64,000 nucleotides of DNA, taken from Chloroherpetonaceae bacterium (GTDB taxonomy: Bacteria; Bacteroidota; Chlorobiia; Chlorobiales; Thermochlorobacteraceae). Both the position numbers and the translations under genes were made by a program. The notes below the pieces were generated by a model. It had not been told where the DNA came from and ran no database searches. It was given only the letters and a program-made list of their open reading frames with translations. Position 1 is the first letter of the stretch. The number at the start of each line of letters is the position of its first letter. Positions 1-64,000 of this stretch are shown here, one piece after another. The DNA lies in assembly GCA_033763895.1 (NCBI GenBank), contig JANRJQ010000007.1, positions 386,178-450,177 of the forward strand. Direction: 5' to 3'.

Positions 1-543
<543 letters not shown>

Positions 544-650
544 TTAGAATTAAGAATGATTGAATGTTGAATAAAAAAAGTTCAGTCTCGTGCTTGCCAC
601 AGATTCCCGACGCGTCACTTAGTGACTTGCAAGAATAAAAAATCGAATTC

Positions 651-1076
651 CTATCGCTGCTTAAAAATCAATGCATCAAGGCTATACTTCCCCGCCCCTT
701 GCAGAAACAGCACAACCGACACCACAAAGTAAACGAGCGCTAATTCGCCTTTCGAAAGAAGCTCGTGTCCGTGCGCAATAAACGCCGCCACAAACATTGT
801 AATGGCTAAAAAGACTGTCGCTGCGCGAAAGAGAAATCCGAGCGCAATAAAAATTCCACCAAAAAGCTCGGCGTAGGTTGCAAGACGTGCGAAGAGTTCC
901 GGCAAAGGAAAACCAATTTTTCCAAGGTATCCGGCAAAGCCCGAGAGATCGGAGGTAAATTTTCCGTAACCGTGGTAAGCCATAAATAGACCAACCAAAA
1001 GGCGAAGAATGAGCTGAGACTCCTCGTGAAAGCGAGTATCATTTGGTGAAAAAAACAATGATTTGAGTTTTGACAT
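651..1076 (-). CDS. DoxX family membrane protein
   Basis: About 141 residues with four hydrophobic segments. It shows the DoxX pattern: a first helix ending in LLVGLFMAYHGYGKF, the loop LSGFAGYLGKIGFPLP, and later ELFGGIFIALGFLFRAA. DoxX proteins are small inner-membrane proteins, some tied to quinone or sulfur/thiosulfate redox chemistry and many with no known role. The start at 1076 (MSKLKSL) is chosen; an in-frame ATG at 1088 and a TTG at 1115 are alternatives. It is the first gene after the SAM-I riboswitch and its terminator, ahead of metY by about 120 bp, so it is probably made when methionine/SAM is low. That suggests a sulfur-assimilation role here, which is inference. Confidence 0.85.
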   Translation of the reverse strand: MSKLKSLFFSPNDTRFHEESQLILRLLVGLFMAYHGYGKFTSDLSGFAGYLGKIGFPLPELFARLATYAELFGGIFIALGFLFRAATVFLAITMFVAAFIAHGHELLSKGELALVYFVVSVVLFLQGAGKYSLDALIFKQR

Positions 1077-1198
1077 AAGTTTATGCATTAATTGTACTGC
1101 GAGTTTAGTCCGCAACGATAAATGATAAATTGGTTGTCATCTGAAAGGACAAGAGGCGAAGCCGGAGTTGCAATGAATGATTGAAAGATTCAATCAAA

Positions 1199-1240
1199 CA
1201 AAAAAGCCACTTCCGACAGAGAGTTGCAGAAAGTGGCTTA
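1199..1240 (-). terminator. Intrinsic terminator of the SAM riboswitch
   Basis: On the minus strand an AAGCCACTT.. / ..AAGTGGCTT stem of about 10 bp is followed by a run of six T. It lies 25 nt after the aptamer and before doxX, the usual place for the expression platform of a transcription-terminating S-box switch. Confidence 0.85.
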
Positions 1241-1264
1241 AACCTTAGGTTCAAACATAACCTT

Positions 1265-1387
1265 CTATCATCTTTCCTGTCTAACAGGCGCGAGTTAGCA
1301 CCATTTTCAATTTGCTGTTAATTGAGCAATTATGAACGGTTGCTAAGGCTTCATCGGGCGCGAACCCTCAACCTTTCTTGATGACAA
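1265..1387 (-). promoter_or_regulatory. SAM-I (S-box) riboswitch aptamer
   Basis: Read on the minus strand, the segment has the conserved S-box core in order: a P1 strand TGTCATC, then AAGAAAGGTTGAGGG, GCCCGATGAAGCCTTAGCAACC split over P2/P3, GGTGCTAACTC, and GACAGGAAAGATGATA closing P1. The P1 strands pair (TGTCATC with GATGATA, one G-U). It is followed by a terminator at 1199-1240. S-box RNAs bind S-adenosylmethionine and end transcription when it is abundant. The downstream genes are doxX and metY. Confidence 0.95.
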
Positions 1388-1497
1388 TCAAGTTGTTTTC
1401 AATGAACAATGAACAAAGAAACAAAAAGAAAATTAAATATCAAAATCATCTTTACAAACTATTATCAGTCTCTTTTAAGAATCTTTAAATTTTCTCA

Positions 1498-1641
1498 TTA
1501 AAATCCGATCGACGCTGTGAGGGAGATTGTTCGATTAAATGCCGCTAAGTCGTTGCCCGAAACAAGACCTTGGGCGGTTAAAAGGTTTGAGACCACCAAA
1601 ACATCCTTTAACCCGTGAGAATACCGAAGCTGCAAATAGAT
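1498..1641 (-). other. Out-of-frame C-terminal tail of the beta-barrel gene
   Basis: This stretch codes for the missing last strands of the barrel in another frame (LQLRYSHGLKDVLV ... RTISLTASIGF, then TAA at 1498-1500). It becomes continuous with the upstream gene if the homopolymer at 1642-1649 is nine bases instead of eight. Confidence 0.7.
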
Positions 1642-2168
1642 AAAAAAAAGCTTAGCCCCACGCCAAGAAATGCACCGTAATCAACGGTTTCAAATTCGCT
1701 TGTTACAGAGTTTTTCACCTCAGTTGTGCCACTTGCATTTCGCCGAGTTGAAGTCAGCGAGGCACTGCTAAGAATCGAGCCATAAAGGCCTCCGGTAATT
1801 TTCAAAGATCGCGTTAAAGAATAGGTTGCGCCAAATGGTAAAGAAAAGTAGGATAGTGCAAATTGATTCGAATTGAATTCGTTTCCGGATACTGACTGTA
1901 ATTCAACTTCTCGCGTATCTCCTGAACGGGTATAAACAAGCTCGGCATGCAAATCCACAAAGGGTATCATTGTAATGCTTGCTTTCACTCCTGCTTGATA
2001 ACCCAAGTAACCTTGCGATGTTCCCATTGAAGAAAACAAATTTCCACTCATAACGCCAAGGTTTATCCCTACATTTGGTTCAAATTTGATTTGGGCTTGA
2101 GTAGGTTGAAAGCCTAAGAAAAAGAATAGGAGACCGAAAAAAATAGAACGAGTGTGTTTCATTGTCAT
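1608..2168 (-). CDS. Outer-membrane beta-barrel protein (PorT-like), frameshifted near its C terminus
   Basis: It starts MTMKHTRSIFFGLLFFFLGFQ with a Sec signal peptide ending TQAQ, then alternating strands typical of small barrels (VGINLGVMSG, GYQAGVKASITMIPFVDLHAELVYTRSG). The frame as read ends abruptly in SICSFGILTG after an A8 (T8 in the gene) tract at 1642-1649. Adding one base restores a reading frame to 1498-1500 that continues YLQLRYSHGLKDVL and ends in TASIGF, with the terminal Phe expected of a barrel. So this is either a sequencing error, a real pseudogene, or a slippage-variable gene. Start at 2162 is an alternative. The substrate is unknown. Confidence 0.75.
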   Translation of the reverse strand: MTMKHTRSIFFGLLFFFLGFQPTQAQIKFEPNVGINLGVMSGNLFSSMGTSQGYLGYQAGVKASITMIPFVDLHAELVYTRSGDTREVELQSVSGNEFNSNQFALSYFSLPFGATYSLTRSLKITGGLYGSILSSASLTSTRRNASGTTEVKNSVTSEFETVDYGAFLGVGLSFFLSICSFGILTG

Positions 2169-2188
2169 TCAAATGAACTATTCATAAA

Positions 2189-3730
2189 CTAAGTTCTTTG
2201 CCTCGGGTCAAGCGCATCTCGAACGCCATCACCCACCAAATTAAAACAAACGACGGTGAGCACAATTGCAAGCCCCGGGAAGGTAGAAATCCACCAATGA
2301 TTCAAAAGATTATCTCGCCCTTCACTAATAATATTTCCCCAACTCGCCGTGGGAGGCTGTACGCCTAAGCCCAAAAAAGATAGCGCCGCTTCGGTTAAAA
2401 TAATTCCGCCGATACTTAGCGTTGCGGCAATAATCACGGGAGTTAAAGCGTTGGGTAACAAATGATGCAAAATGATTCGCGGTTTATTGAACCCCAACGC
2501 TTCGGCCGCTAAAATAAACTCTTGCTCTTTCAGTGAAAGTACTTGTCCACGCACCAGCCGTGAGACATTCATCCAGCCCGTCAGAGAAATGGTAAGAACA
2601 ATCAAAAAGATTGAATTCCCAAAAAGGGCAATAATGATAAGGATGAGGAAGATTCTCGGAAAGGCATTTAAGACATCCACGAGCCTCATAATGACCATAT
2701 CCGTAATTCCACCCAAGTAACCCGCCGTTACCCCAAGCAGTGTACCGATGGTGATTGCAATAAGAATCACCAAAAATCCGATGGAAAGTGAAATGCGAGA
2801 GCCATAGATGACGCGGCTGAAAATATCGCGCCCATACTGATCGGTACCCATCCAATAGCTTTTCGAAATAAGGCTTGTTTCAAGTGAGCCTCCAAAAAGC
2901 ATTGAACGCGGAATTTCCTTTTGCCGTGAGCCTTGTTTATAGATAATTTTTTCACCCACTTCATGAAATTCGTTGACGAAAATTGTTCTGTAAACCTCAC
3001 CTCGCTGATAAAGAAAAAAATTGGTTTCTATCAACAAATTCACAACCCTTCCTACAAATTGCTCTTCACTGCGTAGAGGAATCGGCTGTTCAAGCTTTTC
3101 ATTAAGCCTCATCGCTTGCATTGAATTCATTGGCGCTTGAAAGGCCGTTACCACAAAATCTTGTTGTGAATTCGGGTGATAAGGAGCAAGAAAAGGAGCC
3201 AAAAAAGCAATGGAATAAAGCACCAATGTTATCGAAAGCGCGAGCATCGCAATCTTTTTCTTTTTGAATTCATGCCACGCCATTTGTGAAAGACTCATGC
3301 TATCGCTCTTGAGCAACCCGAGTTTGGAGTAACGCGTGAGCTTTCGATGACAATAGTAAATCGGGGTGATGGTAAGAAAAACAAGATAAATCGGGGCGAC
3401 CCAAAATTCGAGAATTTCAGTTGTAAAGAGGGCATAAAAATCTTCCCAAGAAATGAAAACGAGCACTAAAGATAATGTGAGCGATTTAAGCCCCCTAAAA
3501 AATTCACTTTGGTGAATCAAAATCATACCGATGGCTGAGAGCGAAACCAATAGTGCAAGGGCAGCACTTTTGCGTTTCCCGATTTTCCAAAGCCCTATTG
3601 GTGAAAGAATTTTTTCACTCAGGGTGATTGAAAAAGCAAGGGGTTCATTAGCAGGTTGTGGGTTTTCATAAGCCAAGCGGAGCTCTTCTACTTTTTTTCT
3701 CTCGTCTTCAGGCAATTGATATTGAGTCAT
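2189..3730 (-). CDS. ABC transporter permease, OppC/DppC type with extended N terminus
   Basis: About 513 residues. The last 210 are a binding-protein-dependent permease domain: GTDQYGRDIFSRVIYGSRISL, then the EAA loop AAEALGFNKPRIILHHLLPNAL, and the end GDGVRDALDPR, all typical of the C subunit of oligopeptide/dipeptide importers. Before it lies the usual OppC lead helix (LYSIAFLAPFLAPYHP) and, unusually, an extra 150-residue region with three or four hydrophobic segments (about residues 45-130). The start at 3730 (MTQYQLPEDERKK) is preferred to 3745. No OppB, OppA or ATPase gene lies nearby, so its partners must be elsewhere. It is divergent from tetR across a palindromic site at 3833-3848. 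Confidence 0.85.
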   Translation of the reverse strand: MTQYQLPEDERKKVEELRLAYENPQPANEPLAFSITLSEKILSPIGLWKIGKRKSAALALLVSLSAIGMILIHQSEFFRGLKSLTLSLVLVFISWEDFYALFTTEILEFWVAPIYLVFLTITPIYYCHRKLTRYSKLGLLKSDSMSLSQMAWHEFKKKKIAMLALSITLVLYSIAFLAPFLAPYHPNSQQDFVVTAFQAPMNSMQAMRLNEKLEQPIPLRSEEQFVGRVVNLLIETNFFLYQRGEVYRTIFVNEFHEVGEKIIYKQGSRQKEIPRSMLFGGSLETSLISKSYWMGTDQYGRDIFSRVIYGSRISLSIGFLVILIAITIGTLLGVTAGYLGGITDMVIMRLVDVLNAFPRIFLILIIIALFGNSIFLIVLTISLTGWMNVSRLVRGQVLSLKEQEFILAAEALGFNKPRIILHHLLPNALTPVIIAATLSIGGIILTEAALSFLGLGVQPPTASWGNIISEGRDNLLNHWWISTFPGLAIVLTVVCFNLVGDGVRDALDPRQRT

Positions 3731-3832
3731 AATCGATGTCTTCATTAAAAGTCAATTTGCAAAGAAAGAAAGAATCAAAAAAATATTCTTTAAGAATTGA
3801 ACGATTGAGAAGAATGGGAGGTTTTACTTTCC

Positions 3833-3848
3833 GACCGACGGGTCGGTC
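3833..3848. promoter_or_regulatory. Perfect 16-bp palindrome, probable TetR-family operator
   Basis: GACCGAC-GG-GTCGGTC: two exact 7-bp inverted half-sites with a 2-bp centre, 32 bp before the chosen tetR start and about 100 bp upstream of the divergent permease. Position and symmetry fit an autoregulatory TetR operator; the binding protein is inferred from proximity. Confidence 0.65.
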
Positions 3849-3879
3849 AGAAACTCAATACTCGTACTTTAGAAATGAT

Positions 3880-4620
3880 ATGAGGTTAAAAGAAGTCAAA
3901 CAAAAGCTTATCGTTGAGGCTTCGGTTCAGGTGTTTTCGACAAAAGGATTTCACGAAGCCAAAATGCAGGACATTGCTGATGCCGCGGGGGTCGGAAAAG
4001 GTACACTGTATGAATATTTCTCTACCAAAGAAGAGCTTTTTTTAGCCGTTTATGATTCTTGGATTGATGAATACGAAAATGAGATGACGGAGGCAGCGAC
4101 GAGTTCATCGATTGCGCTCTCACAAGCTGATGCGATGATTGATAAAACGGTTGAATTTTATGAAAAGCATGCACAGCACGCGGCAATTCTCCTTGAATTC
4201 TGGGCACACGCGCTTCGCTCTCAAAATCCTCTTTTTTTGGAACGCATTCGCTCGATGAAATCACGCCTTGCATTGCTTGGCGGTAAAGTCACTGAAAAGC
4301 TGGTTAAAGAAGGTGCTTTTGTTGAGATGGATGTGGCTTCATTCACAAAGCTTGAACTTGCAATGTCAGACGGGGTTTTTCTTCAATGGATTCTTGATGG
4401 AAAGTCCTACTCACTGAAAGATGCCTATAAATTTAGGCAATCCCTTATCGGCACAGGGTTAATGGCCACACCGCTTCGCAAACTCCTCTCTCTCAAAACC
4501 GCCTCAAAATTAAAAGCGGGCTTTTTAGGGAAAGCTGCGAATACAAAACGAACGAAGAGCTCCATTAAAGAAAAAGCAAAAAAATTTATTTCTCATTCAC
4601 TTGATAAACTTAAGTCGTAA
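3880..4620 (+). CDS. TetR/AcrR family transcriptional regulator
   Basis: 246 residues. The N-terminal TetR DNA-binding domain is clear at about residues 8-55: IVEASVQVFSTKGFHEAKMQDIADAAGVGKGTLYEYFSTKEELF. The C-terminal ligand-binding part is alpha-helical, followed by an unusual Lys-rich tail of about 45 residues (KTASKLKAGFLGKAANTKR...KKFISHSLDKLKS). An upstream extension to 3736 is open, but it would swallow the palindrome at 3833-3848, so the ATG at 3880 is preferred. It ends 7 bp before the TonB receptor gene and probably controls that operon and itself. The ligand is unknown. Confidence 0.88.
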   Translation: MRLKEVKQKLIVEASVQVFSTKGFHEAKMQDIADAAGVGKGTLYEYFSTKEELFLAVYDSWIDEYENEMTEAATSSSIALSQADAMIDKTVEFYEKHAQHAAILLEFWAHALRSQNPLFLERIRSMKSRLALLGGKVTEKLVKEGAFVEMDVASFTKLELAMSDGVFLQWILDGKSYSLKDAYKFRQSLIGTGLMATPLRKLLSLKTASKLKAGFLGKAANTKRTKSSIKEKAKKFISHSLDKLKS

Positions 4621-4627
4621 TTCAAAG

Positions 4628-7123
4628 ATGAATCATTTAATCTTACAATCAAGAAAGTTAAACCTTCTTTGCTTGATAATTTTCAGCACACTTTTTATAG
4701 GCTCGTCTCTATTCGCTCAAGATGAGAGTGCTCGCGCAACACTTGTTGGAAATGTGGTTTCAGTTGATACAGAACCGGCAGTTGGCGTGTCCATTTTCAT
4801 CAAAGGAACGCGCATTGGTACAAAAGCGAATTCAGAAGGGAAATATCGCTTGGCGATGATTCCTGTTGGCGCACAAACAGTCGTTATCACAGGCGTTGGA
4901 TATGCAAAAAAAGAGATTGCAATGAGCTTCGAAGCTGGTGAAACCAAGCAACTAGACATAAATCTTGAAATTGAAGCTGTTCGCGCACAAGATATTGTGG
5001 TGATTGGTGCATCGCGCCGTCCACAAAAAATTACAGATGCACCGGCTTCAGTGGCGGCTATCACACCAATTGAATTGGAACGCGCTACGGCGCACGGTCA
5101 ATTAGGAAAGGTGCTTGAAAATCAAGTGGGAATTGATGTTGCGCAATCCGGAGCCAATGATTTTAATATCAATACCCGCGGGTTTAACAATTCCATCAAC
5201 CGCCGCGTGCTTGTTCTCATTGATGGTCGCGATCCATCCACCCCGCTTTTGAATCTACAAGAATGGAATTCACTCACATCTGCACTTTCCGATGTCAAGC
5301 AATTGGAAGTGGTTCGAGGGCCGGGTTCTGCTCTTTTCGGTTTAAATGCTTATAACGGCGTTATTAACATCACCACCAACGCCCCTCGAGACGTTCTCGG
5401 TACGCGAGCATCACTCACTTATGGTGAATTTGAAACCTATCGCGGAGATTTTCGCCACGCCGGTGCACTTGGCGATTTCTCATATAAAATTGCGGGTGGC
5501 TTTTCAAGAATGAGAAATGTAACACTCAACTCACGTGATACCACAAGAGGCGGATTTTTAGAATATGCCCGATTGGGAATAGACCGGCAGCCTCTTCAAG
5601 ATGATTGGCTCAATAACTTTTCGAATTTTGTAACGCTTCGAGGAGACTATGATTTTTCAACCGAATCTCACTTGACTTTTGAGGCTGGTTTCACCAATAG
5701 CGGCAATGAAGTCTATGTGAACACCATCGGGAGAATTCTTATTCCGGAGGTCAATAAGCCTTTCATTCGCGCTGCTTATAATTCCGAGAAGTGGAATACA
5801 CAGGTGGTTTGGAACAGACGCTTTACCCCTATCCCACAAGCCGTTTTGAATACGCCCGCCGCGAATTCAGCTGAGGATTCAGATGATATAACCACCGAAG
5901 TGCAATTCAATGATTCTTTTTTTGATGATCATCTTAAAGTCATTTCAGGAATCTCTCATCAGTGGCAACGCATCAATACCATTGTTTCAGGGGCCGACCC
6001 GTTGCTTTCGCGAAACAATCTTCATCACAATTTTACGGGTATTTACACCCAGCTTGAGTACAAATTGCTCGATAATCTTGAACTCGTTGGTGCTGCAAGA
6101 ATCGATCGTTCAACGCTATTCAATACATTTTTTTCGCCAAAAGGTGCACTTGTATGGTCACTGGTTGAAGGTCACACACTTCGCTTTACCGTGAATCGTT
6201 CGTTCTTACGCCCCAGCTATCCTGATTTGTATCGGCGTTCATTCTTGGGGCAAAATATTAACCTTGGGACAACCGTTTCAGCGATTAACGATAGCCTTCG
6301 GCGTTTCACCGGAAATCCACTTTTGCCTGATACGCTTACCATTGCTGGCACACGCGGCATCGCCAATGAACTTCAACGGTTTTCTTTAGGCAATCCTAAT
6401 ATTCAACCCGAAGAAGCGTGGAGTTTTGAGGTTGGGTATAAAGCCGTTCTTACAAAGTCTTTGTTTATTACGGCTGATGTTTATTTGAATCGAAGAAGCA
6501 ATTTCATTTCATCTCCGTTAAGTGCGAATGCGCCGCTTGTTTTTACACCATTTTCACCCAACTTAGGAGGAGTTGCCTCAGCTTATAACGAGTTTGTTTC
6601 TCAGCAACTACTCACAGCATTGCAATCTCGGAATGTCAATCCCGCAGAGTTTATTCTTAATGAAGGTGTTCCAACCCTTGCACAAAGCACAATCAATGTT
6701 GGTCTAATCCAAGAAGTTGGCGCAGAGCTTTCGGCGAACTATTATTTCTCTGAGGAATTACTTTTATCAGCAAACTATGCGTATATCGATGCAAAAGTTT
6801 TGGAAAATGCAAATCCACTTCAACCTATTTTGCCAAACACCTCTCGTCATCGAGTTAATCTCTCGGCAAGTTTTACCAAGCAAGGGGAGTTTGATGTGGC
6901 TTTGGCATTTCGGTATGTCGAGGGATTTCCTTGGCTTGCAGGGGTGCAAGAAGGATTTGTGCCAACATTTGCCGTCTTAAATCTTCAAGGCAGTTATACC
7001 ATTCTCCCCGGATTAAAAGCCCTTGTGAGCGTTCAAAATCTTTTAGACAGAAGGCATTATCAAATATTTGGCGGCACTTTGCAGCGGCGCTATTCAACCG
7101 TTTCACTTTCATATCAATTTTAA
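4628..7123 (+). CDS. TonB-dependent outer-membrane receptor
   Basis: 831 residues. There is a signal peptide (LLCLIIFSTLFIGSSLFAQ), then a carboxypeptidase-regulatory-like Ig domain (TLVGNVVSVDTEPAVGVSIFIKGT ... GTKANSEGKYRLAMIPVG), then a plug domain (ITDAPASVAAITPIELERA, RGFNNSINRRVLVLIDGRD, VVRGPGSALFGLNAYNGVINI), then a beta-barrel ending in the aromatic motif SLSYQF. It imports a scarce substrate, using TonB energy; the substrate cannot be read from the sequence, and siderophore or cofactor uptake are options. The ATG at 4628 is used because the TTG at 4601 overlaps tetR. Its stop overlaps the MFS start (TAATG), which argues for translational coupling. Confidence 0.92.
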   Translation: MNHLILQSRKLNLLCLIIFSTLFIGSSLFAQDESARATLVGNVVSVDTEPAVGVSIFIKGTRIGTKANSEGKYRLAMIPVGAQTVVITGVGYAKKEIAMSFEAGETKQLDINLEIEAVRAQDIVVIGASRRPQKITDAPASVAAITPIELERATAHGQLGKVLENQVGIDVAQSGANDFNINTRGFNNSINRRVLVLIDGRDPSTPLLNLQEWNSLTSALSDVKQLEVVRGPGSALFGLNAYNGVINITTNAPRDVLGTRASLTYGEFETYRGDFRHAGALGDFSYKIAGGFSRMRNVTLNSRDTTRGGFLEYARLGIDRQPLQDDWLNNFSNFVTLRGDYDFSTESHLTFEAGFTNSGNEVYVNTIGRILIPEVNKPFIRAAYNSEKWNTQVVWNRRFTPIPQAVLNTPAANSAEDSDDITTEVQFNDSFFDDHLKVISGISHQWQRINTIVSGADPLLSRNNLHHNFTGIYTQLEYKLLDNLELVGAARIDRSTLFNTFFSPKGALVWSLVEGHTLRFTVNRSFLRPSYPDLYRRSFLGQNINLGTTVSAINDSLRRFTGNPLLPDTLTIAGTRGIANELQRFSLGNPNIQPEEAWSFEVGYKAVLTKSLFITADVYLNRRSNFISSPLSANAPLVFTPFSPNLGGVASAYNEFVSQQLLTALQSRNVNPAEFILNEGVPTLAQSTINVGLIQEVGAELSANYYFSEELLLSANYAYIDAKVLENANPLQPILPNTSRHRVNLSASFTKQGEFDVALAFRYVEGFPWLAGVQEGFVPTFAVLNLQGSYTILPGLKALVSVQNLLDRRHYQIFGGTLQRRYSTVSLSYQF

Positions 7124-8358
7124 TGACAGAGTCCGATAAACCAAGAAGCCCGCTCTTCTTACCCATTTTATGGGGGATTTACCTCACTTATATGTTGGAC
7201 TATATGATGATGCCGGCGCTGACCCAATTTTTTGCCCGTTCATTTCAAGCTTCGCCACAAGAGCTTGGTACACTGATTTCTTCTTACAATTTCAGTGCTA
7301 GTATCTTTGGATTTCTTGGTGCATTTTTTCTTGATCGGTTTCATCGAAAGAAAGCGTTGGTAACGCTTTACATCGGATTTGGGGCGGCACTATTTATTTC
7401 AGGGTTTTCATCTTCGCTCTTTCAATTTATCATTGCGAGAACGGTTGCAGGTTTTTTTGGAGGCTTAATGATCGCAACTTTATTTTCAATGATAGGCGAT
7501 GAAATCGATGCGGAACATCAAGGAATGGCTTTTGGTACGGTGTTAAGTTCATTTTCAATCGCATCGGTGATTGGTGTCCCTTCCGGTTTATTTCTTGCTG
7601 AAAAAGGGGGCTGGCCATTGATATTTCAAGTCAATGGAATTGTTGCTGCCATTATTGGAGCAATCGCTGTTTTTAAGCTGACGCCATCCCGAAATCAAAC
7701 CCTTGCAAGTGAATCGTTTCGAAAACGCGCCATTACACTTTTAACTTCTCCTTCCAATTACGCAGCCTTTTTCGTTTCAATTTTTATTGCAATGGCAAGT
7801 GCCTCGGTCATTCCTTATATCAATCCGTTTTTGAGCCTGAACCGAGGGCTTTCAGATTCTGAAATACGCTCTTTCTATATTGTTGGAGGGTTGGTTACCT
7901 TTTTCGTCTCTTTTCCCGTAGGCTATCTTTCAGATCGCTTTGGTAAGCATCGCGTGTTTTATTCCTTTTCAATCCTTCTTTTTCCGATCAGTATTTTCTT
8001 TGCATCAATGCCCAGCACTCTTTACGCCGTGATGATGATCATTTTTGTGCTCTTTATGACGCTTTCTCGCGCACGGCGAATTCCCGCACTCGCGATTCTT
8101 ACACCCAGCGTTGAGCCCGGCTTGAGAGCAGCCTTTCTTAGCATTGTCACGTCCCTTGAGCAGCTTTTTAGCGGAATCGCAGTGTCTATTTCAGGCTTGG
8201 TTATTCTCAAAACATCCGCAGGAATTGAACGCTTTGAAGCAGTCGGAATTGGTTCTGCAATCTTTTCCTTACTAGCATTGGTGTTTATCCGTTTTGTGAA
8301 TCGGCGTAATGAAGAAAATCTTGCAACCAATCAATCAAATCAAAACATTAATGTCTAA
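7123..8358 (+). CDS. MFS transporter
   Basis: 411 residues with about 12 hydrophobic segments. The MFS signature between helices 2 and 3 is seen as GAFFLDRFHRKKAL, and repeated in the second half as GYLSDRFGKHRV. An acidic loop (MIGDEIDAEHQGMAFG) follows helix 4. It is a secondary transporter of the inner membrane. The one-base overlap with the TonB receptor gene suggests the two act on the same compound (import relay, or export of a carrier), but this is inference. The first ATG after the receptor stop is chosen; the upstream extension to 6931 is only open frame inside the receptor gene. Confidence 0.88.
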   Translation: MTESDKPRSPLFLPILWGIYLTYMLDYMMMPALTQFFARSFQASPQELGTLISSYNFSASIFGFLGAFFLDRFHRKKALVTLYIGFGAALFISGFSSSLFQFIIARTVAGFFGGLMIATLFSMIGDEIDAEHQGMAFGTVLSSFSIASVIGVPSGLFLAEKGGWPLIFQVNGIVAAIIGAIAVFKLTPSRNQTLASESFRKRAITLLTSPSNYAAFFVSIFIAMASASVIPYINPFLSLNRGLSDSEIRSFYIVGGLVTFFVSFPVGYLSDRFGKHRVFYSFSILLFPISIFFASMPSTLYAVMMIIFVLFMTLSRARRIPALAILTPSVEPGLRAAFLSIVTSLEQLFSGIAVSISGLVILKTSAGIERFEAVGIGSAIFSLLALVFIRFVNRRNEENLATNQSNQNINV

Positions 8359-9220
8359 AGGTTGGTTAATTGCCCTTAGGCCCCGTGCCTATCCGGCAAC
8401 GATTGCTCCTGTTTTGCTCGGCTCAGCTTTAGCCTATTCGAATGGCGCATTTAATCCGCTAGTACTTTTTCTCGCTTTGATATGCGCGATGTTGATGCAA
8501 ACCGGCTCAAATTTTATTAATGATATTTATGACTTTCGTAAAGGAGCAGACAACGAAAACCGTTTGGGGGCACAAAAAGTCTTAACGAGCGGCTTATTGA
8601 CTGAAAAAGATTTAAAGCGCGGTGCCATTTTTGTATTGACAACGGCTTTTTTATTGGGATTGATTCTTGTTTGGATAGGCGGATGGATCATTTTCGCAAT
8701 TGGGGTTTCGTCAATTTTCTTTGCTTGGGCTTACACGGGCGGCCCTTTTCCTTTGGCATACCGTGCCTTAGGTGACGTCACCGTTATTCTATTCTACGGC
8801 ATTGCGGCAGTATCAGGAACTTTCTACTTGCATCACTCAAAATTTTCACTTGAAGCATTAATTATTGGCCTTGCCGCCGGGTTTTTAGCATCGAATATCT
8901 TAGGTGTCAATAATACTCGCGATATCCCCACCGATAAGGCTGTTGGTAAAATTACCTTGTCACTTCTTTTGGGAGAAAACGGTGCACCTTGGTTATATAC
9001 CGGACAATTGATTTTGGCATTTATTGTGCCAATTTATCTCTATAAAAACGGGTATTCCATTTGGGTTTTATTGCCATACTTATCTTTTCCTTTAGCGTTG
9101 AAATGTATTTCTGAAATTCACACGAAGAAAGGGAAAGAATTGAACCCGACTTTAGCGAAAACCGCCGTATTACTCATGCTTTACGGCTTATTGCAATCGA
9201 TCGGTTTAATTTTTACTTAA
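8351..9220 (+). CDS. menA: 1,4-dihydroxy-2-naphthoate polyprenyltransferase (MenA)
   Basis: 289 residues, UbiA superfamily, about eight to nine membrane helices. The first Asp-rich motif is NFINDIYDFRKGAD (about residues 55-68) and the second RDIPTDKAVGKITL (about 195-208), as in MenA. It starts RPRAYPATIAPVLLGSALAY, typical of MenA. The enzyme attaches the polyprenyl tail to DHNA in menaquinone synthesis. The ATG at 8351 overlaps the MFS stop (ATGTCTAA), a coupled start; an ATG at 8309 is less likely. Its place behind a receptor and transporter may be mere co-transcription. Confidence 0.9.
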   Translation: MSKGWLIALRPRAYPATIAPVLLGSALAYSNGAFNPLVLFLALICAMLMQTGSNFINDIYDFRKGADNENRLGAQKVLTSGLLTEKDLKRGAIFVLTTAFLLGLILVWIGGWIIFAIGVSSIFFAWAYTGGPFPLAYRALGDVTVILFYGIAAVSGTFYLHHSKFSLEALIIGLAAGFLASNILGVNNTRDIPTDKAVGKITLSLLLGENGAPWLYTGQLILAFIVPIYLYKNGYSIWVLLPYLSFPLALKCISEIHTKKGKELNPTLAKTAVLLMLYGLLQSIGLIFT

Positions 9221-9656
9221 CAAAAAGTTTGATTCGGTGAATTGAATTACCTGAAAGGTAATATTCATTGGCGTTACTGACGAAAACCCGATAATAAAGA
9301 AGGGTATCGGCATCCGTTCTTGAAGGAAGATTCAGCAGGAACTCTCTGCTAAGCGCAAGTGTATCGCTAAAGGTATCGTAAAAAAGGAGCGCGCCGTTTG
9401 AGAAGTCATCATCACGATCGAGTAATACTGTATAACGAAGTTGGCCAGTAATATCAATGGGAACATTCCATTTTAAGCCCAAAACCGGCGTTGAGTCAGG
9501 AATAACGATGACAGCGCTATCTCTCGGTGAAACAATCGAAAAGTTTGACGATGTTCTTGGCGGTGGCGTAATAATTGGTTGATTGGTCAGAGATTCATCA
9601 CAACCCCAAAGATAAATAACGAGAAATAATGATATAAGTAAAGAGCGATTTCGCAT
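9213..9656 (-). CDS. Putative lipoprotein, unknown function
   Basis: 147 residues. The N terminus SLLISLFLVIYLWGCDES is a lipoprotein signal with a lipobox-like LWGC; Asp follows the Cys. The rest looks like one beta-sandwich (FSIVSPRDSAVIVIPDSTPVLGLKWNVP ... YRVFVSNANEYYLSG), resembling Ig-like or SusE-type N-terminal domains. No SusC/SusD pair is nearby. It is convergent with menA and overlaps its 3' end by 8 bp. A promoter-like element lies at 9686-9716. Confidence 0.75.
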   Translation of the reverse strand: MRNRSLLISLFLVIYLWGCDESLTNQPIITPPPRTSSNFSIVSPRDSAVIVIPDSTPVLGLKWNVPIDITGQLRYTVLLDRDDDFSNGALLFYDTFSDTLALSREFLLNLPSRTDADTLLYYRVFVSNANEYYLSGNSIHRIKLFVK

Positions 9657-9685
9657 AAAAAAAGTCTAATGAATGATCAAGACTG

Positions 9686-9716
9686 CAAATTTAAGGTTTT
9701 CCAATTCCCGAACAAC
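9686..9716 (-). promoter_or_regulatory. Bacteroidota-type promoter for the lipoprotein gene
   Basis: On the minus strand GTTG-N19-TAAATTTG, one mismatch from TTTG-N19..21-TAnnTTTG, 30 bp before the start codon at 9656. Confidence 0.5.
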
Positions 9717-9875
9717 CCTTTCTTTTGCCTTTTCAAAAAATCTCACAGGAATGCAGCGCGTGTTTACTTTAGCAAATCCCTCTTTTGATTATATTGCTTT
9801 ATTAGAATAACCTGATTCATGTTACAATTTCATCTTTCATTTATATACAATCAATCAACAAAACCAAAATTAACA

Positions 9876-10865
9876 ATGAAGGGATATCGTTTCTTAAGTT
9901 TCTTTTTGCTTCTCCTACTTGCTTCTCAACCGATTTTTCTCGGATGTTCAAAAACACCGGAAAAGAAAGTACCGGTGATTGGTTTCATGCAAGCGCTTGA
10001 TGATGAAACCATCGCTCAAGCACAAAAGGGATTTATTTCTGCTTTAGCGGCCAAAGGTTATTCTGATAGCGCGGGTACCGTAAAAATTATGGTTCAAAAT
10101 GCTCAGAATGATCAAATTATTCTTAGCCAAATTGCCGATCAATTCATTGCACAAAAAGTGACTTTGATTGCCGCGAATACCACACTGGCAATGATGATGT
10201 CGGTTAATAAGACAAAGGAAATTCCGATTTTTGTAATGGTTGCACCTGAACCCAAGCTCGCCGAGGTAATGGTGAAAGATGCTTCTGGGAAATTAGTACC
10301 TCCTTCGAATTTAAAGGGTGTTTATGAAACTCTCTTTTACATTGATTCGACAATGCATATTGTCAAGCAAGTGTTTCCAAAGGTTAAGAAAATCGGTACA
10401 ATTTTTAATACTGGTGAAATCAACTCTGAAAATTCTGTCAGACAACTTCGTTTGGTTTGCCAACAAATGGGCATAACCCTTGTTGAACAAGCCATTACCA
10501 CTTCTAACGAATCTCAGCAGGCTGCTCAAGCGCTTCTCAAAGAAAAAATCGAGCTCTTTTTTGCATTGCCTGATAATCTTGTCTTTGCAAGCTTCGAATC
10601 AATTTTAAAAGAAGCTACTGAAAAAAATGTTCCGGTAGTCACATCTGAAGAAGGACTTGTGAAACGCGGCGCATATTTGGCTTACGGAGCTGATTTTTAT
10701 CAATGGGGTTATCAAACGGGCGAAGAAGCCGCGTTATTTTTAGATTCCGGTATGCTTGAAGCCTCTAAACTTACTACGGTGAAAGTTCGGCGACTATCGG
10801 TCAATAAAGAAACTGCACAAAAATTGAATCTTCCGGTTCCTGCCGAGGCAACAATAGTTCCTTAA
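9876..10865 (+). CDS. ABC transporter substrate-binding lipoprotein (ABC_sub_bind / TrpX-like)
   Basis: 329 residues. The lipoprotein signal is FLLLLLASQPIFLGCSK. The mature part shows the periplasmic-binding fold of the TrpX/YtrF-type family: VPVIGFMQALDDETIAQAQKGFISALAAKGY, then QIADQFIAQKVTLIAANTTLAM, IPIFVMVAPEP, KKIGTIFNTGEINS and the C-terminal RRLSVNKETAQKLNLPVP. Homologues bind small molecules such as tryptophan, with a permease and ATPase encoded next to them. Here neither partner is adjacent, and the gene stands alone before a terminator. The start at 9876 gives a proper signal peptide; 9819 would add a non-coding-like stretch. Confidence 0.85.
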   Translation: MKGYRFLSFFLLLLLASQPIFLGCSKTPEKKVPVIGFMQALDDETIAQAQKGFISALAAKGYSDSAGTVKIMVQNAQNDQIILSQIADQFIAQKVTLIAANTTLAMMMSVNKTKEIPIFVMVAPEPKLAEVMVKDASGKLVPPSNLKGVYETLFYIDSTMHIVKQVFPKVKKIGTIFNTGEINSENSVRQLRLVCQQMGITLVEQAITTSNESQQAAQALLKEKIELFFALPDNLVFASFESILKEATEKNVPVVTSEEGLVKRGAYLAYGADFYQWGYQTGEEAALFLDSGMLEASKLTTVKVRRLSVNKETAQKLNLPVPAEATIVP

Positions 10866-10879
10866 TTGTAAAAGAATAA

Positions 10880-10908
10880 AAAAAGGGCGGCAAATTGCCG
10901 CCCTTTTA
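10880..10908. terminator. Bidirectional intrinsic terminator
   Basis: AAAAGGGCGGCAAATTGCCGCCCTTTT: an 8-bp GC-rich stem flanked by A-run and T-run, between the convergent substrate-binding protein gene and ndk, serving both. Confidence 0.9.
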
Positions 10909-10922
10909 ATTTAAGAAAAAAT

Positions 10923-11348
10923 TTACGCGTGTGTTTCAGCAACCTCTTTCATCGGAAAGAAGAACGCACCCTCAATTTTTGCATTTTCAACGGAATCAGA
11001 ACCGTGAATGGCATTTTCACCAACGCTAGAAGCAAACATTTTGCGGATTGTTCCTTCGGCTGCTTTTGCTGGATCAGTTGCCCCAATCAAAGTGCGGAAA
11101 TCGGCCACCGCATTTTCTTTTTGAAGAATCATCGGCACACACGGTCCGGAGGCCATAAATTCAACGAGTTCATTGTAAAAACCTCGCTCTTTGTGTACTT
11201 CATAAAATTTTCCGGCTGAAACTGTCGTTAACCGAGTTAACTTCATCGCAACAATTTTGAAACCGGCTTTTTCAATTTTTTCGATGATTCCGCCGATGTT
11301 GTTCTTTCGAACGCTATCGGGCTTGATAATAGCAAGTGTTTGTTCCAC
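10923..11348 (-). CDS. ndk: Nucleoside diphosphate kinase
   Basis: 141 residues, full length for the family. It begins [13 protein letters not shown], and the active site is NAIHGSDS with the phospho-acceptor His at residue 115. It balances NTP pools by moving the gamma-phosphate between nucleotides. It stands as a single gene, ended by the terminator at 10880-10908 and divergent from the dipeptidase gene. Confidence 0.97.
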
Positions 11349-11401
11349 TGTATTTGTGAGTTTATGTGAATTTGAACCTAATAATATTGACGCGCGAATT
11401 T

Positions 11402-12121
11402 ATGAAATCAACCCAATTTGAGAAAACCTTTGATAGGAATTCTTTCTTTGTTTCGCACCGATTCGTATTTTTCTTTTTAGCACCTTATTTCATCATTATG
11501 GTGAATGATTGCTTTAACAGAACTTTCGCTCCTGAATCAAAAATTATGGTAACTCTCTCGCAATCCCTTTCTGATACTGGTTTTGTGGATTTACAAAGTG
11601 TTATTTCCGAAGCAATTTTTGATATTCGTTACGCCTCGGAGAATAACTTTATGAAAAAAAAGGTTTACCCTGAGGCTCGGTGTGTTTTAAGAAAAAAAGT
11701 TGCTGAAAGACTCAAACGGGTAAGCGATAAACTTATTCTTAAAGGGTATCGATTAAAAATCTTTGATGCTTACCGTCCACTTTCTGTGCAATGGAAATTG
11801 TGGGAAGTTGTACCTGACCCACGCTTTGTTGCCGATCCTCGAAAAGGTTCAAAACATAATCGTGGTGCCGCGGTTGACCTTACCCTAACAGATTTAGACG
11901 GGAATGAATTACAAATGCCAACCGCGTATGATGAGTTTATCGATGCCGCACGAAGTGACTATCGAAATCTTCCCGAAAAGGTTCTTGCCAATCGCACGAT
12001 TTTGCATGATGCAATGAAAAGTGAAGGATTTATTCCAAACCCCTCTGAATGGTGGCATTTTGATTCGCCCGATTGGAAGACTTATTCAATCTCAGATGTT
12101 CCGTTTTCTAAAATAAAGTAA
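11402..12121 (+). CDS. D-alanyl-D-alanine dipeptidase (VanX/DdpX family, M15D)
   Basis: About 239 residues. The zinc-site motifs are SKHNRGAAVDLTL (SxHxxGxAxD) and EWWHFD (ExxWH), and the arginine loop is FDAYRPLSVQWKLWE, all typical of M15D peptidases. The family splits D-Ala-D-Ala, in most bacteria for peptidoglycan dipeptide recycling. The N terminus carries a hydrophobic stretch (FVFFFLAPYFIIM), perhaps a signal or anchor, so the enzyme may act in the periplasm. An ATG at 11366 is possible. It lies 29 bp before the DUF4032 gene on the same strand. There is no VanA/VanH neighbour, so a resistance role is not suggested. Confidence 0.88.
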   Translation: MKSTQFEKTFDRNSFFVSHRFVFFFLAPYFIIMVNDCFNRTFAPESKIMVTLSQSLSDTGFVDLQSVISEAIFDIRYASENNFMKKKVYPEARCVLRKKVAERLKRVSDKLILKGYRLKIFDAYRPLSVQWKLWEVVPDPRFVADPRKGSKHNRGAAVDLTLTDLDGNELQMPTAYDEFIDAARSDYRNLPEKVLANRTILHDAMKSEGFIPNPSEWWHFDSPDWKTYSISDVPFSKIK

Positions 12122-12150
12122 CTAAGAAACTTTTCTTTGTCACACGGTTT

Positions 12151-13395
12151 GTGAAATTAACCTACGATTTACCCGATCACTATTTATCTGAACTCTCTGA
12201 CTTCCCTTTTGAATCAAATCTCGAAGATTGGGAAGCTTTTGGGGTTCAAACACTTTCGATTCGAAAAGGGAATTCACGGCATCCGGTTATTTTTGTTAAG
12301 GCTCCTCATTCCGAAAAAACTCAAGCCTATGCGATTAAGGAAACAACGCCGGCATTAGCTTACAAGGAGTGGAAAAATTACATCAAACTCAAAGAACTTG
12401 AAATTGAAACCCTCACTCCAGTTGGCGTTGTGGTTCGTGAGGATGAAGAGATTGCGGTTGAGACACCGGTCGGGGTGATGTATGAAAAGAACGAAGTCGC
12501 TTATTTGATCACGCTTTTGGAAGAAACGGTATTGCCGGAGTCATATCTTTTCAGTTACCGTTTGGCAAGAGGCGCCAGAATTGAAATCTTTAATGCTATT
12601 TCTGAACTTTTTGCAAATTGTCACGCCAAAGGAGTTCATTGGGGAGATGCCTCACTCGAAAATGTTTTGGTCAAATTTAAGCGTGAAGAATACACCTTAG
12701 GAAAAAAGCGGCGACTCACAGCCATTTTAAGTGATACTGAAACCACCGAAATCCATCCTTCCCTCTCGCTTCGATCTCGAGAAAGTGACATTGAATTTTT
12801 TTTCGAATCAATGCTTTGGCTTGATGAAGAGTTTACCAAACGAGGGATTCCAAGAGACCGAAGCATAACTTCCGAGGACATTGAATACTTGAAAAACCGT
12901 TACAATTTTCTCTATTCAATTTTTGAAGCACATAAAGCATTTGATAAACTCACGTCATTTCGCTCGGAGCGGCATTTTGGAAAATTTCGAAGCCTTTCCC
13001 ACCCTAAAGTATTGCTCAAACATCTTGAGGAACATAAATGGTATCTCTCGGAACGCGCCAAAAAGGAAGTCACCTTGCGAGAGGCGACGATTGATTGGTA
13101 TGTCAAATTGTTTTTGCCGCTCAGAGAAACTCTTTCACAAAGTCGCTTTGCAACTTTTTTCCCGGATAAAACAGAACTTGAACTTTACATTGAGATTATG
13201 GAAAACAAGTATTATCTGAGTGAAAAAAAGGGCAAGGATATAGGCTTAAGCGCCGCAATGCAAGATTATTGCAACCGCTTTGGCGTCGAAAAGGACTTTA
13301 TTTCGGTCATGAAGCGAATGTTTAAAGATTTGATTTCAATCACAAAAGATTATTCAAGTTTACCTATGACATCGCTTCAAGATAAAGGTGCCTGA
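12151..13395 (+). CDS. DUF4032-type kinase-like protein
   Basis: 414 residues, GTG start. The N-terminal half looks like a protein-kinase/lipopolysaccharide-kinase fold: AYAIKETTPALAYKEWKNYIKL (Lys and Glu of the N lobe), SELFANCHAKGVHWGDASLENVLVKF (catalytic-loop type H-x-D-xxxxN), and AILSDTETTEIHPSL (a DxE/T metal loop). The C-terminal half is helical and unrecognised. This arrangement matches DUF4032 proteins as I remember them; the assignment is from motif reading, not a search. The substrate is unknown. It sits between the dipeptidase and a membrane-anchored GrpE-like protein on one strand, with short gaps, so the three may be one transcript. Confidence 0.65.
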   Translation: MKLTYDLPDHYLSELSDFPFESNLEDWEAFGVQTLSIRKGNSRHPVIFVKAPHSEKTQAYAIKETTPALAYKEWKNYIKLKELEIETLTPVGVVVREDEEIAVETPVGVMYEKNEVAYLITLLEETVLPESYLFSYRLARGARIEIFNAISELFANCHAKGVHWGDASLENVLVKFKREEYTLGKKRRLTAILSDTETTEIHPSLSLRSRESDIEFFFESMLWLDEEFTKRGIPRDRSITSEDIEYLKNRYNFLYSIFEAHKAFDKLTSFRSERHFGKFRSLSHPKVLLKHLEEHKWYLSERAKKEVTLREATIDWYVKLFLPLRETLSQSRFATFFPDKTELELYIEIMENKYYLSEKKGKDIGLSAAMQDYCNRFGVEKDFISVMKRMFKDLISITKDYSSLPMTSLQDKGA

Positions 13396-13459
13396 AATTT
13401 TTGTATCTTTAAAGCTATTATTTTGCAATCCGGCAAATCGCTACAATCTTCAAAACAAA

Positions 13460-14914
13460 ATGAAATTCGCTTTTTCACTTTTTCTTCTTTTTTTCTTTTT
13501 TCTTCAAGTTGACGCGCAAACGCCAATTACAAAGCCCGAAGCAAAAACGATTTGTTTTTACTTGAAACCAATCTCGGAGGATTCGCTTTTAATACGAATC
13601 GTTCAAAGTGGAATGGTTGAAAATGAAAAGATGTCGCGTAATTTGTTGATTACAATGCCTTCACGCTCTGAATTGTATATCGATTATTACAATCTACCTC
13701 CCCGAGACAAACCCAAAAATGATGCCATCCGCCTTGAAGATGTTTATCAACATATTGGGGCACACTTTTCAACCTTTTCTAAAGATAAACTGAATACGAT
13801 TGTAGGATATAGAAACTTGATTGAAGTAATCCGAAGCCAAAGCACAACTTTATTTAAGTCTATCAAACTCACATCATTCGGAATTCCTGACCTAGTTTAT
13901 GTTTTTAATTTTGAACTTGCCCTTGAAAACGACGCGCTTCTGCGTGACCCGAACACGCCCGAATCCGTGGCTCTTTATAATTTCATGACAAAGCAATGGA
14001 TTGCAGAAACTGCTCAACCTGACTATACAAGGAAGTTACGATCAGCAAAATTTGAAGGTTTTATTCAGCAATCATTCATTTCAGGGTTAACAAAAGTTTC
14101 GGACAATGCAAAGCTTTCTTCAAGCGATCAAAAGTTAATTGAAACGGCTAATCTTAGGGCTCTTTATGCACTTGGAGGAGTTGGGCTCTTGCTTATTTTC
14201 TGTCTGTTTTTGCTCTTTAACGCGGGAATCAACATTCGAAAACTGAAAAAAACATTGGAACGTGTTGAGGGGAAACTTCGCGTAATGGACAATAAACTTG
14301 AAAAGCCATTTTATCAATCCACAGAAGTTGAATCTAAGCGAGACTTCAAGATTAACAAATCGATTGATGATTTATTAATTCGAATCAGAAAATTAGAATT
14401 GGGTTCAAATTATCAGCCTTTTGACAGTCAATCGATTAATTTCATTAATCCACTTGCTGCTAAAATTGCTGAATTAAACACTCGCTATAAATTAGAGTGG
14501 TCAAAGCCGAGTGCTTTCGAAAGTGCTGATATTTCAATGAAGCTTGCGTTTTATCTTGATGAATTCACTTCTCTTTTAAGCGAATTAGAAGCGGGTGTTT
14601 CTCCCAAAAGTTTTGTTCCTCAAGTTGTCTTTCAGCACATTGATCGAATTGATGCCCTTTTTCAGACAGACATTGATTCTACATTGAACACCCCAGAACA
14701 GGTTCTTCGGTATATCAAAGAGTTATGCGAAATTTTGGCTATTCGGCAAATTGAAATTATTCCGAGAAATACCGCTTTCAATAATGAAATTCATGAGAAA
14801 GCGGGGGCGATGTTAAAAACTGCTTTTGCTCCGAATACGATTATTAAAGTGTTACAACGCGGGTTAGTTCATGAAAACTATATTCGTAAATCGAAAGTCG
14901 TTAAGGCAGAATAA
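13460..14914 (+). CDS. Membrane-anchored protein with GrpE-like C-terminal domain
   Basis: 484 residues. The Sec signal is MKFAFSLFLLFFFFLQVDAQ; an extracytoplasmic domain of about 210 residues follows, with no recognised family; one membrane helix lies at about 234-256 (YALGGVGLLLIFCLFLLFNAG); then comes a basic coiled coil (NIRKLKKTLERVEGKLRVMDNKLEK) and a cytoplasmic domain. The last 50 residues (ILAIRQIEIIPRNTAFNNEIHEKAG ... VLQRGLVHENYIRKSKVVKAE) follow the GrpE beta-domain plan of [I/V]EV.P..G..F[D/N]..xHEA... V.QRGY...+..+R.A.V. That likeness is my reading and would make it a membrane-tethered DnaK exchange-factor-like protein. No DnaK gene is near. The start at 13460 gives the signal peptide; an upstream ATG at 13388 overlaps the previous gene. 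Confidence 0.6.
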   Translation: MKFAFSLFLLFFFFLQVDAQTPITKPEAKTICFYLKPISEDSLLIRIVQSGMVENEKMSRNLLITMPSRSELYIDYYNLPPRDKPKNDAIRLEDVYQHIGAHFSTFSKDKLNTIVGYRNLIEVIRSQSTTLFKSIKLTSFGIPDLVYVFNFELALENDALLRDPNTPESVALYNFMTKQWIAETAQPDYTRKLRSAKFEGFIQQSFISGLTKVSDNAKLSSSDQKLIETANLRALYALGGVGLLLIFCLFLLFNAGINIRKLKKTLERVEGKLRVMDNKLEKPFYQSTEVESKRDFKINKSIDDLLIRIRKLELGSNYQPFDSQSINFINPLAAKIAELNTRYKLEWSKPSAFESADISMKLAFYLDEFTSLLSELEAGVSPKSFVPQVVFQHIDRIDALFQTDIDSTLNTPEQVLRYIKELCEILAIRQIEIIPRNTAFNNEIHEKAGAMLKTAFAPNTIIKVLQRGLVHENYIRKSKVVKAE

Positions 14915-14965
14915 AGAAAAATTCTTTTCCGTTTCTGTTGCTTTTGATCAAAAATTAAGTTTATT

Positions 14966-15004
14966 GAAAAAGTACCATATCCGTTAGGATAGAGGTACTT
15001 TTTC
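14966..15004. terminator. Hairpin terminator between convergent genes
   Basis: GAAAAAGTACC and GGTACTTTTTC form an 11-bp stem with an inner ATATCC/GGATA pairing; A- and T-runs make it work in both directions. It overlaps the last codons of the CPBP gene. Confidence 0.75.
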
Positions 15005-16084
15005 ACTTTCAATCTTCATCGCTCGCCAAATCAGTACAGTTAGAAGTAAAGAAATCAGTGCAGACCCAATTGCAAGTGGAGATTCTATATCAGGCGTCAG
15101 GGAGTTTATTTGACTCGCCATTTCATCTGAAAGTCCAAACGATTCCGGATTTTTGGACAGCGCGAGCATCGTTACCGAAAACCAATTATTCGCGAAATGC
15201 GCTAACGCGGCGGGATAAACTGAACCAGAATATTGACGAACAAGTGCCAAATAAATCCCTAATCCGATTAGAGGAAAAAGTTCGAGTGGATTAAGATGGT
15301 AGATACCAAAAATAATTCCGGTTAAAATGGCTGCAGTTTGTGGATGCAGAACTCTTAAAAAATTTCGTTGAACAAATCCCCTAAAAAGTAGTTCCTCTGC
15401 AATTGCCGGTGTAATTGAAATCACGGCTACCACAACCAGATATTCGGCGAATGAATAAGAAGTAGCAATATTTTCAATCTGGGTTCGAAAAACGGAACGC
15501 AACGATTGAATGTCTTCTTGATCAATGATACCAAACCCATCTAAAGCAACAAACTGCAAGTCGTTGAAATAACTCAGGATGGGGTTCAAAGCTAAAATTC
15601 CAAAAAATGCATAGAAATACATTTTTCCTGAAACAGGAGGCGTTAAGCCTAAAAAGGCTTTATGTTCCTGACTAAGTAAGCCTTTTGTATTTGAATGTAA
15701 TTTCGTGAAATAAAATACCGGAAGCAGAATAAAAAGAAATTGACTTCCACTTTGAATTAATCGAATTAACTCAACATTGCTTGTAATTAACTCATTGAAA
15801 CTGTGAATTAATACCTGAGGGTCTTCACCTTCTGCCACTTTTGGAACCAATATGGCCATCACCATAATCAATCCGCCTAAAAATTGATAAGTCACAAAAA
15901 TAAAAACCAAAACAATAAAATTAGCTACCAAAGGTGAAAAGCCGTGTTGTTCAAACCAACCGTTTAAACGTGTTTCGTTGAAAACATAAAGTTCGGGCGT
16001 ATTTTCTTTAGGGGAAGCAACAAAATTATTTTCAGGCGAATCTGATTCAGGGGTAGAATTTGATGAATTTTGCACTGAGTTCAT
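14984..16084 (-). CDS. CPBP family intramembrane metalloprotease
   Basis: 366 residues with about eight hydrophobic segments. The CPBP (Abi/CAAX) motifs are present: EELLFRGFVQRNFL (EExxxR), FGIYHLNPLELFPLIGLGIYLA (His motif) and AALAHFANNWFSV (HxxxN). The family cleaves or handles membrane substrates; some process prenylated or bacteriocin-like peptides, and the substrate here is unknown. The N-terminal 45 residues are polar and Asn/Ser/Pro-rich. It is 5 bp upstream of the MBL gene's stop on the same strand (MBL is transcribed first), suggesting co-transcription. Confidence 0.9.
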   Translation of the reverse strand: MNSVQNSSNSTPESDSPENNFVASPKENTPELYVFNETRLNGWFEQHGFSPLVANFIVLVFIFVTYQFLGGLIMVMAILVPKVAEGEDPQVLIHSFNELITSNVELIRLIQSGSQFLFILLPVFYFTKLHSNTKGLLSQEHKAFLGLTPPVSGKMYFYAFFGILALNPILSYFNDLQFVALDGFGIIDQEDIQSLRSVFRTQIENIATSYSFAEYLVVVAVISITPAIAEELLFRGFVQRNFLRVLHPQTAAILTGIIFGIYHLNPLELFPLIGLGIYLALVRQYSGSVYPAALAHFANNWFSVTMLALSKNPESFGLSDEMASQINSLTPDIESPLAIGSALISLLLTVLIWRAMKIESEKVPLS

Positions 16085-16089
16085 TTCTT

Positions 16090-16938
16090 TTAATTTACCG
16101 CGAATGAATAATGTTTATTTGAAATAATTCCCTTTTCTGATTTTACCACAGTTGCGGCTTCTTTTATCGGCTCATGCTCAAAAAAGAGCACCCATCCTTC
16201 ATCAGCAGCTTGCTCTAATAGCTTTTTTTTCTCTTCCATAATTTCAAGCGGGTAAAGATCGTATCCCATCACCCAAGGCAGTGGAATATGAGCGTGTGTA
16301 GGAATAACATCCCCGCAATATAAAAGTGAGTTTTTCTCATCGGTAACTTTTACGAGCTGTTGAGCCCTAGTATGTGCTTCAGAACGAATCAAATGAACGC
16401 CCTCGAAAAGTTCAAACTCTCCGGAAGTAAATTTTAGTATACCTATTTCCATCAATGGGAGAAAATTTTCCTTCAAATAACTTGCTTTCTCTCTTGCGTT
16501 CGGGTTTAATGCCCATTTGTAGTTGTCTTCTTGAACATAATAGGTGGCGTTTGGAAAAGTGGGTACAAGTGAACCTTGTTCATTCCTTTTTACGGCTCCG
16601 CCTGCATGATCAAAATGCAAATGGGTTAAAATCACGTCGGTAATATCAGCGGGTGAAATCCCGTGAGATTTAAGATTCAATTCAAGAAAAGATTCAGAAA
16701 CCTTAAACATCTCTCTGAATTTAGGCTCCCATTTTTGTCCCATCCCGGTATCGACGAGAATGTTTTTCCCGTTTCCCGAAATGAGCAAGGCACGAGCAGC
16801 CATATCAATTCGATTTTTTTCATCAGGAGGAATTGCCTTTTCCCATAGTACTTTTGGGACAGTACCGAACATCGCCCCACCATCAAGTGCAAAATTTTCG
16901 CAAAGAATAGGCGAGAGCGTATAGCCTTTAATTTTCAT
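16090..16938 (-). CDS. MBL-fold metallo-hydrolase
   Basis: 282 residues. The metal motif THLHFDHAGG is at residues 105-114, preceded by ILVDTGMG, and followed by RSEAHTRAQQLV and LLYCGDVIPTHAHIPLP, with FFEHEP near the end. This is the plan of metallo-beta-lactamase-fold hydrolases such as lactonase-like enzymes. The substrate is not predictable. The frame is open upstream to 17406, but that part is antisense-like extension over the helicase gene; the ATG at 16938 gives the normal family N terminus (MKIKGYTLSPI). Confidence 0.88.
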   Translation of the reverse strand: MKIKGYTLSPILCENFALDGGAMFGTVPKVLWEKAIPPDEKNRIDMAARALLISGNGKNILVDTGMGQKWEPKFREMFKVSESFLELNLKSHGISPADITDVILTHLHFDHAGGAVKRNEQGSLVPTFPNATYYVQEDNYKWALNPNAREKASYLKENFLPLMEIGILKFTSGEFELFEGVHLIRSEAHTRAQQLVKVTDEKNSLLYCGDVIPTHAHIPLPWVMGYDLYPLEIMEEKKKLLEQAADEGWVLFFEHEPIKEAATVVKSEKGIISNKHYSFAVN

Positions 16939-16984
16939 AGAACAATCGATTGGTTGAAATGATAACTTTGCTAAACTCTGGCAT

Positions 16985-17022
16985 AATAAAAAAAGGCGTT
17001 GAGTTTTCAATTCAACGCCTTT
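16985..17022 (-). terminator. Terminator of the DEAD-box helicase gene
   Basis: On the minus strand AAAGGCGTTGA...TCAACGCCTTT (11 bp) followed by a T-run, 11 bp after the helicase stop. It isolates the helicase from the MBL gene. Confidence 0.9.
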
Positions 17023-17032
17023 GAGAGCAAAA

Positions 17033-18898
17033 TTAATTTCCCTCAGAGGAGAGATTTTGAAGAATTTGTTTCTTTCGTTCTTCTGAATCAAAGAGTGGGT
17101 AGTTCTTTTTTGGTCTAAACGCCGGTGTTTTAGGCGAAGAATCCGAGGAAGCGGGTTTTTCAAAAGATCGCGTTTTTTTCTTTGCAGCAAACCCGCTCTT
17201 GAATCCGTCGGATTTGAATCGATCTTGATCAGATTGGTTTTTCCACGTTTGCTTAAACTCACCATCGCCCGTTTTTCCGTAAGGTTTCTTAAAACCCTTT
17301 TTAAAATCGGATCTTGGTGTAAACTTTTTGTCTTTTGAACCAAACGATCTTCCCTTTTTGAAATCTGACTTAGGCTTTGCAAAATCAGGTGCGAAAGGAT
17401 CAACAATTTTAATCTTTTCTGGTTTTCCGTTCGAATTCAATTCGTCTGCTGGGGTTGGCTTAAACGAATTGGTTCGCTTTCGACCAAAATCTCTAGAATC
17501 TCTGCCACCGCCACGCTCTTTACGATCATTACTTTTCCAACCTCCGGGGCGTTTGCGATCTCCGCTAAAACGCCGGGAATCATTGCGTTCAAAATTTTGC
17601 CTTACACGCTTATCACCGCGCTTGAATGGCGTTGGTGCTCCTTCTCGGCTTGGCTGTTCACCTCTTTCAAAAACTTCTCCTTCGGAAAAATTTTCATCGG
17701 ACATCGCGACATCACCTTCACCTTCTGCTGAAAAACTGCTTCTGCGTCCAAATGACGACGATGCGGCGGAATAATCGAAACCGGGATAATTTGCCACTTC
17801 AAAGCGTTTCCCAACAAATTGCGAAATACTTTTAAAGTGCTTGAATTCATCCGGTGAAACAAACGTAATCGCGTCGCCGGTTGTGGCTGCGCGTCCGGTT
17901 CGACCGATGCGATGCACATAATCTTCGGCATAAGTTGGTGTATCGTAATTGATTACATGTGAAATGCCATCAATATCGATTCCTCGAGCTGCAATGTCTG
18001 TGGCGACGAGAACCTTGAAATGCTTCTTTCGGAATCCGTTTAATGCGCGTTCCCTCTGAGACTGAGTTCGATTGGAGTGAATCGCAATGGCTTTCACACC
18101 TCGTTGATCCAACCGATGTTGAATTTTGTCGGCGCCGTGTTTAGTTCTAGAAAAGACAAGAACGCTATCCATTTCTACAGTATCAAGAATATGGAACAAG
18201 AGATCAAATTTTTTCTCTTGAGGCACTTTATAAAACTTTTGGGCGACTGAATCGGCGGTTTTTCTTCGAGTACCAACTTCAACGATAGATGGGTTATTTT
18301 GAACACTGCTTGTGAGTGCTTGAATGCCTTGAGACATTGTTGCTGAGAAGAGAAGCGTTTGACGCTCTTCAGGTAAAAATGATATGATTTTTTTCACATC
18401 ATTGACAAATCCCATATCAAGCATTCGATCGGCCTCGTCAAGCACTAAGATTTCGACTGCGGAGAGATCGATTGTGCCTTGTCCGATGTGATCAATCAAC
18501 CGACCGGGCGTTGCGATAAGAATATCGAACCCACGATGAAGGTCGCGAATTTGCCGGCGCATATCGGTGCCGCCATAAATTGTCAGTGAAAAGAATTTCA
18601 TAAACCGGCCATATTCTTTGACCGATTTTTCGATTTGACTGGCTAACTCTCTGGTAGGAGAAAGAATTAACGCACGAATGGGGCGTTTCTTTTCTGTTGG
18701 GGTTAGGCTTAATCGGTGAAGCAAGGGCAACACATAGGCTGCTGTTTTTCCTGTTCCGGTTTGTGCCAACCCAATAACATCTTTGCCTTCAACTGCAAGC
18801 GGAATAGCCCGAGATTGAATTTCTGTTGGGGCTTCATACCCCGTGGCCAAAATACCTTGTACCAAGGCATCTGATAGGCCAAGTTGTGTAAATGACAT
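17033..18898 (-). CDS. DEAD-box RNA helicase (RhlE-like) with long basic tail
   Basis: 621 residues. All core motifs are seen: Q motif GYEAPTEIQSRAIP, AQTGTGKT (I), PTRELASQ (Ia), DEADRMLDMGF (II), SAT (III), and HRIGRTGR (VI), within the first 370 residues. The C-terminal 240 residues are low-complexity and rich in Lys, Arg, Gly, Ser and Phe (KRPGGWKSNDRKERGGGRDSRDFGRKR), a likely RNA-binding tail. RhlE-type enzymes help ribosome assembly, RNA turnover and growth in the cold. A 310-bp leader precedes it and a strong terminator follows. Confidence 0.95.
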   Translation of the reverse strand: MSFTQLGLSDALVQGILATGYEAPTEIQSRAIPLAVEGKDVIGLAQTGTGKTAAYVLPLLHRLSLTPTEKKRPIRALILSPTRELASQIEKSVKEYGRFMKFFSLTIYGGTDMRRQIRDLHRGFDILIATPGRLIDHIGQGTIDLSAVEILVLDEADRMLDMGFVNDVKKIISFLPEERQTLLFSATMSQGIQALTSSVQNNPSIVEVGTRRKTADSVAQKFYKVPQEKKFDLLFHILDTVEMDSVLVFSRTKHGADKIQHRLDQRGVKAIAIHSNRTQSQRERALNGFRKKHFKVLVATDIAARGIDIDGISHVINYDTPTYAEDYVHRIGRTGRAATTGDAITFVSPDEFKHFKSISQFVGKRFEVANYPGFDYSAASSSFGRRSSFSAEGEGDVAMSDENFSEGEVFERGEQPSREGAPTPFKRGDKRVRQNFERNDSRRFSGDRKRPGGWKSNDRKERGGGRDSRDFGRKRTNSFKPTPADELNSNGKPEKIKIVDPFAPDFAKPKSDFKKGRSFGSKDKKFTPRSDFKKGFKKPYGKTGDGEFKQTWKNQSDQDRFKSDGFKSGFAAKKKTRSFEKPASSDSSPKTPAFRPKKNYPLFDSEERKKQILQNLSSEGN

Positions 18899-19208
18899 GA
18901 TCTATTTGTTAAGTGTCGAGACGATCTTCATCACAATCGTGGTGTGGTCTGAATTGGGAGGTAACTGGGGTTAAATCCTTTCAGCGTTTCCAAACTTATG
19001 GCCGTAACTGCCGTCTCTTAAAATATGGGTTCAGACGATTGCTGTGCAGAATGTGAACCCGTTTGTAAACCTCAAGTTACACAATTTTCTAAATTCCAAG
19101 AGAATTTTTTTTGAACCTGTTTGTACTTTCAAAAAATTGCACGCCAAATCCAACTCCTTTTCTTTCTAAATTTTCCTTAGCTTACTTTTTATTCCTCTCT
19201 ATTACTGC
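18899..19208 (-). other. Long non-coding leader between helicase and methyltransferase genes
   Basis: No gene is seen. On the minus strand it forms a possible long 5' leader of the helicase, with a 7-bp hairpin GGGTTCA (19027-19033) / TGAACCC (19054-19060) and a downstream stretch with several short complementary segments (CGATTGTGATG / AAGATCGTCT region). Long structured leaders are common for cold-shock helicases. The same stretch holds the AT-rich promoter region of the methyltransferase gene on the plus strand. Confidence 0.45.
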
Positions 19209-20261
19209 ATGATGAGAATCAAACCAATGAAAAACACAGACTATTCTGAACGGAATTATCTCTCTGCTTCGGAGGCTGCCAAATTTTTACAAATCACGGT
19301 CAACGAACTTCACTTGCTCACAAAATCGAAAAAGATTTTGGGGCAAAAGTCAGCCAGTGGTCAACTTCGATATAAACGCGCTGATTTACTTCTTTACTCA
19401 ATTCCTCATAAGAAAAAGGAAACGGTAACAAAAATAGAGCTTTTAGGTTTTGAGCGGAAAGTCAAGCAGTCTTTGGTTCAACTTTTGATTGGCAATTCAG
19501 CATTCATGAAAGAGGTTTCTTCGGAATCGATTCATTTGATAATAACTTCACCGCCCTACTACAATGCCAAAATGTATTCACGGGTAAAAATCAAAGGTGA
19601 CTTAGGAGATATTCACAATGCTGATAAATGGTTTGAGGAAATCGGGTCTGTATGGAGAGAGTGCTTTCGTGTACTTCAGCCCGGAAGAAAAATCTTTATC
19701 AACATTATGAATCTTCCTCTCAGGTTGAGTGATGGGGGTTATCGAACGATGAATTTGGTTGGTAAAACAATTGATCTTTGTGAATCGATTGGGTTTATTT
19801 TTAAACGCGATATTATTTGGCAAAAGACCAACGGCGTTCGTGCACATTTTGGGACTTATCCCTACCCGGGCGGTATTCTCATCAACAACATGCATGAGTT
19901 TATACTTGAATTCGATAAACCGAAAGTGAAATCAGGGTTAAAGTATCCTCACGTTTCAAAGCTCGACAAAGAAAGATCGAAGCTTACAAAAGAATTTTGG
20001 TTATCGATAAAAAACAGCGATGTATGGCTTATGAAACCGGAAGCAAGTGGCGATAATCGTACTCATGTTGCGCCGTTTCCGAAGGAGCTTCCGCATCGTT
20101 TAATTCGAGCATTTAGCTATCGTAGCGAAACAATTCTTGACCCATTTGCGGGTTCTGCTACCACGCTTATTGCAGCATCTGAATTAGAGCGCAATGCCAT
20201 TGGGTATGAACTAAACCCTGAAATCGCATCTGAAGCTTGGAAAAAAATTGACGAACTTTAA
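19209..20261 (+). CDS. Site-specific DNA methyltransferase (beta class) with N-terminal helix-turn-helix
   Basis: 350 residues. Residues about 17-60 (YLSASEAAKFLQITVNELHLL ... SGQLRYKRADLLLY) read as an excisionase/MerR-type HTH_17 domain. The methyltransferase part has the catalytic motif TSPPYYN (motif IV) before the SAM-binding LDPFAGSATTLIAA (motif I), giving the beta-class order; SPPY is usual for N4-cytosine enzymes, but N6-adenine cannot be excluded. No restriction gene is next to it, so it appears to be an orphan. Starts at 19212 or 19227 are possible. The flanking genes are chromosomal housekeeping types. Confidence 0.9.
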   Translation: MMRIKPMKNTDYSERNYLSASEAAKFLQITVNELHLLTKSKKILGQKSASGQLRYKRADLLLYSIPHKKKETVTKIELLGFERKVKQSLVQLLIGNSAFMKEVSSESIHLIITSPPYYNAKMYSRVKIKGDLGDIHNADKWFEEIGSVWRECFRVLQPGRKIFINIMNLPLRLSDGGYRTMNLVGKTIDLCESIGFIFKRDIIWQKTNGVRAHFGTYPYPGGILINNMHEFILEFDKPKVKSGLKYPHVSKLDKERSKLTKEFWLSIKNSDVWLMKPEASGDNRTHVAPFPKELPHRLIRAFSYRSETILDPFAGSATTLIAASELERNAIGYELNPEIASEAWKKIDEL

Positions 20262-20268
20262 ACACGAG

Positions 20269-20299
20269 TTTGACAAAGAATCGCTCAAGATATGATTTG
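20269..20299 (+). promoter_or_regulatory. Possible promoter of the S9 peptidase gene
   Basis: TTTG at 20269-20272, 19 bp spacer, then ATGATTTG at 20292-20299; the -33 box is exact and the -7 box keeps TTTG but lacks the leading TA. It lies about 100 bp before the start codon. Confidence 0.3.
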
Positions 20300-20401
20300 T
20301 ACTAATTCAAAATCTTCTGTTAAAAATTCATATTTCTGGAATTCATAAATTTCTTTCTTAAAAAAGTGACTAAGTTTTAGCGTCAATTCAATCAAACAGC
20401 T

Positions 20402-23197
20402 ATGAAATATCGTTTCTCACAATTTTTTTTAGTTTTTATTTTTTTCATTTCATTTTTCGATTGTGAATCTTTTTCACAAAAGAAACCCTTAACCCACGAT
20501 GTGTATGACCAGTGGAAACGTGTAATAGGAAATGCAATTTCGACCAATGGGGAGTGGCTACATTTTGTTGTGAAACCTCAAGAAGGGGATGCTGATTTAA
20601 AAATTCGATCGGTTAAATCAAGCGATAGCGCATCATTTTTTAGGGGTGAAGATCCTCAGTTTTCCTATGATTCAAAACACTTGGTTTTTTTTCTTAAGCC
20701 TTCACTTGATAGTGTGAAGAATCTCAAAAGAAAAAAAACCAAATCGGAAGACTTGCCAAAAGATACATTGGCAATATTATCGCTTTCTGATAAACGCCTC
20801 GTAAAAATCGAACGCGTGAAATCATTTAAGATGCCCGAAAAAGCTGGCAATTGGATTGCCTATCAACTCGAAAAAAAGAAACCAACAAAAGACACCTCGA
20901 AAGTAAAAGGCAGGCCCACAAAGGAAGAGGGAGATTCATTGGGAACAGAGGTTGTTCTTCGAAATCTCGCGAGTGAAAGAGAATGGCGCTTTAAATATGT
21001 GACCGAATTTTCCTTTTCAAAGTATGGGAAGATTTTCACATTTATCTCTACCGGCGATGATTCGCTAATGATGCCCGGTGTTTATAGTGTAACTCTCGAA
21101 AATGAAACCCTCTCTCCGATTTTTCGTGCTAAAGGAATATTCAAAAAATTGGCCACCGATGAAAATGGTAATACCATTGCGTTTATACATGATTCGGATA
21201 CCACAAAATCGCGTATCAGATATTATTCTCTCTTTTTGAAGCAGAATCAACAAGACTCAGCATTAAAAATTATAGATACCCTGAATTCGGTCATTCCCAA
21301 AGGTTGGCTACTAAGCGAGTATGCTTCACTTTCATTTTCAAAAAATGGGAAAAAGTTGTTTTTTGGTGTTGCTCCAAAACCTTTTTTACAAGACACAACC
21401 AAGTTGCCCGAAGAAATTGTCTCTGTGGATGTTTGGAATTGGAATGATGCTAAGCTGCAGCCTGAACAAAATCGGTTCATTACAAGAGAACGAGAAAAAT
21501 CCTTTCGCACTGTTTATTTGCTAGAGTCGAATGGGGCGCAAGCGTTAGAAACACCTGAATTTGAAACCTTTATCTCTGCAAGCGAAGGAGATTCTCCTAA
21601 CGGACTACTTCTTTCAGAATCCAAATATGAGAAACGGAAAGTTTGGGAAGGCTATCCCACCCGCGCCGATATTTATCTTGTGAATGTCAATACAGGAAGT
21701 AAGAGACTGATTACAACTAATCTGCGGGCTTCAGATCTCCAATTTTCGCCAAAGGGAAATTTTATCATTTGGTACTCCGTGGAGGATCAAAGCTGGGTTA
21801 CCTATGAGTGTGCAACCGGAAAAAAAACCTTACTCACTAAGAATTCAAATCCTAGATTTTTTGATGAAGAGAATGATCTCCCTGAATCACCATCTCCTTA
21901 TGGGCTTGCAGGGTGGACTGACGATGAAAAGCCAATCCTTTACGACCGTTACGACTTGTGGCAATTTTCTACGGATGGAAAAACAAAAACACGTTTAACA
22001 AAAGGTCGTGAAAGCAAAACCGTTTATCGATATGTATGTTACAACTCCGATGAACGCTCGATTCCTAATACCACCAATTGGATTTTGAGTGTATTTCACG
22101 AACCAACCAAAAGCTCAGGATATTCATCCCTTAATCCATCTTCAAATCAATTGAGAGTGTTGACTTACGGCAATTATGCAGTTTCTGATTTTAAAAAAGC
22201 AAAAGAGGGTGATGTGGTCACCTTCAGAAAATCAACCGTAAAAGATTATCCCGACCTTCAGCTTACGGACTTAAGGTTTCAATCCATTCAACAAGTTTCG
22301 TTCGCAAACCCACAACAAGCCGATTTCATTTGGCCTACGGTTCAACTTGTGAAATGGAAATCATTTAGCGGCGAAATGTTAGAAGGCCTTTTATACCTGC
22401 CCGACGATTTCGTACCAACAAAAAAGTACCCGATGATTGTTTATTGCTACGATCGAAGCAGCGAATCACTTCATCAGTATTCACCTCCGGCACCGAGTGC
22501 ATCGACGGTTAATCGTTCTCTTTACCCAAGTAACGGGTACGTGCTCTTCATTCCGGATATTACTTATAAAGTGGGCTATCCCGGTCAAAGCGCCTACGAC
22601 GACATTATTTCAGGAGTAAAATCAATTGTCAAACGCGGCTTTATTGACGAAACTAAAATGGGATTGCAAGGCCAAAGTTGGGGTGGCTACCAAACCGCCT
22701 TTTTGATTACCAAAACAAAAAAGATGTTTGCGGCGGCAATGGCAGGTGCACCTGTTGCAAATATGACCAGCGCGTATGGTGGCATTCGATGGGAATCGGG
22801 AATTAGCAGAATGTTTCAATATGAACAGTCACAAAGTAGAATAGGGGCAACGCTTTGGCAAAAGCCCAATTTATACCTTGAAAATTCTCCTCTCTTTTCT
22901 TCAGAAAAAATTGAAACCCCGCTGTTGATGATGGCGAACGATGCTGATGGTGCCGTGCCGTGGTATCAAGGAATTGAGATGTTTATGGCACTCAAACGTT
23001 TGGAAAAACCGGTTTGGATGCTCAATTACAATGGAGAAGCACACAACTTGGTTCAACGGAAAAATCAAAAAGATTTATCTGTTAGAATGATGCAATTTTT
23101 TGATCACTACCTTAAAGGTGCACCGATGCCCCGGTGGATGAAAACGGGCGTGAAAGCCATTGAAAAATCAATTAATACAGGATTCGAATTAGAATAA
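20402..23197 (+). CDS. S9 family serine peptidase (prolyl-oligopeptidase type), secreted
   Basis: 931 residues. The signal peptide is MKYRFSQFFLVFIFFISFFDC. A beta-propeller-like N-terminal domain with repeated FSKNGK / FSPKGN type motifs spans to about residue 640. The C-terminal alpha/beta-hydrolase domain has the nucleophile in GLQGQSWGGYQTAF, the Asp in MANDADGAVPW, and the His in NGEAHNLVQ. Such peptidases cut dipeptides or oligopeptides in the periplasm or at the surface. The Cys at the signal end (FFDCES) could also be a lipobox variant. A histidine kinase gene follows after 12 bp. Confidence 0.93.
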   Translation: MKYRFSQFFLVFIFFISFFDCESFSQKKPLTHDVYDQWKRVIGNAISTNGEWLHFVVKPQEGDADLKIRSVKSSDSASFFRGEDPQFSYDSKHLVFFLKPSLDSVKNLKRKKTKSEDLPKDTLAILSLSDKRLVKIERVKSFKMPEKAGNWIAYQLEKKKPTKDTSKVKGRPTKEEGDSLGTEVVLRNLASEREWRFKYVTEFSFSKYGKIFTFISTGDDSLMMPGVYSVTLENETLSPIFRAKGIFKKLATDENGNTIAFIHDSDTTKSRIRYYSLFLKQNQQDSALKIIDTLNSVIPKGWLLSEYASLSFSKNGKKLFFGVAPKPFLQDTTKLPEEIVSVDVWNWNDAKLQPEQNRFITREREKSFRTVYLLESNGAQALETPEFETFISASEGDSPNGLLLSESKYEKRKVWEGYPTRADIYLVNVNTGSKRLITTNLRASDLQFSPKGNFIIWYSVEDQSWVTYECATGKKTLLTKNSNPRFFDEENDLPESPSPYGLAGWTDDEKPILYDRYDLWQFSTDGKTKTRLTKGRESKTVYRYVCYNSDERSIPNTTNWILSVFHEPTKSSGYSSLNPSSNQLRVLTYGNYAVSDFKKAKEGDVVTFRKSTVKDYPDLQLTDLRFQSIQQVSFANPQQADFIWPTVQLVKWKSFSGEMLEGLLYLPDDFVPTKKYPMIVYCYDRSSESLHQYSPPAPSASTVNRSLYPSNGYVLFIPDITYKVGYPGQSAYDDIISGVKSIVKRGFIDETKMGLQGQSWGGYQTAFLITKTKKMFAAAMAGAPVANMTSAYGGIRWESGISRMFQYEQSQSRIGATLWQKPNLYLENSPLFSSEKIETPLLMMANDADGAVPWYQGIEMFMALKRLEKPVWMLNYNGEAHNLVQRKNQKDLSVRMMQFFDHYLKGAPMPRWMKTGVKAIEKSINTGFELE

Positions 23198-23209
23198 ATC
23201 ATCTTCGGT

Positions 23210-25279
23210 ATGAAGGACTTTTTTCCCAAAATTTCGCGAACATTTCCCCCATTTTTTTCATTACGATTCGTTCTGCTTTTCTTTGTATTTCCTCATTACG
23301 CATTTGCCTTTCAGGATACACTTGAATGTCATCGAGAACTTGGCCATATCAAACTGAATACGCATTCATTAAGGTATTATGAGGATGTCACAGATTCACT
23401 TTCATTGGATTCATTGATAAGGCATGAGCTTAACGGCGAACTTCATTTTTCTCCGAGCCCTTCAACCAACTTTGGCTATACCCAAAGTGCATATTGGGGA
23501 AAAATAGTTTTGAAGAATTCCACCAATGAATCCCTGAGTTATTTTCTCGTTTCCAAAGATCAGTATTCAAAAACAATAGATTTCTATTCCATTCCTTCGA
23601 CATCGAATGGAATCTACTCTGAACATCATACCGGACTGTATTTTCCATTTGATACACGTAAAGGTTTTTTAAGAGAATTTGTATTTCAAACTTCTTTAGA
23701 TGCACACGAGGTAAAAACGATTTATGTGCGGACAACTTCATTCCGCCAAACCATATTAGACCTTCACTTATATTCCCCTGCCGACTTTGAGCGTCGAAAT
23801 AGAGTTGAGTTCTATCTTTTTGGTTTGTACTTCGGTGCTGCCTTTTCTTTGATTCTTTATAACTTTTTTCTTTATCTCTCGCTTAGAGATCGAAACTTTA
23901 TCATCTATGTTCTTTTTAATCTGCCTTATGTTACAGCGGTTTGGCTGCACAATGGATTTGGTTATGAAATCTTGCCTGAATCCATCGCGTTTTTCAGCCG
24001 TAGGTATTTGATGTATTCCCTTTACTTTTTCTCCTTGATTTTTGCCATTGCTTTTATTCGTGATTTTCTAAACCTGAAAAAGTTCCTTCCTTCTTTTTAT
24101 AAAGCCACCTTTATTTTTATCTACCTCTTTATCATCCTTTCGCTCCTTAGTTTTGTTCTTCCACAGCCTTTGCTTTCTAAAGCAATCAATTACACCACAT
24201 TACCAACGGCCATCTTTGCGATTGTTATTGGTGTTTTAAGAATGAAACAAGGTGATAAAACCGCTCTGTACTTCTTTATCGGTTGGTCGGTTTTTATCAC
24301 TGGTGGAATTCTCTTTCAATTGGAAGGCCTTAATCTTGTTCCATCAAATTTCTTTTCGAGTTATGCGTATCAAATTGGTTCAGGGTTGGAAATGATTCTG
24401 CTTTCGTTAGCGCTCGGCGATCGTATCAATACACTTCGTCTCGAAAAAGAGGCCGCGGAAAAGGATGCAATTGAAGCTGAACTTTTCCGATTAAGAAACA
24501 TCGAATTGGCTTCTGCACTTCAAGAGTCTGACCGACTGAAGAAGATTGCCGAAGAAGCGAACAAACAAAAAACCGAACTCTTTGCTATAGCAGCTCATGA
24601 CTTAAAAAATCCGCTCACTTCGATAGGAGGCTTTTCAAGTTTAATTCTTGAGGAATCGGATATCGAGAAAATTAAGATGATGGCGGGTCGCATTCAATCG
24701 TCAAGCAGAAGAATGGTGAACCTCATTTCTGAACTCTTGGAATCATCGGCGTATGAAATTGGATCGATTACTCTTAAAAAAGAATCGTTTCATCTTTCGC
24801 CAATCCTTGAAGCGGTTGCAAACCAAAACAGTGCTTTAGCAGAGTTAAAATTTCAACGGATTCAACTCACCTGTGATTCAAAACTTATGCTTGTGGCTGA
24901 TAAAGCCCGGCTTTTTGAAACGGTTGATAATCTTATTTCAAACGCGATTAAGTATTCATTTGAACACACTACCATTGAACTTTCCGTAATGCCATTTTCT
25001 TTGACTAAAAATCATCCAATGCATTCATCGGTAAGTCATCCCTCAGGGATATTGATTTCAGTTCGAGATGAAGGGCAAGGGTTAAGCGAAAGCGACCTTG
25101 AGAAAGTATTTAAGCGGTTTCAAAAACTTTCCTCTAAACCAACGGGAAATGAAAGCTCAACCGGCTTAGGGCTTTCGATTGTGAAAGATATTGTAACTCT
25201 TCACGGAGGAGCGGCTTGGGTGGAATCGTTAGGAAAAAATAAAGGATGTACTTTTTATCTATTTTTTCCTTTGCCATAG
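23210..25279 (+). CDS. 7TMR-DISM sensor histidine kinase
   Basis: 689 residues. A signal peptide is followed by an extracellular 7TMR-DISMED2 domain (about 60-190; FGYTQSAYWGKIVLKN, KTIYVRTTS), then seven membrane helices (about 195-400), a coiled linker (RLEKEAAEKDAIEAELFRLRN), a HisKA domain with FAIAAHDLKNPL (His at about 465), and an HATPase domain with NLISNAIKYS (N box), VRDEGQGL (G1) and STGLGLSIV (G2). It should autophosphorylate on its His; no response regulator lies next to it, so its partner is elsewhere. It is 12 bp after the S9 peptidase gene and may be co-transcribed. The ligand is unknown; the family often binds carbohydrates or small molecules. Confidence 0.93.
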   Translation: MKDFFPKISRTFPPFFSLRFVLLFFVFPHYAFAFQDTLECHRELGHIKLNTHSLRYYEDVTDSLSLDSLIRHELNGELHFSPSPSTNFGYTQSAYWGKIVLKNSTNESLSYFLVSKDQYSKTIDFYSIPSTSNGIYSEHHTGLYFPFDTRKGFLREFVFQTSLDAHEVKTIYVRTTSFRQTILDLHLYSPADFERRNRVEFYLFGLYFGAAFSLILYNFFLYLSLRDRNFIIYVLFNLPYVTAVWLHNGFGYEILPESIAFFSRRYLMYSLYFFSLIFAIAFIRDFLNLKKFLPSFYKATFIFIYLFIILSLLSFVLPQPLLSKAINYTTLPTAIFAIVIGVLRMKQGDKTALYFFIGWSVFITGGILFQLEGLNLVPSNFFSSYAYQIGSGLEMILLSLALGDRINTLRLEKEAAEKDAIEAELFRLRNIELASALQESDRLKKIAEEANKQKTELFAIAAHDLKNPLTSIGGFSSLILEESDIEKIKMMAGRIQSSSRRMVNLISELLESSAYEIGSITLKKESFHLSPILEAVANQNSALAELKFQRIQLTCDSKLMLVADKARLFETVDNLISNAIKYSFEHTTIELSVMPFSLTKNHPMHSSVSHPSGILISVRDEGQGLSESDLEKVFKRFQKLSSKPTGNESSTGLGLSIVKDIVTLHGGAAWVESLGKNKGCTFYLFFPLP

Positions 25280-25280
25280 C

Positions 25281-26588
25281 TCAAGGCTTTTCTGAAAGAA
25301 GAATTTTATCGACACGGCGCCCATCCATATCCATCACTTCAATAATATAATTATTCCATTCAATTGTCTGCCCTTCTTTGGGAATGGCTGTAAATAGATG
25401 CATCACAAACCCACCTACTGTATTCATCCCTTCAAACTCATTTTTTACTTCTGTACTTACTTTCAATTCATCGAAAAATTCATCTAATGGTGTGGTGCCA
25501 GAAACGAGAAACGTCCCATCTTGTCGTCTTATAATTTTGCTTTCGATTGTTGTGTCATCAGAAATTTCTTCAAAAACTGATCTTAAAATATCGTTTAAGG
25601 TTAGAACGCCTTGCACAGTTCCGAATTCATCAATAACAACTGCTTGATGATTCTTATTTTTTTTGAATACTTCTAAAGCCTTGAGCGCAGGGAGATTTTC
25701 AGAAAGGAAGATTGGTTTTACTTGAATAGTCTTTAAGTGTTCTTTCAAGTTCAGTTCATTTTCACCAAAAAATATCTTAACGAAATCTTTCATTCTAATC
25801 ATCCCAATAACGCGGTCTATTTCTCCATCGCATAATGGAAAACATGCATAGTGATGGCTTAACATCGTCCGTTTAATGTCATCATCTGTTCCCGAATAAT
25901 CAATCCACTGAACTTCTTTTCTTGGTGTCATTAAAACACTTACAGTTCGGTCAGAAAGGCGAAAGACGCGCTTAATCATGTCTTCCTCAAACTCATGAAA
26001 TGTTCCTTGCTCCCTGCCTTGCGAGATTAATACCTTGATCTCTTCTTCGGTTATTTGAGGTTCTTCAGAATCCTTAAACCCAATTCCTTTGAGCGCAATT
26101 TTTGTAGAAACACTGAGAATCTTTACAACCAGCAAAGAAATCTTAGTTAGCGAAATCATTGGGCCTGCAATCAAACATGCAATTTTTTCCGGGGAATTTA
26201 AGGCAAGCCGTTTGGGAACAAGTTCGCCGATTACCAAAGAGAAGAATGTAATCGGTAATACCACCAAGCCTAAAGAAAGCGGCTCTGCGTATGATGCAAT
26301 CCACACGAAATCTTTCAAGCGAAGAGCAATTCCTTCAGCAATGGTCGCACCGCCAAAAACGCCGGCCAAAATTCCAATTCCTGTAATTCCCACTTGAACT
26401 GTGGAAAGAAAATCTTCGGGAGACTCTGCCAACTCAAGCGCGAGTTTTGCATTCTTATTTCCTTCATTCGCCAATTGTTGAAGTTTTGCTTTTCGTGAAG
26501 AAACAATCGCCAATTCTGAAAGTGAGAAAAGCGCATTCAAAATGATTAGAAATAGGATGACAACAATTTCAAAAATGTATCCAGTCAT
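25281..26588 (-). CDS. CNNM/CorC-type hemolysin-family membrane protein
   Basis: 435 residues. An N-terminal DUF21/CNNM membrane domain (ALFSLSELAIVSSRKAKLQQLA ... GELVPKRLALNSPEKIA) is followed by a CBS pair (VLMTPRKEVQWIDYSGTDDDI, VVIDEFGTVQGVLTLNDIL) and a C-terminal CorC_HlyC domain. The family transports or senses Mg2+ and other divalent ions. It starts 3 bp after the carbonic anhydrase stop, so it is the third gene of the SulP-CA operon. It ends 2 bp from the convergent histidine kinase gene. Confidence 0.9.
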   Translation of the reverse strand: MTGYIFEIVVILFLIILNALFSLSELAIVSSRKAKLQQLANEGNKNAKLALELAESPEDFLSTVQVGITGIGILAGVFGGATIAEGIALRLKDFVWIASYAEPLSLGLVVLPITFFSLVIGELVPKRLALNSPEKIACLIAGPMISLTKISLLVVKILSVSTKIALKGIGFKDSEEPQITEEEIKVLISQGREQGTFHEFEEDMIKRVFRLSDRTVSVLMTPRKEVQWIDYSGTDDDIKRTMLSHHYACFPLCDGEIDRVIGMIRMKDFVKIFFGENELNLKEHLKTIQVKPIFLSENLPALKALEVFKKNKNHQAVVIDEFGTVQGVLTLNDILRSVFEEISDDTTIESKIIRRQDGTFLVSGTTPLDEFFDELKVSTEVKNEFEGMNTVGGFVMHLFTAIPKEGQTIEWNNYIIEVMDMDGRRVDKILLSEKP

Positions 26589-26591
26589 TGT

Positions 26592-27224
26592 CTATTCGAT
26601 ATCGTATCGATAAATATCTTCCACCTCAGAGCCGGGTTCCCAAAGATGAAGTTGCTTGAGTAAACCGGTTTCGATGTCATAGACCCAACCGTGAAGTGTC
26701 GGCTGCTGTTCCTTTTTCCACATCCGTTGGATAATGCTTGTATCAGCAATGTTCTTTAATTGCTCATATACATTGAGCTCAACTAAACGATCAAAACGCT
26801 TTTTTTCATCCTGAATCATTTCCAATTCTGTTTTATGAAACCGGTACACATCTTTGACATGTTGAAGCCATTTGTTTATCAACCCATAACTCCTGTGAGA
26901 CATTGCAGCCTTAACGCCTCCGCATCCGTAATGACCACAAAGCACCACATGCTTTACCTTTAAAACTTCAACCGCGAATTGAAGAACGCTAAGCATGTTG
27001 AAATCTGTATGTATCACCAAGTTTGCAATATTCCTCTGAACAAAAAGCTCACCGGGTTCAGCAGCTACAACATCCTCCGCAGGAACACGGCTATCAGCGC
27101 ACCCAATCCATAAAAACTCAGGCTTTTGTTCATACTTAAATCTTTCAAAGTAATCTTCTCGAATTTGAAGGCATTCCTTTACCCAAGCCTTGTTTGCAAG
27201 AAGCATTTTCTTATAGCTTTCCAT
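26592..27224 (-). CDS. can: Beta-class carbonic anhydrase
   Basis: 210 residues. The zinc ligands are in [10 protein letters not shown] (Cys, with Asp) and [16 protein letters not shown] (His and Cys), and the frame is typical of beta carbonic anhydrases (VQRNIANLV). It interconverts CO2 and bicarbonate. Its start overlaps the SulP gene stop by 14 bp, a strong sign of an operon. Together they would trap bicarbonate taken up by SulP, or feed carboxylases. Confidence 0.95.
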
Positions 27225-28857
27225 TTTCTGCTGTTTGTTTTGAAATGTTTTTATCGCTTATTCTTGGATTTCGAATATTGAATAATGGGAGTTCTTTTGA
27301 ATGAATATTGCGCGTTTCAATCGTAATCTCTTTGTATTTCGCTGATTCTTGAAAATCATTAATGACATCATAAATATCGTTATCAATAAAAATTGCTTTT
27401 GTCCCATCAATACAAACAAGGCTTTTATCAGGAATTTGAATTAAGCACTCCTTAAGTTCAGCTTTATTGACAAAAGACATATCCTTATTAAACCGAATAA
27501 GATAATAGTCGTCTTGGCTTACCATTGTTACCGAAGAGTGATGATTTGCACGAATCACGAAGAAAAATCCTACGACAGAACCAATTGCAATTCCAATTAA
27601 AAGATCTGTAAACACCACAGCAAGAACAGTGACTATAAAGGGAATAAAGACGGAGTTGCCAGCCCGAAACATACCAACAAACAACTTAACTTTTCCCAAG
27701 CGATATCCCACTACAATGAGAATCGCAGCAAGACTCGCTAATGGGATTTTATTTAATACAAACGGGATCGTCAGAATTGAGATTAAAAGTAACAGCCCGT
27801 GAAATATAGACGAGTATCGCGATTTTGCACCTGCATAAATATTGGCAGAGGTCCTCACAATCACTGCTGTAATGGGTAGCCCTCCTAAAAGACCACTGAC
27901 GATATTTCCAATACCTTGGGCTCTTAATTCACGATTGGTATCGGAGATGCGTTTATATGGGTCTAATTTATCCGCCGCTTCAAGCGATAGAAGCGATTCC
28001 AAACTTGCCACAATTCCAATAGTGAGTGAAATGATATAGGTTTCCTTATTGAATAATGCGTGAAAGTCGGGGAAATGCAATTTTTCCAGTACATTTCCTA
28101 TTGGCATCAAATCCGGAATGCTGACCAATTGATTTTTCTCTACCGATAATTGGAATGCCGGAAAGAATATTTTTGAGATCTCATTGATTGTAATTCCCAG
28201 AAAAACTACGATGAGAGAGGGTGGCAGATAGGTTAGCATTCGAAACTTTTTTGAAAGGATTTTCTCCCAGTAAATCAAGATAAATAAAGAAAGAAGAGAA
28301 ATAAGAAATGCAATTGGAGTAAAAAATTTTAATGCAATAAGAATAGAAGAGAATGTATTTTCTTCACCCGAAATAAAACTCATTTCGCCTTCAAATTGAT
28401 TATCCCACCCTACGGCGTGTGGGATTTGCTTGAGCACAATCACGATTCCAATTGCAGCCAACATTCCTTCAATGACACTCGTCGGAAAATAATTTCCAAT
28501 TACCCCTGCTCTTATTTTACCCAATAACAATTGAAAGAATCCTGCAAGAACCAACGCTGTCAAAAATGCATCGAATGATCCAAGCTTTTGAATTGATGAA
28601 GCCACAATCACGGCTAATCCCGCAGCTGGGCCGCTCACGCTGACTTCAGAACCGGATAAGAAACCAACCAAAACTCCACCGATAATACCCGCAATTAATC
28701 CTGAAATCAAAGGCGCGCCAGAAGCAAGAGCTATTCCAAGACAAAGAGGCAATGCAACCAAAAAAACAACAAAAGATGCGGGCAAATCAAAACGAAGTGT
28801 TTTCTTCATTTCATTTATAACAGTGAATTCACTTTCCTTTGGTTTGGTGATGCTCAT
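27211..28857 (-). CDS. SulP family anion transporter (probable bicarbonate)
   Basis: 548 residues with about 10-14 membrane helices. The SulP signature is seen in [35 protein letters not shown] and [41 protein letters not shown]-terminal STAS-like domain (about 440-530) holds [19 protein letters not shown]. SulP members carry sulfate or bicarbonate; fusion or linkage to carbonic anhydrase, as here, points to bicarbonate, though this is inference. The first gene of the operon with can and a CNNM protein. Confidence 0.92.
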
Positions 28858-28911
28858 TTAAATTGAAGTTAATTTTTGAGTTGATATCGCTTTTTTGAAG
28901 GTCACACGGGG

Positions 28912-29148
28912 ATGTTCGGGAAATGGATTGGCAGTTGGGATGAAAACGAAGAAGAAATTTGGGATAGACTTTTGTTTCATGAATACAGCCATTTAGAAAC
29001 ATATCCTTCTTTTATTCATCGAAGCGTTGAATTCAAATCTTTTTCATTTGAATTTAGTCTAATCTTGCGACGCATAAAAGAAGAATTTCATCTTACCACG
29101 ATTGTCTTTAATCGTGTTGTAGAGTTAAAACGATGGGTTAAAAATTGA
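28912..29148 (+). CDS. Hypothetical small protein
   Basis: A 78-residue frame in the gap between sulP and the EAL gene, on the opposite strand. It begins MFGKWIGSWDENEEEIWDRL and is rich in Glu, Phe, Trp and Arg, with coding-like composition and no membrane helix or known motif. It is the only frame that fills this gap. Support is limited to length and composition; it may be spurious. Confidence 0.4.
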   Translation: MFGKWIGSWDENEEEIWDRLLFHEYSHLETYPSFIHRSVEFKSFSFEFSLILRRIKEEFHLTTIVFNRVVELKRWVKN

Positions 29149-29156
29149 TTATTCAT

Positions 29157-31016
29157 TTAAGGGAGAATGCTAGCAAGAGTAATCCCCCCGTTTAATCCCT
29201 TTGCACTCTTTTTCATTTGAGCTAAAATCTTTCCGATTTCCTCTTGGTTATCATATTTAAACCCTTGTGAAAGTTCAAGAATCCCTGCGCTAACTGTAAG
29301 GAGTGAAAAGTCTTTTGGATTTCCTTCTCGGTCAATCGAGCGAATCTTCCCAGCTTCACGGTCGGCGGGGTCATATAGATCGGCAACCTCTTTGCAATAC
29401 TGAGTGCAAATGGATTTCACCAACTGCAATACCTCATCAATGTTTTTCCCCAAAGAACCTAAAAAGAAATCGTCGCCACCCACATGACCTAAGAATAGCT
29501 TTTGATCAACTTCGCTTTCGTTTCTCTCGGAGTAAAATGAACCCATTGAAGTGGCTTTTTTCAAAATATCTGAAAAAAGGAGAATCGCTCGGTCGCCTCG
29601 TCGAAAGCCGTATTTATCATTAAAGGGCTTAAAATTATCAAAGTCAAAATAAACCAGATACCTTGCCATATCTGAAAGCGTCAATGCTCTATTGATAAAA
29701 TCAGTGATTCGTTGATTTCCATTGAGCTTTGTAAGTGGATTTTGATCCCGTGCTTGCTCTAAATTTTTTTCATTGAGAATTTTCAACAAATCAGAAGCGA
29801 ATAAAAAACCAACATACTTCCCACCTTCTGTCATCATAATGCCTTCATCCCCTTGAGAGACTGAAAATGTGTTCATGATTTTTTCTGCAGAAAATCGAAG
29901 TTCAGATTTGGGGCAAGAAGAAAGAAACTCCATAACCCCCTTGCTTTTAGCAATCCTTTTTAAGACTTCCCTTCCATACGGGGAATAAACATATTGTTTA
30001 AGACCACTTTCACGAATGATTCCAATAGGTTCTTTAAGCGAATTGAGGATCGGAATAAATGAACATTGAGGGTTATCTCGAAAAATATTAAACACATCTT
30101 CAATATCAGAATCTGTTTTCAAAGTCGGGAGCGGTTCAATATGATTTTTTAACATCAACCGATCATCTTTCAGTTTACGGCGATCTTTATCATTGATTTC
30201 TTGAATGTGAGAGTACTGCCCAACTATTTGACGGAAGTCTGTTGAAGGAGATTTCACGAAATACCCTTGAACATAATCACAGCCGAGTTCTTTACACAAA
30301 TAATACTCCCTTTCATTTTCAACACCCTCTGCTATGACAGTTATTCCAAGAAGGTGTGCCAAATGAACTATGTTGGCAATAAAGAGTCTTTTCCTAAATG
30401 CTGATTCATCTTCGGAGACAAAAAAGCGATCGATTTTGATATAATCCGCTTCTGTATTATAGAGCTGTTGCATCCCAGAGTAGCCTGTGCCGAAATCATC
30501 AAGTGCAATTTTATAGCCCTGCGATTTCACTTTTTTGATGAGCTCAACCGCTTGTTTGACCGTATTAAAATCATACCGCTCAGATATCTCAAAACAAATT
30601 GATGAAATCGGAATCTGATATTTTTCTATAAGTTTTGCAGTCTCTCCTCTTTTGTAATCAGGCATAAGGATCACGCGCTGATCGACATTGATAAATGTCA
30701 CTTTCTCCCTTAACACCGCATGATTACTTATCTCTGCAAAAAGCTTTTCGCGTAAAGCAAGTTCAAGACGAAAAAGATTTTTTTCTTTAAATGCCGTATC
30801 AAATACATCCGGAATACTCCTAAATCCTCCGGATTGCCAACCGCGAAGCAACGCTTCAAAACCCATTACTTCTCCGCTGGTGAGATTAACAATGGGTTCA
30901 AATTCAAAATGAAACTGATCCTTGATGATTGGTAGCCACCAATTCTCAAAGTAATCGCTTGCTTCATGAAATCGACTAAAAGGAGAATCGAAAGAAGTGC
31001 CTGATGTGCGTACCAT
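29157..31016 (-). CDS. EAL-CBS-GGDEF cyclic-di-GMP protein
   Basis: 619 residues. The EAL domain comes first (about 25-270) with intact residues: FEALLRG, FINVDQR, CFEISER, ALDDFGTGYSG, IKIDRFF, VIAEGVEN, YVQGYFV. A CBS pair follows (about 300-420). A GGDEF domain ends the protein (about 440-615), with DFDNFKPFNDKYGFRRGD and the active loop written GHVGGDDFF. No RxxD inhibitory site is seen before it. Both c-di-GMP phosphodiesterase and cyclase activity are possible. The CBS pair may bind adenine nucleotides, so energy status could steer the balance. There is no membrane segment or signal peptide. Confidence 0.92.
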   Translation of the reverse strand: MVRTSGTSFDSPFSRFHEASDYFENWWLPIIKDQFHFEFEPIVNLTSGEVMGFEALLRGWQSGGFRSIPDVFDTAFKEKNLFRLELALREKLFAEISNHAVLREKVTFINVDQRVILMPDYKRGETAKLIEKYQIPISSICFEISERYDFNTVKQAVELIKKVKSQGYKIALDDFGTGYSGMQQLYNTEADYIKIDRFFVSEDESAFRKRLFIANIVHLAHLLGITVIAEGVENEREYYLCKELGCDYVQGYFVKSPSTDFRQIVGQYSHIQEINDKDRRKLKDDRLMLKNHIEPLPTLKTDSDIEDVFNIFRDNPQCSFIPILNSLKEPIGIIRESGLKQYVYSPYGREVLKRIAKSKGVMEFLSSCPKSELRFSAEKIMNTFSVSQGDEGIMMTEGGKYVGFLFASDLLKILNEKNLEQARDQNPLTKLNGNQRITDFINRALTLSDMARYLVYFDFDNFKPFNDKYGFRRGDRAILLFSDILKKATSMGSFYSERNESEVDQKLFLGHVGGDDFFLGSLGKNIDEVLQLVKSICTQYCKEVADLYDPADREAGKIRSIDREGNPKDFSLLTVSAGILELSQGFKYDNQEEIGKILAQMKKSAKGLNGGITLASILP

Positions 31017-31278
31017 TATTTTCCTTTTTTTTGGTGTGAATCGGTTTAATTCTAATTCATTATAGGGCTTATCGATTAAGGGAGTGTAATAGCAGTGTTA
31101 GCGAATGATTAATAAATCTCTGAAAAATCATCAGCTTTAGCCTGCCTGAATAGCTTTTTTTCATTAAATTCCTTCATTAATGAGGAACTTACGGGTTGTG
31201 CTCAAATTTAAAGCCACTGAAGTAAATCACAGTTTTATTCAATTTGTGATTCTTACTTTTCAAAAAAAATACTTGCCA

Positions 31279-33723
31279 ATGTCTTCGCGCATACTTCACT
31301 TTGAACCTGAAAAGTTTGATGCTCAACTAATCTTTATTGCATTACAAACCGAGCGTCTTCAAGCACAAAAAGAAATTTATGTTATTGATCATGTAACGAC
31401 GCTTCCAGCATTTACAAAAGCTTTTGTGGAGTATGAGTATGATCTTATCTTAACTGAATACCAACTTCCTGATACATCTTCTGAAGGGCTAATTTCTACC
31501 ATTCGCTCGAAAAACCCTGATTTACCGGTGATTTTTGTAACCTTAATTGAAGATCCTTCTTTAGCAAAAAAACTCATCTTAGCTGGCGCTTCCGATGTCA
31601 TCTATAAATCTCACCGAGCTCACTTAGGCGGGGCAATCGAAGAAGCGCTGCAAAGAAAACCCATTTCAAGTCATTCAAAAAAAGCTGGAAAGAAAATTGT
31701 CATCGATGATATTGATGAGGATCATTTATCCGCTTCGAAAAGCGCCATCGCATCACCATTTCAAGAAGATGTTGCGTCTGATTCACACACATCTGATGAA
31801 CTCTCATCGAGCGACAGTTCTGAATTTGAACGCTTAATTCGCAGTACAAAACCCGGTGCATTACCATTTGAAGAACCTCGAAAGGAAGCAAATGAAGAAA
31901 CTCAACCGCTAGAAGATGAACAAGAAGAAGGAGAAATGACCGTTCGAAGCGGTTACGCTTCAAGGGATGAATTCAACCATTCTTTAAAAGTTAAAAATGA
32001 TGATACTTTTCTAACCATCGTGTTGGAACAACTTCCTGATGCCATTGCCGTTCTTCAAGACGAACAAATTGTATTTTTCAATGCAACCTTCAAGAGACTC
32101 GTCTTAAAGCCCGAAGATTCGATTCGAGGATTAAATTTTGTGGAGGATTTTGTGACACTTCACGATGCAAAAAAACTCCGCGAAGTTTTGCGTCAATCAA
32201 CCCAACAGAAAATTGAATTCACGCTCCGATCCGGGAAAAATAAAATTGCAGTAGCAGCTTTAATCACTCCAACGACATACGCCAATACGCCTTCAATGCT
32301 CTTGATTTTAGAAGATTTAACCGAGAAGAAGGCACAGGAGAAAGCGGCTCTCGAAAGAGAAGATCGATATCGGCAGCAGTTCGATACATTTAAGGAACGT
32401 CAAGAGCGATATCGCCTGACATTTGAATACAATCCTACACCGGCCATTTTAGAAATTGATGCGGAAACGGAAACCTTCCACCAACTAGATGACGGGAATC
32501 GCTCCGCTCTTCAATTTTTTGGTTTTGATAAATCAGAATTGCTCCCTCTAACCGTTATTGAACTCATTGCCGACGAACATCAAGAAAGTTTCTACTACGC
32601 GAGAACCACAGCTTTTAATGGTGAACCTGTTACCATTGAATCTGTCGTGAAAACGAAAGGTGCCGAGCTAAAACCCGTTACAGTAACGATGATTGTTGAG
32701 CAAGTTGAAAATAAAAAAGTGCTCATCTCATATTTTCAACCACAGACAATTTCAAATTCTTATTCGGGTGCCATTGATCTCTCTAAAGAAACCTTGCAAC
32801 TTGACGAGGCAGATTCTTTTGACAATGACATCGCATTGTCCTCTTCACCTTCGCTACAAGAAGAAATTCGTACCCTTAAAGCAGATTTACAAAGCGAACG
32901 CCTTAGCTATGAGGAACTTGAAAAGTCTTTTGCTGAGAAAGAAATTTTTATTAAGTCAATTCAATCCGAACTAAGCTCAACCCTAAATTCAAATCGAAAT
33001 CTTGAAGAAAACGCCGAGAGGTTCTATTCGATCCTTGACCGAATATCGGTTGCTGTCATTTGGGTTGATTTATCGGGCCAAATCTCATTTTGGAACAAAG
33101 CGGCTGAAGATTTTCATCAAGTTCCAAAATCTAAAGCCATTGGGTTCAGCTCGGAACGCATCATGAAATATCGTTATGCGTCGCTCTCAAAAAAGGAAGC
33201 CGCAAAGAAAAGTTTTGATACCGAGGGTAAATGGAAGGGCGAGGTCAGTTTTATCTCAGCCTCAGGCGAAGTCAAACATGCAATTCTTCAAGTTGAAAAG
33301 CAATTTAATACCCAAGGCGAGATGCAAGGCGTTGTCACTTTGCTGGAGGATTCAACAGTTAAAAAGCGCCAAGAAATTGACCAAGCGTTGCTTTCTGCGA
33401 AGTCCACTGCATTACAATCAAACCGGGCATTAACCGTCTTTGGAATTGATTTCAAAGGCGAAATCACTTTCTTAGAAGGCTCCGTGCTTAACCTGAACTT
33501 TTTTGGCGAAGCCGAGATTGGAAAGTCATCGTTCGAGATATTCAGAAAGCACCCCGAATTCATTGATTTTCTTAGCCGTGGGCTTTCAGGAGAAAAGATC
33601 AGCGACTATCTCGAAAATGGCGATTACTCAATTTCAGTCGCGCCCGTCTTTAATCAATCGGGGATTGCTATCGGCGCCGTATGCACCGTGGCTGCTTATT
33701 CTAAAATTTCAGCGGCCTTTTAA
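31279..33723 (+). CDS. Receiver-like and multi-PAS domain protein lacking a kinase domain
   Basis: About 814 residues. Residues 1-120 are a receiver-like domain: SSRILHFEPEKFD, then YDLILTEYQLPDTS where the usual phospho-acceptor Asp is Glu, then VIFVTLIEDP and AGASDVIYKSHR with the conserved Thr and Lys kept. An acidic, Ser-rich linker follows (about 135-250). Then come PAS domains (ILEQLPDAIAVLQDEQIVFFNATFKRL; TFEYNPTPAILEIDAETE; ILDRISVAVIWVDLSGQISFWNKAAEDF; and a degenerate last one). A coiled coil lies between (LKADLQSERLSYEELEKSFAEKE). No HisKA, HATPase, GGDEF or output domain is seen. The start at 31180 is open but 31279 begins the receiver domain. Its stop is 2 bp before the EutN-like gene. 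Confidence 0.85.
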   Translation: MSSRILHFEPEKFDAQLIFIALQTERLQAQKEIYVIDHVTTLPAFTKAFVEYEYDLILTEYQLPDTSSEGLISTIRSKNPDLPVIFVTLIEDPSLAKKLILAGASDVIYKSHRAHLGGAIEEALQRKPISSHSKKAGKKIVIDDIDEDHLSASKSAIASPFQEDVASDSHTSDELSSSDSSEFERLIRSTKPGALPFEEPRKEANEETQPLEDEQEEGEMTVRSGYASRDEFNHSLKVKNDDTFLTIVLEQLPDAIAVLQDEQIVFFNATFKRLVLKPEDSIRGLNFVEDFVTLHDAKKLREVLRQSTQQKIEFTLRSGKNKIAVAALITPTTYANTPSMLLILEDLTEKKAQEKAALEREDRYRQQFDTFKERQERYRLTFEYNPTPAILEIDAETETFHQLDDGNRSALQFFGFDKSELLPLTVIELIADEHQESFYYARTTAFNGEPVTIESVVKTKGAELKPVTVTMIVEQVENKKVLISYFQPQTISNSYSGAIDLSKETLQLDEADSFDNDIALSSSPSLQEEIRTLKADLQSERLSYEELEKSFAEKEIFIKSIQSELSSTLNSNRNLEENAERFYSILDRISVAVIWVDLSGQISFWNKAAEDFHQVPKSKAIGFSSERIMKYRYASLSKKEAAKKSFDTEGKWKGEVSFISASGEVKHAILQVEKQFNTQGEMQGVVTLLEDSTVKKRQEIDQALLSAKSTALQSNRALTVFGIDFKGEITFLEGSVLNLNFFGEAEIGKSSFEIFRKHPEFIDFLSRGLSGEKISDYLENGDYSISVAPVFNQSGIAIGAVCTVAAYSKISAAF

Positions 33724-33725
33724 GT

Positions 33726-34013
33726 ATGCTTTTATGCAAAGTTATTGGCAATACCGTCGCGACCAAAAAAGATGAAGAACTTCGAAAAGCAAAATTGCTT
33801 GTTGTTAAACCCATTGGTTTGAAAAGGGAGTTTCTAAAATCACCTGAATTCATCGCACTGGATACCTTAGGCGCGGGAATCGGAGATATGGTGCTCGTTG
33901 CTCAAGAAGGTGCTGTTGTAGAGCAAGTTTTCAAAAGTCCCAAAATGCCCGCAAATACAATTATTTTAGCGATAGTTGATGACTTTCAAATAGCAGAAAA
34001 AGCAAGCATTTAA
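33726..34013 (+). CDS. EutN/CcmL-type bacterial microcompartment vertex protein
   Basis: 95 residues, the usual size for the pentameric vertex family. It has the family start MLLCKVIGNTVATKKDEELRKAKLLVVKPIG, then FIALDTLGAGIGDMVLVAQEG, and the end NTIILAIVDDFQI. In microcompartments these proteins cap icosahedral vertices. No hexameric shell (Pfam BMC) gene and no signature enzyme is in this window, so this is an isolated copy. It starts 2 bp after the PAS protein, so the two are surely co-transcribed. Confidence 0.9.
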   Translation: MLLCKVIGNTVATKKDEELRKAKLLVVKPIGLKREFLKSPEFIALDTLGAGIGDMVLVAQEGAVVEQVFKSPKMPANTIILAIVDDFQIAEKASI

Positions 34014-34021
34014 ACAGAAAT

Positions 34022-34046
34022 CAAAAAAGCCGCGAACCGCGGCTTA
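34022..34046. terminator. Terminator between convergent genes
   Basis: AAGCCGCG-AAC-CGCGGCTT, an 8-bp GC-rich stem with a T-run on the minus strand and a shorter one on the plus strand. Confidence 0.85.
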
Positions 34047-34075
34047 AAATTTGATGCGGAAAAACGTAGAGAAGT

Positions 34076-34399
34076 TTACTTTTCAGTCCCTTCACTCAAT
34101 TGCGCTTGAGGTTTTTCGCTCTTGACAATCGGAACAAATTTTCCATTTACAAGCTCTACCGGCACTTTTGCTATGACCTCCGCTAAATGCTTTTGAGCGG
34201 CAAATTGCTCTTTCTTTTTCGCTTCCAATTGCGATTGATCAAGCCCAACGACATTATCGCTCGTATCAAAAATTGGTGCAAATTTCTCATTATCGTGATC
34301 CAACTTGAATGAGGTGAATTTGTATAAACCATAAACCAACCCAAAAAAGATGGGTAGCGCAAAGGCATAAATAATTAGCCAAGAAAGTCCGCCTTCCAT
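34076..34399 (-). CDS. Small membrane protein, unknown function
   Basis: 107 residues. A single N-terminal membrane helix (GLSWLIIYAFALPIFFGLVYGLYKFTSF) precedes a charged domain of about 75 residues (LDHDNEKFAPIFDTSDNVVGLDQSQ ... LVNGKFVPIV) with a Lys/Glu-rich tail. I do not recognise the family; the shape resembles accessory subunits of membrane complexes, but nothing in the neighbours (EutN-like protein, dCMP deaminase) supports a specific role. It is isolated by a terminator. Confidence 0.7.
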   Translation of the reverse strand: MEGGLSWLIIYAFALPIFFGLVYGLYKFTSFKLDHDNEKFAPIFDTSDNVVGLDQSQLEAKKKEQFAAQKHLAEVIAKVPVELVNGKFVPIVKSEKPQAQLSEGTEK

Positions 34400-34502
34400 A
34401 GATTACTCCTTTTCTTCTGTTAATAAAACTACCTACAAGGTAATCACCCGAAGAGAGAATCGTCTTTGCTTTTTGTAAAACAGACGGCCGACTTGGACGA
34501 AT

Positions 34503-35141
34503 TTAAATTATCGAATCTTGTAATGGGGGTGGTGAAACTTGGATGAGCTTTACTCCTGAAAGACGAATCAATTCTTCAATGTTGTGAATCTTATAAGGCT
34601 TATCGTAATAAATCCTTTTCACCCCAACATTAATTAGAACTTTCAGGCAATTCATACAAGGGCTTGCTGTGATATAAATATCAGAACCGTGAATTGAAGT
34701 ACCATTTTTCGCCGCTTGAGCAATCGCATTAATTTCTGCATGAATCGTTCTCATACAATTCTCTTCTACGCTTCCATCGGGGTGAGTTGATTTGTAGATC
34801 AAGCATTTTGGCCCCTCGCAATGAGGCAATCCAGCCGGCGCACCATTATATCCCGTTGCTAAAATATTGTTGTCACGCACAAGCACAGCCCCGATTTGCG
34901 CGCGTTCACAGGTTGCTCGCTTTGAAATCAGATGCGCAACACTCATAAAGTAATCATTCCACCCGATGCGATTCGCCGTCTTCAATGGCGGATTCTCAAT
35001 GTGATGTAGAGGCTCGGGCAATCGGTGATTTCCATTTTGCCAATCTTTCGTTGCGCCAACAAATCCAACTGTGATACCGCCACTTATACCTTTAGTTCTT
35101 TTTTCCTTTGACTTTGAAATCTTAAGTGTTCCTTTTTTCAT
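34503..35141 (-). CDS. Deoxycytidylate (dCMP) deaminase
   Basis: 212 residues. The zinc-dependent deaminase motifs are [12 protein letters not shown] (His and catalytic Glu) and [13 protein letters not shown] (two Cys). The frame [50 protein letters not shown] is typical of dCMP deaminases of the ComEB type. It makes dUMP for dTTP synthesis. An N-terminal Lys-rich extension of about 55 residues is longer than in most homologues. The ATG at 35141 is preferred to the TTG at 35150. Confidence 0.9.
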
Positions 35142-35215
35142 TTCTTCCAAAACAAATTTCGTTTTTCAGCAATACTGCGCCTTAATTTCCCGAGCAACAT
35201 TCTCATTCATTATTC

Positions 35216-35965
35216 TCATTTGACTTCATTTAGGCTCCAATCATAATCCATAAACTTTATCTCAACTGTTCCACTTTCAAGTATTTTTTGTTGTGATTGC
35301 GTGAGGTATGGTTTCAAGTAATCAAGTAACGCTTTCCCATTTTTCTTAAAATCATTGGCATACCAATCAAATATTGGGGACAGGTACAAAGTATTTTCTT
35401 CAAACTTAAATTGATTTTTTAGGGTATCACTTAAAAATATTTGGAGTTGATCATTTAATTGCTCTTTCAATCGCTCACCACGGTAGGCTTCAGGGCGAAG
35501 TATCGGGCAAGATTCCGATGCGCAATTCACAGCAAAGTGAATTTTTTCTTCCCCAAGTTCCTTCCTCAATATTTCATGCTCGATATAATCAAGCGAATAA
35601 ACCTTACCACCAACTTTGCAAAACTCTTTCTTCCAAGGTCCTGAAACAAACCCGAAGATTGTGTTTCCAAGAAATGTGACATCGCGAATACTTTTTACAG
35701 GATAGTTATCAAGAATCAACTTAAGGGTATAAGCATTATAAGCATTGATCCAAAAAGCAATTTTTTCTTCCCTCGTTTTTAATTGGGTAAGATCGGCTTT
35801 TTCGAGTTGATTCAAATAATCCTTAAAAAGTGGTTCCTGCTTCAATCCTTTGTAATTGACCTTTCCATTCACAACATATTTTTTTAGAACGGCATCAAAT
35901 ATTGAGTGGTCAAATGAATTCGGTGCACCCGTAACCGAAATTGTAAGAAGCATAAATAAAATCAT
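35216..35965 (-). CDS. DUF547 domain-containing secreted protein
   Basis: 249 residues with an N-terminal signal-like segment (MILFMLLTISVTGAP). The DUF547 motifs are present: KIAFWINAYNAYTLKLILDNYPV, SLDYIEHEILR, IHFAVNCASESCPILRPEAY and LSPIFDWYANDF. The Cys pair in NCASESCP is conserved in the family. The function is unknown; the family is widespread in periplasm or plant proteins. It is 1 bp after the GH13 gene stop and is probably in one transcript with it. Confidence 0.88.
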   Translation of the reverse strand: MILFMLLTISVTGAPNSFDHSIFDAVLKKYVVNGKVNYKGLKQEPLFKDYLNQLEKADLTQLKTREEKIAFWINAYNAYTLKLILDNYPVKSIRDVTFLGNTIFGFVSGPWKKEFCKVGGKVYSLDYIEHEILRKELGEEKIHFAVNCASESCPILRPEAYRGERLKEQLNDQLQIFLSDTLKNQFKFEENTLYLSPIFDWYANDFKKNGKALLDYLKPYLTQSQQKILESGTVEIKFMDYDWSLNEVK

Positions 35966-35966
35966 C

Positions 35967-37415
35967 TTAAGAAAGAATAAATATCAAAGCCTCGGCAGAG
36001 CGAATTCGAATCGTAATTCCACCTTCCCATAAGTCAAATTGAGGACTATTAAATCGCGAAGAACTCACAATTTCGATGTGTTCGTAATTGGTAACATTCT
36101 TAAAGGCATCGGTAAAGAAATGTACTTCAGCCGTTGAATCACCAAAGTTCGCGATTGTCATTGCCCTTCCGGTATTTGCGCCTGCAAGCCGTTCAAAGCC
36201 AAGGACTTGAGCCGATTGCCCTTGAAGCTCAAGCACTTTCAACTCACCCCTCACAAATGCCGGATTATCTAAAATCCTTAACAAATTTTCATAGTAAAAT
36301 TCTGTGTCAGCATCGGTCGTTTCCTCCGGTGTTCGAATCAGTTGAACAGGCAATTTGATTCGCTTCCCTTCAAATTGTCCATCATGAAAGAGCCTTGCCC
36401 CGAGCGAGGTTGCCGCTATCGCACCCGCCGCTTTATTGAACACCCCAAATACAGAGGCGGCTCTCGGCTCATCATGATTTTCGATAAAGCGCACCAGCTT
36501 TTGTTGAAACACCTGTGATGCCTGCAAATGCTGCTTCAATCCACTGATATCGCGTGTCACCAAACGATCATAAAAGCGCTTGTCGTAGGTATAATCAAAG
36601 CCTAGCTGATGTAAGTTCCATTCGGTATCCCAATATGCTTCTGCGATAAATAAAAATTGAGGATGTGAACCTTTCACTTCTCGAATTGCTCTATCCCAAA
36701 ATTCATTCTCCATCTCTCCGGCAATCCATCCCCAAGTTTGATTAAAAATTCTTTTGAGTTCAAGCATTGCCATATCACATCGAACACCATCACAAAGTGC
36801 GGCGATTTTTTTGAGCGTATCAATTATTGCAGCCTGCAAACCCTTATTCGCATAATTGAGTTGAAGCGTGTCTGTCCAAGCCGGAAAGTACGGGTCTTTC
36901 CCGTGTGCTAAATGATGGTGATCAATTGAGAAATATGACTCGGGAGAGGAATAAAATACTCTTTCTGAGGCTTGAATAAAAAACTCAGGATTTGTTGAAA
37001 CCCAGTGATGATCAAGCGCAACATGATTTGGTACGAAATCAAGAATGAGTTTTAATCCATATTTATGCAGTCTGTCGCGAAATTTCAGCAGCGCATTTTT
37101 ACCACCTAAAGAATCTGCCACTGAATAATCCTGAATGCAATAAGGAGAGCATACCACATCTTCCGGTTTTGGATCAGAAAGTGTTCGACGGTAATCAGTC
37201 CAAAGCCCCGGATGTTCAACCGCAACGCGCCTTCCGGGCTCACTTGGTTTCCAAACACCCATCAACCAAACCGCGTCAAATCGCGATTCCTTCCATTTCT
37301 GAAAAAATGAATCGGGGATATTTTCTAATGAGGTTGCTTTTCCATCAGCAATGAGGTTCTTTATCCAAACCCGAGTATTGATTTCGTAGATAATCGGGAA
37401 TTTCTGTGCGTTCAT
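35967..37415 (-). CDS. Alpha-amylase family (GH13) glycosidase
   Basis: 482 residues, no signal peptide, so likely cytoplasmic. The GH13 regions are clear: LKLILDFVPNHVALDH (region I), CDGVRCDMAML (region II, nucleophile Asp), FIAEAYW (region III, acid/base Glu) and FIENHDEPRA (region IV). The C-terminal beta domain ends EALIFILS. The substrate is an alpha-glucan or related sugar; glucosidase, phosphorylase or trehalose-type activity cannot be told apart. Neighbours give no carbohydrate cluster. Confidence 0.92.
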   Translation of the reverse strand: MNAQKFPIIYEINTRVWIKNLIADGKATSLENIPDSFFQKWKESRFDAVWLMGVWKPSEPGRRVAVEHPGLWTDYRRTLSDPKPEDVVCSPYCIQDYSVADSLGGKNALLKFRDRLHKYGLKLILDFVPNHVALDHHWVSTNPEFFIQASERVFYSSPESYFSIDHHHLAHGKDPYFPAWTDTLQLNYANKGLQAAIIDTLKKIAALCDGVRCDMAMLELKRIFNQTWGWIAGEMENEFWDRAIREVKGSHPQFLFIAEAYWDTEWNLHQLGFDYTYDKRFYDRLVTRDISGLKQHLQASQVFQQKLVRFIENHDEPRAASVFGVFNKAAGAIAATSLGARLFHDGQFEGKRIKLPVQLIRTPEETTDADTEFYYENLLRILDNPAFVRGELKVLELQGQSAQVLGFERLAGANTGRAMTIANFGDSTAEVHFFTDAFKNVTNYEHIEIVSSSRFNSPQFDLWEGGITIRIRSAEALIFILS

Positions 37416-37533
37416 TTTTCACTCCCACTTTCCTTCACGGCGAGAAGATAGCCGATATTAGGATTGAGCTTTGAGTAATGTCCTCTTCTCTATTTTCAAA
37501 TTAGCCCCAAGAGAGAGACTTCCCAAATAAAAT

Positions 37534-39264
37534 TTACTTCACCAAATTCATCTTGCGCGATTCGCTAACATCACCCACTTGCAAGCGATAGAAATATACA
37601 CCGCTGCTAAGCTGTAACGCATTGAATTGCACGCTATAAGTACCGATTCCTTGGCGTCCATTGACGAGCGAAGCCACTTGTCTTCCTAACACATCATACA
37701 CCTTCAAGCTCACCAATCCGGCTTGTGCTAAGCGATAGTTAATGGTTGTTGAAGGGTTGAATGGATTCGGATAGTTTTGTGAAAGCTCAAAGGATTGAAC
37801 CGGATTCACCGCTTCTGCTCTCCCAACAACGGAAAGTGTTGTTGATGTGCGTGAAAAGTTAGTCCAACCGATGGTCCAATCACCTTCATTGTTTTGTGTA
37901 GAAAAACCAGCAGGAACTAACGGAGGTAATGCGCCCATATAAGTAGCACTTACATCAAAAAAACCATCATTCGGCGGAGTAGCACCATTTAAGGTTGCCG
38001 GGTTCTGCGGACGAAGATTCGGGCGAACACCATTTAGCGGTGTAACATAATTGAGGTTCACAAATTGCGGGTCGGCAACCACATTTCCTGCTGAAGCTGC
38101 ATAAAGAGGGAAAAGTCCTGTGGTATCCCCATCACCCGTGGTTCTATTGGCTGAACGAATGGCAAAAATTGCTTTTGATCCATTTTGTGCAGAATCACTT
38201 ACTGAAGTTCTGTTCTTAACAAAAAACATAGAATTGCTGACAGCAAGTGCAGAATCCGCTGAAGCGGGTGAATAAAGGTTATCACGAGTTCCGTCACCAT
38301 CTACAACAACCCCTGCGGCACCGAAATTTGCGATGATGTGATTTCGATGCAATCCGCCTGTATTGGCACGAACATAAATACCGTCATTGATTTCATTATT
38401 GGCTTGTCGGATACCGGCACCAATCATCGTGACATTCCACGCAGCATATTTGTTATGTGGTTTTGCGCTGGTACCTGAACCATCATTGTTTGATTCATAA
38501 CCACGATTTGCAAGTTTCTCATCTTGAACACCAACGACAAATTGGATTCGCCCGCGATATCCAAATTCCGTATCAATCATATCATCATCACAACCGGTCG
38601 CTACCAAATACTTCGCATCGACTGTACCCCCTGAAAATTCAAAGGCATCATCCGCGATAAAATATGATTGCAAATATTCAATTTTTGTTCGTGATCCTAC
38701 AAAATTAAACTGAAACCCATTTGCTTCATTTCCTTGTCCCAAAAGACCACCACCCCACTCAACACGCATATATCGTATAGAACCACTGCTATCTTCATCA
38801 AATTGGCCACCCGTCATCCCGGGCTCATGAGTTTGTAAATTTACCCTATTTCCTCTTGCGATACCGTTGAGAATCACACCACCAATTTGACCTCGACCAC
38901 CTCGTCCACCGGCGCTATCTGCTGCGCTGCTGGTGAAAATAACTGGCGCCGACGCCGTGCCTTCAACGATTAATATGCCACCTAAAGAAGGATTCGTTGC
39001 GTTTGTAGTGTCTATACTTCGAAGCGTTTGGATTGCAGCTTTTGAATTCGTTTGCCCAACTAATTTTGTGCCCGCTGGGATTTTTAGGGTAGCACCGGGA
39101 TGAATATTGACAAAGCCGAAAATGTCATAAACCGTATCGGCACTTAAAGTCCTTATTCCTGAGGTGATATTACTTTGCAGCGTTGCCCTCGGTTGAGCAT
39201 AGAGAGATCCTAATCCCACACTGAATAAAAGCCCAACAATGATATAAACCTTCTTTGAAATCAT
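37534..39264 (-). CDS. T9SS-exported right-handed beta-helix protein, copy 1
   Basis: 576 residues. A signal peptide (KVYIIVGLLFSVGLGSLYAQ), a Gly/Asp-rich parallel-beta-helix region (LSADTVYDIFGFVNIHPGATLKIPAGTKLVG ... GGILIVEGTASAPVIFTSSAADSAGG; GCDDDMIDTEFGYRGRIQF; YESNNDGSGTSAKPHN), and a C-terminal T9SS type A sorting domain (FELSQNYPNPFNPSTTINY ... GVYFYRLQVGD). It is a close paralogue of 39943-41691. As far as I recall, relatives sit beside TonB receptors in phosphate-starvation loci of other Bacteroidota; here the receptor is at 41734. ATG 39264 is chosen for the signal peptide. Confidence 0.88.
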   Translation of the reverse strand: MISKKVYIIVGLLFSVGLGSLYAQPRATLQSNITSGIRTLSADTVYDIFGFVNIHPGATLKIPAGTKLVGQTNSKAAIQTLRSIDTTNATNPSLGGILIVEGTASAPVIFTSSAADSAGGRGGRGQIGGVILNGIARGNRVNLQTHEPGMTGGQFDEDSSGSIRYMRVEWGGGLLGQGNEANGFQFNFVGSRTKIEYLQSYFIADDAFEFSGGTVDAKYLVATGCDDDMIDTEFGYRGRIQFVVGVQDEKLANRGYESNNDGSGTSAKPHNKYAAWNVTMIGAGIRQANNEINDGIYVRANTGGLHRNHIIANFGAAGVVVDGDGTRDNLYSPASADSALAVSNSMFFVKNRTSVSDSAQNGSKAIFAIRSANRTTGDGDTTGLFPLYAASAGNVVADPQFVNLNYVTPLNGVRPNLRPQNPATLNGATPPNDGFFDVSATYMGALPPLVPAGFSTQNNEGDWTIGWTNFSRTSTTLSVVGRAEAVNPVQSFELSQNYPNPFNPSTTINYRLAQAGLVSLKVYDVLGRQVASLVNGRQGIGTYSVQFNALQLSSGVYFYRLQVGDVSESRKMNLVK

Positions 39265-39306
39265 AAACAGAGAGAATTTATTGTTCAAAAAAGCCAACGA
39301 TTTTCC

Positions 39307-39858
39307 TTATCGCTTCTCGGTGTAATTCAAAATCTTAAAGCGTTTGTTCATTTCAATGATAGCAACAATTTGCTTAATAATCACTTGATTCCCCTTTTCA
39401 TCTCGGGCAATAACTTCAGGATAAAGATGGAGTTTAAATGTCCGGTATTCATCAGGTTTACCCTTCATTCGTAACCCCTCAAAAGTAAGTTTTTCTCCAC
39501 CGTGGCTGCTAAGTGCCTTTAACATCCCCTTTGCGGAATTGAGAAAATGAAGTTCCCACGCCGATTCTGTTGGAATGTTATACTTCGGGTCGCTCGATTC
39601 GTTATCCGGCCAAAACCACTGTTTGAATTCTTTTGGAGAGAGGCTGATATTGAGCAGAGCCGTTGTGTCCCTTTTGTTTAAGGCAACTACAAAAATTTCT
39701 GCAATCTCCTCTGGCGTTGCACTTGAAAAAGATAAAACACGCTTTTTTATACTATCGGGTAATACTTCCCCTTTCTTAAAGGGCTTAATCAAATTCTGTG
39801 CAGAAAGGCTGCCTACAAAAAAACTGAATGCTAGAAAAAGAGATATGAGATGCTTCAT
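39307..39858 (-). CDS. Hypothetical secreted protein
   Basis: 183 residues. Signal peptide MKHLISLFLAFSFFVGSLSAQ, then a soluble mixed domain (ATPEEIAEIFVVALNKRDTTALLNISLSPKEFKQWFWPD ... KGMLKALSSHGGEKLTFEGLR) ending in strands (YRTFKLHLYPEVIARDEKGNQVIIKQIVAIIEMNKRFKI). It resembles NTF2-like folds in outline, which is a guess. It lies between the two beta-helix paralogues, 43 bp upstream of copy 1 and just after the terminator that ends copy 2. The chosen ATG at 39858 gives the signal peptide. Confidence 0.7.
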   Translation of the reverse strand: MKHLISLFLAFSFFVGSLSAQNLIKPFKKGEVLPDSIKKRVLSFSSATPEEIAEIFVVALNKRDTTALLNISLSPKEFKQWFWPDNESSDPKYNIPTESAWELHFLNSAKGMLKALSSHGGEKLTFEGLRMKGKPDEYRTFKLHLYPEVIARDEKGNQVIIKQIVAIIEMNKRFKILNYTEKR

Positions 39859-39876
39859 AAGTAAAATGATAAAGAT

Positions 39877-39905
39877 AAAAAAAGGGGCATCCCGAAAGAT
39901 GCCCC
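39877..39905 (-). terminator. Strong intrinsic terminator after beta-helix copy 2
   Basis: On the minus strand GGGGCATC-TTTCGG-GATGCCCC (8-bp stem) followed by a T7 run, 38 bp after the stop codon. Confidence 0.92.
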
Positions 39906-39942
39906 ACAATGAACAAATCAAGTCAACAACAATAAAAAAACA

Positions 39943-41691
39943 TTACTTAACCAAATTCATCTTGCGTGACTCGCTGAATTCACCCACTTGCAAGCGATAG
40001 AAATATACACCGCTGCTGAGGTTCGAAGCATTGAATTGTACGCTGTATGTACCAACACCTTGGCGTCCATTGACGAGCGAAGCCACTTGTCTTCCTAAAA
40101 CATCATACACCTTCAAGCTCACCAAACCGGCTTTTGCTAAACGGTAGTTGATGGTTGTTGAAGGGTTGAACGGATTCGGATAGTTTTGTGAAAGCTCAAA
40201 GGATTGAACAGGATTCACTGCTTCTGCTCTTCCACCAACTGAAAGGGCTGTGGTTTGTCTTGCAAAGTTAGACCAAGTTGCAGTCCAATCTCCAACGGTG
40301 CTTTGAGTTGAAAAACCGGTCGGAATTGACGGAGGAAGTGCACCCATAAAGGTCGCACCAACATCAAAGAATCCGTCATTCGGCGGAGTAGCTCCATTTA
40401 AGGTTGCCGGGTTTTGCGGACGAAGATTCGGGCGAACGCCGTTTAATGGATCGTTATAATTTACGCTAACAAATTGCGGATTTGCATTTACATTACCTGA
40501 AGAAGCAGCATAAATTGGAAACAAACCAGTTGTATCACCATCACCTGTTGTTCTATTGGCTGAACGGATTGCATAGATTGCCTTTACACCGTTATCAGTT
40601 GTTGAATCAGTTGTGCTTGTTCGGTTCTTCACAAAGAACATCGAATTTGTAATCGCAAGTGCAGAGTCTGCTGAAGCAGGTGCATAAAGGTTGTCACGAG
40701 CAGCATCACCATCAACGACAATACCAGCAGCACCAAAGTTTGCAATAATGTGATTTCTATGCAAGCCGCCAGTATTGGCACGGACATAAATACCGTCATT
40801 GATTTCATTGTTGGCTTGTCTGATACCGGCACCAATCATCGTGACATTCCAAGCAGCGTATTTGTTATGTGGCTTTGCGCTGGTTCCTGAACCATCATTA
40901 TTCGATTCATAACCACGGTTGGCAAGATTTTTGTCTTGAACGACTACGACAAATTGAATGCGACCGCGATATCCGAATTCGGTATCAATTTGGTCGTCAT
41001 CGCAACCGGTTGCAATTAAGTATTTGGCATCTGCTGTTCCGCCAAACCATTCAAAAGCATCATCAGCGATGAAATGCGCTTGCAAAAATTCAAGTTTGGT
41101 GCGTGAACCTGCGCCATTAAAGGTAAACCCATTTACTTCATTACCTTGAGAAATAACGGTTCCACCGTATTCAACACGCATATAGCGCAATGAGCCGCTG
41201 CTATCGGTATCAAATTGTCCACCACCGGGGCCGGTACCACCTTCACCGAAACGGGTACCGCCGGGGACGTTGTTTTTTGCAATACCATTTAAAATCACGC
41301 CACCAATTTGACCTCTTGCTCCTTTGCCGCCCGCGCTATCTGCTGCGCTGCTGGTGAAAACAACCGGTGCATTGGCTGTACCTTCAACAACAAGAATACC
41401 ACCCAAAGTTGGGTTGGTCGTATTGGTTGTATCGTTGCTCCGAAGGGTCTGAAGCGAAGGACGGCTACCGGTAAGCCCAACAAGTTTTGTGCCGGCAGGA
41501 ATGCGAAGTGTTGCTCCCGGAAAAACATTCACAAACCCGGTAACTTCATATACGGTATCGGCACTCAATGTTCTGAGACCCGAGGTGATATTTCCATTTA
41601 ATGCAGCACGAGGTTGTGCATAAGCAACGCTGCTGACCATTAACGCCAGAACAAGCATTGCGAGGTTTTGTACTATATTTTTTTTCATCAT
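39943..41691 (-). CDS. T9SS-exported right-handed beta-helix protein, copy 2
   Basis: 582 residues. A signal peptide (NLAMLVLALMVSSVAYAQ) is followed by the same beta-helix region (FGYRGRIQFVVVVQDKNLANRGYESNND) and T9SS type A tail as copy 1. A block of 66 residues from NRGYESN to FGAAG is identical in both copies; the last 90 are nearly so. It has an extra glycine-rich insert (GTRFGEGGTGPGGGQFDTDSS) absent in copy 1. It lies 42 bp downstream of the TonB receptor gene with no terminator between, so likely one transcript with it. Confidence 0.88.
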   Translation of the reverse strand: MMKKNIVQNLAMLVLALMVSSVAYAQPRAALNGNITSGLRTLSADTVYEVTGFVNVFPGATLRIPAGTKLVGLTGSRPSLQTLRSNDTTNTTNPTLGGILVVEGTANAPVVFTSSAADSAGGKGARGQIGGVILNGIAKNNVPGGTRFGEGGTGPGGGQFDTDSSGSLRYMRVEYGGTVISQGNEVNGFTFNGAGSRTKLEFLQAHFIADDAFEWFGGTADAKYLIATGCDDDQIDTEFGYRGRIQFVVVVQDKNLANRGYESNNDGSGTSAKPHNKYAAWNVTMIGAGIRQANNEINDGIYVRANTGGLHRNHIIANFGAAGIVVDGDAARDNLYAPASADSALAITNSMFFVKNRTSTTDSTTDNGVKAIYAIRSANRTTGDGDTTGLFPIYAASSGNVNANPQFVSVNYNDPLNGVRPNLRPQNPATLNGATPPNDGFFDVGATFMGALPPSIPTGFSTQSTVGDWTATWSNFARQTTALSVGGRAEAVNPVQSFELSQNYPNPFNPSTTINYRLAKAGLVSLKVYDVLGRQVASLVNGRQGVGTYSVQFNASNLSSGVYFYRLQVGEFSESRKMNLVK

Positions 41692-41733
41692 TTTTGATAA
41701 GGATAAATTAGAAAGATAAAGAACAAGTAAATG

Positions 41734-44613
41734 TTACATGTTAAAAGACAAGGCGATACCGAAGGTTCGTCCTACAAAATACCGTTCAGCCCAAGCCTCA
41801 CCGATTACAAATAAATAGCGGTCGTTTAAGATATTTTTTGCGCTGAATTTCACCGTTAAACTGTTGAAAAACTGTTGGCTGATGGAGATATCCACTTGAT
41901 TTCTCGGCATTTCTTCGACATTATCGGTCAAATTCCGAACGCCGGTAAGTTGTGAAATTCTTCTTCCAAACACATTGTAAAGTAAAGAAGCATTAAATCC
42001 ACTTTGCGGATCGCTGTAGGATAAATTGAGATTTACGACATAGGGCGATTGACCTTGTAAGGGGCGCTCTTTTTTTACTGCTTCAGGTGCTTGCGAAATC
42101 TGCTGACCTTGGGACTCGTTATACAACACCAATGTTTCAGGCGGCTTGATGGTGGATTGAACAATCGTTACATTTGCCCCCAAAGTCAACGGATCTAAGA
42201 AATCGGCGATAAAGTTTAATTTCTTTCTAAATTCAAACTCTGCTCCGTAATTTTTTGCCTCAATGGCATTAACAGTGGTAAAGAAAAGATTGGTACCAAT
42301 ATCATCTAAAACAATTCTTTCAAGAGGATTATTAAGATCTTTGTAGAAGAAACTAACCGCAACCATCTCACCAAACCCTTGAAAAAGCTCTGCTCTTAAG
42401 TCAAAATTTTGAATAGTGGTTTGAACAAGAAATGGATTACCAAGGGTTGAACTGATGTAATCATCAAACTGAAATGGCGCAATTTCACGCATTTCGGGTT
42501 GTGCAACCGTTTGACTGAATGAGGCTCTTAGATTAATTGATTCACCAATCGAATAAATTAAGTTTACGGATGGAAGGATATTGGTTTGATCAAAACCACC
42601 ATTGACAGGAACCGGCTGAACAAATGAACCTCGAATTGCATTGGCCTCTAAAAAATTATTTTCAAATCGGATGCCCCCTACAAATTTCAGATTGGCAATA
42701 ATGGGCAATTCAACCATAAAGTAACCCGCAGTCGTCTTCTCATTTGCGGTATAACTATCCGATGGGTTTGTATCATCTAAAAATTCAATATCACCATTTG
42801 CTACGCGTTCTGGAATAAAGAGAGCATCCGGCTGAACATTGATGATGTTTGAAAATCTAGCCGCTCTAAAAGAAAAACGTCTCGCGCTAAAATCTCTATC
42901 TTTTTGAGAGTACAGTCCTCCGACCTTTAGTTTTGATTTTAGCCCATCCCATTGTGTAAACGAAAAACTGATATTCCAAATAGCATCGAATTGCTTGTCA
43001 TCCAAAAGTCCAAAGAATCGTTGATTTCTGAAATTTTGCATCGAAAAGAAGTTTTCTTCAATACTTCCCGAATAAAGTGATTCTCTGTTATCGGGTTCAT
43101 CTCTTTTCGCCGTTGCATATTGAAACGTCCAATCAATTTCTGGTTGACCCAGTAAGTCAGTCACAAAATGATTTCCGGTCAGTTGAGTTGACGAGAGCTC
43201 ACGAGTTACAAATCTTAATCTAGTAGAACGAACATCTTGTGAGGGGTCAAATAAATTATCCCGTCCAAAAGCAATTCTGGTTTCATCTTCTGCACTTCTA
43301 TTGTAAGTGGCTTTGAGCCCCAATTTGTTATTATCAGAAAGTCGGAGATTGAAGTGCATAATACCACCAATGTTTACCGTAAACATTGAAATATCGGTAT
43401 TGTAACGATACCTAAACTTTCCGATGTCTTCATCAAAATCAGGGTTAGGGAAAAAGAGACTGGTGTTTCTGTATGAAGCATCGTTATTGTAACTCAAACT
43501 CGCAATGAACCCTAAAGGAAAAAGACCGAGTTGATATTGATCGCCAACGGATAGATTGTAAGATTGATTTAGTCCATAGTTACCGCTTCTTGGTGAATAA
43601 ACTCCATTATTGAACAATCTTAACACATCACCACGCGCATTACCCACAGTTGCACTCGATTTCAATTCATTGATTGAAGGCAATCCAGAGGGCAATGCTC
43701 TTAATCCATCGTCGAAGGCCAAAAAATCAGTACCGCTGCCGGGGTAATTCGGGCGTACTTGGAAATGAGTTAGCGTATTATAACCAACCGAAGAACCGAC
43801 GCTTAATTGAAATTCATCCGGAAATTCTTTCGTCTTAATCTTCACCAAACCGCCGGCAAAGTTTCCGGGCTGATCGGGTAAAAAGGTTTTGATGGTTACC
43901 AAATTCTCAATGAGGCTCGAAGGAATAATATCAAAAGGCACGGTTTTCTTTTCAGGTTCGGGGCTTGGGATGTTCACACCGTTAAGTTGTGTAGAACTGT
44001 AGCGTTCACCCAAACCGCGAACATACACATATTTACCACCCATTACCGTTACACCGGTGATTCTTTTTGAAGCTTCGGCGGCGTCGGAATCGGGTGTTCT
44101 TTTCATCTGTTCAGCACTCACGCCATCTTGGACAGTCAACGCTTTTCGCTGTTGAGCGAGTAAAGCACCTTCCGTTGCACCAGAAACATCCGCTTGAACG
44201 ACAATTTCCTCGGTGTTTACCGTCTCTGTGGCAAGCCTTATATCTTGGCGGTTCAAAACCCCCGCTTTAACCACAACCCCTTTTATAAGGCTTTGCTTAT
44301 AACCAATATAAGAGACCTTTAAATCGTAGGTTCCTTCAGGAAGCATCAGGTTGAAAACACCATCCACATTGGTTTTACCTCCTGTGGTAGTACCAACGAC
44401 GAGAACTGTCGCCCCAATCAGTTCTTCCCCATTATCTTTATCAGTTATTTTACCAGTAAGTTTTACTTTTTCTTGTGCACTCAAAGTTTGAAATGCAATG
44501 CACGCTGTGAGCAGTATAAGAATGATTTGGGGAAGAAGGGAGAAAGACGGTGTAAGGCTACTCTTTTGAGAAGAAATTTTATTTGAAATAAGGGAATTAG
44601 CTGTCAGATTCAT
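41734..44613 (-). CDS. TonB-dependent receptor with carboxypeptidase-regulatory domain
   Basis: 959 residues. After an N-terminal signal (LPQIILILLTACIAFQTLSAQ) comes a CarboxypepD_reg-like domain (VKLTGKITDKDNGEELIGATVLVVGTTTGGKTNVDGVFNL), a plug with KYVYVRGLGERYSSTQLNGVNIPSPEPEKKTVPFDIIPSS and TIKTFLPDQPGNFAGGLVKI, and a long barrel ending RTFGIALSFNM. The substrate is unknown. The gene order receptor then T9SS beta-helix protein, and the Pho-like repeats at 44698-44737, fit phosphate or phospho-organic uptake; this is inference. The start gives an extra 25 residues before the signal, so a start nearer MTA.. or SSQKS could be real. Confidence 0.9.
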   Translation of the reverse strand: MNLTANSLISNKISSQKSSLTPSFSLLPQIILILLTACIAFQTLSAQEKVKLTGKITDKDNGEELIGATVLVVGTTTGGKTNVDGVFNLMLPEGTYDLKVSYIGYKQSLIKGVVVKAGVLNRQDIRLATETVNTEEIVVQADVSGATEGALLAQQRKALTVQDGVSAEQMKRTPDSDAAEASKRITGVTVMGGKYVYVRGLGERYSSTQLNGVNIPSPEPEKKTVPFDIIPSSLIENLVTIKTFLPDQPGNFAGGLVKIKTKEFPDEFQLSVGSSVGYNTLTHFQVRPNYPGSGTDFLAFDDGLRALPSGLPSINELKSSATVGNARGDVLRLFNNGVYSPRSGNYGLNQSYNLSVGDQYQLGLFPLGFIASLSYNNDASYRNTSLFFPNPDFDEDIGKFRYRYNTDISMFTVNIGGIMHFNLRLSDNNKLGLKATYNRSAEDETRIAFGRDNLFDPSQDVRSTRLRFVTRELSSTQLTGNHFVTDLLGQPEIDWTFQYATAKRDEPDNRESLYSGSIEENFFSMQNFRNQRFFGLLDDKQFDAIWNISFSFTQWDGLKSKLKVGGLYSQKDRDFSARRFSFRAARFSNIINVQPDALFIPERVANGDIEFLDDTNPSDSYTANEKTTAGYFMVELPIIANLKFVGGIRFENNFLEANAIRGSFVQPVPVNGGFDQTNILPSVNLIYSIGESINLRASFSQTVAQPEMREIAPFQFDDYISSTLGNPFLVQTTIQNFDLRAELFQGFGEMVAVSFFYKDLNNPLERIVLDDIGTNLFFTTVNAIEAKNYGAEFEFRKKLNFIADFLDPLTLGANVTIVQSTIKPPETLVLYNESQGQQISQAPEAVKKERPLQGQSPYVVNLNLSYSDPQSGFNASLLYNVFGRRISQLTGVRNLTDNVEEMPRNQVDISISQQFFNSLTVKFSAKNILNDRYLFVIGEAWAERYFVGRTFGIALSFNM

Positions 44614-44697
44614 AACGGTCGTTTGTTTCGATCAAAGAAGGAGCAAAAAGCTCGTCAAATTCTTTTATTCCAAGACGCCGCTAAGTTAGACTAACAA

Positions 44698-44737
44698 TGT
44701 TACGAAACTGTTAACATGAGATTAAGGGGAAATTAAG
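44698..44737 (-). promoter_or_regulatory. Pho-box-like array of 11-bp-spaced repeats
   Basis: Upstream of the receptor gene (85 bp from its start). On the plus strand the half-sites TGTTACG (44698), TGTTAAC (44709), GATTAAG (44720) and AATTAAG (44731) repeat every 11 bp. The first two, read on the minus strand, are GTTAACA-N4-CGTAACA, the form of a PhoP/PhoB box. Binding protein inferred. Confidence 0.5.
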
Positions 44738-44834
44738 ATTCGCTGTTTAACGGAAAATAAAAAAAGGATTATCCCTCTATTTCAAAAAAAAAAAACAGAG
44801 ATACGGTTTTTTAAGGCCTCTTTCCAAAGAGAGA

Positions 44835-46289
44835 TCAAAATGTTATTCTTTTGCCTATTAAAGTCGCGGAGGTTGCTTCTTCAATTTTGACCTTGACATA
44901 CTCCCAGAGTTGTTCACCGTTTGATTTTGGAAACACGACGACTCGGTTATCGTCTGCTCGCCCCATCCACATTTCTGAAGAGCGTTTGCTATTGCCTTCA
45001 ATAAGAACGGTTTTGGTTTTGCCAATATCCTCTTTATAGTTTTGGGCAGATATCTTGTGTTGTAAAGAAACTATTTCTTCAAGGCGGCGCTGCTTGACTT
45101 CCGCTGGAATATCATCACGCATTTTTTTTGCCGCCGGCGTATTAGGTCGCTCAGAATAAATAAAGGTGAACGCATAATCGTATCGAACCGCTTCTAAAAG
45201 TGAAAGTGTTTCTTGGTGTTCTTCTTCTGTTTCTGAACAAAAACCTGTGATTAAGTCCGTTGAGAGAGCGCAATTCGGAATTTTAGTACGAATCATTTCA
45301 ATTTTACGGAAGTAATCTTCCCTTGTATGATTTCGGTTCATGATATCAAGCATTCGTGTTGAACCCGATTGTACCGGCAAATGAATTGATTTACAGATAT
45401 TTGGCCGGGAGGCAATGGTATCAATGAGTTCCTCTGAAATATCTTTTGGGTGTGATGTAGAAAAGCGAATTCTTATTGAATCATCCACCAAGCTTGCTTC
45501 ATAAAGTAATCGCGCAAAAGACACGCCTCCGATTTCATCTTTATAAGAATTCACATTTTGACCTAAAAATGTAATCTCTTTGAAGCCTTCCTCAGAAAGC
45601 ATTTTCACTTCGTCAAGTATTGAATCTGCGGCTCGGCTGCGTTCGCGCCCTCTTGTAAAAGGGACAACACAAAAAGAACACATGTTATCGCACCCGCGCA
45701 TAATTGAGAGAAAGGCACTCTTCCCTTGGCGCCGAATAGGCGTGATATCAGAATAAGTTTCTTCCAATGAAAGAAATACATTGGCTGCTTTCTGGCCGGA
45801 TTCAGCAATTTCAATCAACTGAGGTAAAGAGCGATAAGCATCGGGACCTGCAATTAAATCAACGATTTTTTCTTCTTCAAACAAGCGCTGCTTCATTCGC
45901 TCTGCCATACAGCCCAAGACCCCAACAATTAATTTTGGGTTTTTCTTTTTGATTCCTCTGAGCTTATCCAACCGGTGATGAATTTTTTGCTCTGCATTAT
46001 CACGAATTGCGCAGGTATTTAAAAATATTATATCTGCATCATGTTCAGAATCAGTAAGCCCAAAACCATCTTTGCGCAAAACTGACGCGACAATTTCGGA
46101 ATCCGAGAAATTCATCTGGCAACCGTAAGTTTCAACATAGACTTTCCCGCGGATCGGTTCAATTCGATCTCGCTTAGAAATGCCAACAAATGTTTCTTCC
46201 CCTGATACTGATTTTTCTTTTGTATCCTCAAGAAGATTGACCGAATCAAGCATTTCGATACTGTCTTTGCTCCCCTTATGTTCCATCAT
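44835..46289 (-). CDS. miaB: tRNA-2-methylthio-N6-dimethylallyladenosine synthase (MiaB)
   Basis: 484 residues, the family's usual length. Order: UPF0004 domain (YVETYGCQMNFSDSEIV, NTCAIRDNAEQK, VGVLGCMAER: three Cys for the second cluster), radical-SAM domain with SIMRGCDNMCSFCVVPF (CxxxCxxC), and a C-terminal TRAM domain (TKTVLIEGNSKRSSEMWMGRADDNRVVVFP). It methylthiolates A37 of tRNAs reading UNN codons. It is 40 bp downstream of the AIM24-like gene on the same strand. The N-terminal extension of about 40 residues is polar and may start later. Confidence 0.96.
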   Translation of the reverse strand: MMEHKGSKDSIEMLDSVNLLEDTKEKSVSGEETFVGISKRDRIEPIRGKVYVETYGCQMNFSDSEIVASVLRKDGFGLTDSEHDADIIFLNTCAIRDNAEQKIHHRLDKLRGIKKKNPKLIVGVLGCMAERMKQRLFEEEKIVDLIAGPDAYRSLPQLIEIAESGQKAANVFLSLEETYSDITPIRRQGKSAFLSIMRGCDNMCSFCVVPFTRGRERSRAADSILDEVKMLSEEGFKEITFLGQNVNSYKDEIGGVSFARLLYEASLVDDSIRIRFSTSHPKDISEELIDTIASRPNICKSIHLPVQSGSTRMLDIMNRNHTREDYFRKIEMIRTKIPNCALSTDLITGFCSETEEEHQETLSLLEAVRYDYAFTFIYSERPNTPAAKKMRDDIPAEVKQRRLEEIVSLQHKISAQNYKEDIGKTKTVLIEGNSKRSSEMWMGRADDNRVVVFPKSNGEQLWEYVKVKIEEATSATLIGKRITF

Positions 46290-46328
46290 GATGCTTATCC
46301 TTAAAACAAATTTCTTGAAATCGTAAGA

Positions 46329-47072
46329 TTATTCTCTTCCCAAAAGATTGCCAATACCTAATCCGCCTTCGTCACGGCCGCCGTAAGAAGCCGAGAGAAC
46401 TCGATTTGCCAATCGTGAAAAAGGCAAACTTTGAAGATAGACCAAGCCGGGACCGGTTACTTGTGCAAAGAATAGGCCTTCGCCACCAAAGAGAGCGTTT
46501 TTAAACCCACCAACGAATTTGATATCATAATCGACCGAAGGCGACATCCCAACAAGACAGCCCGTATCAACGCGGAGTGTTTCACCTGCCTGCAATTGTC
46601 TTTCCAGAATGGTTCCGCCTGCATGAATAAAAGCCAGACCATCTCCGGTTAAGCGTTGAAGAATAAATCCCTCGCCGCCGAAAATTCCGGTTCCGATTTT
46701 CTTTGTAAATGCGACTGTGATATCTACGCCAGCAGCAGCACAAAGAAAGCCGTCTTTTTGGCAAATGAATTCGCCGCCTACTTTCGCCAAATCAATCGGG
46801 ATGATTTTTCCGGGGTAGGGTGCAGCAAAAGCGACCTTTTGTTTTCCTCTCCCTTGGTTTAAGAACGTTGTGATAAAGAAACTATCTCCCGAAAGCATTC
46901 TTTTAAATCCTGCAAAAAGTCCACCCCCAGTGGAAGTTTGCATTTCGATTCCGCTTTCCATAAAAAGCATTGCCCCAACTTCGGCACGAACACCTTCTTG
47001 GGGGTCAAGCTCAATTTCGACGACTTGCATATCGTCGCCATACAATTTGAAATCAATCACATCTGCGGGCAT
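46329..47072 (-). CDS. AIM24/TIGR00266 family protein
   Basis: 247 residues, rich in Gly and beta-strands. It has the family pattern VEIELDPQEGVRAEVGAMLFMESGIEMQTSTGGGLFAGFKRMLSGDSFFITTF and FGGEGFILQRLTGDGLAFIHAGGTI. The function is unknown; the family is found across bacteria and in mitochondria (Aim24), and has no catalytic motif I can see. It sits between frr and miaB on the same strand with short gaps. Confidence 0.88.
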   Translation of the reverse strand: MPADVIDFKLYGDDMQVVEIELDPQEGVRAEVGAMLFMESGIEMQTSTGGGLFAGFKRMLSGDSFFITTFLNQGRGKQKVAFAAPYPGKIIPIDLAKVGGEFICQKDGFLCAAAGVDITVAFTKKIGTGIFGGEGFILQRLTGDGLAFIHAGGTILERQLQAGETLRVDTGCLVGMSPSVDYDIKFVGGFKNALFGGEGLFFAQVTGPGLVYLQSLPFSRLANRVLSASYGGRDEGGLGIGNLLGRE

Positions 47073-47102
47073 AACTCTTTCTGTTTTTTTGGTTGATAAT
47101 GA

Positions 47103-47663
47103 TTAAACTTCCATTAATTCCTTTTCTTTTTTCTGAACACTTTCATCAATCAATTTTTCATACTTTTGAGTCAAAGCATCGGCATCTTTTTTTCCTCGGT
47201 TTTTATCGTCCTCGGTAATCTGTTTATCCTTTTCTAACTTTTCAACAGATTGAATGGCATCTCGTCGAATATTTCTCAGGGCGACTTTCCCTTCTTCGGC
47301 GTGTTTCTTCACCATTTTGACATAATCTTTACGACGCTCTTCAGTTAAAGGTGGGATCGGAATCCGCATGACTTGACCTTCAGTAACCGGATTAAATCCT
47401 AAGTTAGCATCGCGTATTGCTTTTTCTACGGCTTGCATTAGTGAACGATCCCAAACTTGGACACTTAAGGTTTTATTATCAACGACAGAAACATTTGCAA
47501 CTTGTTTCAAAGGTGAAATCTGACCATAAGACTCTACTCTTACTCCGTCCAAGAGTGCTGTGCTTGCTTTACCGGTTCTGATCGTGGCAAGCTCATGTTG
47601 GAGACTCTCCAACGTTTTTTTCATTTTTTGGTCTGCACCACTCAAAGTTTCTTTTAATGACAT
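47103..47663 (-). CDS. frr: Ribosome recycling factor
   Basis: 186 residues, full length. It has the family core HELATIRTGKASTALLDGVRVESYGQ, PLKQVANVSVVDNKTLSVQVWDRSLMQAVEKAIRDANLGFNP and IPPLTEERRKDYVKMVKKHAEEGKVALRNIRRDA. It frees ribosomes from mRNA after termination, with EF-G. A Bacteroidota promoter-like element lies 41 bp upstream (47704-47737). Confidence 0.97.
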   Translation of the reverse strand: MSLKETLSGADQKMKKTLESLQHELATIRTGKASTALLDGVRVESYGQISPLKQVANVSVVDNKTLSVQVWDRSLMQAVEKAIRDANLGFNPVTEGQVMRIPIPPLTEERRKDYVKMVKKHAEEGKVALRNIRRDAIQSVEKLEKDKQITEDDKNRGKKDADALTQKYEKLIDESVQKKEKELMEV

Positions 47664-47703
47664 ACTTGATAGATTATTGTATTGGTTTAAAATGAAAACC
47701 GCC

Positions 47704-47737
47704 CAAATATACTCCTACAGTCGTATAATTGGGCAAT
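47704..47737 (-). promoter_or_regulatory. Probable promoter of frr
   Basis: On the minus strand TATATTTG (+ strand CAAATATA, 47704-47711) with ATTG 22 bp upstream (47734-47737): close to TTTG-N19..21-TAnnTTTG. Confidence 0.4.
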
Positions 47738-47789
47738 TCTCAAAACTTCATCATAATGCCACGAAAGGACATTATTTAACAAAATTGCC

Positions 47790-48002
47790 TTAGGCGGTTG
47801 CTTTTTTAGCAAATCGCTTGTTATACCGATCTACTCGACCTGCGGTATCAACCAAAACCTGTCGGCCGGTATAAAAAGGATGGCAATTGTTGCAAATATC
47901 AACTTTCAGAGCCGGTTCGGTGGAGCGGCTTACAAAATGATTTCCACAATTAGCACATGTGACTTCGGTGCGGATATAAGTTGGATGCGTATTTTCTTTC
48001 AT
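47790..48002 (-). CDS. rpmE: 50S ribosomal protein L31
   Basis: 70 residues. It has the zinc-type Cys pairs CANCGNHF and [10 protein letters not shown], then [10 protein letters not shown], standard for the C+ form of L31. It ends upstream of frr by about 127 bp and could be transcribed with it or alone. Confidence 0.95.
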
Positions 48003-48221
48003 TGTTCTAAATATATAATTGATTAATAAATTGGTTTCTCACCAAAGAGAATAGAATATCTTTTGAAGTAGTTTCTCACTGATTGTGACAACGAATCCCT
48101 TAAAAAACCTTCCCACTAACTCACATAGTTCAAATAGTTCTTCTCAAAGGGGTGCAAATTTATGATACACGATTAAATTTTCCTAACAACTTCCCAAAAT
48201 CTCCCTAACTCATTCTCCATT

Positions 48222-48920
48222 TCAAAGTTTGATTTCCGGCCTTTTTAATTCAAAGGTGTTTTCTACACAGCAATACCGATTTCCTCCCATCGCGCCAATC
48301 ACCTTTAATTCATTTTGATTAATTTTTCCATCTTCGGTGAAAAGTGATTCTCGAACATGCACATGTAAAACTTTACCGATGATTAGCGTCACCTCTTCTG
48401 TCAGCGGCATCAGCGAAATGAGTTTGCACTCCATCTGAACCGGAGAGGATTCAATGCGAGGCGCTTTGACAATCAATGATTTCACGGTTTGTATTCCAAG
48501 AAATTCTAGTTCACTGATTTCTGGTGGAAAGTTAAACGCGGTTGCATTCATTGGATCGGCTAAGGTTTCATCGACCATATTGACCACAAAGTCTTGTGCC
48601 CATTCAATATTTCGAAGGGTATCCTTTTTCTTTCCTTTTGGCGAAATAATTGAAAAAGCAATAAACATTGGTTGAGCATTCAGCGCGGTAAAAAAACTAA
48701 AAGGTGCGGCGTTGGTGAGTCCTTCTTCGCCAACGGTAGAAACAAACGCAATTGGTCTTGGGACAATTGTAGAGATCAGAAGTTGATAGGCTTCTCTGGC
48801 TGAGAGCGCCTCAGTTGAAAAATCGCGCATTCCCCCCTTTTCATGAAGATGAGGCACGTTTTCAAATGATATGCCCGGAGGCGGAAGTGGATTATTAGAG
48901 GAACGTTCGGGCTGATTCAT
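48222..48920 (-). CDS. Flavin reductase-like (FMN-binding split-barrel) protein
   Basis: 232 residues. The flavin-reductase-like core is seen as STIVPRPIAFVSTVGEEGLTNAAPFSFFTALNAQPMFIAFSI, then DTLRNIEWAQDFVVNMVDE and MECKLISLMPLTEEVTLIIGKVLHVH. Such proteins bind FMN and reduce flavins or other small substrates with NAD(P)H. The N-terminal 35 residues are Pro/Ser-rich. It is single and followed (48003-48221) by about 220 bp in which I see no gene. Confidence 0.88.
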   Translation of the reverse strand: MNQPERSSNNPLPPPGISFENVPHLHEKGGMRDFSTEALSAREAYQLLISTIVPRPIAFVSTVGEEGLTNAAPFSFFTALNAQPMFIAFSIISPKGKKKDTLRNIEWAQDFVVNMVDETLADPMNATAFNFPPEISELEFLGIQTVKSLIVKAPRIESSPVQMECKLISLMPLTEEVTLIIGKVLHVHVRESLFTEDGKINQNELKVIGAMGGNRYCCVENTFELKRPEIKL

Positions 48921-49015
48921 AAAACTCCTTTTGATAGATTGATATAGATTGATTTTGGTTTTGCAAAAGAAGTTATTACAGGGGAAGAAAGAATCAAAAC
49001 TTTACTTTAGAGAAT

Positions 49016-49040
49016 AAAAAAACCTGCCCTAAGGCAGGTT
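49016..49040 (-). terminator. Terminator after tRNA-Ser
   Basis: On the minus strand AACCTGCC-TTAG-GGCAGGTT followed by T-run; it ends the tRNA transcript. Confidence 0.9.
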
Positions 49041-49044
49041 CAAG

Positions 49045-49131
49045 CGGAGAGAGAGGGATTCGAACCCTCGATACAGTTGCCCGCATATCGGTTTTCGAGA
49101 CCGACCGATTCAACCACTCTCGCATCTCTCC
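49045..49131 (-). tRNA. tRNA-Ser (CGA)
   Basis: Reverse strand forms a cloverleaf with a GGAGAGA/TCTCTCC acceptor stem, a long variable arm (TATGCGGGCAACTGTAT), T-arm GAGGGTTCGAATCCCTC, and loop CTCGAAA giving anticodon CGA. The G discriminator fits Ser. CCA is not encoded. Confidence 0.93.
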
Positions 49132-49188
49132 GAAAAAAATGGTTGTTAAAAGCAAAAAGCCTCTAACTGAGGCCTAATGCTTACTGCG

Positions 49189-49261
49189 AGCGAGAGACGA
49201 GATTCGAACTCGCGACCCTCACCTTGGCAAGGTGATGCTCTACCAGCTGAGCTACTCTCGC
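49189..49261 (-). tRNA. tRNA-Gly (GCC)
   Basis: 73 nt. Acceptor GCGAGAG/CTCTCGC, D-arm AGCTCAGCTGGTAGAGC, loop TTGCCAA with anticodon GCC, T-arm GCGAGTTCGAATCTCGT. CCA is not encoded. Confidence 0.95.
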
Positions 49262-49306
49262 AAACTTTGGTTAAAAAACCGGTCAAAGAACAAATCAAAT
49301 GGGTTG

Positions 49307-49338
49307 CAAATATAAAAGCCTGAATTATTCTATGCAAA
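49307..49338 (-). promoter_or_regulatory. Bacteroidota-type promoter for tRNA-Gly/tRNA-Ser
   Basis: Minus strand TTTG-N20-TATATTTG, an exact match to the Bacteroidota consensus TTTG-N19..21-TAnnTTTG, about 45 bp upstream of tRNA-Gly. Confidence 0.7.
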
Positions 49339-49355
49339 CCTTTTTGAAAAATTTG

Positions 49356-49431
49356 TGCCCTCGATAGGATTCGAACCTACGACCAACAGTTTAGGAAACT
49401 GCTGCTCTATCCATATCTGAGCTACGAGGGC
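49356..49431 (-). tRNA. tRNA-Arg (CCT)
   Basis: 76 nt. Acceptor GCCCTCG/CGAGGGC with A discriminator, loop TTCCTAA giving CCT (reads AGG), T-arm GTAGGTTCGAATCCTAT. CCA not encoded. Confidence 0.93.
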
Positions 49432-49478
49432 AATTCGACCTTATACTGGAAAACAGGTAAATGAAAATTTTCAATGGC

Positions 49479-51311
49479 TTATTCCACAGTCACAGATTTT
49501 GCAAGGTTTCTTGGCTGATCGACATCACAGCCGCGCATTACTGCAATGTGATAGGCTAACAGTTGCAACGGTAAGACCGTTAGTAACGGCAACAATTGAT
49601 CTTTCGTTTCAGGAATTCGTATTACGAATTCAGCAATCTTTTGAATTTCATTATCACCATCGGTGGCAATTGCAATAACCCTACCCTTTCGGCTTCGAAC
49701 CTCTTCGATATTGCTGACGATTTTATGATAGCCGGCATCGCGGGTTGCAATAAACACTACCGGCATATTTTCATCAATCAAAGCAATTGGCCCGTGTTTC
49801 ATTTCGGCCGCAGGGTAGCCTTCTGCGTGGATGTAAGAAATTTCTTTCAGTTTCAAAGCACCTTCAAGTGCTACGGGGAAATTAAATCCGCGACCTAAAT
49901 AAAGAAAGTTTTTTGCGTCCTTAAAGAGCGCTGCAAGTTTTTCGATTTCCTTATCCTGCTCAAGAATTTTACGAAGTTTATCGGGTAAAACCTTTAGCTC
50001 ATCAATCAGCACCTTAAGTTCTGCATCAGAAATGGTTCTTCGTTTTGCAAGCCCTAAAGCGAGTAAAGTTAAAACAGTGATTTGAGCTGTGAATGCTTTT
50101 GTTGACGCCACACCGATTTCCGGCCCGGCATGTGTATAAATCCCGCAATCTGTTTCGCGAGCAATGGTTGAACCGACTACATTACAAATTCCCAAAACCA
50201 ATGCCCCTCGAGATTTTGCTTCTCTTGCGGCAGCGAGCGTATCAGCTGTTTCGCCGGATTGAGAAATCACGATAACTACATCATCTCCATTGATAATCGG
50301 GTTTCTGTAGCGAAATTCAGAGGCATATTCGACTTCAACCGGAATTCGGGCAAATTCTTCGATTAGGTATTCACCGACTAAGCCTGCATGCCAACTTGTT
50401 CCGCAGGCGCAAATAAGAATTCGCTTTGCATTTCGAAGGCGCTCGAGATGTTGACCAATTCCCCCTAACTTGATGCCCGCTTCATCCCATAAAACACGAC
50501 CGCGCATTGAGTTTTCAATCACTTCCGGCTGCTCAAATATTTCTTTGAGCATAAAGTGTGCATAACCTGCTTTTTCAATTTCAGTAAGAGAAAAATTCAA
50601 TTCATCAATTTGCTTTGGTAATTGAATATTCTCGGTATTTTTTACCGTATAGCCGTCACGAGAAATAACGGCCATTTCATGATCGGCTAAATAAATTACG
50701 CGGCGGGTATGACCAACAATGGGAGAGGCATCTGAACCCACAAAGTATTCCCCATCGCCGATTCCTAAAATCAGTGGGCTTCCATTTCTTCCGACAATAA
50801 TCTTATCGGGTTCACGAGACGAGATAACGCAAATGCCATAAGTACCAACCACTTGCCGAAGCGCAAAGCGAACTGCCGTTTCGAAATCGCATTTTGTATT
50901 GTCCCAAATTTCTTCAATTAAATGTACCAAGACTTCCGTATCGGTTTGGCCGAGAAAAGTATGACCTTTACGAGTGAGTTCAGTTCGAATTGAGGCATAG
51001 TTTTCAATAATGCCGTTGTGAATCAGAGCGATGTCACCTTTAGAATTGAAATGCGGATGAGCATTGGTATCGTTTGGAACGCCGTGTGTTGCCCATCGCG
51101 TATGACCGATTCCAATGGTGGCGGCTTTCATTGAATCTGGAACTGACTGCTCCATTTCAAGCACCTTTCCCTTTTTCTTATGAATTTCGAGCTGAGGGTT
51201 AAGAGTTGCGAGACCGGCGGAGTCATAACCGCGATACTCCAATCTTTTTAAGCCTTCGATAAGAATTGGTACGGCTTTTTTTGAACCGATATAAGCGACA
51301 ATTCCACACAT
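49479..51311 (-). CDS. glmS: Glutamine-fructose-6-phosphate aminotransferase (isomerizing)
   Basis: 610 residues, full length. An N-terminal glutaminase domain starts with the nucleophile Cys2 (MCGIVAYIG) and has LEYRGYDSAG, GHTRWATHG and TDTEVLVHLIEE; two SIS sugar-isomerase domains follow (CGTSWHAGLVGEYLIEE, SQSGETADTLAAAREA; LGRGFNFPVALEGALKLKE). The C-terminal LAKSVTVE is as in the family. It makes glucosamine-6-phosphate for peptidoglycan and LPS. It is 9 bp downstream of pyrF; the 5' leader is short, with no glmS ribozyme signature seen. Confidence 0.97.
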   Translation of the reverse strand: MCGIVAYIGSKKAVPILIEGLKRLEYRGYDSAGLATLNPQLEIHKKKGKVLEMEQSVPDSMKAATIGIGHTRWATHGVPNDTNAHPHFNSKGDIALIHNGIIENYASIRTELTRKGHTFLGQTDTEVLVHLIEEIWDNTKCDFETAVRFALRQVVGTYGICVISSREPDKIIVGRNGSPLILGIGDGEYFVGSDASPIVGHTRRVIYLADHEMAVISRDGYTVKNTENIQLPKQIDELNFSLTEIEKAGYAHFMLKEIFEQPEVIENSMRGRVLWDEAGIKLGGIGQHLERLRNAKRILICACGTSWHAGLVGEYLIEEFARIPVEVEYASEFRYRNPIINGDDVVIVISQSGETADTLAAAREAKSRGALVLGICNVVGSTIARETDCGIYTHAGPEIGVASTKAFTAQITVLTLLALGLAKRRTISDAELKVLIDELKVLPDKLRKILEQDKEIEKLAALFKDAKNFLYLGRGFNFPVALEGALKLKEISYIHAEGYPAAEMKHGPIALIDENMPVVFIATRDAGYHKIVSNIEEVRSRKGRVIAIATDGDNEIQKIAEFVIRIPETKDQLLPLLTVLPLQLLAYHIAVMRGCDVDQPRNLAKSVTVE

Positions 51312-51320
51312 AAGTTTTTT

Positions 51321-52154
51321 TTATTTCGAATTGATAAACCTCGCCATTGTTGAATGATATTCTCTTGCTTTTTCAATAACAGCGTTAAGATAAGCCTCTC
51401 TTGACAAATAATTTCCTTCAGGGTATAGAATCGCTCTTCCGATATTAATCAAAGCAGGAGCTGATTTTTCGCCCAACCCTAAAGTGATTGCTTCTTCAAG
51501 GTCACCACCTTGGGCACCTACACCCGGAATAAGGATTGGTGCCATTTGTTCCAATCTTCTGATCTCGTTAAGTTGATCGGGTTTCGTTGCGCCTACCACA
51601 AGTCCTAAATTCCCATTATGATTCCATTTCTTGACTTTATCCAACACCTCCAGATAAAGTTGTTTTCCGGAACTCAGATGTTGTTCTTCAAAATCTTTAG
51701 AACCGAGATTTGATGTTAAACAGAGAACAAAAGTGAGTTTCTTTTCGAATTGAGCAAACGGAAGAATTGAATCTTCTCCCATATAGGGCGGTACAGTAAT
51801 GGCATCAAAATTCCAATGATTAAAGTATGCCTCGGCATAAAGTCTGCTAGTATTTCCAATATCCGCCCTTTTGATATCCGCAATTGAAAAAAGGGAATCG
51901 CCCCATAAATTCATAATTTTTTTCAGTTGCTGTAAGCCGGCGATTCCTTCGGCCTCGAAAAAGGCGAAATTCGGTTTAATTGCTGAAATAAATGGGTGAA
52001 GGGATGATAAAATGTCGTTGCAAAATTCAAAAATTGGCTCAGGTGACTTTTGGTAAAAAAGGGGCATTTTTTTGATTTCAGGGTCTAAACCAAGGCAGAT
52101 TAGGGATTCTTTTAAGGCAATGAGCCTATTTAGTTTCTCAACCGATGATTCCAC
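51321..52154 (-). CDS. pyrF: Orotidine 5'-phosphate decarboxylase (type 2)
   Basis: 277 residues, the length of the long (subfamily 2) enzymes. Motifs are ICLGLDPEIKKMP, IKPNFAFFEAEG, FSIADIKRADIGNTS (with the catalytic DxKxxD array), ITVPPYMGED and LIPGVGAQGGDLEEA. It makes UMP, the last step of pyrimidine synthesis. It is followed by glmS at 9 bp and preceded by tRNA-Ile2 72 bp upstream. Confidence 0.96.
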   Translation of the reverse strand: MESSVEKLNRLIALKESLICLGLDPEIKKMPLFYQKSPEPIFEFCNDILSSLHPFISAIKPNFAFFEAEGIAGLQQLKKIMNLWGDSLFSIADIKRADIGNTSRLYAEAYFNHWNFDAITVPPYMGEDSILPFAQFEKKLTFVLCLTSNLGSKDFEEQHLSSGKQLYLEVLDKVKKWNHNGNLGLVVGATKPDQLNEIRRLEQMAPILIPGVGAQGGDLEEAITLGLGEKSAPALINIGRAILYPEGNYLSREAYLNAVIEKAREYHSTMARFINSK

Positions 52155-52225
52155 GATATAAAATTTTGCGTTCTTCTAACTTTCGGGAAAAAGTGAAAAA
52201 GAGAAATTTCATGACAGGGGTTTGG

Positions 52226-52299
52226 TGGGACTTGAAGGACTTGAACCTTCGACCAATCGATTATGAGTCGACTGCTCTGACCAACTGAGCTAAAGTCCC
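52226..52299 (-). tRNA. tRNA with CAT anticodon, probable tRNA-Ile2
   Basis: 74 nt. Acceptor GGGACTT/AAGTCCC with A discriminator, anticodon loop CTCATAA (CAT), T-arm GAAGGTTCAAGTCCTTC. The frame TTTAGCTCAGT..GAGCAG.CGACTCATAATCG.TTGGTCG..GGTTCAAGTCC is that of Ile2 tRNAs (C34 turned to lysidine by TilS) rather than elongator or initiator Met. CCA not encoded. Confidence 0.85.
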
Positions 52300-52392
52300 A
52301 TTTCTTGCTTAAGCCACAATTGAATAAGCTATTCAATCTTGAAAAAATCATATATTGACCAAAACTTTATTCAACGGCAAAAAACAGAACTG

Positions 52393-52400
52393 CAAATATA
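52393..52400 (-). promoter_or_regulatory. Possible -7 element upstream of tRNA-Ile2
   Basis: Minus strand TATATTTG, with a TAGAATAATTTCAGG sequence upstream shared with the tRNA-Gly promoter; no TTTG at the -33 position. It lies about 94 bp before tRNA-Ile2. Confidence 0.4.
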
Positions 52401-52505
52401 CAACCTGAAATTATTCTAGCATCGCTTTGTTTGTTTTTTTTGCGATGAGATTTCATGTTTCCATACCAATGTTTTGTTCGGTTCATTGCCAAAATTTTAC
52501 CGACA

Positions 52506-55385
52506 ATGACAACCTCGCTCTTTGATTCTTTTGAAGATGCGCTTCCAACTTCAAAAGAACTTGGTTTAACCAACTTAAATAATAAGCCCACCTCAGAATC
52601 AGAAGAAACGCCCAAACTTTTTTTACTTGATGGGATGGCTTTGGTTTACAGAGCCTATTTTGCTTTAATGCCAATGCAAATGAAAACCAAGTCTGGAATT
52701 CCTACCGGGGCGGCTTATGGTTTTATGACGACGCTCCTAAAAATTCTAGAGCAATATCAACCTGAGTATTTGCTTGTTGCATTCGATACCCGCGAAAAGA
52801 CTTTTCGTCACGAGCGATTTCCGGCCTATAAAGCCAATCGTCCTGCCCCACCCGAAGATTTAACCCAACAGTTGCCCTATATTTTTTCCTTGGTTGAATC
52901 ATATGGAATAAAGCTCATTATGCAACCGGGCTTTGAGGCTGATGATATAATGGGTTCACTCGCCATAAAATTTCAGAACGATTGTGAAATTTTTTTAGTA
53001 ACGCCGGATAAAGACTTTTCTCAATTAGTGAATTCAAAGATTAAGATTTTGAAACCGAGTCGCGAAGATGATTCTTTTGACCTTTACTCACGTCGAGAAA
53101 TTCACGAGCGATACGGGGTATACCCTGAACAGTTTATCGATATGCTCACCTTAATGGGTGACTCATCGGATAATGTTCCGGGCGCAGAAGGTGTAGGCCC
53201 TAAAACAGCTGCAGGAATCATTAATGAATTTGGCTCATTAGAAAACTTATTTAATAACATTCATCAACTTAAAAAACCGAAGGTCAAGTCGAATATACTC
53301 GCCGCACAAACGAAACTAACACTCTCCAAGTTCTTAGTGACCATTAAAACCGATATGGATTTGGCTATCAGCTTAAGCGAAATGAAACCCACCTCACCCC
53401 AAAACGAAAAATTTTTCTCATTGCTCCAAGAATTAGAATTCAAGAGTTTTATCAATCGATTTAAACATCTTTCTCCCGTTACGCTTCCATCTGTTCCGGA
53501 TGCGATTGATGAGGCACTTGAACGGGATGAACCACCGGTTTTGAACGGCGGTGGGGTTTCAGCACCGGTATTGATTCAACCACATACGCTTGGCACTTAT
53601 CATTTAATTCAAACCAAAGCCGAGTTACATCAACTCGTACTTTCGCTCGGTGAAGTAAGCGAATTTTGTATTGATACCGAAACCACAGAGCTTGATGAAT
53701 TGAATGCCAAACTTGTGGCGGTTTCCATTTCTTACAAAGAGCATGAATCGTTTGTGATTGATTGCCTTCGTGGCGAATTGACGGATATCGAAGTCGTTTC
53801 GGCTCTCAAGCCGATACTTCAAAATCATACGATCCGAAAAATTGCTCAAAATGGAAAGTATGATGCGATGGTTTTGAATAAATATGGTATTGAACCCAAT
53901 TGGGTTGGGTTTGATACGATGCTTGGTCATTACATCCTTGACCCCGATAAAGCTCACAATATGGATGATATGGCAGCCGAATATTTTGGTTATAAAACCA
54001 TCTTGTATAAAGAGTTGGTTGGTGAAGGAAAATCTGAAAAACTGATCAGTTCGGTACCCATTGAATCGCTGGTTCAATACTCCGGTCAAGACGCAGATGT
54101 CACTTTGCAATTGGCGCATGTAATCGAAGCGAAACTGAAAGAATCGCCAAAGCTCTTTGAAGTTACGATGGAAATCGAAGTGCCATTGGTCAATGTTCTT
54201 TCTAAAATGGAACTTGCAGGCGTTTGTATCGATAAGGTCATGCTTGCAAAACTTTCCGAAACCCTTTCAAAAGAGATTGACTATGCAGCAGCCGATATTT
54301 ATAGGGCTTGCGGCGGGGAGCAATTCAATATTGATTCACCAAAGCAACTTGCTGAGGTTCTATTTGAACGCCTTAAACTCCCTCCTAAAAAGCGCACGAA
54401 AACGGGTTACTCGACCGATGTACGGGTGTTAGAGGAACTTGCGGCAGAATTTCCGGTGGCTGAAAAGATTTTGGAGTATCGGAGTTTACAAAAGCTTCGT
54501 TCAACTTATGTTGAGTCGCTTCCAACGCTTATTCATCCAAAAACAGGAAGGCTTCACACTTCATTTAATCAAACGGTAGCATCCACCGGCAGGCTTTCTT
54601 CTTCGAGCCCAAACCTACAAAACATCCCGATTCGAACTGAAATCGGCCGCGAAATCAGACGGGCGTTTATTCCGCATCATCCAGAGCACTTGCTTCTTTC
54701 TGCCGATTACTCACAAATTGAGTTGAGAATTGCCGCTGAAGTTTCGGAGGATGAAACGATGCGTAAAGCTTTTCAGACCGGTGAAGATATTCACACGCGA
54801 ACCGCTCAGTTGGTTTTTGGGGTTCAAGAAGTAACGAAGGATATGCGAAGAAAGGCTAAAGAGGTGAACTTTGGTGTTCTTTACGGCATTCAGCCTTTTG
54901 GTTTAGCTCAGAGGCTTGACATTCCTCAATCCGAAGCAAAAGAAATTATCGATTCTTATAAGAGCAAGTATCCAAAGCTCTTTTCATTTCTAAAAACAAT
55001 TATCGAAGAAGCCCGAACGAAAGGTTATGTCGAGACTCTGAGAGGGCGACGTCGTTACATTGCTGATCTTGCAAGCAAAAACTTTTCCATTCGCAATGGG
55101 GCTGAAAGGGCTGCGATCAATATGCCAATTCAAGGAACAGCAGCCGATATGATCAAACTCGCGATGATTTATGTCGATCGAGAGATTGAAAAGCGAAAAC
55201 TCAGTTCAGTAATGATTCTTCAAGTTCATGATGAATTGCTCTTCAATCTTATTCCTTTAGAGGAAGCGGAAATGAGGGAATTGATTTCGCAAAGCATGAA
55301 GAAAGCAGCGATCGATGCAGGAATGAAACATGTTCCTGCCTTGGTTGAAATGGGCACCGGAAAGAATTGGTTGGAAGCTCACTAA
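52506..55385 (+). CDS. polA: DNA polymerase I
   Basis: 959 residues. Order: 5' nuclease (LFLLDGMALVYRAYFAL ... GDSSDNVPGAEGVGPKTA), 3'-5' exonuclease with intact FCIDTETTELD, QNGKYDAMVLNKYG and YSGQDADVTLQLA, and polymerase with LSADYSQIELRI (motif A), RRKAKEVNFGVLYGI (O helix) and QVHDELLFN (motif C). It fills gaps and removes RNA primers. The ATG at 52506 is preferred to the track-like start at 52455, because the family N terminus begins near LFLLDGMA and the upstream 17 residues look non-coding. Confidence 0.97.
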   Translation: MTTSLFDSFEDALPTSKELGLTNLNNKPTSESEETPKLFLLDGMALVYRAYFALMPMQMKTKSGIPTGAAYGFMTTLLKILEQYQPEYLLVAFDTREKTFRHERFPAYKANRPAPPEDLTQQLPYIFSLVESYGIKLIMQPGFEADDIMGSLAIKFQNDCEIFLVTPDKDFSQLVNSKIKILKPSREDDSFDLYSRREIHERYGVYPEQFIDMLTLMGDSSDNVPGAEGVGPKTAAGIINEFGSLENLFNNIHQLKKPKVKSNILAAQTKLTLSKFLVTIKTDMDLAISLSEMKPTSPQNEKFFSLLQELEFKSFINRFKHLSPVTLPSVPDAIDEALERDEPPVLNGGGVSAPVLIQPHTLGTYHLIQTKAELHQLVLSLGEVSEFCIDTETTELDELNAKLVAVSISYKEHESFVIDCLRGELTDIEVVSALKPILQNHTIRKIAQNGKYDAMVLNKYGIEPNWVGFDTMLGHYILDPDKAHNMDDMAAEYFGYKTILYKELVGEGKSEKLISSVPIESLVQYSGQDADVTLQLAHVIEAKLKESPKLFEVTMEIEVPLVNVLSKMELAGVCIDKVMLAKLSETLSKEIDYAAADIYRACGGEQFNIDSPKQLAEVLFERLKLPPKKRTKTGYSTDVRVLEELAAEFPVAEKILEYRSLQKLRSTYVESLPTLIHPKTGRLHTSFNQTVASTGRLSSSSPNLQNIPIRTEIGREIRRAFIPHHPEHLLLSADYSQIELRIAAEVSEDETMRKAFQTGEDIHTRTAQLVFGVQEVTKDMRRKAKEVNFGVLYGIQPFGLAQRLDIPQSEAKEIIDSYKSKYPKLFSFLKTIIEEARTKGYVETLRGRRRYIADLASKNFSIRNGAERAAINMPIQGTAADMIKLAMIYVDREIEKRKLSSVMILQVHDELLFNLIPLEEAEMRELISQSMKKAAIDAGMKHVPALVEMGTGKNWLEAH

Positions 55386-55468
55386 GATTTCTTTTCAAAC
55401 TTGAATTCGTTTTTTGATTTCTTCAAATGTGCTAACTTGTTTTCCCGTTAACTTAAAATTATCAAAAA

Positions 55469-55849
55469 ATGGAATTTCCATCGGACCTTCGTTATACAAA
55501 AGAACATGAATGGATTAAGCTCGAATCCGGAGATATCGCTGTAATTGGCATCACGGATTTTGCACAATCCGAACTTGGAGATATTGTGTTTGTCGATCTT
55601 AAATCAATCGGCACCAAATTAAAAGCCAATGATATTTTCGGCACAGTTGAGGCAGTAAAAACCGTTTCGGATTTATTTCTACCGGTTGATGGTGAAATTG
55701 TGGCACACAATGACGCCTTAAAAGATGCTGCATTGGTCAATAAAGATTGTTATAAAGATGGTTGGATGATTAAACTTAAAGTTTCAAATTCTGAGTCAAT
55801 CAAAGGATTAATGAGTGCAGAGGAATATCAATCTTCAATTGGGAAGTGA
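55469..55849 (+). CDS. gcvH: Glycine cleavage system H protein
   Basis: 126 residues. It has YTKEHEWIKLESGDIAVIGITDFAQSELGDIVFVDLKSIG and the lipoyl site GTVEAVKTVSDL (Lys of EAVK). It carries the lipoyl-bound aminomethyl group between the P, T and L subunits, which are not in this window. It is followed by a terminator, so it is a single gene here. Confidence 0.97.
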   Translation: MEFPSDLRYTKEHEWIKLESGDIAVIGITDFAQSELGDIVFVDLKSIGTKLKANDIFGTVEAVKTVSDLFLPVDGEIVAHNDALKDAALVNKDCYKDGWMIKLKVSNSESIKGLMSAEEYQSSIGK

Positions 55850-55853
55850 GGTC

Positions 55854-55885
55854 AAAACGCCTGCGAATCGGGCGTTTTCTTTTTT
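55854..55885 (+). terminator. Terminator after gcvH
   Basis: AAAACGCC-TGCGAATC-GGCGTTTT followed by CTTTTTT, 5 bp after the stop codon. Confidence 0.85.
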
Positions 55886-55911
55886 ACATTTTATTTCACA
55901 CATTTTTAACG

Positions 55912-56370
55912 ATGAAAATCAGAATCAAAGAATTGCAAAGTGAAGCCGAACTGAAAGTTGGCTTCCCGGTCATAAGGGAGCTTCGGGGGCATTTGAGCGA
56001 GTCAGAATTCCTTACGATATATTTCGAGGCAAAAAAGCGTGATGACTTTAGAATTTACGGAGCTTTTGATGAAACCAAAATGGATCAATGCTTAGGAATT
56101 TTAAGTGTGAGAACGTTGTGGGATTTCTTACACGGAAAACATCTTCTTATTGATGAAGTTGTTGTTTCAAAAGAAGCTCGTGCTAAAGGAATCGGCTCTG
56201 AACTTGTTCGTTTTGCCGAATCGATGGCGGTTGCGCAAGGTTGCGATATGCTTCGTGCCTCAGCCGGCGTACTGAATGAATTGGCTAAACATCTTTACGA
56301 ACGCGAAGGTTGGCGGGCAAAATCAGTGGCCTTCAAGAAAAAAATCAACAAATTGAATGAAGAGCTTTAA
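55912..56370 (+). CDS. GNAT family N-acetyltransferase
   Basis: 152 residues. The acetyl-CoA motif is SKEARAKGIGSELVRFAESMAVAQGCDML (Q/RxxGxG/A type), followed by HLYEREGWR, a common GNAT end. The substrate is unknown. The ATG at 55912 excludes an upstream stretch that overlaps gcvH's terminator. It overlaps the next gene by 14 bp, so the two are coupled. Confidence 0.9.
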   Translation: MKIRIKELQSEAELKVGFPVIRELRGHLSESEFLTIYFEAKKRDDFRIYGAFDETKMDQCLGILSVRTLWDFLHGKHLLIDEVVVSKEARAKGIGSELVRFAESMAVAQGCDMLRASAGVLNELAKHLYEREGWRAKSVAFKKKINKLNEEL

Positions 56371-56875
56371 GGTCAATCGTTTTATCAAGTTCTTTCTTCC
56401 CCTTTTCTTTTCTTTTCAAGCGATTACCCTTGTAGCCAAAATTCAATTTCCTACCAATTCATTACCCGGTTTACTTGATACAGCGACTGCCAAAAAGCAA
56501 CTTTCGGAGGAAGTGCTTTTGGCAATGGAAACGCCAAAGAATTTGGAGATTATCATTGAGCGAACCGTTGAGGGTCAACTCGAAGCCTCGCCTGCATTGA
56601 AACCATTCAAAAAAGAGTTGGAAGTTTTTTTTAAGAAAACCATCGGATGGGAAAGCTTGAAAGAACCGCTTATAGCCATCTATGTACAATCATTTTCACT
56701 TTCGGAGTTAAAAGATTTGCTGGTATTTTTCAAATCAAAAACAGGAAAACGCTATTCAGCAATTGCGCCGGAATTTTCGGGAATGATAAGTGAAATATCA
56801 ATGAAGAAAGTCTCCGAGAATTCAGAGGAGTTACAATCGATCTTTAATAGAAGCCAAAGAACCAATCAAAAATGA
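56357..56875 (+). CDS. DUF2059-like exported protein
   Basis: 172 residues with an N-terminal signal (FIKFFLPLFFSFQAITLVAK). The second half shows the DUF2059 pattern (YVQSFSLSELKDLLVFFKSKTGKRYSAIAPEFSGMI). The function of this family is unknown. It overlaps the preceding GNAT gene by 14 bp and the HAD gene by 4 bp (ATGA), making a three-gene unit. Confidence 0.75.
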   Translation: MKSFKVNRFIKFFLPLFFSFQAITLVAKIQFPTNSLPGLLDTATAKKQLSEEVLLAMETPKNLEIIIERTVEGQLEASPALKPFKKELEVFFKKTIGWESLKEPLIAIYVQSFSLSELKDLLVFFKSKTGKRYSAIAPEFSGMISEISMKKVSENSEELQSIFNRSQRTNQK

Positions 56876-57570
56876 GCAGAGTCAGAACCAATTCTCTTTC
56901 ATCAGAAATCTCCGCCTTTATTTTTGATATGGATGGTGTTATTGCCGATAATATGAAAATCCACACCAAAGCGTGGCTTGCGCTATTCGCCGACCAAGGC
57001 TACGAGATGGATGTTCGTGAATTTTTGGAAAAGACTTCCGGAATGAAAGCCGCGGATGTTGTGCGATTTTTTTTAGGGAAGAATATTTCGTCTGAAACAG
57101 TTACTTCTCTTATCGATCAAAAAGAATTCTACTATCGAACCATTTACCGCCCAAAACTAAAAGCAGCAAAAGGTCTTCGAAAATTTTTAGATGATGCTCG
57201 AAAGGCAAAGATCTTAATGGGGGTTGCGACCGGCGGCAGTCGCAAAAATGCAGATTTTGTTTTAAGCGGATTAGAAATCAAGTCTTACTTCCGTTCTATT
57301 CTTACGGCAGATGATGTAAAAAAAGGAAAACCAAATCCTGAAATTTATTTAAGCTCTGCAAAAAATTTGGGCGTTCAACCCGAAAATTGCTTGGTTTTTG
57401 AAGATGCGATGCCCGGCATTGCCTCTGCAGAAGCGGCGGGAATGAAGGTTATTGCAGTGACCACTTCTCACTCCAAAAAGGAATTTTCAAAAGAAATCTC
57501 AAAACTCTCACCGATTGTGGGTTTCATCTACAACTTCTCCGAATTAAAAATTAAAGACTTGCGTTCTTAA
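56872..57570 (+). CDS. HAD-family phosphatase/phosphoglucomutase-like
   Basis: 232 residues. HAD motifs: FIFDMDGVIADN (nucleophile and acid Asp), GVATGGSRKNADFV (motif II), KKGKPNPEIYLSSAKNLG (motif III Lys) and CLVFEDAMPGIASAEAAGM (motif IV). The helical cap between motifs I and II and the length match beta-phosphoglucomutase-type HADs; hydrolysis of another sugar phosphate is equally possible. It overlaps the DUF2059 gene by 4 bp. Confidence 0.92.
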   Translation: MSRVRTNSLSSEISAFIFDMDGVIADNMKIHTKAWLALFADQGYEMDVREFLEKTSGMKAADVVRFFLGKNISSETVTSLIDQKEFYYRTIYRPKLKAAKGLRKFLDDARKAKILMGVATGGSRKNADFVLSGLEIKSYFRSILTADDVKKGKPNPEIYLSSAKNLGVQPENCLVFEDAMPGIASAEAAGMKVIAVTTSHSKKEFSKEISKLSPIVGFIYNFSELKIKDLRS

Positions 57571-57647
57571 CTACCAAAGCGTTCCACAGCATTCATAATT
57601 TCATATACAACCTTTTTCAAAAATCTAAAATCAAAATTCCAATACTA

Positions 57648-59027
57648 ATGAATTCAAGACCGCATTCATTGTCTTCTTTCCTTTTGATTTCAATTCTCTT
57701 GCTTACCATTCATACTCCCAAAATACAAGCGCAAATGGCTCCTTCTGATTCACTTGCAGCCGTTTCCTATCGATCACTTTCTGAGAAAATAATATCACAC
57801 GCCACCAAAGATAGTTCTGCGTTTCTCAGGCTCGCTGAACTTTGCGACCGCTTTGGCCATCGTTTTAGTGGCTCACAAAGCCTCGAAAAGGCATTAGATT
57901 GGATTCTCACAGAAATGAAAAAAGATGGTTTCGATCTTGTCGCTTCCGACCCGCTTAAAGTTCCACGATGGGTAAGAGGCAAGGAATCATGTGAACTGCT
58001 AAGCCCTCGCCCGCGAACACTCCCAATGTATGGGCTTGGTGGAAGCATTGCCACGCCTAAGAATGGTATCACGGCTGAAGTATTAGTGGTTGGCAGTTTT
58101 GAAGAATTGGAACGGAGAAAATTGGAAGCAAAAGGGAAAATTGTTTTGTTCAACATTCCTTTTACGAACTATGGTGCAACGGTTATCACGCGAAGAAATG
58201 GCGCAATCTCGGCTGCGAAAGCGGGTGCTGTGGCAAGTCTTATCCGATCTGTAGGACCATTCTCAATTCAATCACCTCATACAGGATCGATGAGCTATGC
58301 CGATTCGATTCGCAAAATCCCACATGCAGCGATTTCACTTGAAGATGCCGAGATGCTCTCTCGCATGCAAGCGCGCGGCGAGAGAATACGAATTCGTTTG
58401 AAGATGGAAGCTAAAATGAAGGATTCATCTTTTTCGCGAAATGTTTACGCAGAAATCAAAGGAGGTGAAAAACCGGAGGAGATTGTGGTGATGGGTGGCC
58501 ACAGCGATTCGTGGGATGTCGGTCAAGGCGCAATGGATGATGGCGGAGGATGTGTCGCCGCGTGGAATGCATTGCTCACCTTAAAGCAATTGGGTTTAAA
58601 GCCAAAGCGTACCATTCGGGTTGTACTTTGGACAAACGAAGAAAATGGTTTTTGCGGAGCAAATGACTATGCAAACCGTCACGGCAAAGAGAAACATATC
58701 CTTGCAATTGAATCGGATGGCGGGGTTTTTAAACCGGTCGGTTTTGGATATACAGGCAATGACGCGATGCTTTCTCGCGTTCGCGCTGCGGCTCAATTGC
58801 TTTTGCCGTTGGGTTCGGGTAATATTACCCTTGGCGGTGGCGGTGCGGATATTGCCCCTCTGATGAAGCTCGGTGTTCCCGGAATGGGCTTAAATGTTGA
58901 AAACAGCAAGTATTTTTGGTTTCATCACACGGATGGAGATACGATGGATAAACTTTCTCCAAAAGAAATCGCGCAATGTGTGGCTACGCTTGCCGTAATG
59001 GCTTTTGTGGTGGCAGATATGCCATAA
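57648..59027 (+). CDS. M28 family metallopeptidase (carboxypeptidase Q-like), secreted
   Basis: 459 residues. Signal peptide (FLLISILLLTIHTPKIQAQ). A PA-type insert lies at about 125-240. The zinc ligands and acid are VVMGGHSDSWDVGQGAMDDGGG (His, Asp, Asp), LWTNEENGFCGANDYA (Glu pair), AIESDGG (Asp) and FWFHHTDGDT (His). The pattern fits carboxypeptidase Q-like dipeptide peptidases. It would act in the periplasm or outside. It ends before a strong terminator. Confidence 0.92.
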   Translation: MNSRPHSLSSFLLISILLLTIHTPKIQAQMAPSDSLAAVSYRSLSEKIISHATKDSSAFLRLAELCDRFGHRFSGSQSLEKALDWILTEMKKDGFDLVASDPLKVPRWVRGKESCELLSPRPRTLPMYGLGGSIATPKNGITAEVLVVGSFEELERRKLEAKGKIVLFNIPFTNYGATVITRRNGAISAAKAGAVASLIRSVGPFSIQSPHTGSMSYADSIRKIPHAAISLEDAEMLSRMQARGERIRIRLKMEAKMKDSSFSRNVYAEIKGGEKPEEIVVMGGHSDSWDVGQGAMDDGGGCVAAWNALLTLKQLGLKPKRTIRVVLWTNEENGFCGANDYANRHGKEKHILAIESDGGVFKPVGFGYTGNDAMLSRVRAAAQLLLPLGSGNITLGGGGADIAPLMKLGVPGMGLNVENSKYFWFHHTDGDTMDKLSPKEIAQCVATLAVMAFVVADMP

Positions 59028-59083
59028 CAAAATGTGTTCTAACTTGATAGGTTGAGATACTTCTTCAGATTTATTCCTTTTTT

Positions 59084-59113
59084 AGGGTTCAAAGTTTTGA
59101 ACCCTTTTTTTTT
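59084..59113 (+). terminator. Strong intrinsic terminator
   Basis: AGGGTTCAAA-G-TTTTGAACCCT followed by nine T, downstream of the M28 gene. Confidence 0.95.
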
Positions 59114-59128
59114 GAGCGTCACTTTTGC

Positions 59129-59158
59129 TTGACAATTGAGTATTTTTAAAAATACTTT
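59129..59158 (+). promoter_or_regulatory. Promoter with overlapping 16-bp palindromic operator
   Basis: CTTG at 59128-59131, 21 bp spacer, TACTTTTC at 59153-59160 resembles the Bacteroidota promoter; a TTGACA also sits at 59129-59134. GTATTTTTAAAAATAC at 59140-59155 is a perfect palindrome overlapping the -7 region, 25 bp before the next start. Confidence 0.55.
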
Positions 59159-59179
59159 TCAGAATTAATTGCTACGATT

Positions 59180-59488
59180 ATGAAATTTCCACGTTGCGAT
59201 ATGTACCCGAATGAAGAGGGTTTTTACTGTCAATGCATTGGTTGCCCTGTTATTTCAAACATCACTCCCGGCTGTGCACTGAGAGAAGTCTCGGTTGGTG
59301 TTTATGAATATACCGGCGAAACACCGAATGGTGGCGTTAAAGCGGTGCTAACCTTCACAAACGATGAAGGCGAGATTGTCCCTAAACCGGATGCAAAGCA
59401 TGTCGAGATACGGGAATTCGATCGAAATGGCGGTATCGTTCAGATTCTTTTTGGCGTGGCCGACCCGCAAGGTTTCTTTCTAGAGTAA
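59180..59488 (+). CDS. Hypothetical small Cys-rich protein
   Basis: 102 residues. The N terminus has five Cys in MKFPRCDMYPNEEGFYCQCIGCPV and TPGCALRE: spacing C-x10-C-x-C-x2-C-x9-C, which could hold a metal or an Fe-S cluster, or structural disulfides. The rest is a small beta domain (VGVYEYTGETPNGGVKAVLTFTNDEGEIV ... VQILFGVAD). I do not recognise the family. It lies 45 bp upstream of the ferredoxin-NADP reductase gene behind a palindromic operator, so a redox role is plausible but unproven. Confidence 0.65.
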   Translation: MKFPRCDMYPNEEGFYCQCIGCPVISNITPGCALREVSVGVYEYTGETPNGGVKAVLTFTNDEGEIVPKPDAKHVEIREFDRNGGIVQILFGVADPQGFFLE

Positions 59489-59533
59489 ATGAACAATTCT
59501 AACGCCCCTAAATGAACGAATACGGAGATAAAA

Positions 59534-60580
59534 ATGAACGAACAATCATCTGAACTTGAAAGCGAAGGCTCATCTGAAATCCGCGATATATCCATCATCG
59601 GTGCAGGGCCAACCGGTATTTTCGCTGCCTTTCAATGCGGAATGAATGACCTAACTTGCCGTTTGATTGATAGCATGCCACAAGCAGGCGGGCAGCTAAC
59701 GGCGCTGTATCCAGAGAAATTTATCTATGATGTTGCCGGTTTTCCTCGGGTAACAGCCTCGCAGCTTATCGAAACATTGATGGAACAAGCGGAACAGTTT
59801 TCTCCTGAATACATTTTGGAATCTCAAGTGACTTCGCTTCAAAAAAATGATGATGGCACTTTCACCATAACCACATCAACCGGCGATTCCTATCTTTCAA
59901 AGGCCGTCATTATTGCAGCGGGACTTGGCGCTTTTTCTCCTCGAAAGCTTGATCAATTGGGCGATGTTTCAACCCTTGAAGGTCATGCCATTCATTATTC
60001 AGTAAAAAGCATTTCTGATTTTGAAGGCAAACGTGTGGTTGTCATTGGCGGAGGCGACTCCGCGCTTGATTGGGCAGTAACGCTCCTAAAGGTCGCGACT
60101 TCGGTTACACTTGTTCACCGAATGAAGCAATTTCAAGCCCACGGCAAAACCGTTGCAGATGCAATGGAGGCCTCCGAAGAGGGTAAAATGAAGATTTTCT
60201 TAAATACCGAACTTGTAGGCATTGATCATTATCATCGTGAAATTCAAAAGTTACACTTTGTTCAAAAGCCTGATCATTTTTCATTGCAAGCCGATGTTCT
60301 TCTACCATTAATCGGTTATAAATCAGACCTTGGTCCAATAAAAGAATGGGGATTGGAATTGGATGGAAACAAAGTGAAAGTAGGTTCCGATATGAAAACT
60401 TCCGTTGAAGGAATTTATGCTGCCGGAGATGTAGTTTCTTACCCGAATAAACTTTACATCATTCAAACAGGACTCGGTGATGCAACGATGGCCGTTCGCA
60501 GCAGCTTGGGTTACATCAAACCCCACGAAAAAATAAAACACCAATTCAGCAGTATCAAAATGGCAAGCAAAAGCAAATGA
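59534..60580 (+). CDS. Ferredoxin--NADP+ reductase (YumC/thioredoxin-reductase-like type)
   Basis: 348 residues. FAD site ISIIGAGPTGIFAAFQCGMND, then RLIDSMPQAGGQLTALYPEKFIYDVAGFP; NADPH site VVVIGGGDSALDWAVTLLKVA; C-terminal IYAAGDVVSYPNKLYIIQTGLGDATMAVRSS. There is no CxxC disulfide, so it is not a thioredoxin reductase. This class, first known from Chlorobium tepidum and Bacillus, passes electrons between ferredoxin and NADP. It ends with a 4-bp ATGA overlap with the next gene. Confidence 0.94.
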   Translation: MNEQSSELESEGSSEIRDISIIGAGPTGIFAAFQCGMNDLTCRLIDSMPQAGGQLTALYPEKFIYDVAGFPRVTASQLIETLMEQAEQFSPEYILESQVTSLQKNDDGTFTITTSTGDSYLSKAVIIAAGLGAFSPRKLDQLGDVSTLEGHAIHYSVKSISDFEGKRVVVIGGGDSALDWAVTLLKVATSVTLVHRMKQFQAHGKTVADAMEASEEGKMKIFLNTELVGIDHYHREIQKLHFVQKPDHFSLQADVLLPLIGYKSDLGPIKEWGLELDGNKVKVGSDMKTSVEGIYAAGDVVSYPNKLYIIQTGLGDATMAVRSSLGYIKPHEKIKHQFSSIKMASKSK

Positions 60581-61473
60581 TACATTCTACCTTAAAATTA
60601 ACAGACACAATCTTTGATGCAGCAGAGCAGTTTTTTGAAGGGAAATCAACCCAACGCTCTTTAGCAAACTCTTTAGCCCTAGTTTTTCTTGCTTCTTTGA
60701 TTGTCATTGAGTTTTCTAGACAAGGCTGGCTCTTTGAGCCGCTTGCGTCGCTGATTCCTAAAAATCATTTTTATGCCGTAGGCTTAGCGTTTACTCTACT
60801 CCTGATTATCGAAGTGCTTTCGCTTGTGTTTACTTTAGCACACTCGACCTCCGATTCATTGGGCAAGCAATTTGAAATCCTGTCTATCATCTTACTGCGT
60901 CAATCTTTTAAAGAATTTGTCAATTTCGAAGAACCGATCCGATGGGCAACAATCGGCGAAAAAATTTATCCGGTTCTTTCAGATGCTTTTGGAGGTGTGA
61001 TTATCTTTTTGATTGTAGGGTTATTTTATCGAGCTCAACGGTATATCCCCATAACAAAAGATGCACAGTTTCTCACCAAATTTTATTCTACAAAAAAATT
61101 ACTCGCCCTTGCACTACTCTTCATTTTTACTTCAATTGGAATCTATGATCTGGTAAGAATGGTGCAGGGTGTTTCAGATACCTATTTTTTTGAAACATTT
61201 TTTACCATCCTCATCTTCAGCGATATTCTCATTATCTTTATTTCGCTTCGGTATAGCGCTGATTATCAACGTGTTTTTCGCAATTCCGGATATGCCCTAA
61301 CAACCGTGATTATTCGCTTGGCACTTACTGCTCCGCCATTTGTAAATATCACTTTAGGGATTGGCGCGGCGCTATTTGCTTTAGGTCTAACTGCAGCTTA
61401 TAATTTATTCTCAAAAGAGAAAGAGGATAGAATATTAAACGCCAGTTCCTTAAGCTCTGAAAAAGCAAGTTGA
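60577..61473 (+). CDS. Hypothetical multi-pass membrane protein
   Basis: 298 residues with about seven hydrophobic segments (LALVFLASLIVIEFS, FYAVGLAFTLLLIIEVLSLVFTLA, AFGGVIIFLIVGLFY, LLALALLFIFTSIGIYDLV, TFFTILIFSDILIIFISL, ALTTVIIRLALTAPP, LGIGAALFALGLTAAYNLF). I do not recognise a family. Its start overlaps the ferredoxin-NADP reductase stop, so the products are made together; a membrane partner for it is possible but not shown. Confidence 0.7.
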   Translation: MIHSTLKLTDTIFDAAEQFFEGKSTQRSLANSLALVFLASLIVIEFSRQGWLFEPLASLIPKNHFYAVGLAFTLLLIIEVLSLVFTLAHSTSDSLGKQFEILSIILLRQSFKEFVNFEEPIRWATIGEKIYPVLSDAFGGVIIFLIVGLFYRAQRYIPITKDAQFLTKFYSTKKLLALALLFIFTSIGIYDLVRMVQGVSDTYFFETFFTILIFSDILIIFISLRYSADYQRVFRNSGYALTTVIIRLALTAPPFVNITLGIGAALFALGLTAAYNLFSKEKEDRILNASSLSSEKAS

Positions 61474-61564
61474 TATTTTAACAAGGATCTGAAATTCCTC
61501 TCGAATAGAAGTATTACGACAAAATTCTTTCAACAAAATTTTTTCAATACCAATTACCAGTACG

Positions 61565-62017
61565 ATGCCACCTACTTTTGAAAATGAGTTTTGCAGAGTA
61601 ACAATCGAAAAGCTCGAAGAAATTTCTCCCTCAAGAATTCAACCGCCTTTCAAATTTGGCTATGCCTATACCATTTCGATTGAGAATATTTCTGAGTATG
61701 TCATTCAAATTCAAAATAGAAAATGGGTTGTTCGAGATGGAGATATGAAAGATAAAATTGTTGAAGGTGAAGGCGTTGTCGGTGAAAAGCCAATACTGAA
61801 ACCCGGAGAAAAATTTGTTTATCAAAGCTTTCATGTCATGCTTTCACGATTCGGCAGCGCGACAGGTTCTTACTTTGGTGTCTTTACTGATGCCATAACC
61901 ACAAGTGTATTCCAAGACGAGTCACTTGAAACCGATTCTCAACCACAGCTTGAAGGGAATCCCTTTGAAGTCTCGATTCCTGAATTTTTACTCATTCACC
62001 GCGAAATCCCCCAATAA
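61565..62017 (+). CDS. apaG: ApaG family protein
   Basis: 150 residues with the ApaG (DUF525) fibronectin-like fold: FGYAYTISIENISEYVIQIQNRKWVVRDGDMKDKIVEGEGVVGEKPILKPGEKFVYQSF and SATGSYFGVF. The C terminus is about 25 residues longer than in short homologues. ApaG proteins bind pyrophosphate and have been linked to Co2+/Mg2+ traits; the role is unclear. It starts 92 bp after the membrane gene and is 1 bp upstream of a methyltransferase. Confidence 0.93.
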   Translation: MPPTFENEFCRVTIEKLEEISPSRIQPPFKFGYAYTISIENISEYVIQIQNRKWVVRDGDMKDKIVEGEGVVGEKPILKPGEKFVYQSFHVMLSRFGSATGSYFGVFTDAITTSVFQDESLETDSQPQLEGNPFEVSIPEFLLIHREIPQ

Positions 62018-62018
62018 A

Positions 62019-62687
62019 ATGGGAAATACAATGATTCCCGCGATGGATTGGAATTTAGTAGCAAAAGAATATGCCGAAAAATTACTCACCCAACCGGAAT
62101 ATTTTGAAAGCTATGATTCATTTATTTCCCTTTTCCCTAGCTTAGATTCTGAGGTTTTGGATATTGGGTGTGGTCCAGCAAGCATCAGCAAATACATTCA
62201 CGAAAAGCGGCCTCAATTTAGGATTACAGGCATCGACACTTCACACAAAATGCTTGAATACGCTCAACACAATTGCCCTGATTCCTTTTTTTATCTTCAT
62301 GATGCAAGAGATCTATCGTCACTCAAAGAAAACCGGTTTCAAGAGAAACAATTTGATGGCATTACGATTGGCTTTTGTATTCCATACCTAAACAAAGATG
62401 AAACAAAAAAATTGCTGCTTGATTGTACAAATCGCATTAAACCGGGTGGCGCATTCTATTTGAGTTTTATTGAAGCTATTTTACCGAATCATAAATCTGA
62501 AGGAATAAAGAACCCTGAATCACTTACTCAAATCACACTGTACTCGCTTGAAGAAATGAAACAACTTTTGCTTTTATGTGGCTTTGTGCCACTCTTTCAT
62601 TTCCAGTCAATTTCAAAGACATCTTTTGTTTACAAAACAGTTGCAATCGTTTCATTATTTGTTCCAAAAATGAACCCCAAACCTTAA
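62019..62687 (+). CDS. Class I SAM-dependent methyltransferase
   Basis: 222 residues. SAM-binding motif SEVLDIGCGPASISKYI, acidic loop FRITGIDTSHKMLEYAQ, then FYLHDARDL, TIGFCIPYLNKDE and IKPGGAFYLSFIE, the usual class I series. The substrate is unknown. The ATG at 62019 sits 1 bp after the apaG stop; an in-frame extension to 61905 lies inside apaG and is rejected. Confidence 0.9.
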   Translation: MGNTMIPAMDWNLVAKEYAEKLLTQPEYFESYDSFISLFPSLDSEVLDIGCGPASISKYIHEKRPQFRITGIDTSHKMLEYAQHNCPDSFFYLHDARDLSSLKENRFQEKQFDGITIGFCIPYLNKDETKKLLLDCTNRIKPGGAFYLSFIEAILPNHKSEGIKNPESLTQITLYSLEEMKQLLLLCGFVPLFHFQSISKTSFVYKTVAIVSLFVPKMNPKP

Positions 62688-62704
62688 CTCAAATAATCAC
62701 ACCA

Positions 62705-64000
62705 TTAGAGCTTCTTCAATTCCTCATACAATAGATTTCGACCAATTTCCCGCTCTAGGTGAATCGGCGGCGCGACACGTTCATTGCAGTCAATAATCGG
62801 ACATTGCTCACACGTCGTGCTGACTTGACGCGTTTTGATCGATCGATCATTCAAAAATTTTGCCGCATTCATCAAATTTTGATTGACCAAAAGCCCAATG
62901 GTTACTGATGAATAAGACTTTCTGTAATCATGCTCAGCAATAGAAAAGCAATAGTATGAAACCGGAGGTTCTTGATAAGCAGAAATTTGTTGTTCGAAGA
63001 GCAGCGGGCTCGACTTCGCCGTACGAATCCGTTTCAAGATATTTACCGAAGCCCATCGCCTGCAATAGTGTTCATCCGCAGCATTTGCATGTGGCGTGTG
63101 CTGACGCGCCAAATGCAGTTCTTTCGTCATCGTAAATGTGCTAAGTGTTTCATCCGTATGCATTCGTATGAAAAAAAACTCGTTAATTCCAAAATGTTGA
63201 GAAAGCATGTTGGTGATCCGCTGCAAAAGCATCTCTGGAGTTACCCCATATTTCGAAATTAGAGAAAGCATCAGTTCCTCATCGGCTTTCGATTGCCCAA
63301 GCCATTTCTTTAAGTCTTTCACAATTTCTTCTTCATGCATCATCAATGCCACAGAAAAATAAGATGCCTTGAAATTGTTAAGCAACATTTCAAAACTATC
63401 TGCTTTCAGAAGCCGTGTTTCAAAAGGTCGCTCCTTCAAGCCAAGAACTTGAAATCCTAACTCACGCCCCATTAAAAATTTTGATTGAGCAACTGACAAT
63501 CCATCATTTAAATAGAGAACTTTTTTTTGCGGTTGAAAAAAACTTCTTACACTCGTCAATTGTGGTATTGCGCCCAAGGAAGTACGATCCACCTTAATCC
63601 CATACTCTCCAAGCAACGCCATTTCAATTCTTGATTCATCCAGTGCTTTACCATTCGGGAGTTTCAGGGATTCTTGTAATGTTTTGGCAGCGTGTTCAAT
63701 CTCAATAAAGTAGTTGTCATTTAAATCTTGATATGATCGAAGGGCTGCCATATAAAACTCTTCTTGACTCAATTGATGGGTTCGAACCATTTTGACGATG
63801 GTCGAAATAAATGCGTTGAGTTTATCTGGGGTTTCGGCAAAGAGATCAAATGTCTTATGGATATCAAGCCCAAAGGTATCTAACGGGAATAGCTTAAAGA
63901 AATCAGAGCGAAGCAAATCCACAATAGGCTGTAAGCGCTTATTGGCTTGTAGCGTGACAAGATAATCGTATTCAACTTCTAAGGCTTTGGCTAAGATGAA
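62705..64000 (-). CDS. XRE/ScfR-type transcriptional regulator, N terminus outside window
   Basis: 431 residues are seen; the frame continues to the window edge (FILAKALEVEYDYLVTLQANKR at the edge is the end of an HTH_3 domain). A peptidase_M78/IrrE-like middle (KVLYLNDGLSVAQSKFLMGRELGFQVL) has lost the HExxH histidines. The C-terminal domain has ASVNILKRIRTAKSS, and the Cys cluster TCEQCPIIDCNERVAPP, as in short-chain fatty acyl regulators (ScfR/RamB-like). It probably controls fatty-acid or glyoxylate-type metabolism. A GTG at 63922 is not the true start. Confidence 0.88.
   Translation of the reverse strand, partial: FILAKALEVEYDYLVTLQANKRLQPIVDLLRSDFFKLFPLDTFGLDIHKTFDLFAETPDKLNAFISTIVKMVRTHQLSQEEFYMAALRSYQDLNDNYFIEIEHAAKTLQESLKLPNGKALDESRIEMALLGEYGIKVDRTSLGAIPQLTSVRSFFQPQKKVLYLNDGLSVAQSKFLMGRELGFQVLGLKERPFETRLLKADSFEMLLNNFKASYFSVALMMHEEEIVKDLKKWLGQSKADEELMLSLISKYGVTPEMLLQRITNMLSQHFGINEFFFIRMHTDETLSTFTMTKELHLARQHTPHANAADEHYCRRWASVNILKRIRTAKSSPLLFEQQISAYQEPPVSYYCFSIAEHDYRKSYSSVTIGLLVNQNLMNAAKFLNDRSIKTRQVSTTCEQCPIIDCNERVAPPIHLEREIGRNLLYEELKKL

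Follow-up and report, generated by a model that had tools for sequence, protein, structure and literature searches.

GrpE is a soluble nucleotide exchange factor of DnaK. The GrpE-type factor of the mitochondrial import motor, Mge1/GrpEL1, is likewise soluble and acts beside the membrane, while membrane-anchored J proteins such as DjlA recruit DnaK locally to the inner membrane. Could the exchange factor itself be built into a bacterial membrane, and be coupled there to a kinase? This question is raised by two adjacent genes in a 64,000-nucleotide stretch of DNA (hereafter the window) from a genome of 3.55 Mb, whose relatives are Thermochlorobacteraceae (order Chlorobiales). A preliminary description of the window, made from the sequence alone, proposed that one of them encodes a DUF4032 kinase-like protein and the other a GrpE-like protein tethered to the membrane (mGrpE below).

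The locus and its setting

Both genes were confirmed as open frames at the coordinates given in Table 1, with an in-frame GTG at 13388 as an alternative start of mGrpE upstream of the ATG. The D-Ala-D-Ala dipeptidase gene that had been noted as a third neighbour is indeed present (co-directional, ~30 bases 5′ of the DUF4032 gene), but its link to the pair is not conserved: it occurs near the pair in no relative examined, and we rejected it as a member of the system. Downstream of mGrpE lies a convergent CAAX-protease-like gene. Elsewhere in the window, the minus strand carries a SAM riboswitch at 1265-1387 (Rfam RF00162, 74.2 bits).

Table 1. Features of the DUF4032-mGrpE locus (window coordinates; topology and domain assignments are predictions)
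Feature	Position	Strand	Basis
D-Ala-D-Ala dipeptidase	11366-12121	+	Peptidase_M15, E 1.6e-35
DUF4032 kinase-like protein, 414 aa, GTG start	12151-13395	+	Pfam PF13224
Kinase-like core: Lys63, Glu73, H158-x5-W-G-D166-x-S-L-x-N171, D195-x-E-T	12283-12840	+	Invariant in 20 homologues
Membrane-anchored GrpE-like protein (mGrpE), 484 aa from ATG 13460	13460-14914	+	
mGrpE signal peptide	13460-13516	+	Hydrophobic N-terminal segment, all members
mGrpE predicted periplasmic domain, ~190 residues, alpha/beta	13541-14104	+	AlphaFold2 model
mGrpE transmembrane helix, basic residues C-terminal to it	14162-14218	+	Hydropathy and charge, 11/11 members
mGrpE cytosolic coiled coil, ending in invariant PFYQ	14222-14320	+	One long helix in AlphaFold2 model
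mGrpE GrpE short-helix bundle (PHIDxIDALFQ ... TPxxVxxYxxxL)	14600-14743	+	Aligned with LLPVIDxLDRA and the next GrpE helix
mGrpE GrpE beta-wing domain	14744-14911	+	Pfam GrpE match; 67% mean family identity

A GrpE domain at the C terminus of a predicted membrane protein

The claimed GrpE-like C terminus was borne out by profile searches. The C-terminal ~72 residues of the window protein match Pfam GrpE (PF01025) above the cut-off (E 2.3e-6, 27.8 bits vs 25.8), the whole-genome GrpE search placing the match at 14687-14902, and three relatives match the same profile independently (E 2.1e-7, 2.7e-6 and 3.5e-6; 27.3-31.2 bits), so that four independent members exceed the curated threshold; three members from genus g4 score below it. 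The preliminary description had confined the GrpE pattern to the last 50 residues, and the beta domain is found there, but the similarity is larger: the matches of the relatives cover profile positions 65-162, i.e. the beta wing together with the preceding short-helix bundle. A profile-profile comparison with the canonical GrpE of Chlorobiales gave a probability of 92.5 and E 4.8e-7 over 96 columns, and the GrpE motifs LLPVIDxLDRA / IPHIDxIDALFQ, FDxxxHE, PGT(I/V), RG(F/L) and VRxAxV are kept in the mGrpE alignment. When a profile built from the C-terminal 104 residues was run against 464 proteins (canonical GrpE plus more than 400 other proteins from the examined loci), it retrieved exclusively its own family and GrpE proteins. 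Taken together with the topology signals common to the family (see below), these matches and the specificity control put the observation far beyond chance.

The family is diverged. Both the Pfam and the local hhalign matches end short of the GrpE stalk, the place of which is taken by a coiled coil and linker. The NCBIfam GrpE equivalog cut-off of 231 bits is missed by a wide distance (best score 19.6 bits, and 21.0 for the member from genome G004), and the ordinary GrpE of the window genome is also under its NCBIfam cut-off, though by a smaller margin (121 vs 137). When PDB sequences were searched with the mGrpE profile, GrpE appeared at E 1.2 only. Judged by sequence, mGrpE is a diverged GrpE-domain paralogue, and orthology to the cell's GrpE is not claimed.

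A signal-type N terminus and a single strongly hydrophobic internal helix followed by basic residues are present in 11 of 11 family members, matching the signal peptide, periplasmic domain and single membrane helix that had been read from the window protein. This arrangement predicts that the N-terminal domain is periplasmic while the coiled coil and the GrpE domain are cytosolic; cleavage of the signal peptide is expected after VDA (a site read by eye). The periplasmic domain, for which no recognized family was found, is the best-modelled part of mGrpE (AlphaFold2, block pLDDT mostly 74-92), and the wing was modelled at low confidence. A structure search with this model returned helical-bundle look-alikes and non-significant matches, and did not convincingly retrieve GrpE; the match to T. 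thermophilus GrpE (VIA) covers the membrane/coiled-coil helix only and is uninformative on the wing. The mean pairwise identity within the family is 23% for the signal, 40% for the periplasmic domain, 49% for the coiled coil, 30-34% for the linkers, 34% for the helices preceding the bundle, 54% for the bundle and 67% for the wing. The GrpE part is therefore the most constrained region of the protein, as expected if its working surface sits there.

The DUF4032 kinase-like protein

The assignment of the upstream gene product as a DUF4032 kinase-like protein held, with a match to Pfam PF13224 at E 6.4e-13 (49.3 bits, cut-off 23.8) and with the catalytic residues Lys63, Glu73, Asp166 and Asn171, as well as the metal-binding Asp195, invariant across 20 DUF4032 homologues. 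Its similarity to Kdo/WaaP kinases (PF06293) is below the cut-off (E 0.064, 13.1 bits vs 21.3), other DUF4032 proteins match these kinases at E 2.6e-4 and 1.3e-4, and one homologue (L085) reaches 22.0 bits against the same cut-off. These weak matches suggest that DUF4032 belongs to the same superfamily. As in DUF4032 proteins at large, distant relatives of the Kdo/WaaP-type kinases, the full kinase signature is accompanied by C-terminal repeats. In the structure model, residues 125-217 are precisely the part with low confidence, and a PDB sequence search yielded chance matches only and no solved relative.

Distribution and gene neighbourhood

All nine searched genomes of the window's family (the window genome included) contain mGrpE. 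The gene is also found in genome G010 of the sister family, where it is split by a contig break, and the homologue in G009 (L023:8863-9855) ends after the coiled coil, without a GrpE domain. mGrpE was not found in the Chlorobiaceae searched, and the rest of the 394-genome Bacteroidota sample yielded only one marginal coiled-coil match. Within this Bacteroidota survey, the fusion of a membrane protein to GrpE is confined to Chlorobiales outside Chlorobiaceae. A scan of genome contigs with the window protein alone retrieved no relative, and since relatives do exist, this empty result reflects the low sensitivity of a single-protein scan.

The conserved neighbourhood that the preliminary description had set as a test was observed: among the window genome and 60 others of its order (61 in all), this DUF4032 gene is present in seven, each time immediately 5′ of mGrpE on the same strand. 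These genomes represent four genera (g1, g2, g4 and g6) and two families; their DUF4032 and mGrpE proteins are 56-61% and about 30-34% identical to those of the window, respectively, and the other neighbours differ from those in the window. In genus g4 the two frames overlap by about 20 bases. On the other hand, genomes of genus g3 have mGrpE and no DUF4032 gene. Taken with the GrpE-less homologue of G009, this means that neither part depends strictly on the other.

In relatives, a DUF429 gene directly precedes the pair, accompanied in some genomes by a gene for a protein of 108-116 aa matching no known family (both genes together: L017:11416-12384, L022:508-1476, L024:1168-2167). The DUF429 gene of the window genome sits elsewhere, away from the pair. 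The GrpE-less membrane protein of G009 likewise has a DUF429 gene next to it (L023:9969-10595).

Whereas the DUF4032 gene of Chlorobiales is paired with mGrpE, those of other Bacteroidota are not near GrpE. In three genomes of family f29 (L087, L090, L093) the gene is located directly behind those for undecaprenyl-pyrophosphate phosphatase (BacA/UppP) and a VTT/DedA-type protein, and a link to the lipid carrier is possible in this case. In L089, L091 and L094 (families f10 and f33) it is flanked by the genes for an M64 peptidase and a SpoIIE-type phosphatase, possibly forming a kinase-phosphatase pair with the latter.

Candidate Hsp70 partners and DnaK-contact residues

The ordinary GrpE of the window genome is encoded by a separate gene (G000:C4:721458-721940) adjoining DnaJ, and the genome also encodes an ordinary DnaK and a second, HscA-like Hsp70 (708 bits vs a cut-off of 620; L143:6860-8752). 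With a canonical DnaK and its own canonical GrpE in place, a candidate cytosolic partner for mGrpE exists.

In DnaK-GrpE structures, the wing of one protomer and the short helices open the nucleotide-binding domain of DnaK, while the stalk and tail work on the substrate side (PMC10803776, PMC12987570). The former elements are kept in mGrpE, and where the latter would be it has the coiled coil and membrane anchor. At the level of individual contacts, Arg169 of M. tuberculosis GrpE forms a salt bridge with DnaK Glu236, and basic residues of the stalk helix touch DnaK in other species (PMC10803776). The position of Arg169 was confirmed in the 8gb3 sequence; its equivalent is Arg in 9 of 10 mGrpE members and Gln in the window protein, the same as in E. 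coli. As this position is not Arg in canonical GrpE proteins of Chlorobiales either, the residue is weak evidence for a contact between mGrpE and DnaK. The position of M. tuberculosis His181 is occupied by Lys in mGrpE, the hairpin after RG is shorter by one residue, and the wing is preceded by a two-residue insertion.

A possible exchange factor at the membrane

From the homology, topology signals, conservation and linkage described above, we infer that mGrpE may be an inner-membrane GrpE paralogue that recruits and recharges DnaK at the membrane and is functionally coupled to the DUF4032 kinase, a reading to which we give an even chance. A diverged GrpE paralogue would have been fused to a membrane protein of the sensor or anchor type, with the N-terminal domain in the periplasm, one helix crossing the inner membrane and the bundle and wing carried by the cytosolic coiled coil. 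Dimerization of the protein would most likely run through the coiled coil together with the bundle, and the wing would engage the nucleotide-binding domain of cytosolic DnaK, so that ADP and substrate would be released at the membrane while the ordinary soluble GrpE would serve the bulk cytosol. For the DUF4032 protein, kinase activity within the same pathway is most likely, with mGrpE, DnaK or a substrate in the envelope as possible targets. A more elaborate version, in which the periplasmic domain would read the state of the envelope, DUF4032 would modify the module and the GrpE domain would switch DnaK exchange at the membrane on or off, appears unlikely; if true, Hsp70 cycling would respond directly to signals from the envelope.

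An alternative is that the GrpE domain was recruited simply as a dimerization or protein-binding module without any Hsp70 action, mGrpE being a lineage-specific envelope sensor or scaffold. The unrecognizable canonical stalk, the several wing changes, an invariant signature of the family's own around HEK and the dispensability of the GrpE domain in G009 would all fit, but the wing and bundle are the part under the strongest constraint and the C-terminal profile still retrieves GrpE only, so that we regard this alternative as somewhat improbable. We are similarly doubtful that mGrpE and the DUF4032 kinase are just co-transcribed and share no pathway. The g3 genomes with mGrpE alone and the quite different neighbours of DUF4032 in other Bacteroidota (UppP and DedA-type or SpoIIE-type genes) speak for it; their adjacency in 7 of 7 cases across four genera and two families, despite rearranged flanking genes, argues against it.

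The choice of Hsp70 is a further matter. A second, diverged Hsp70 is present in the genomes with mGrpE (fragmentary in G008), as in the f1-f3 relatives of the window genome, and the Chlorobiaceae representative G011 lacks it; this speaks for mGrpE serving this protein instead of DnaK. However, G012 and G009 have a second Hsp70 although neither has a GrpE domain at the membrane, the gene of this Hsp70 is not linked to mGrpE, and E. coli HscA is not known to need GrpE. Being HscA-like and occurring without mGrpE, the second Hsp70 is weakened as a dedicated partner; it is possible but less likely than DnaK, and we consider this option quite improbable.

Compared with GrpE proteins of PF01025, the proposed exchange factor at the membrane has the C-terminal bundle and wing in common with them, but a signal peptide, periplasmic domain, membrane helix and coiled coil replace the disordered tail and stalk, and it is an extra copy alongside the ordinary GrpE. 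Like Mge1/GrpEL1 it would act next to a membrane, the difference being that mGrpE itself is predicted to span it. The proposed local recruitment of DnaK resembles that by DjlA, but the co-chaperone class differs (the exchange rather than the ATP hydrolysis step). None of the GrpE domain, DUF4032 and the chaperone logic is new in itself. In the open-licence papers searched, neither a membrane-bound GrpE nor a pairing of mGrpE with DUF4032 is described, and DUF4032 is nowhere mentioned. A membrane-spanning GrpE would mean that bacteria can place the exchange step of the Hsp70 cycle at the envelope and perhaps gate it there, and the envelope is where the chaperone system may be operated from in these relatives of green sulfur bacteria. 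The linkage also gives a functional context to the kinase-like family DUF4032.

Other GrpE-like proteins in Bacteroidota

An ordinary GrpE is encoded in nearly all of 392 Bacteroidota genomes, most of them having a single GrpE gene. Extra GrpE matches in 12 genomes were considered as membrane forms and rejected, being mostly short paralogues, a double-match frame or below-cut-off partials in long frames. A single 377-residue frame beside dnaJ contains two successive GrpE matches (L162 / L170; G400:C1:402117-402968). In two Chlorobiaceae genomes (G046 and G025; L171 and L172), small diverged GrpE-like proteins are encoded beside diverged Hsp70-like proteins, and these neighbours are candidates for other accessory Hsp70-GrpE pairs.
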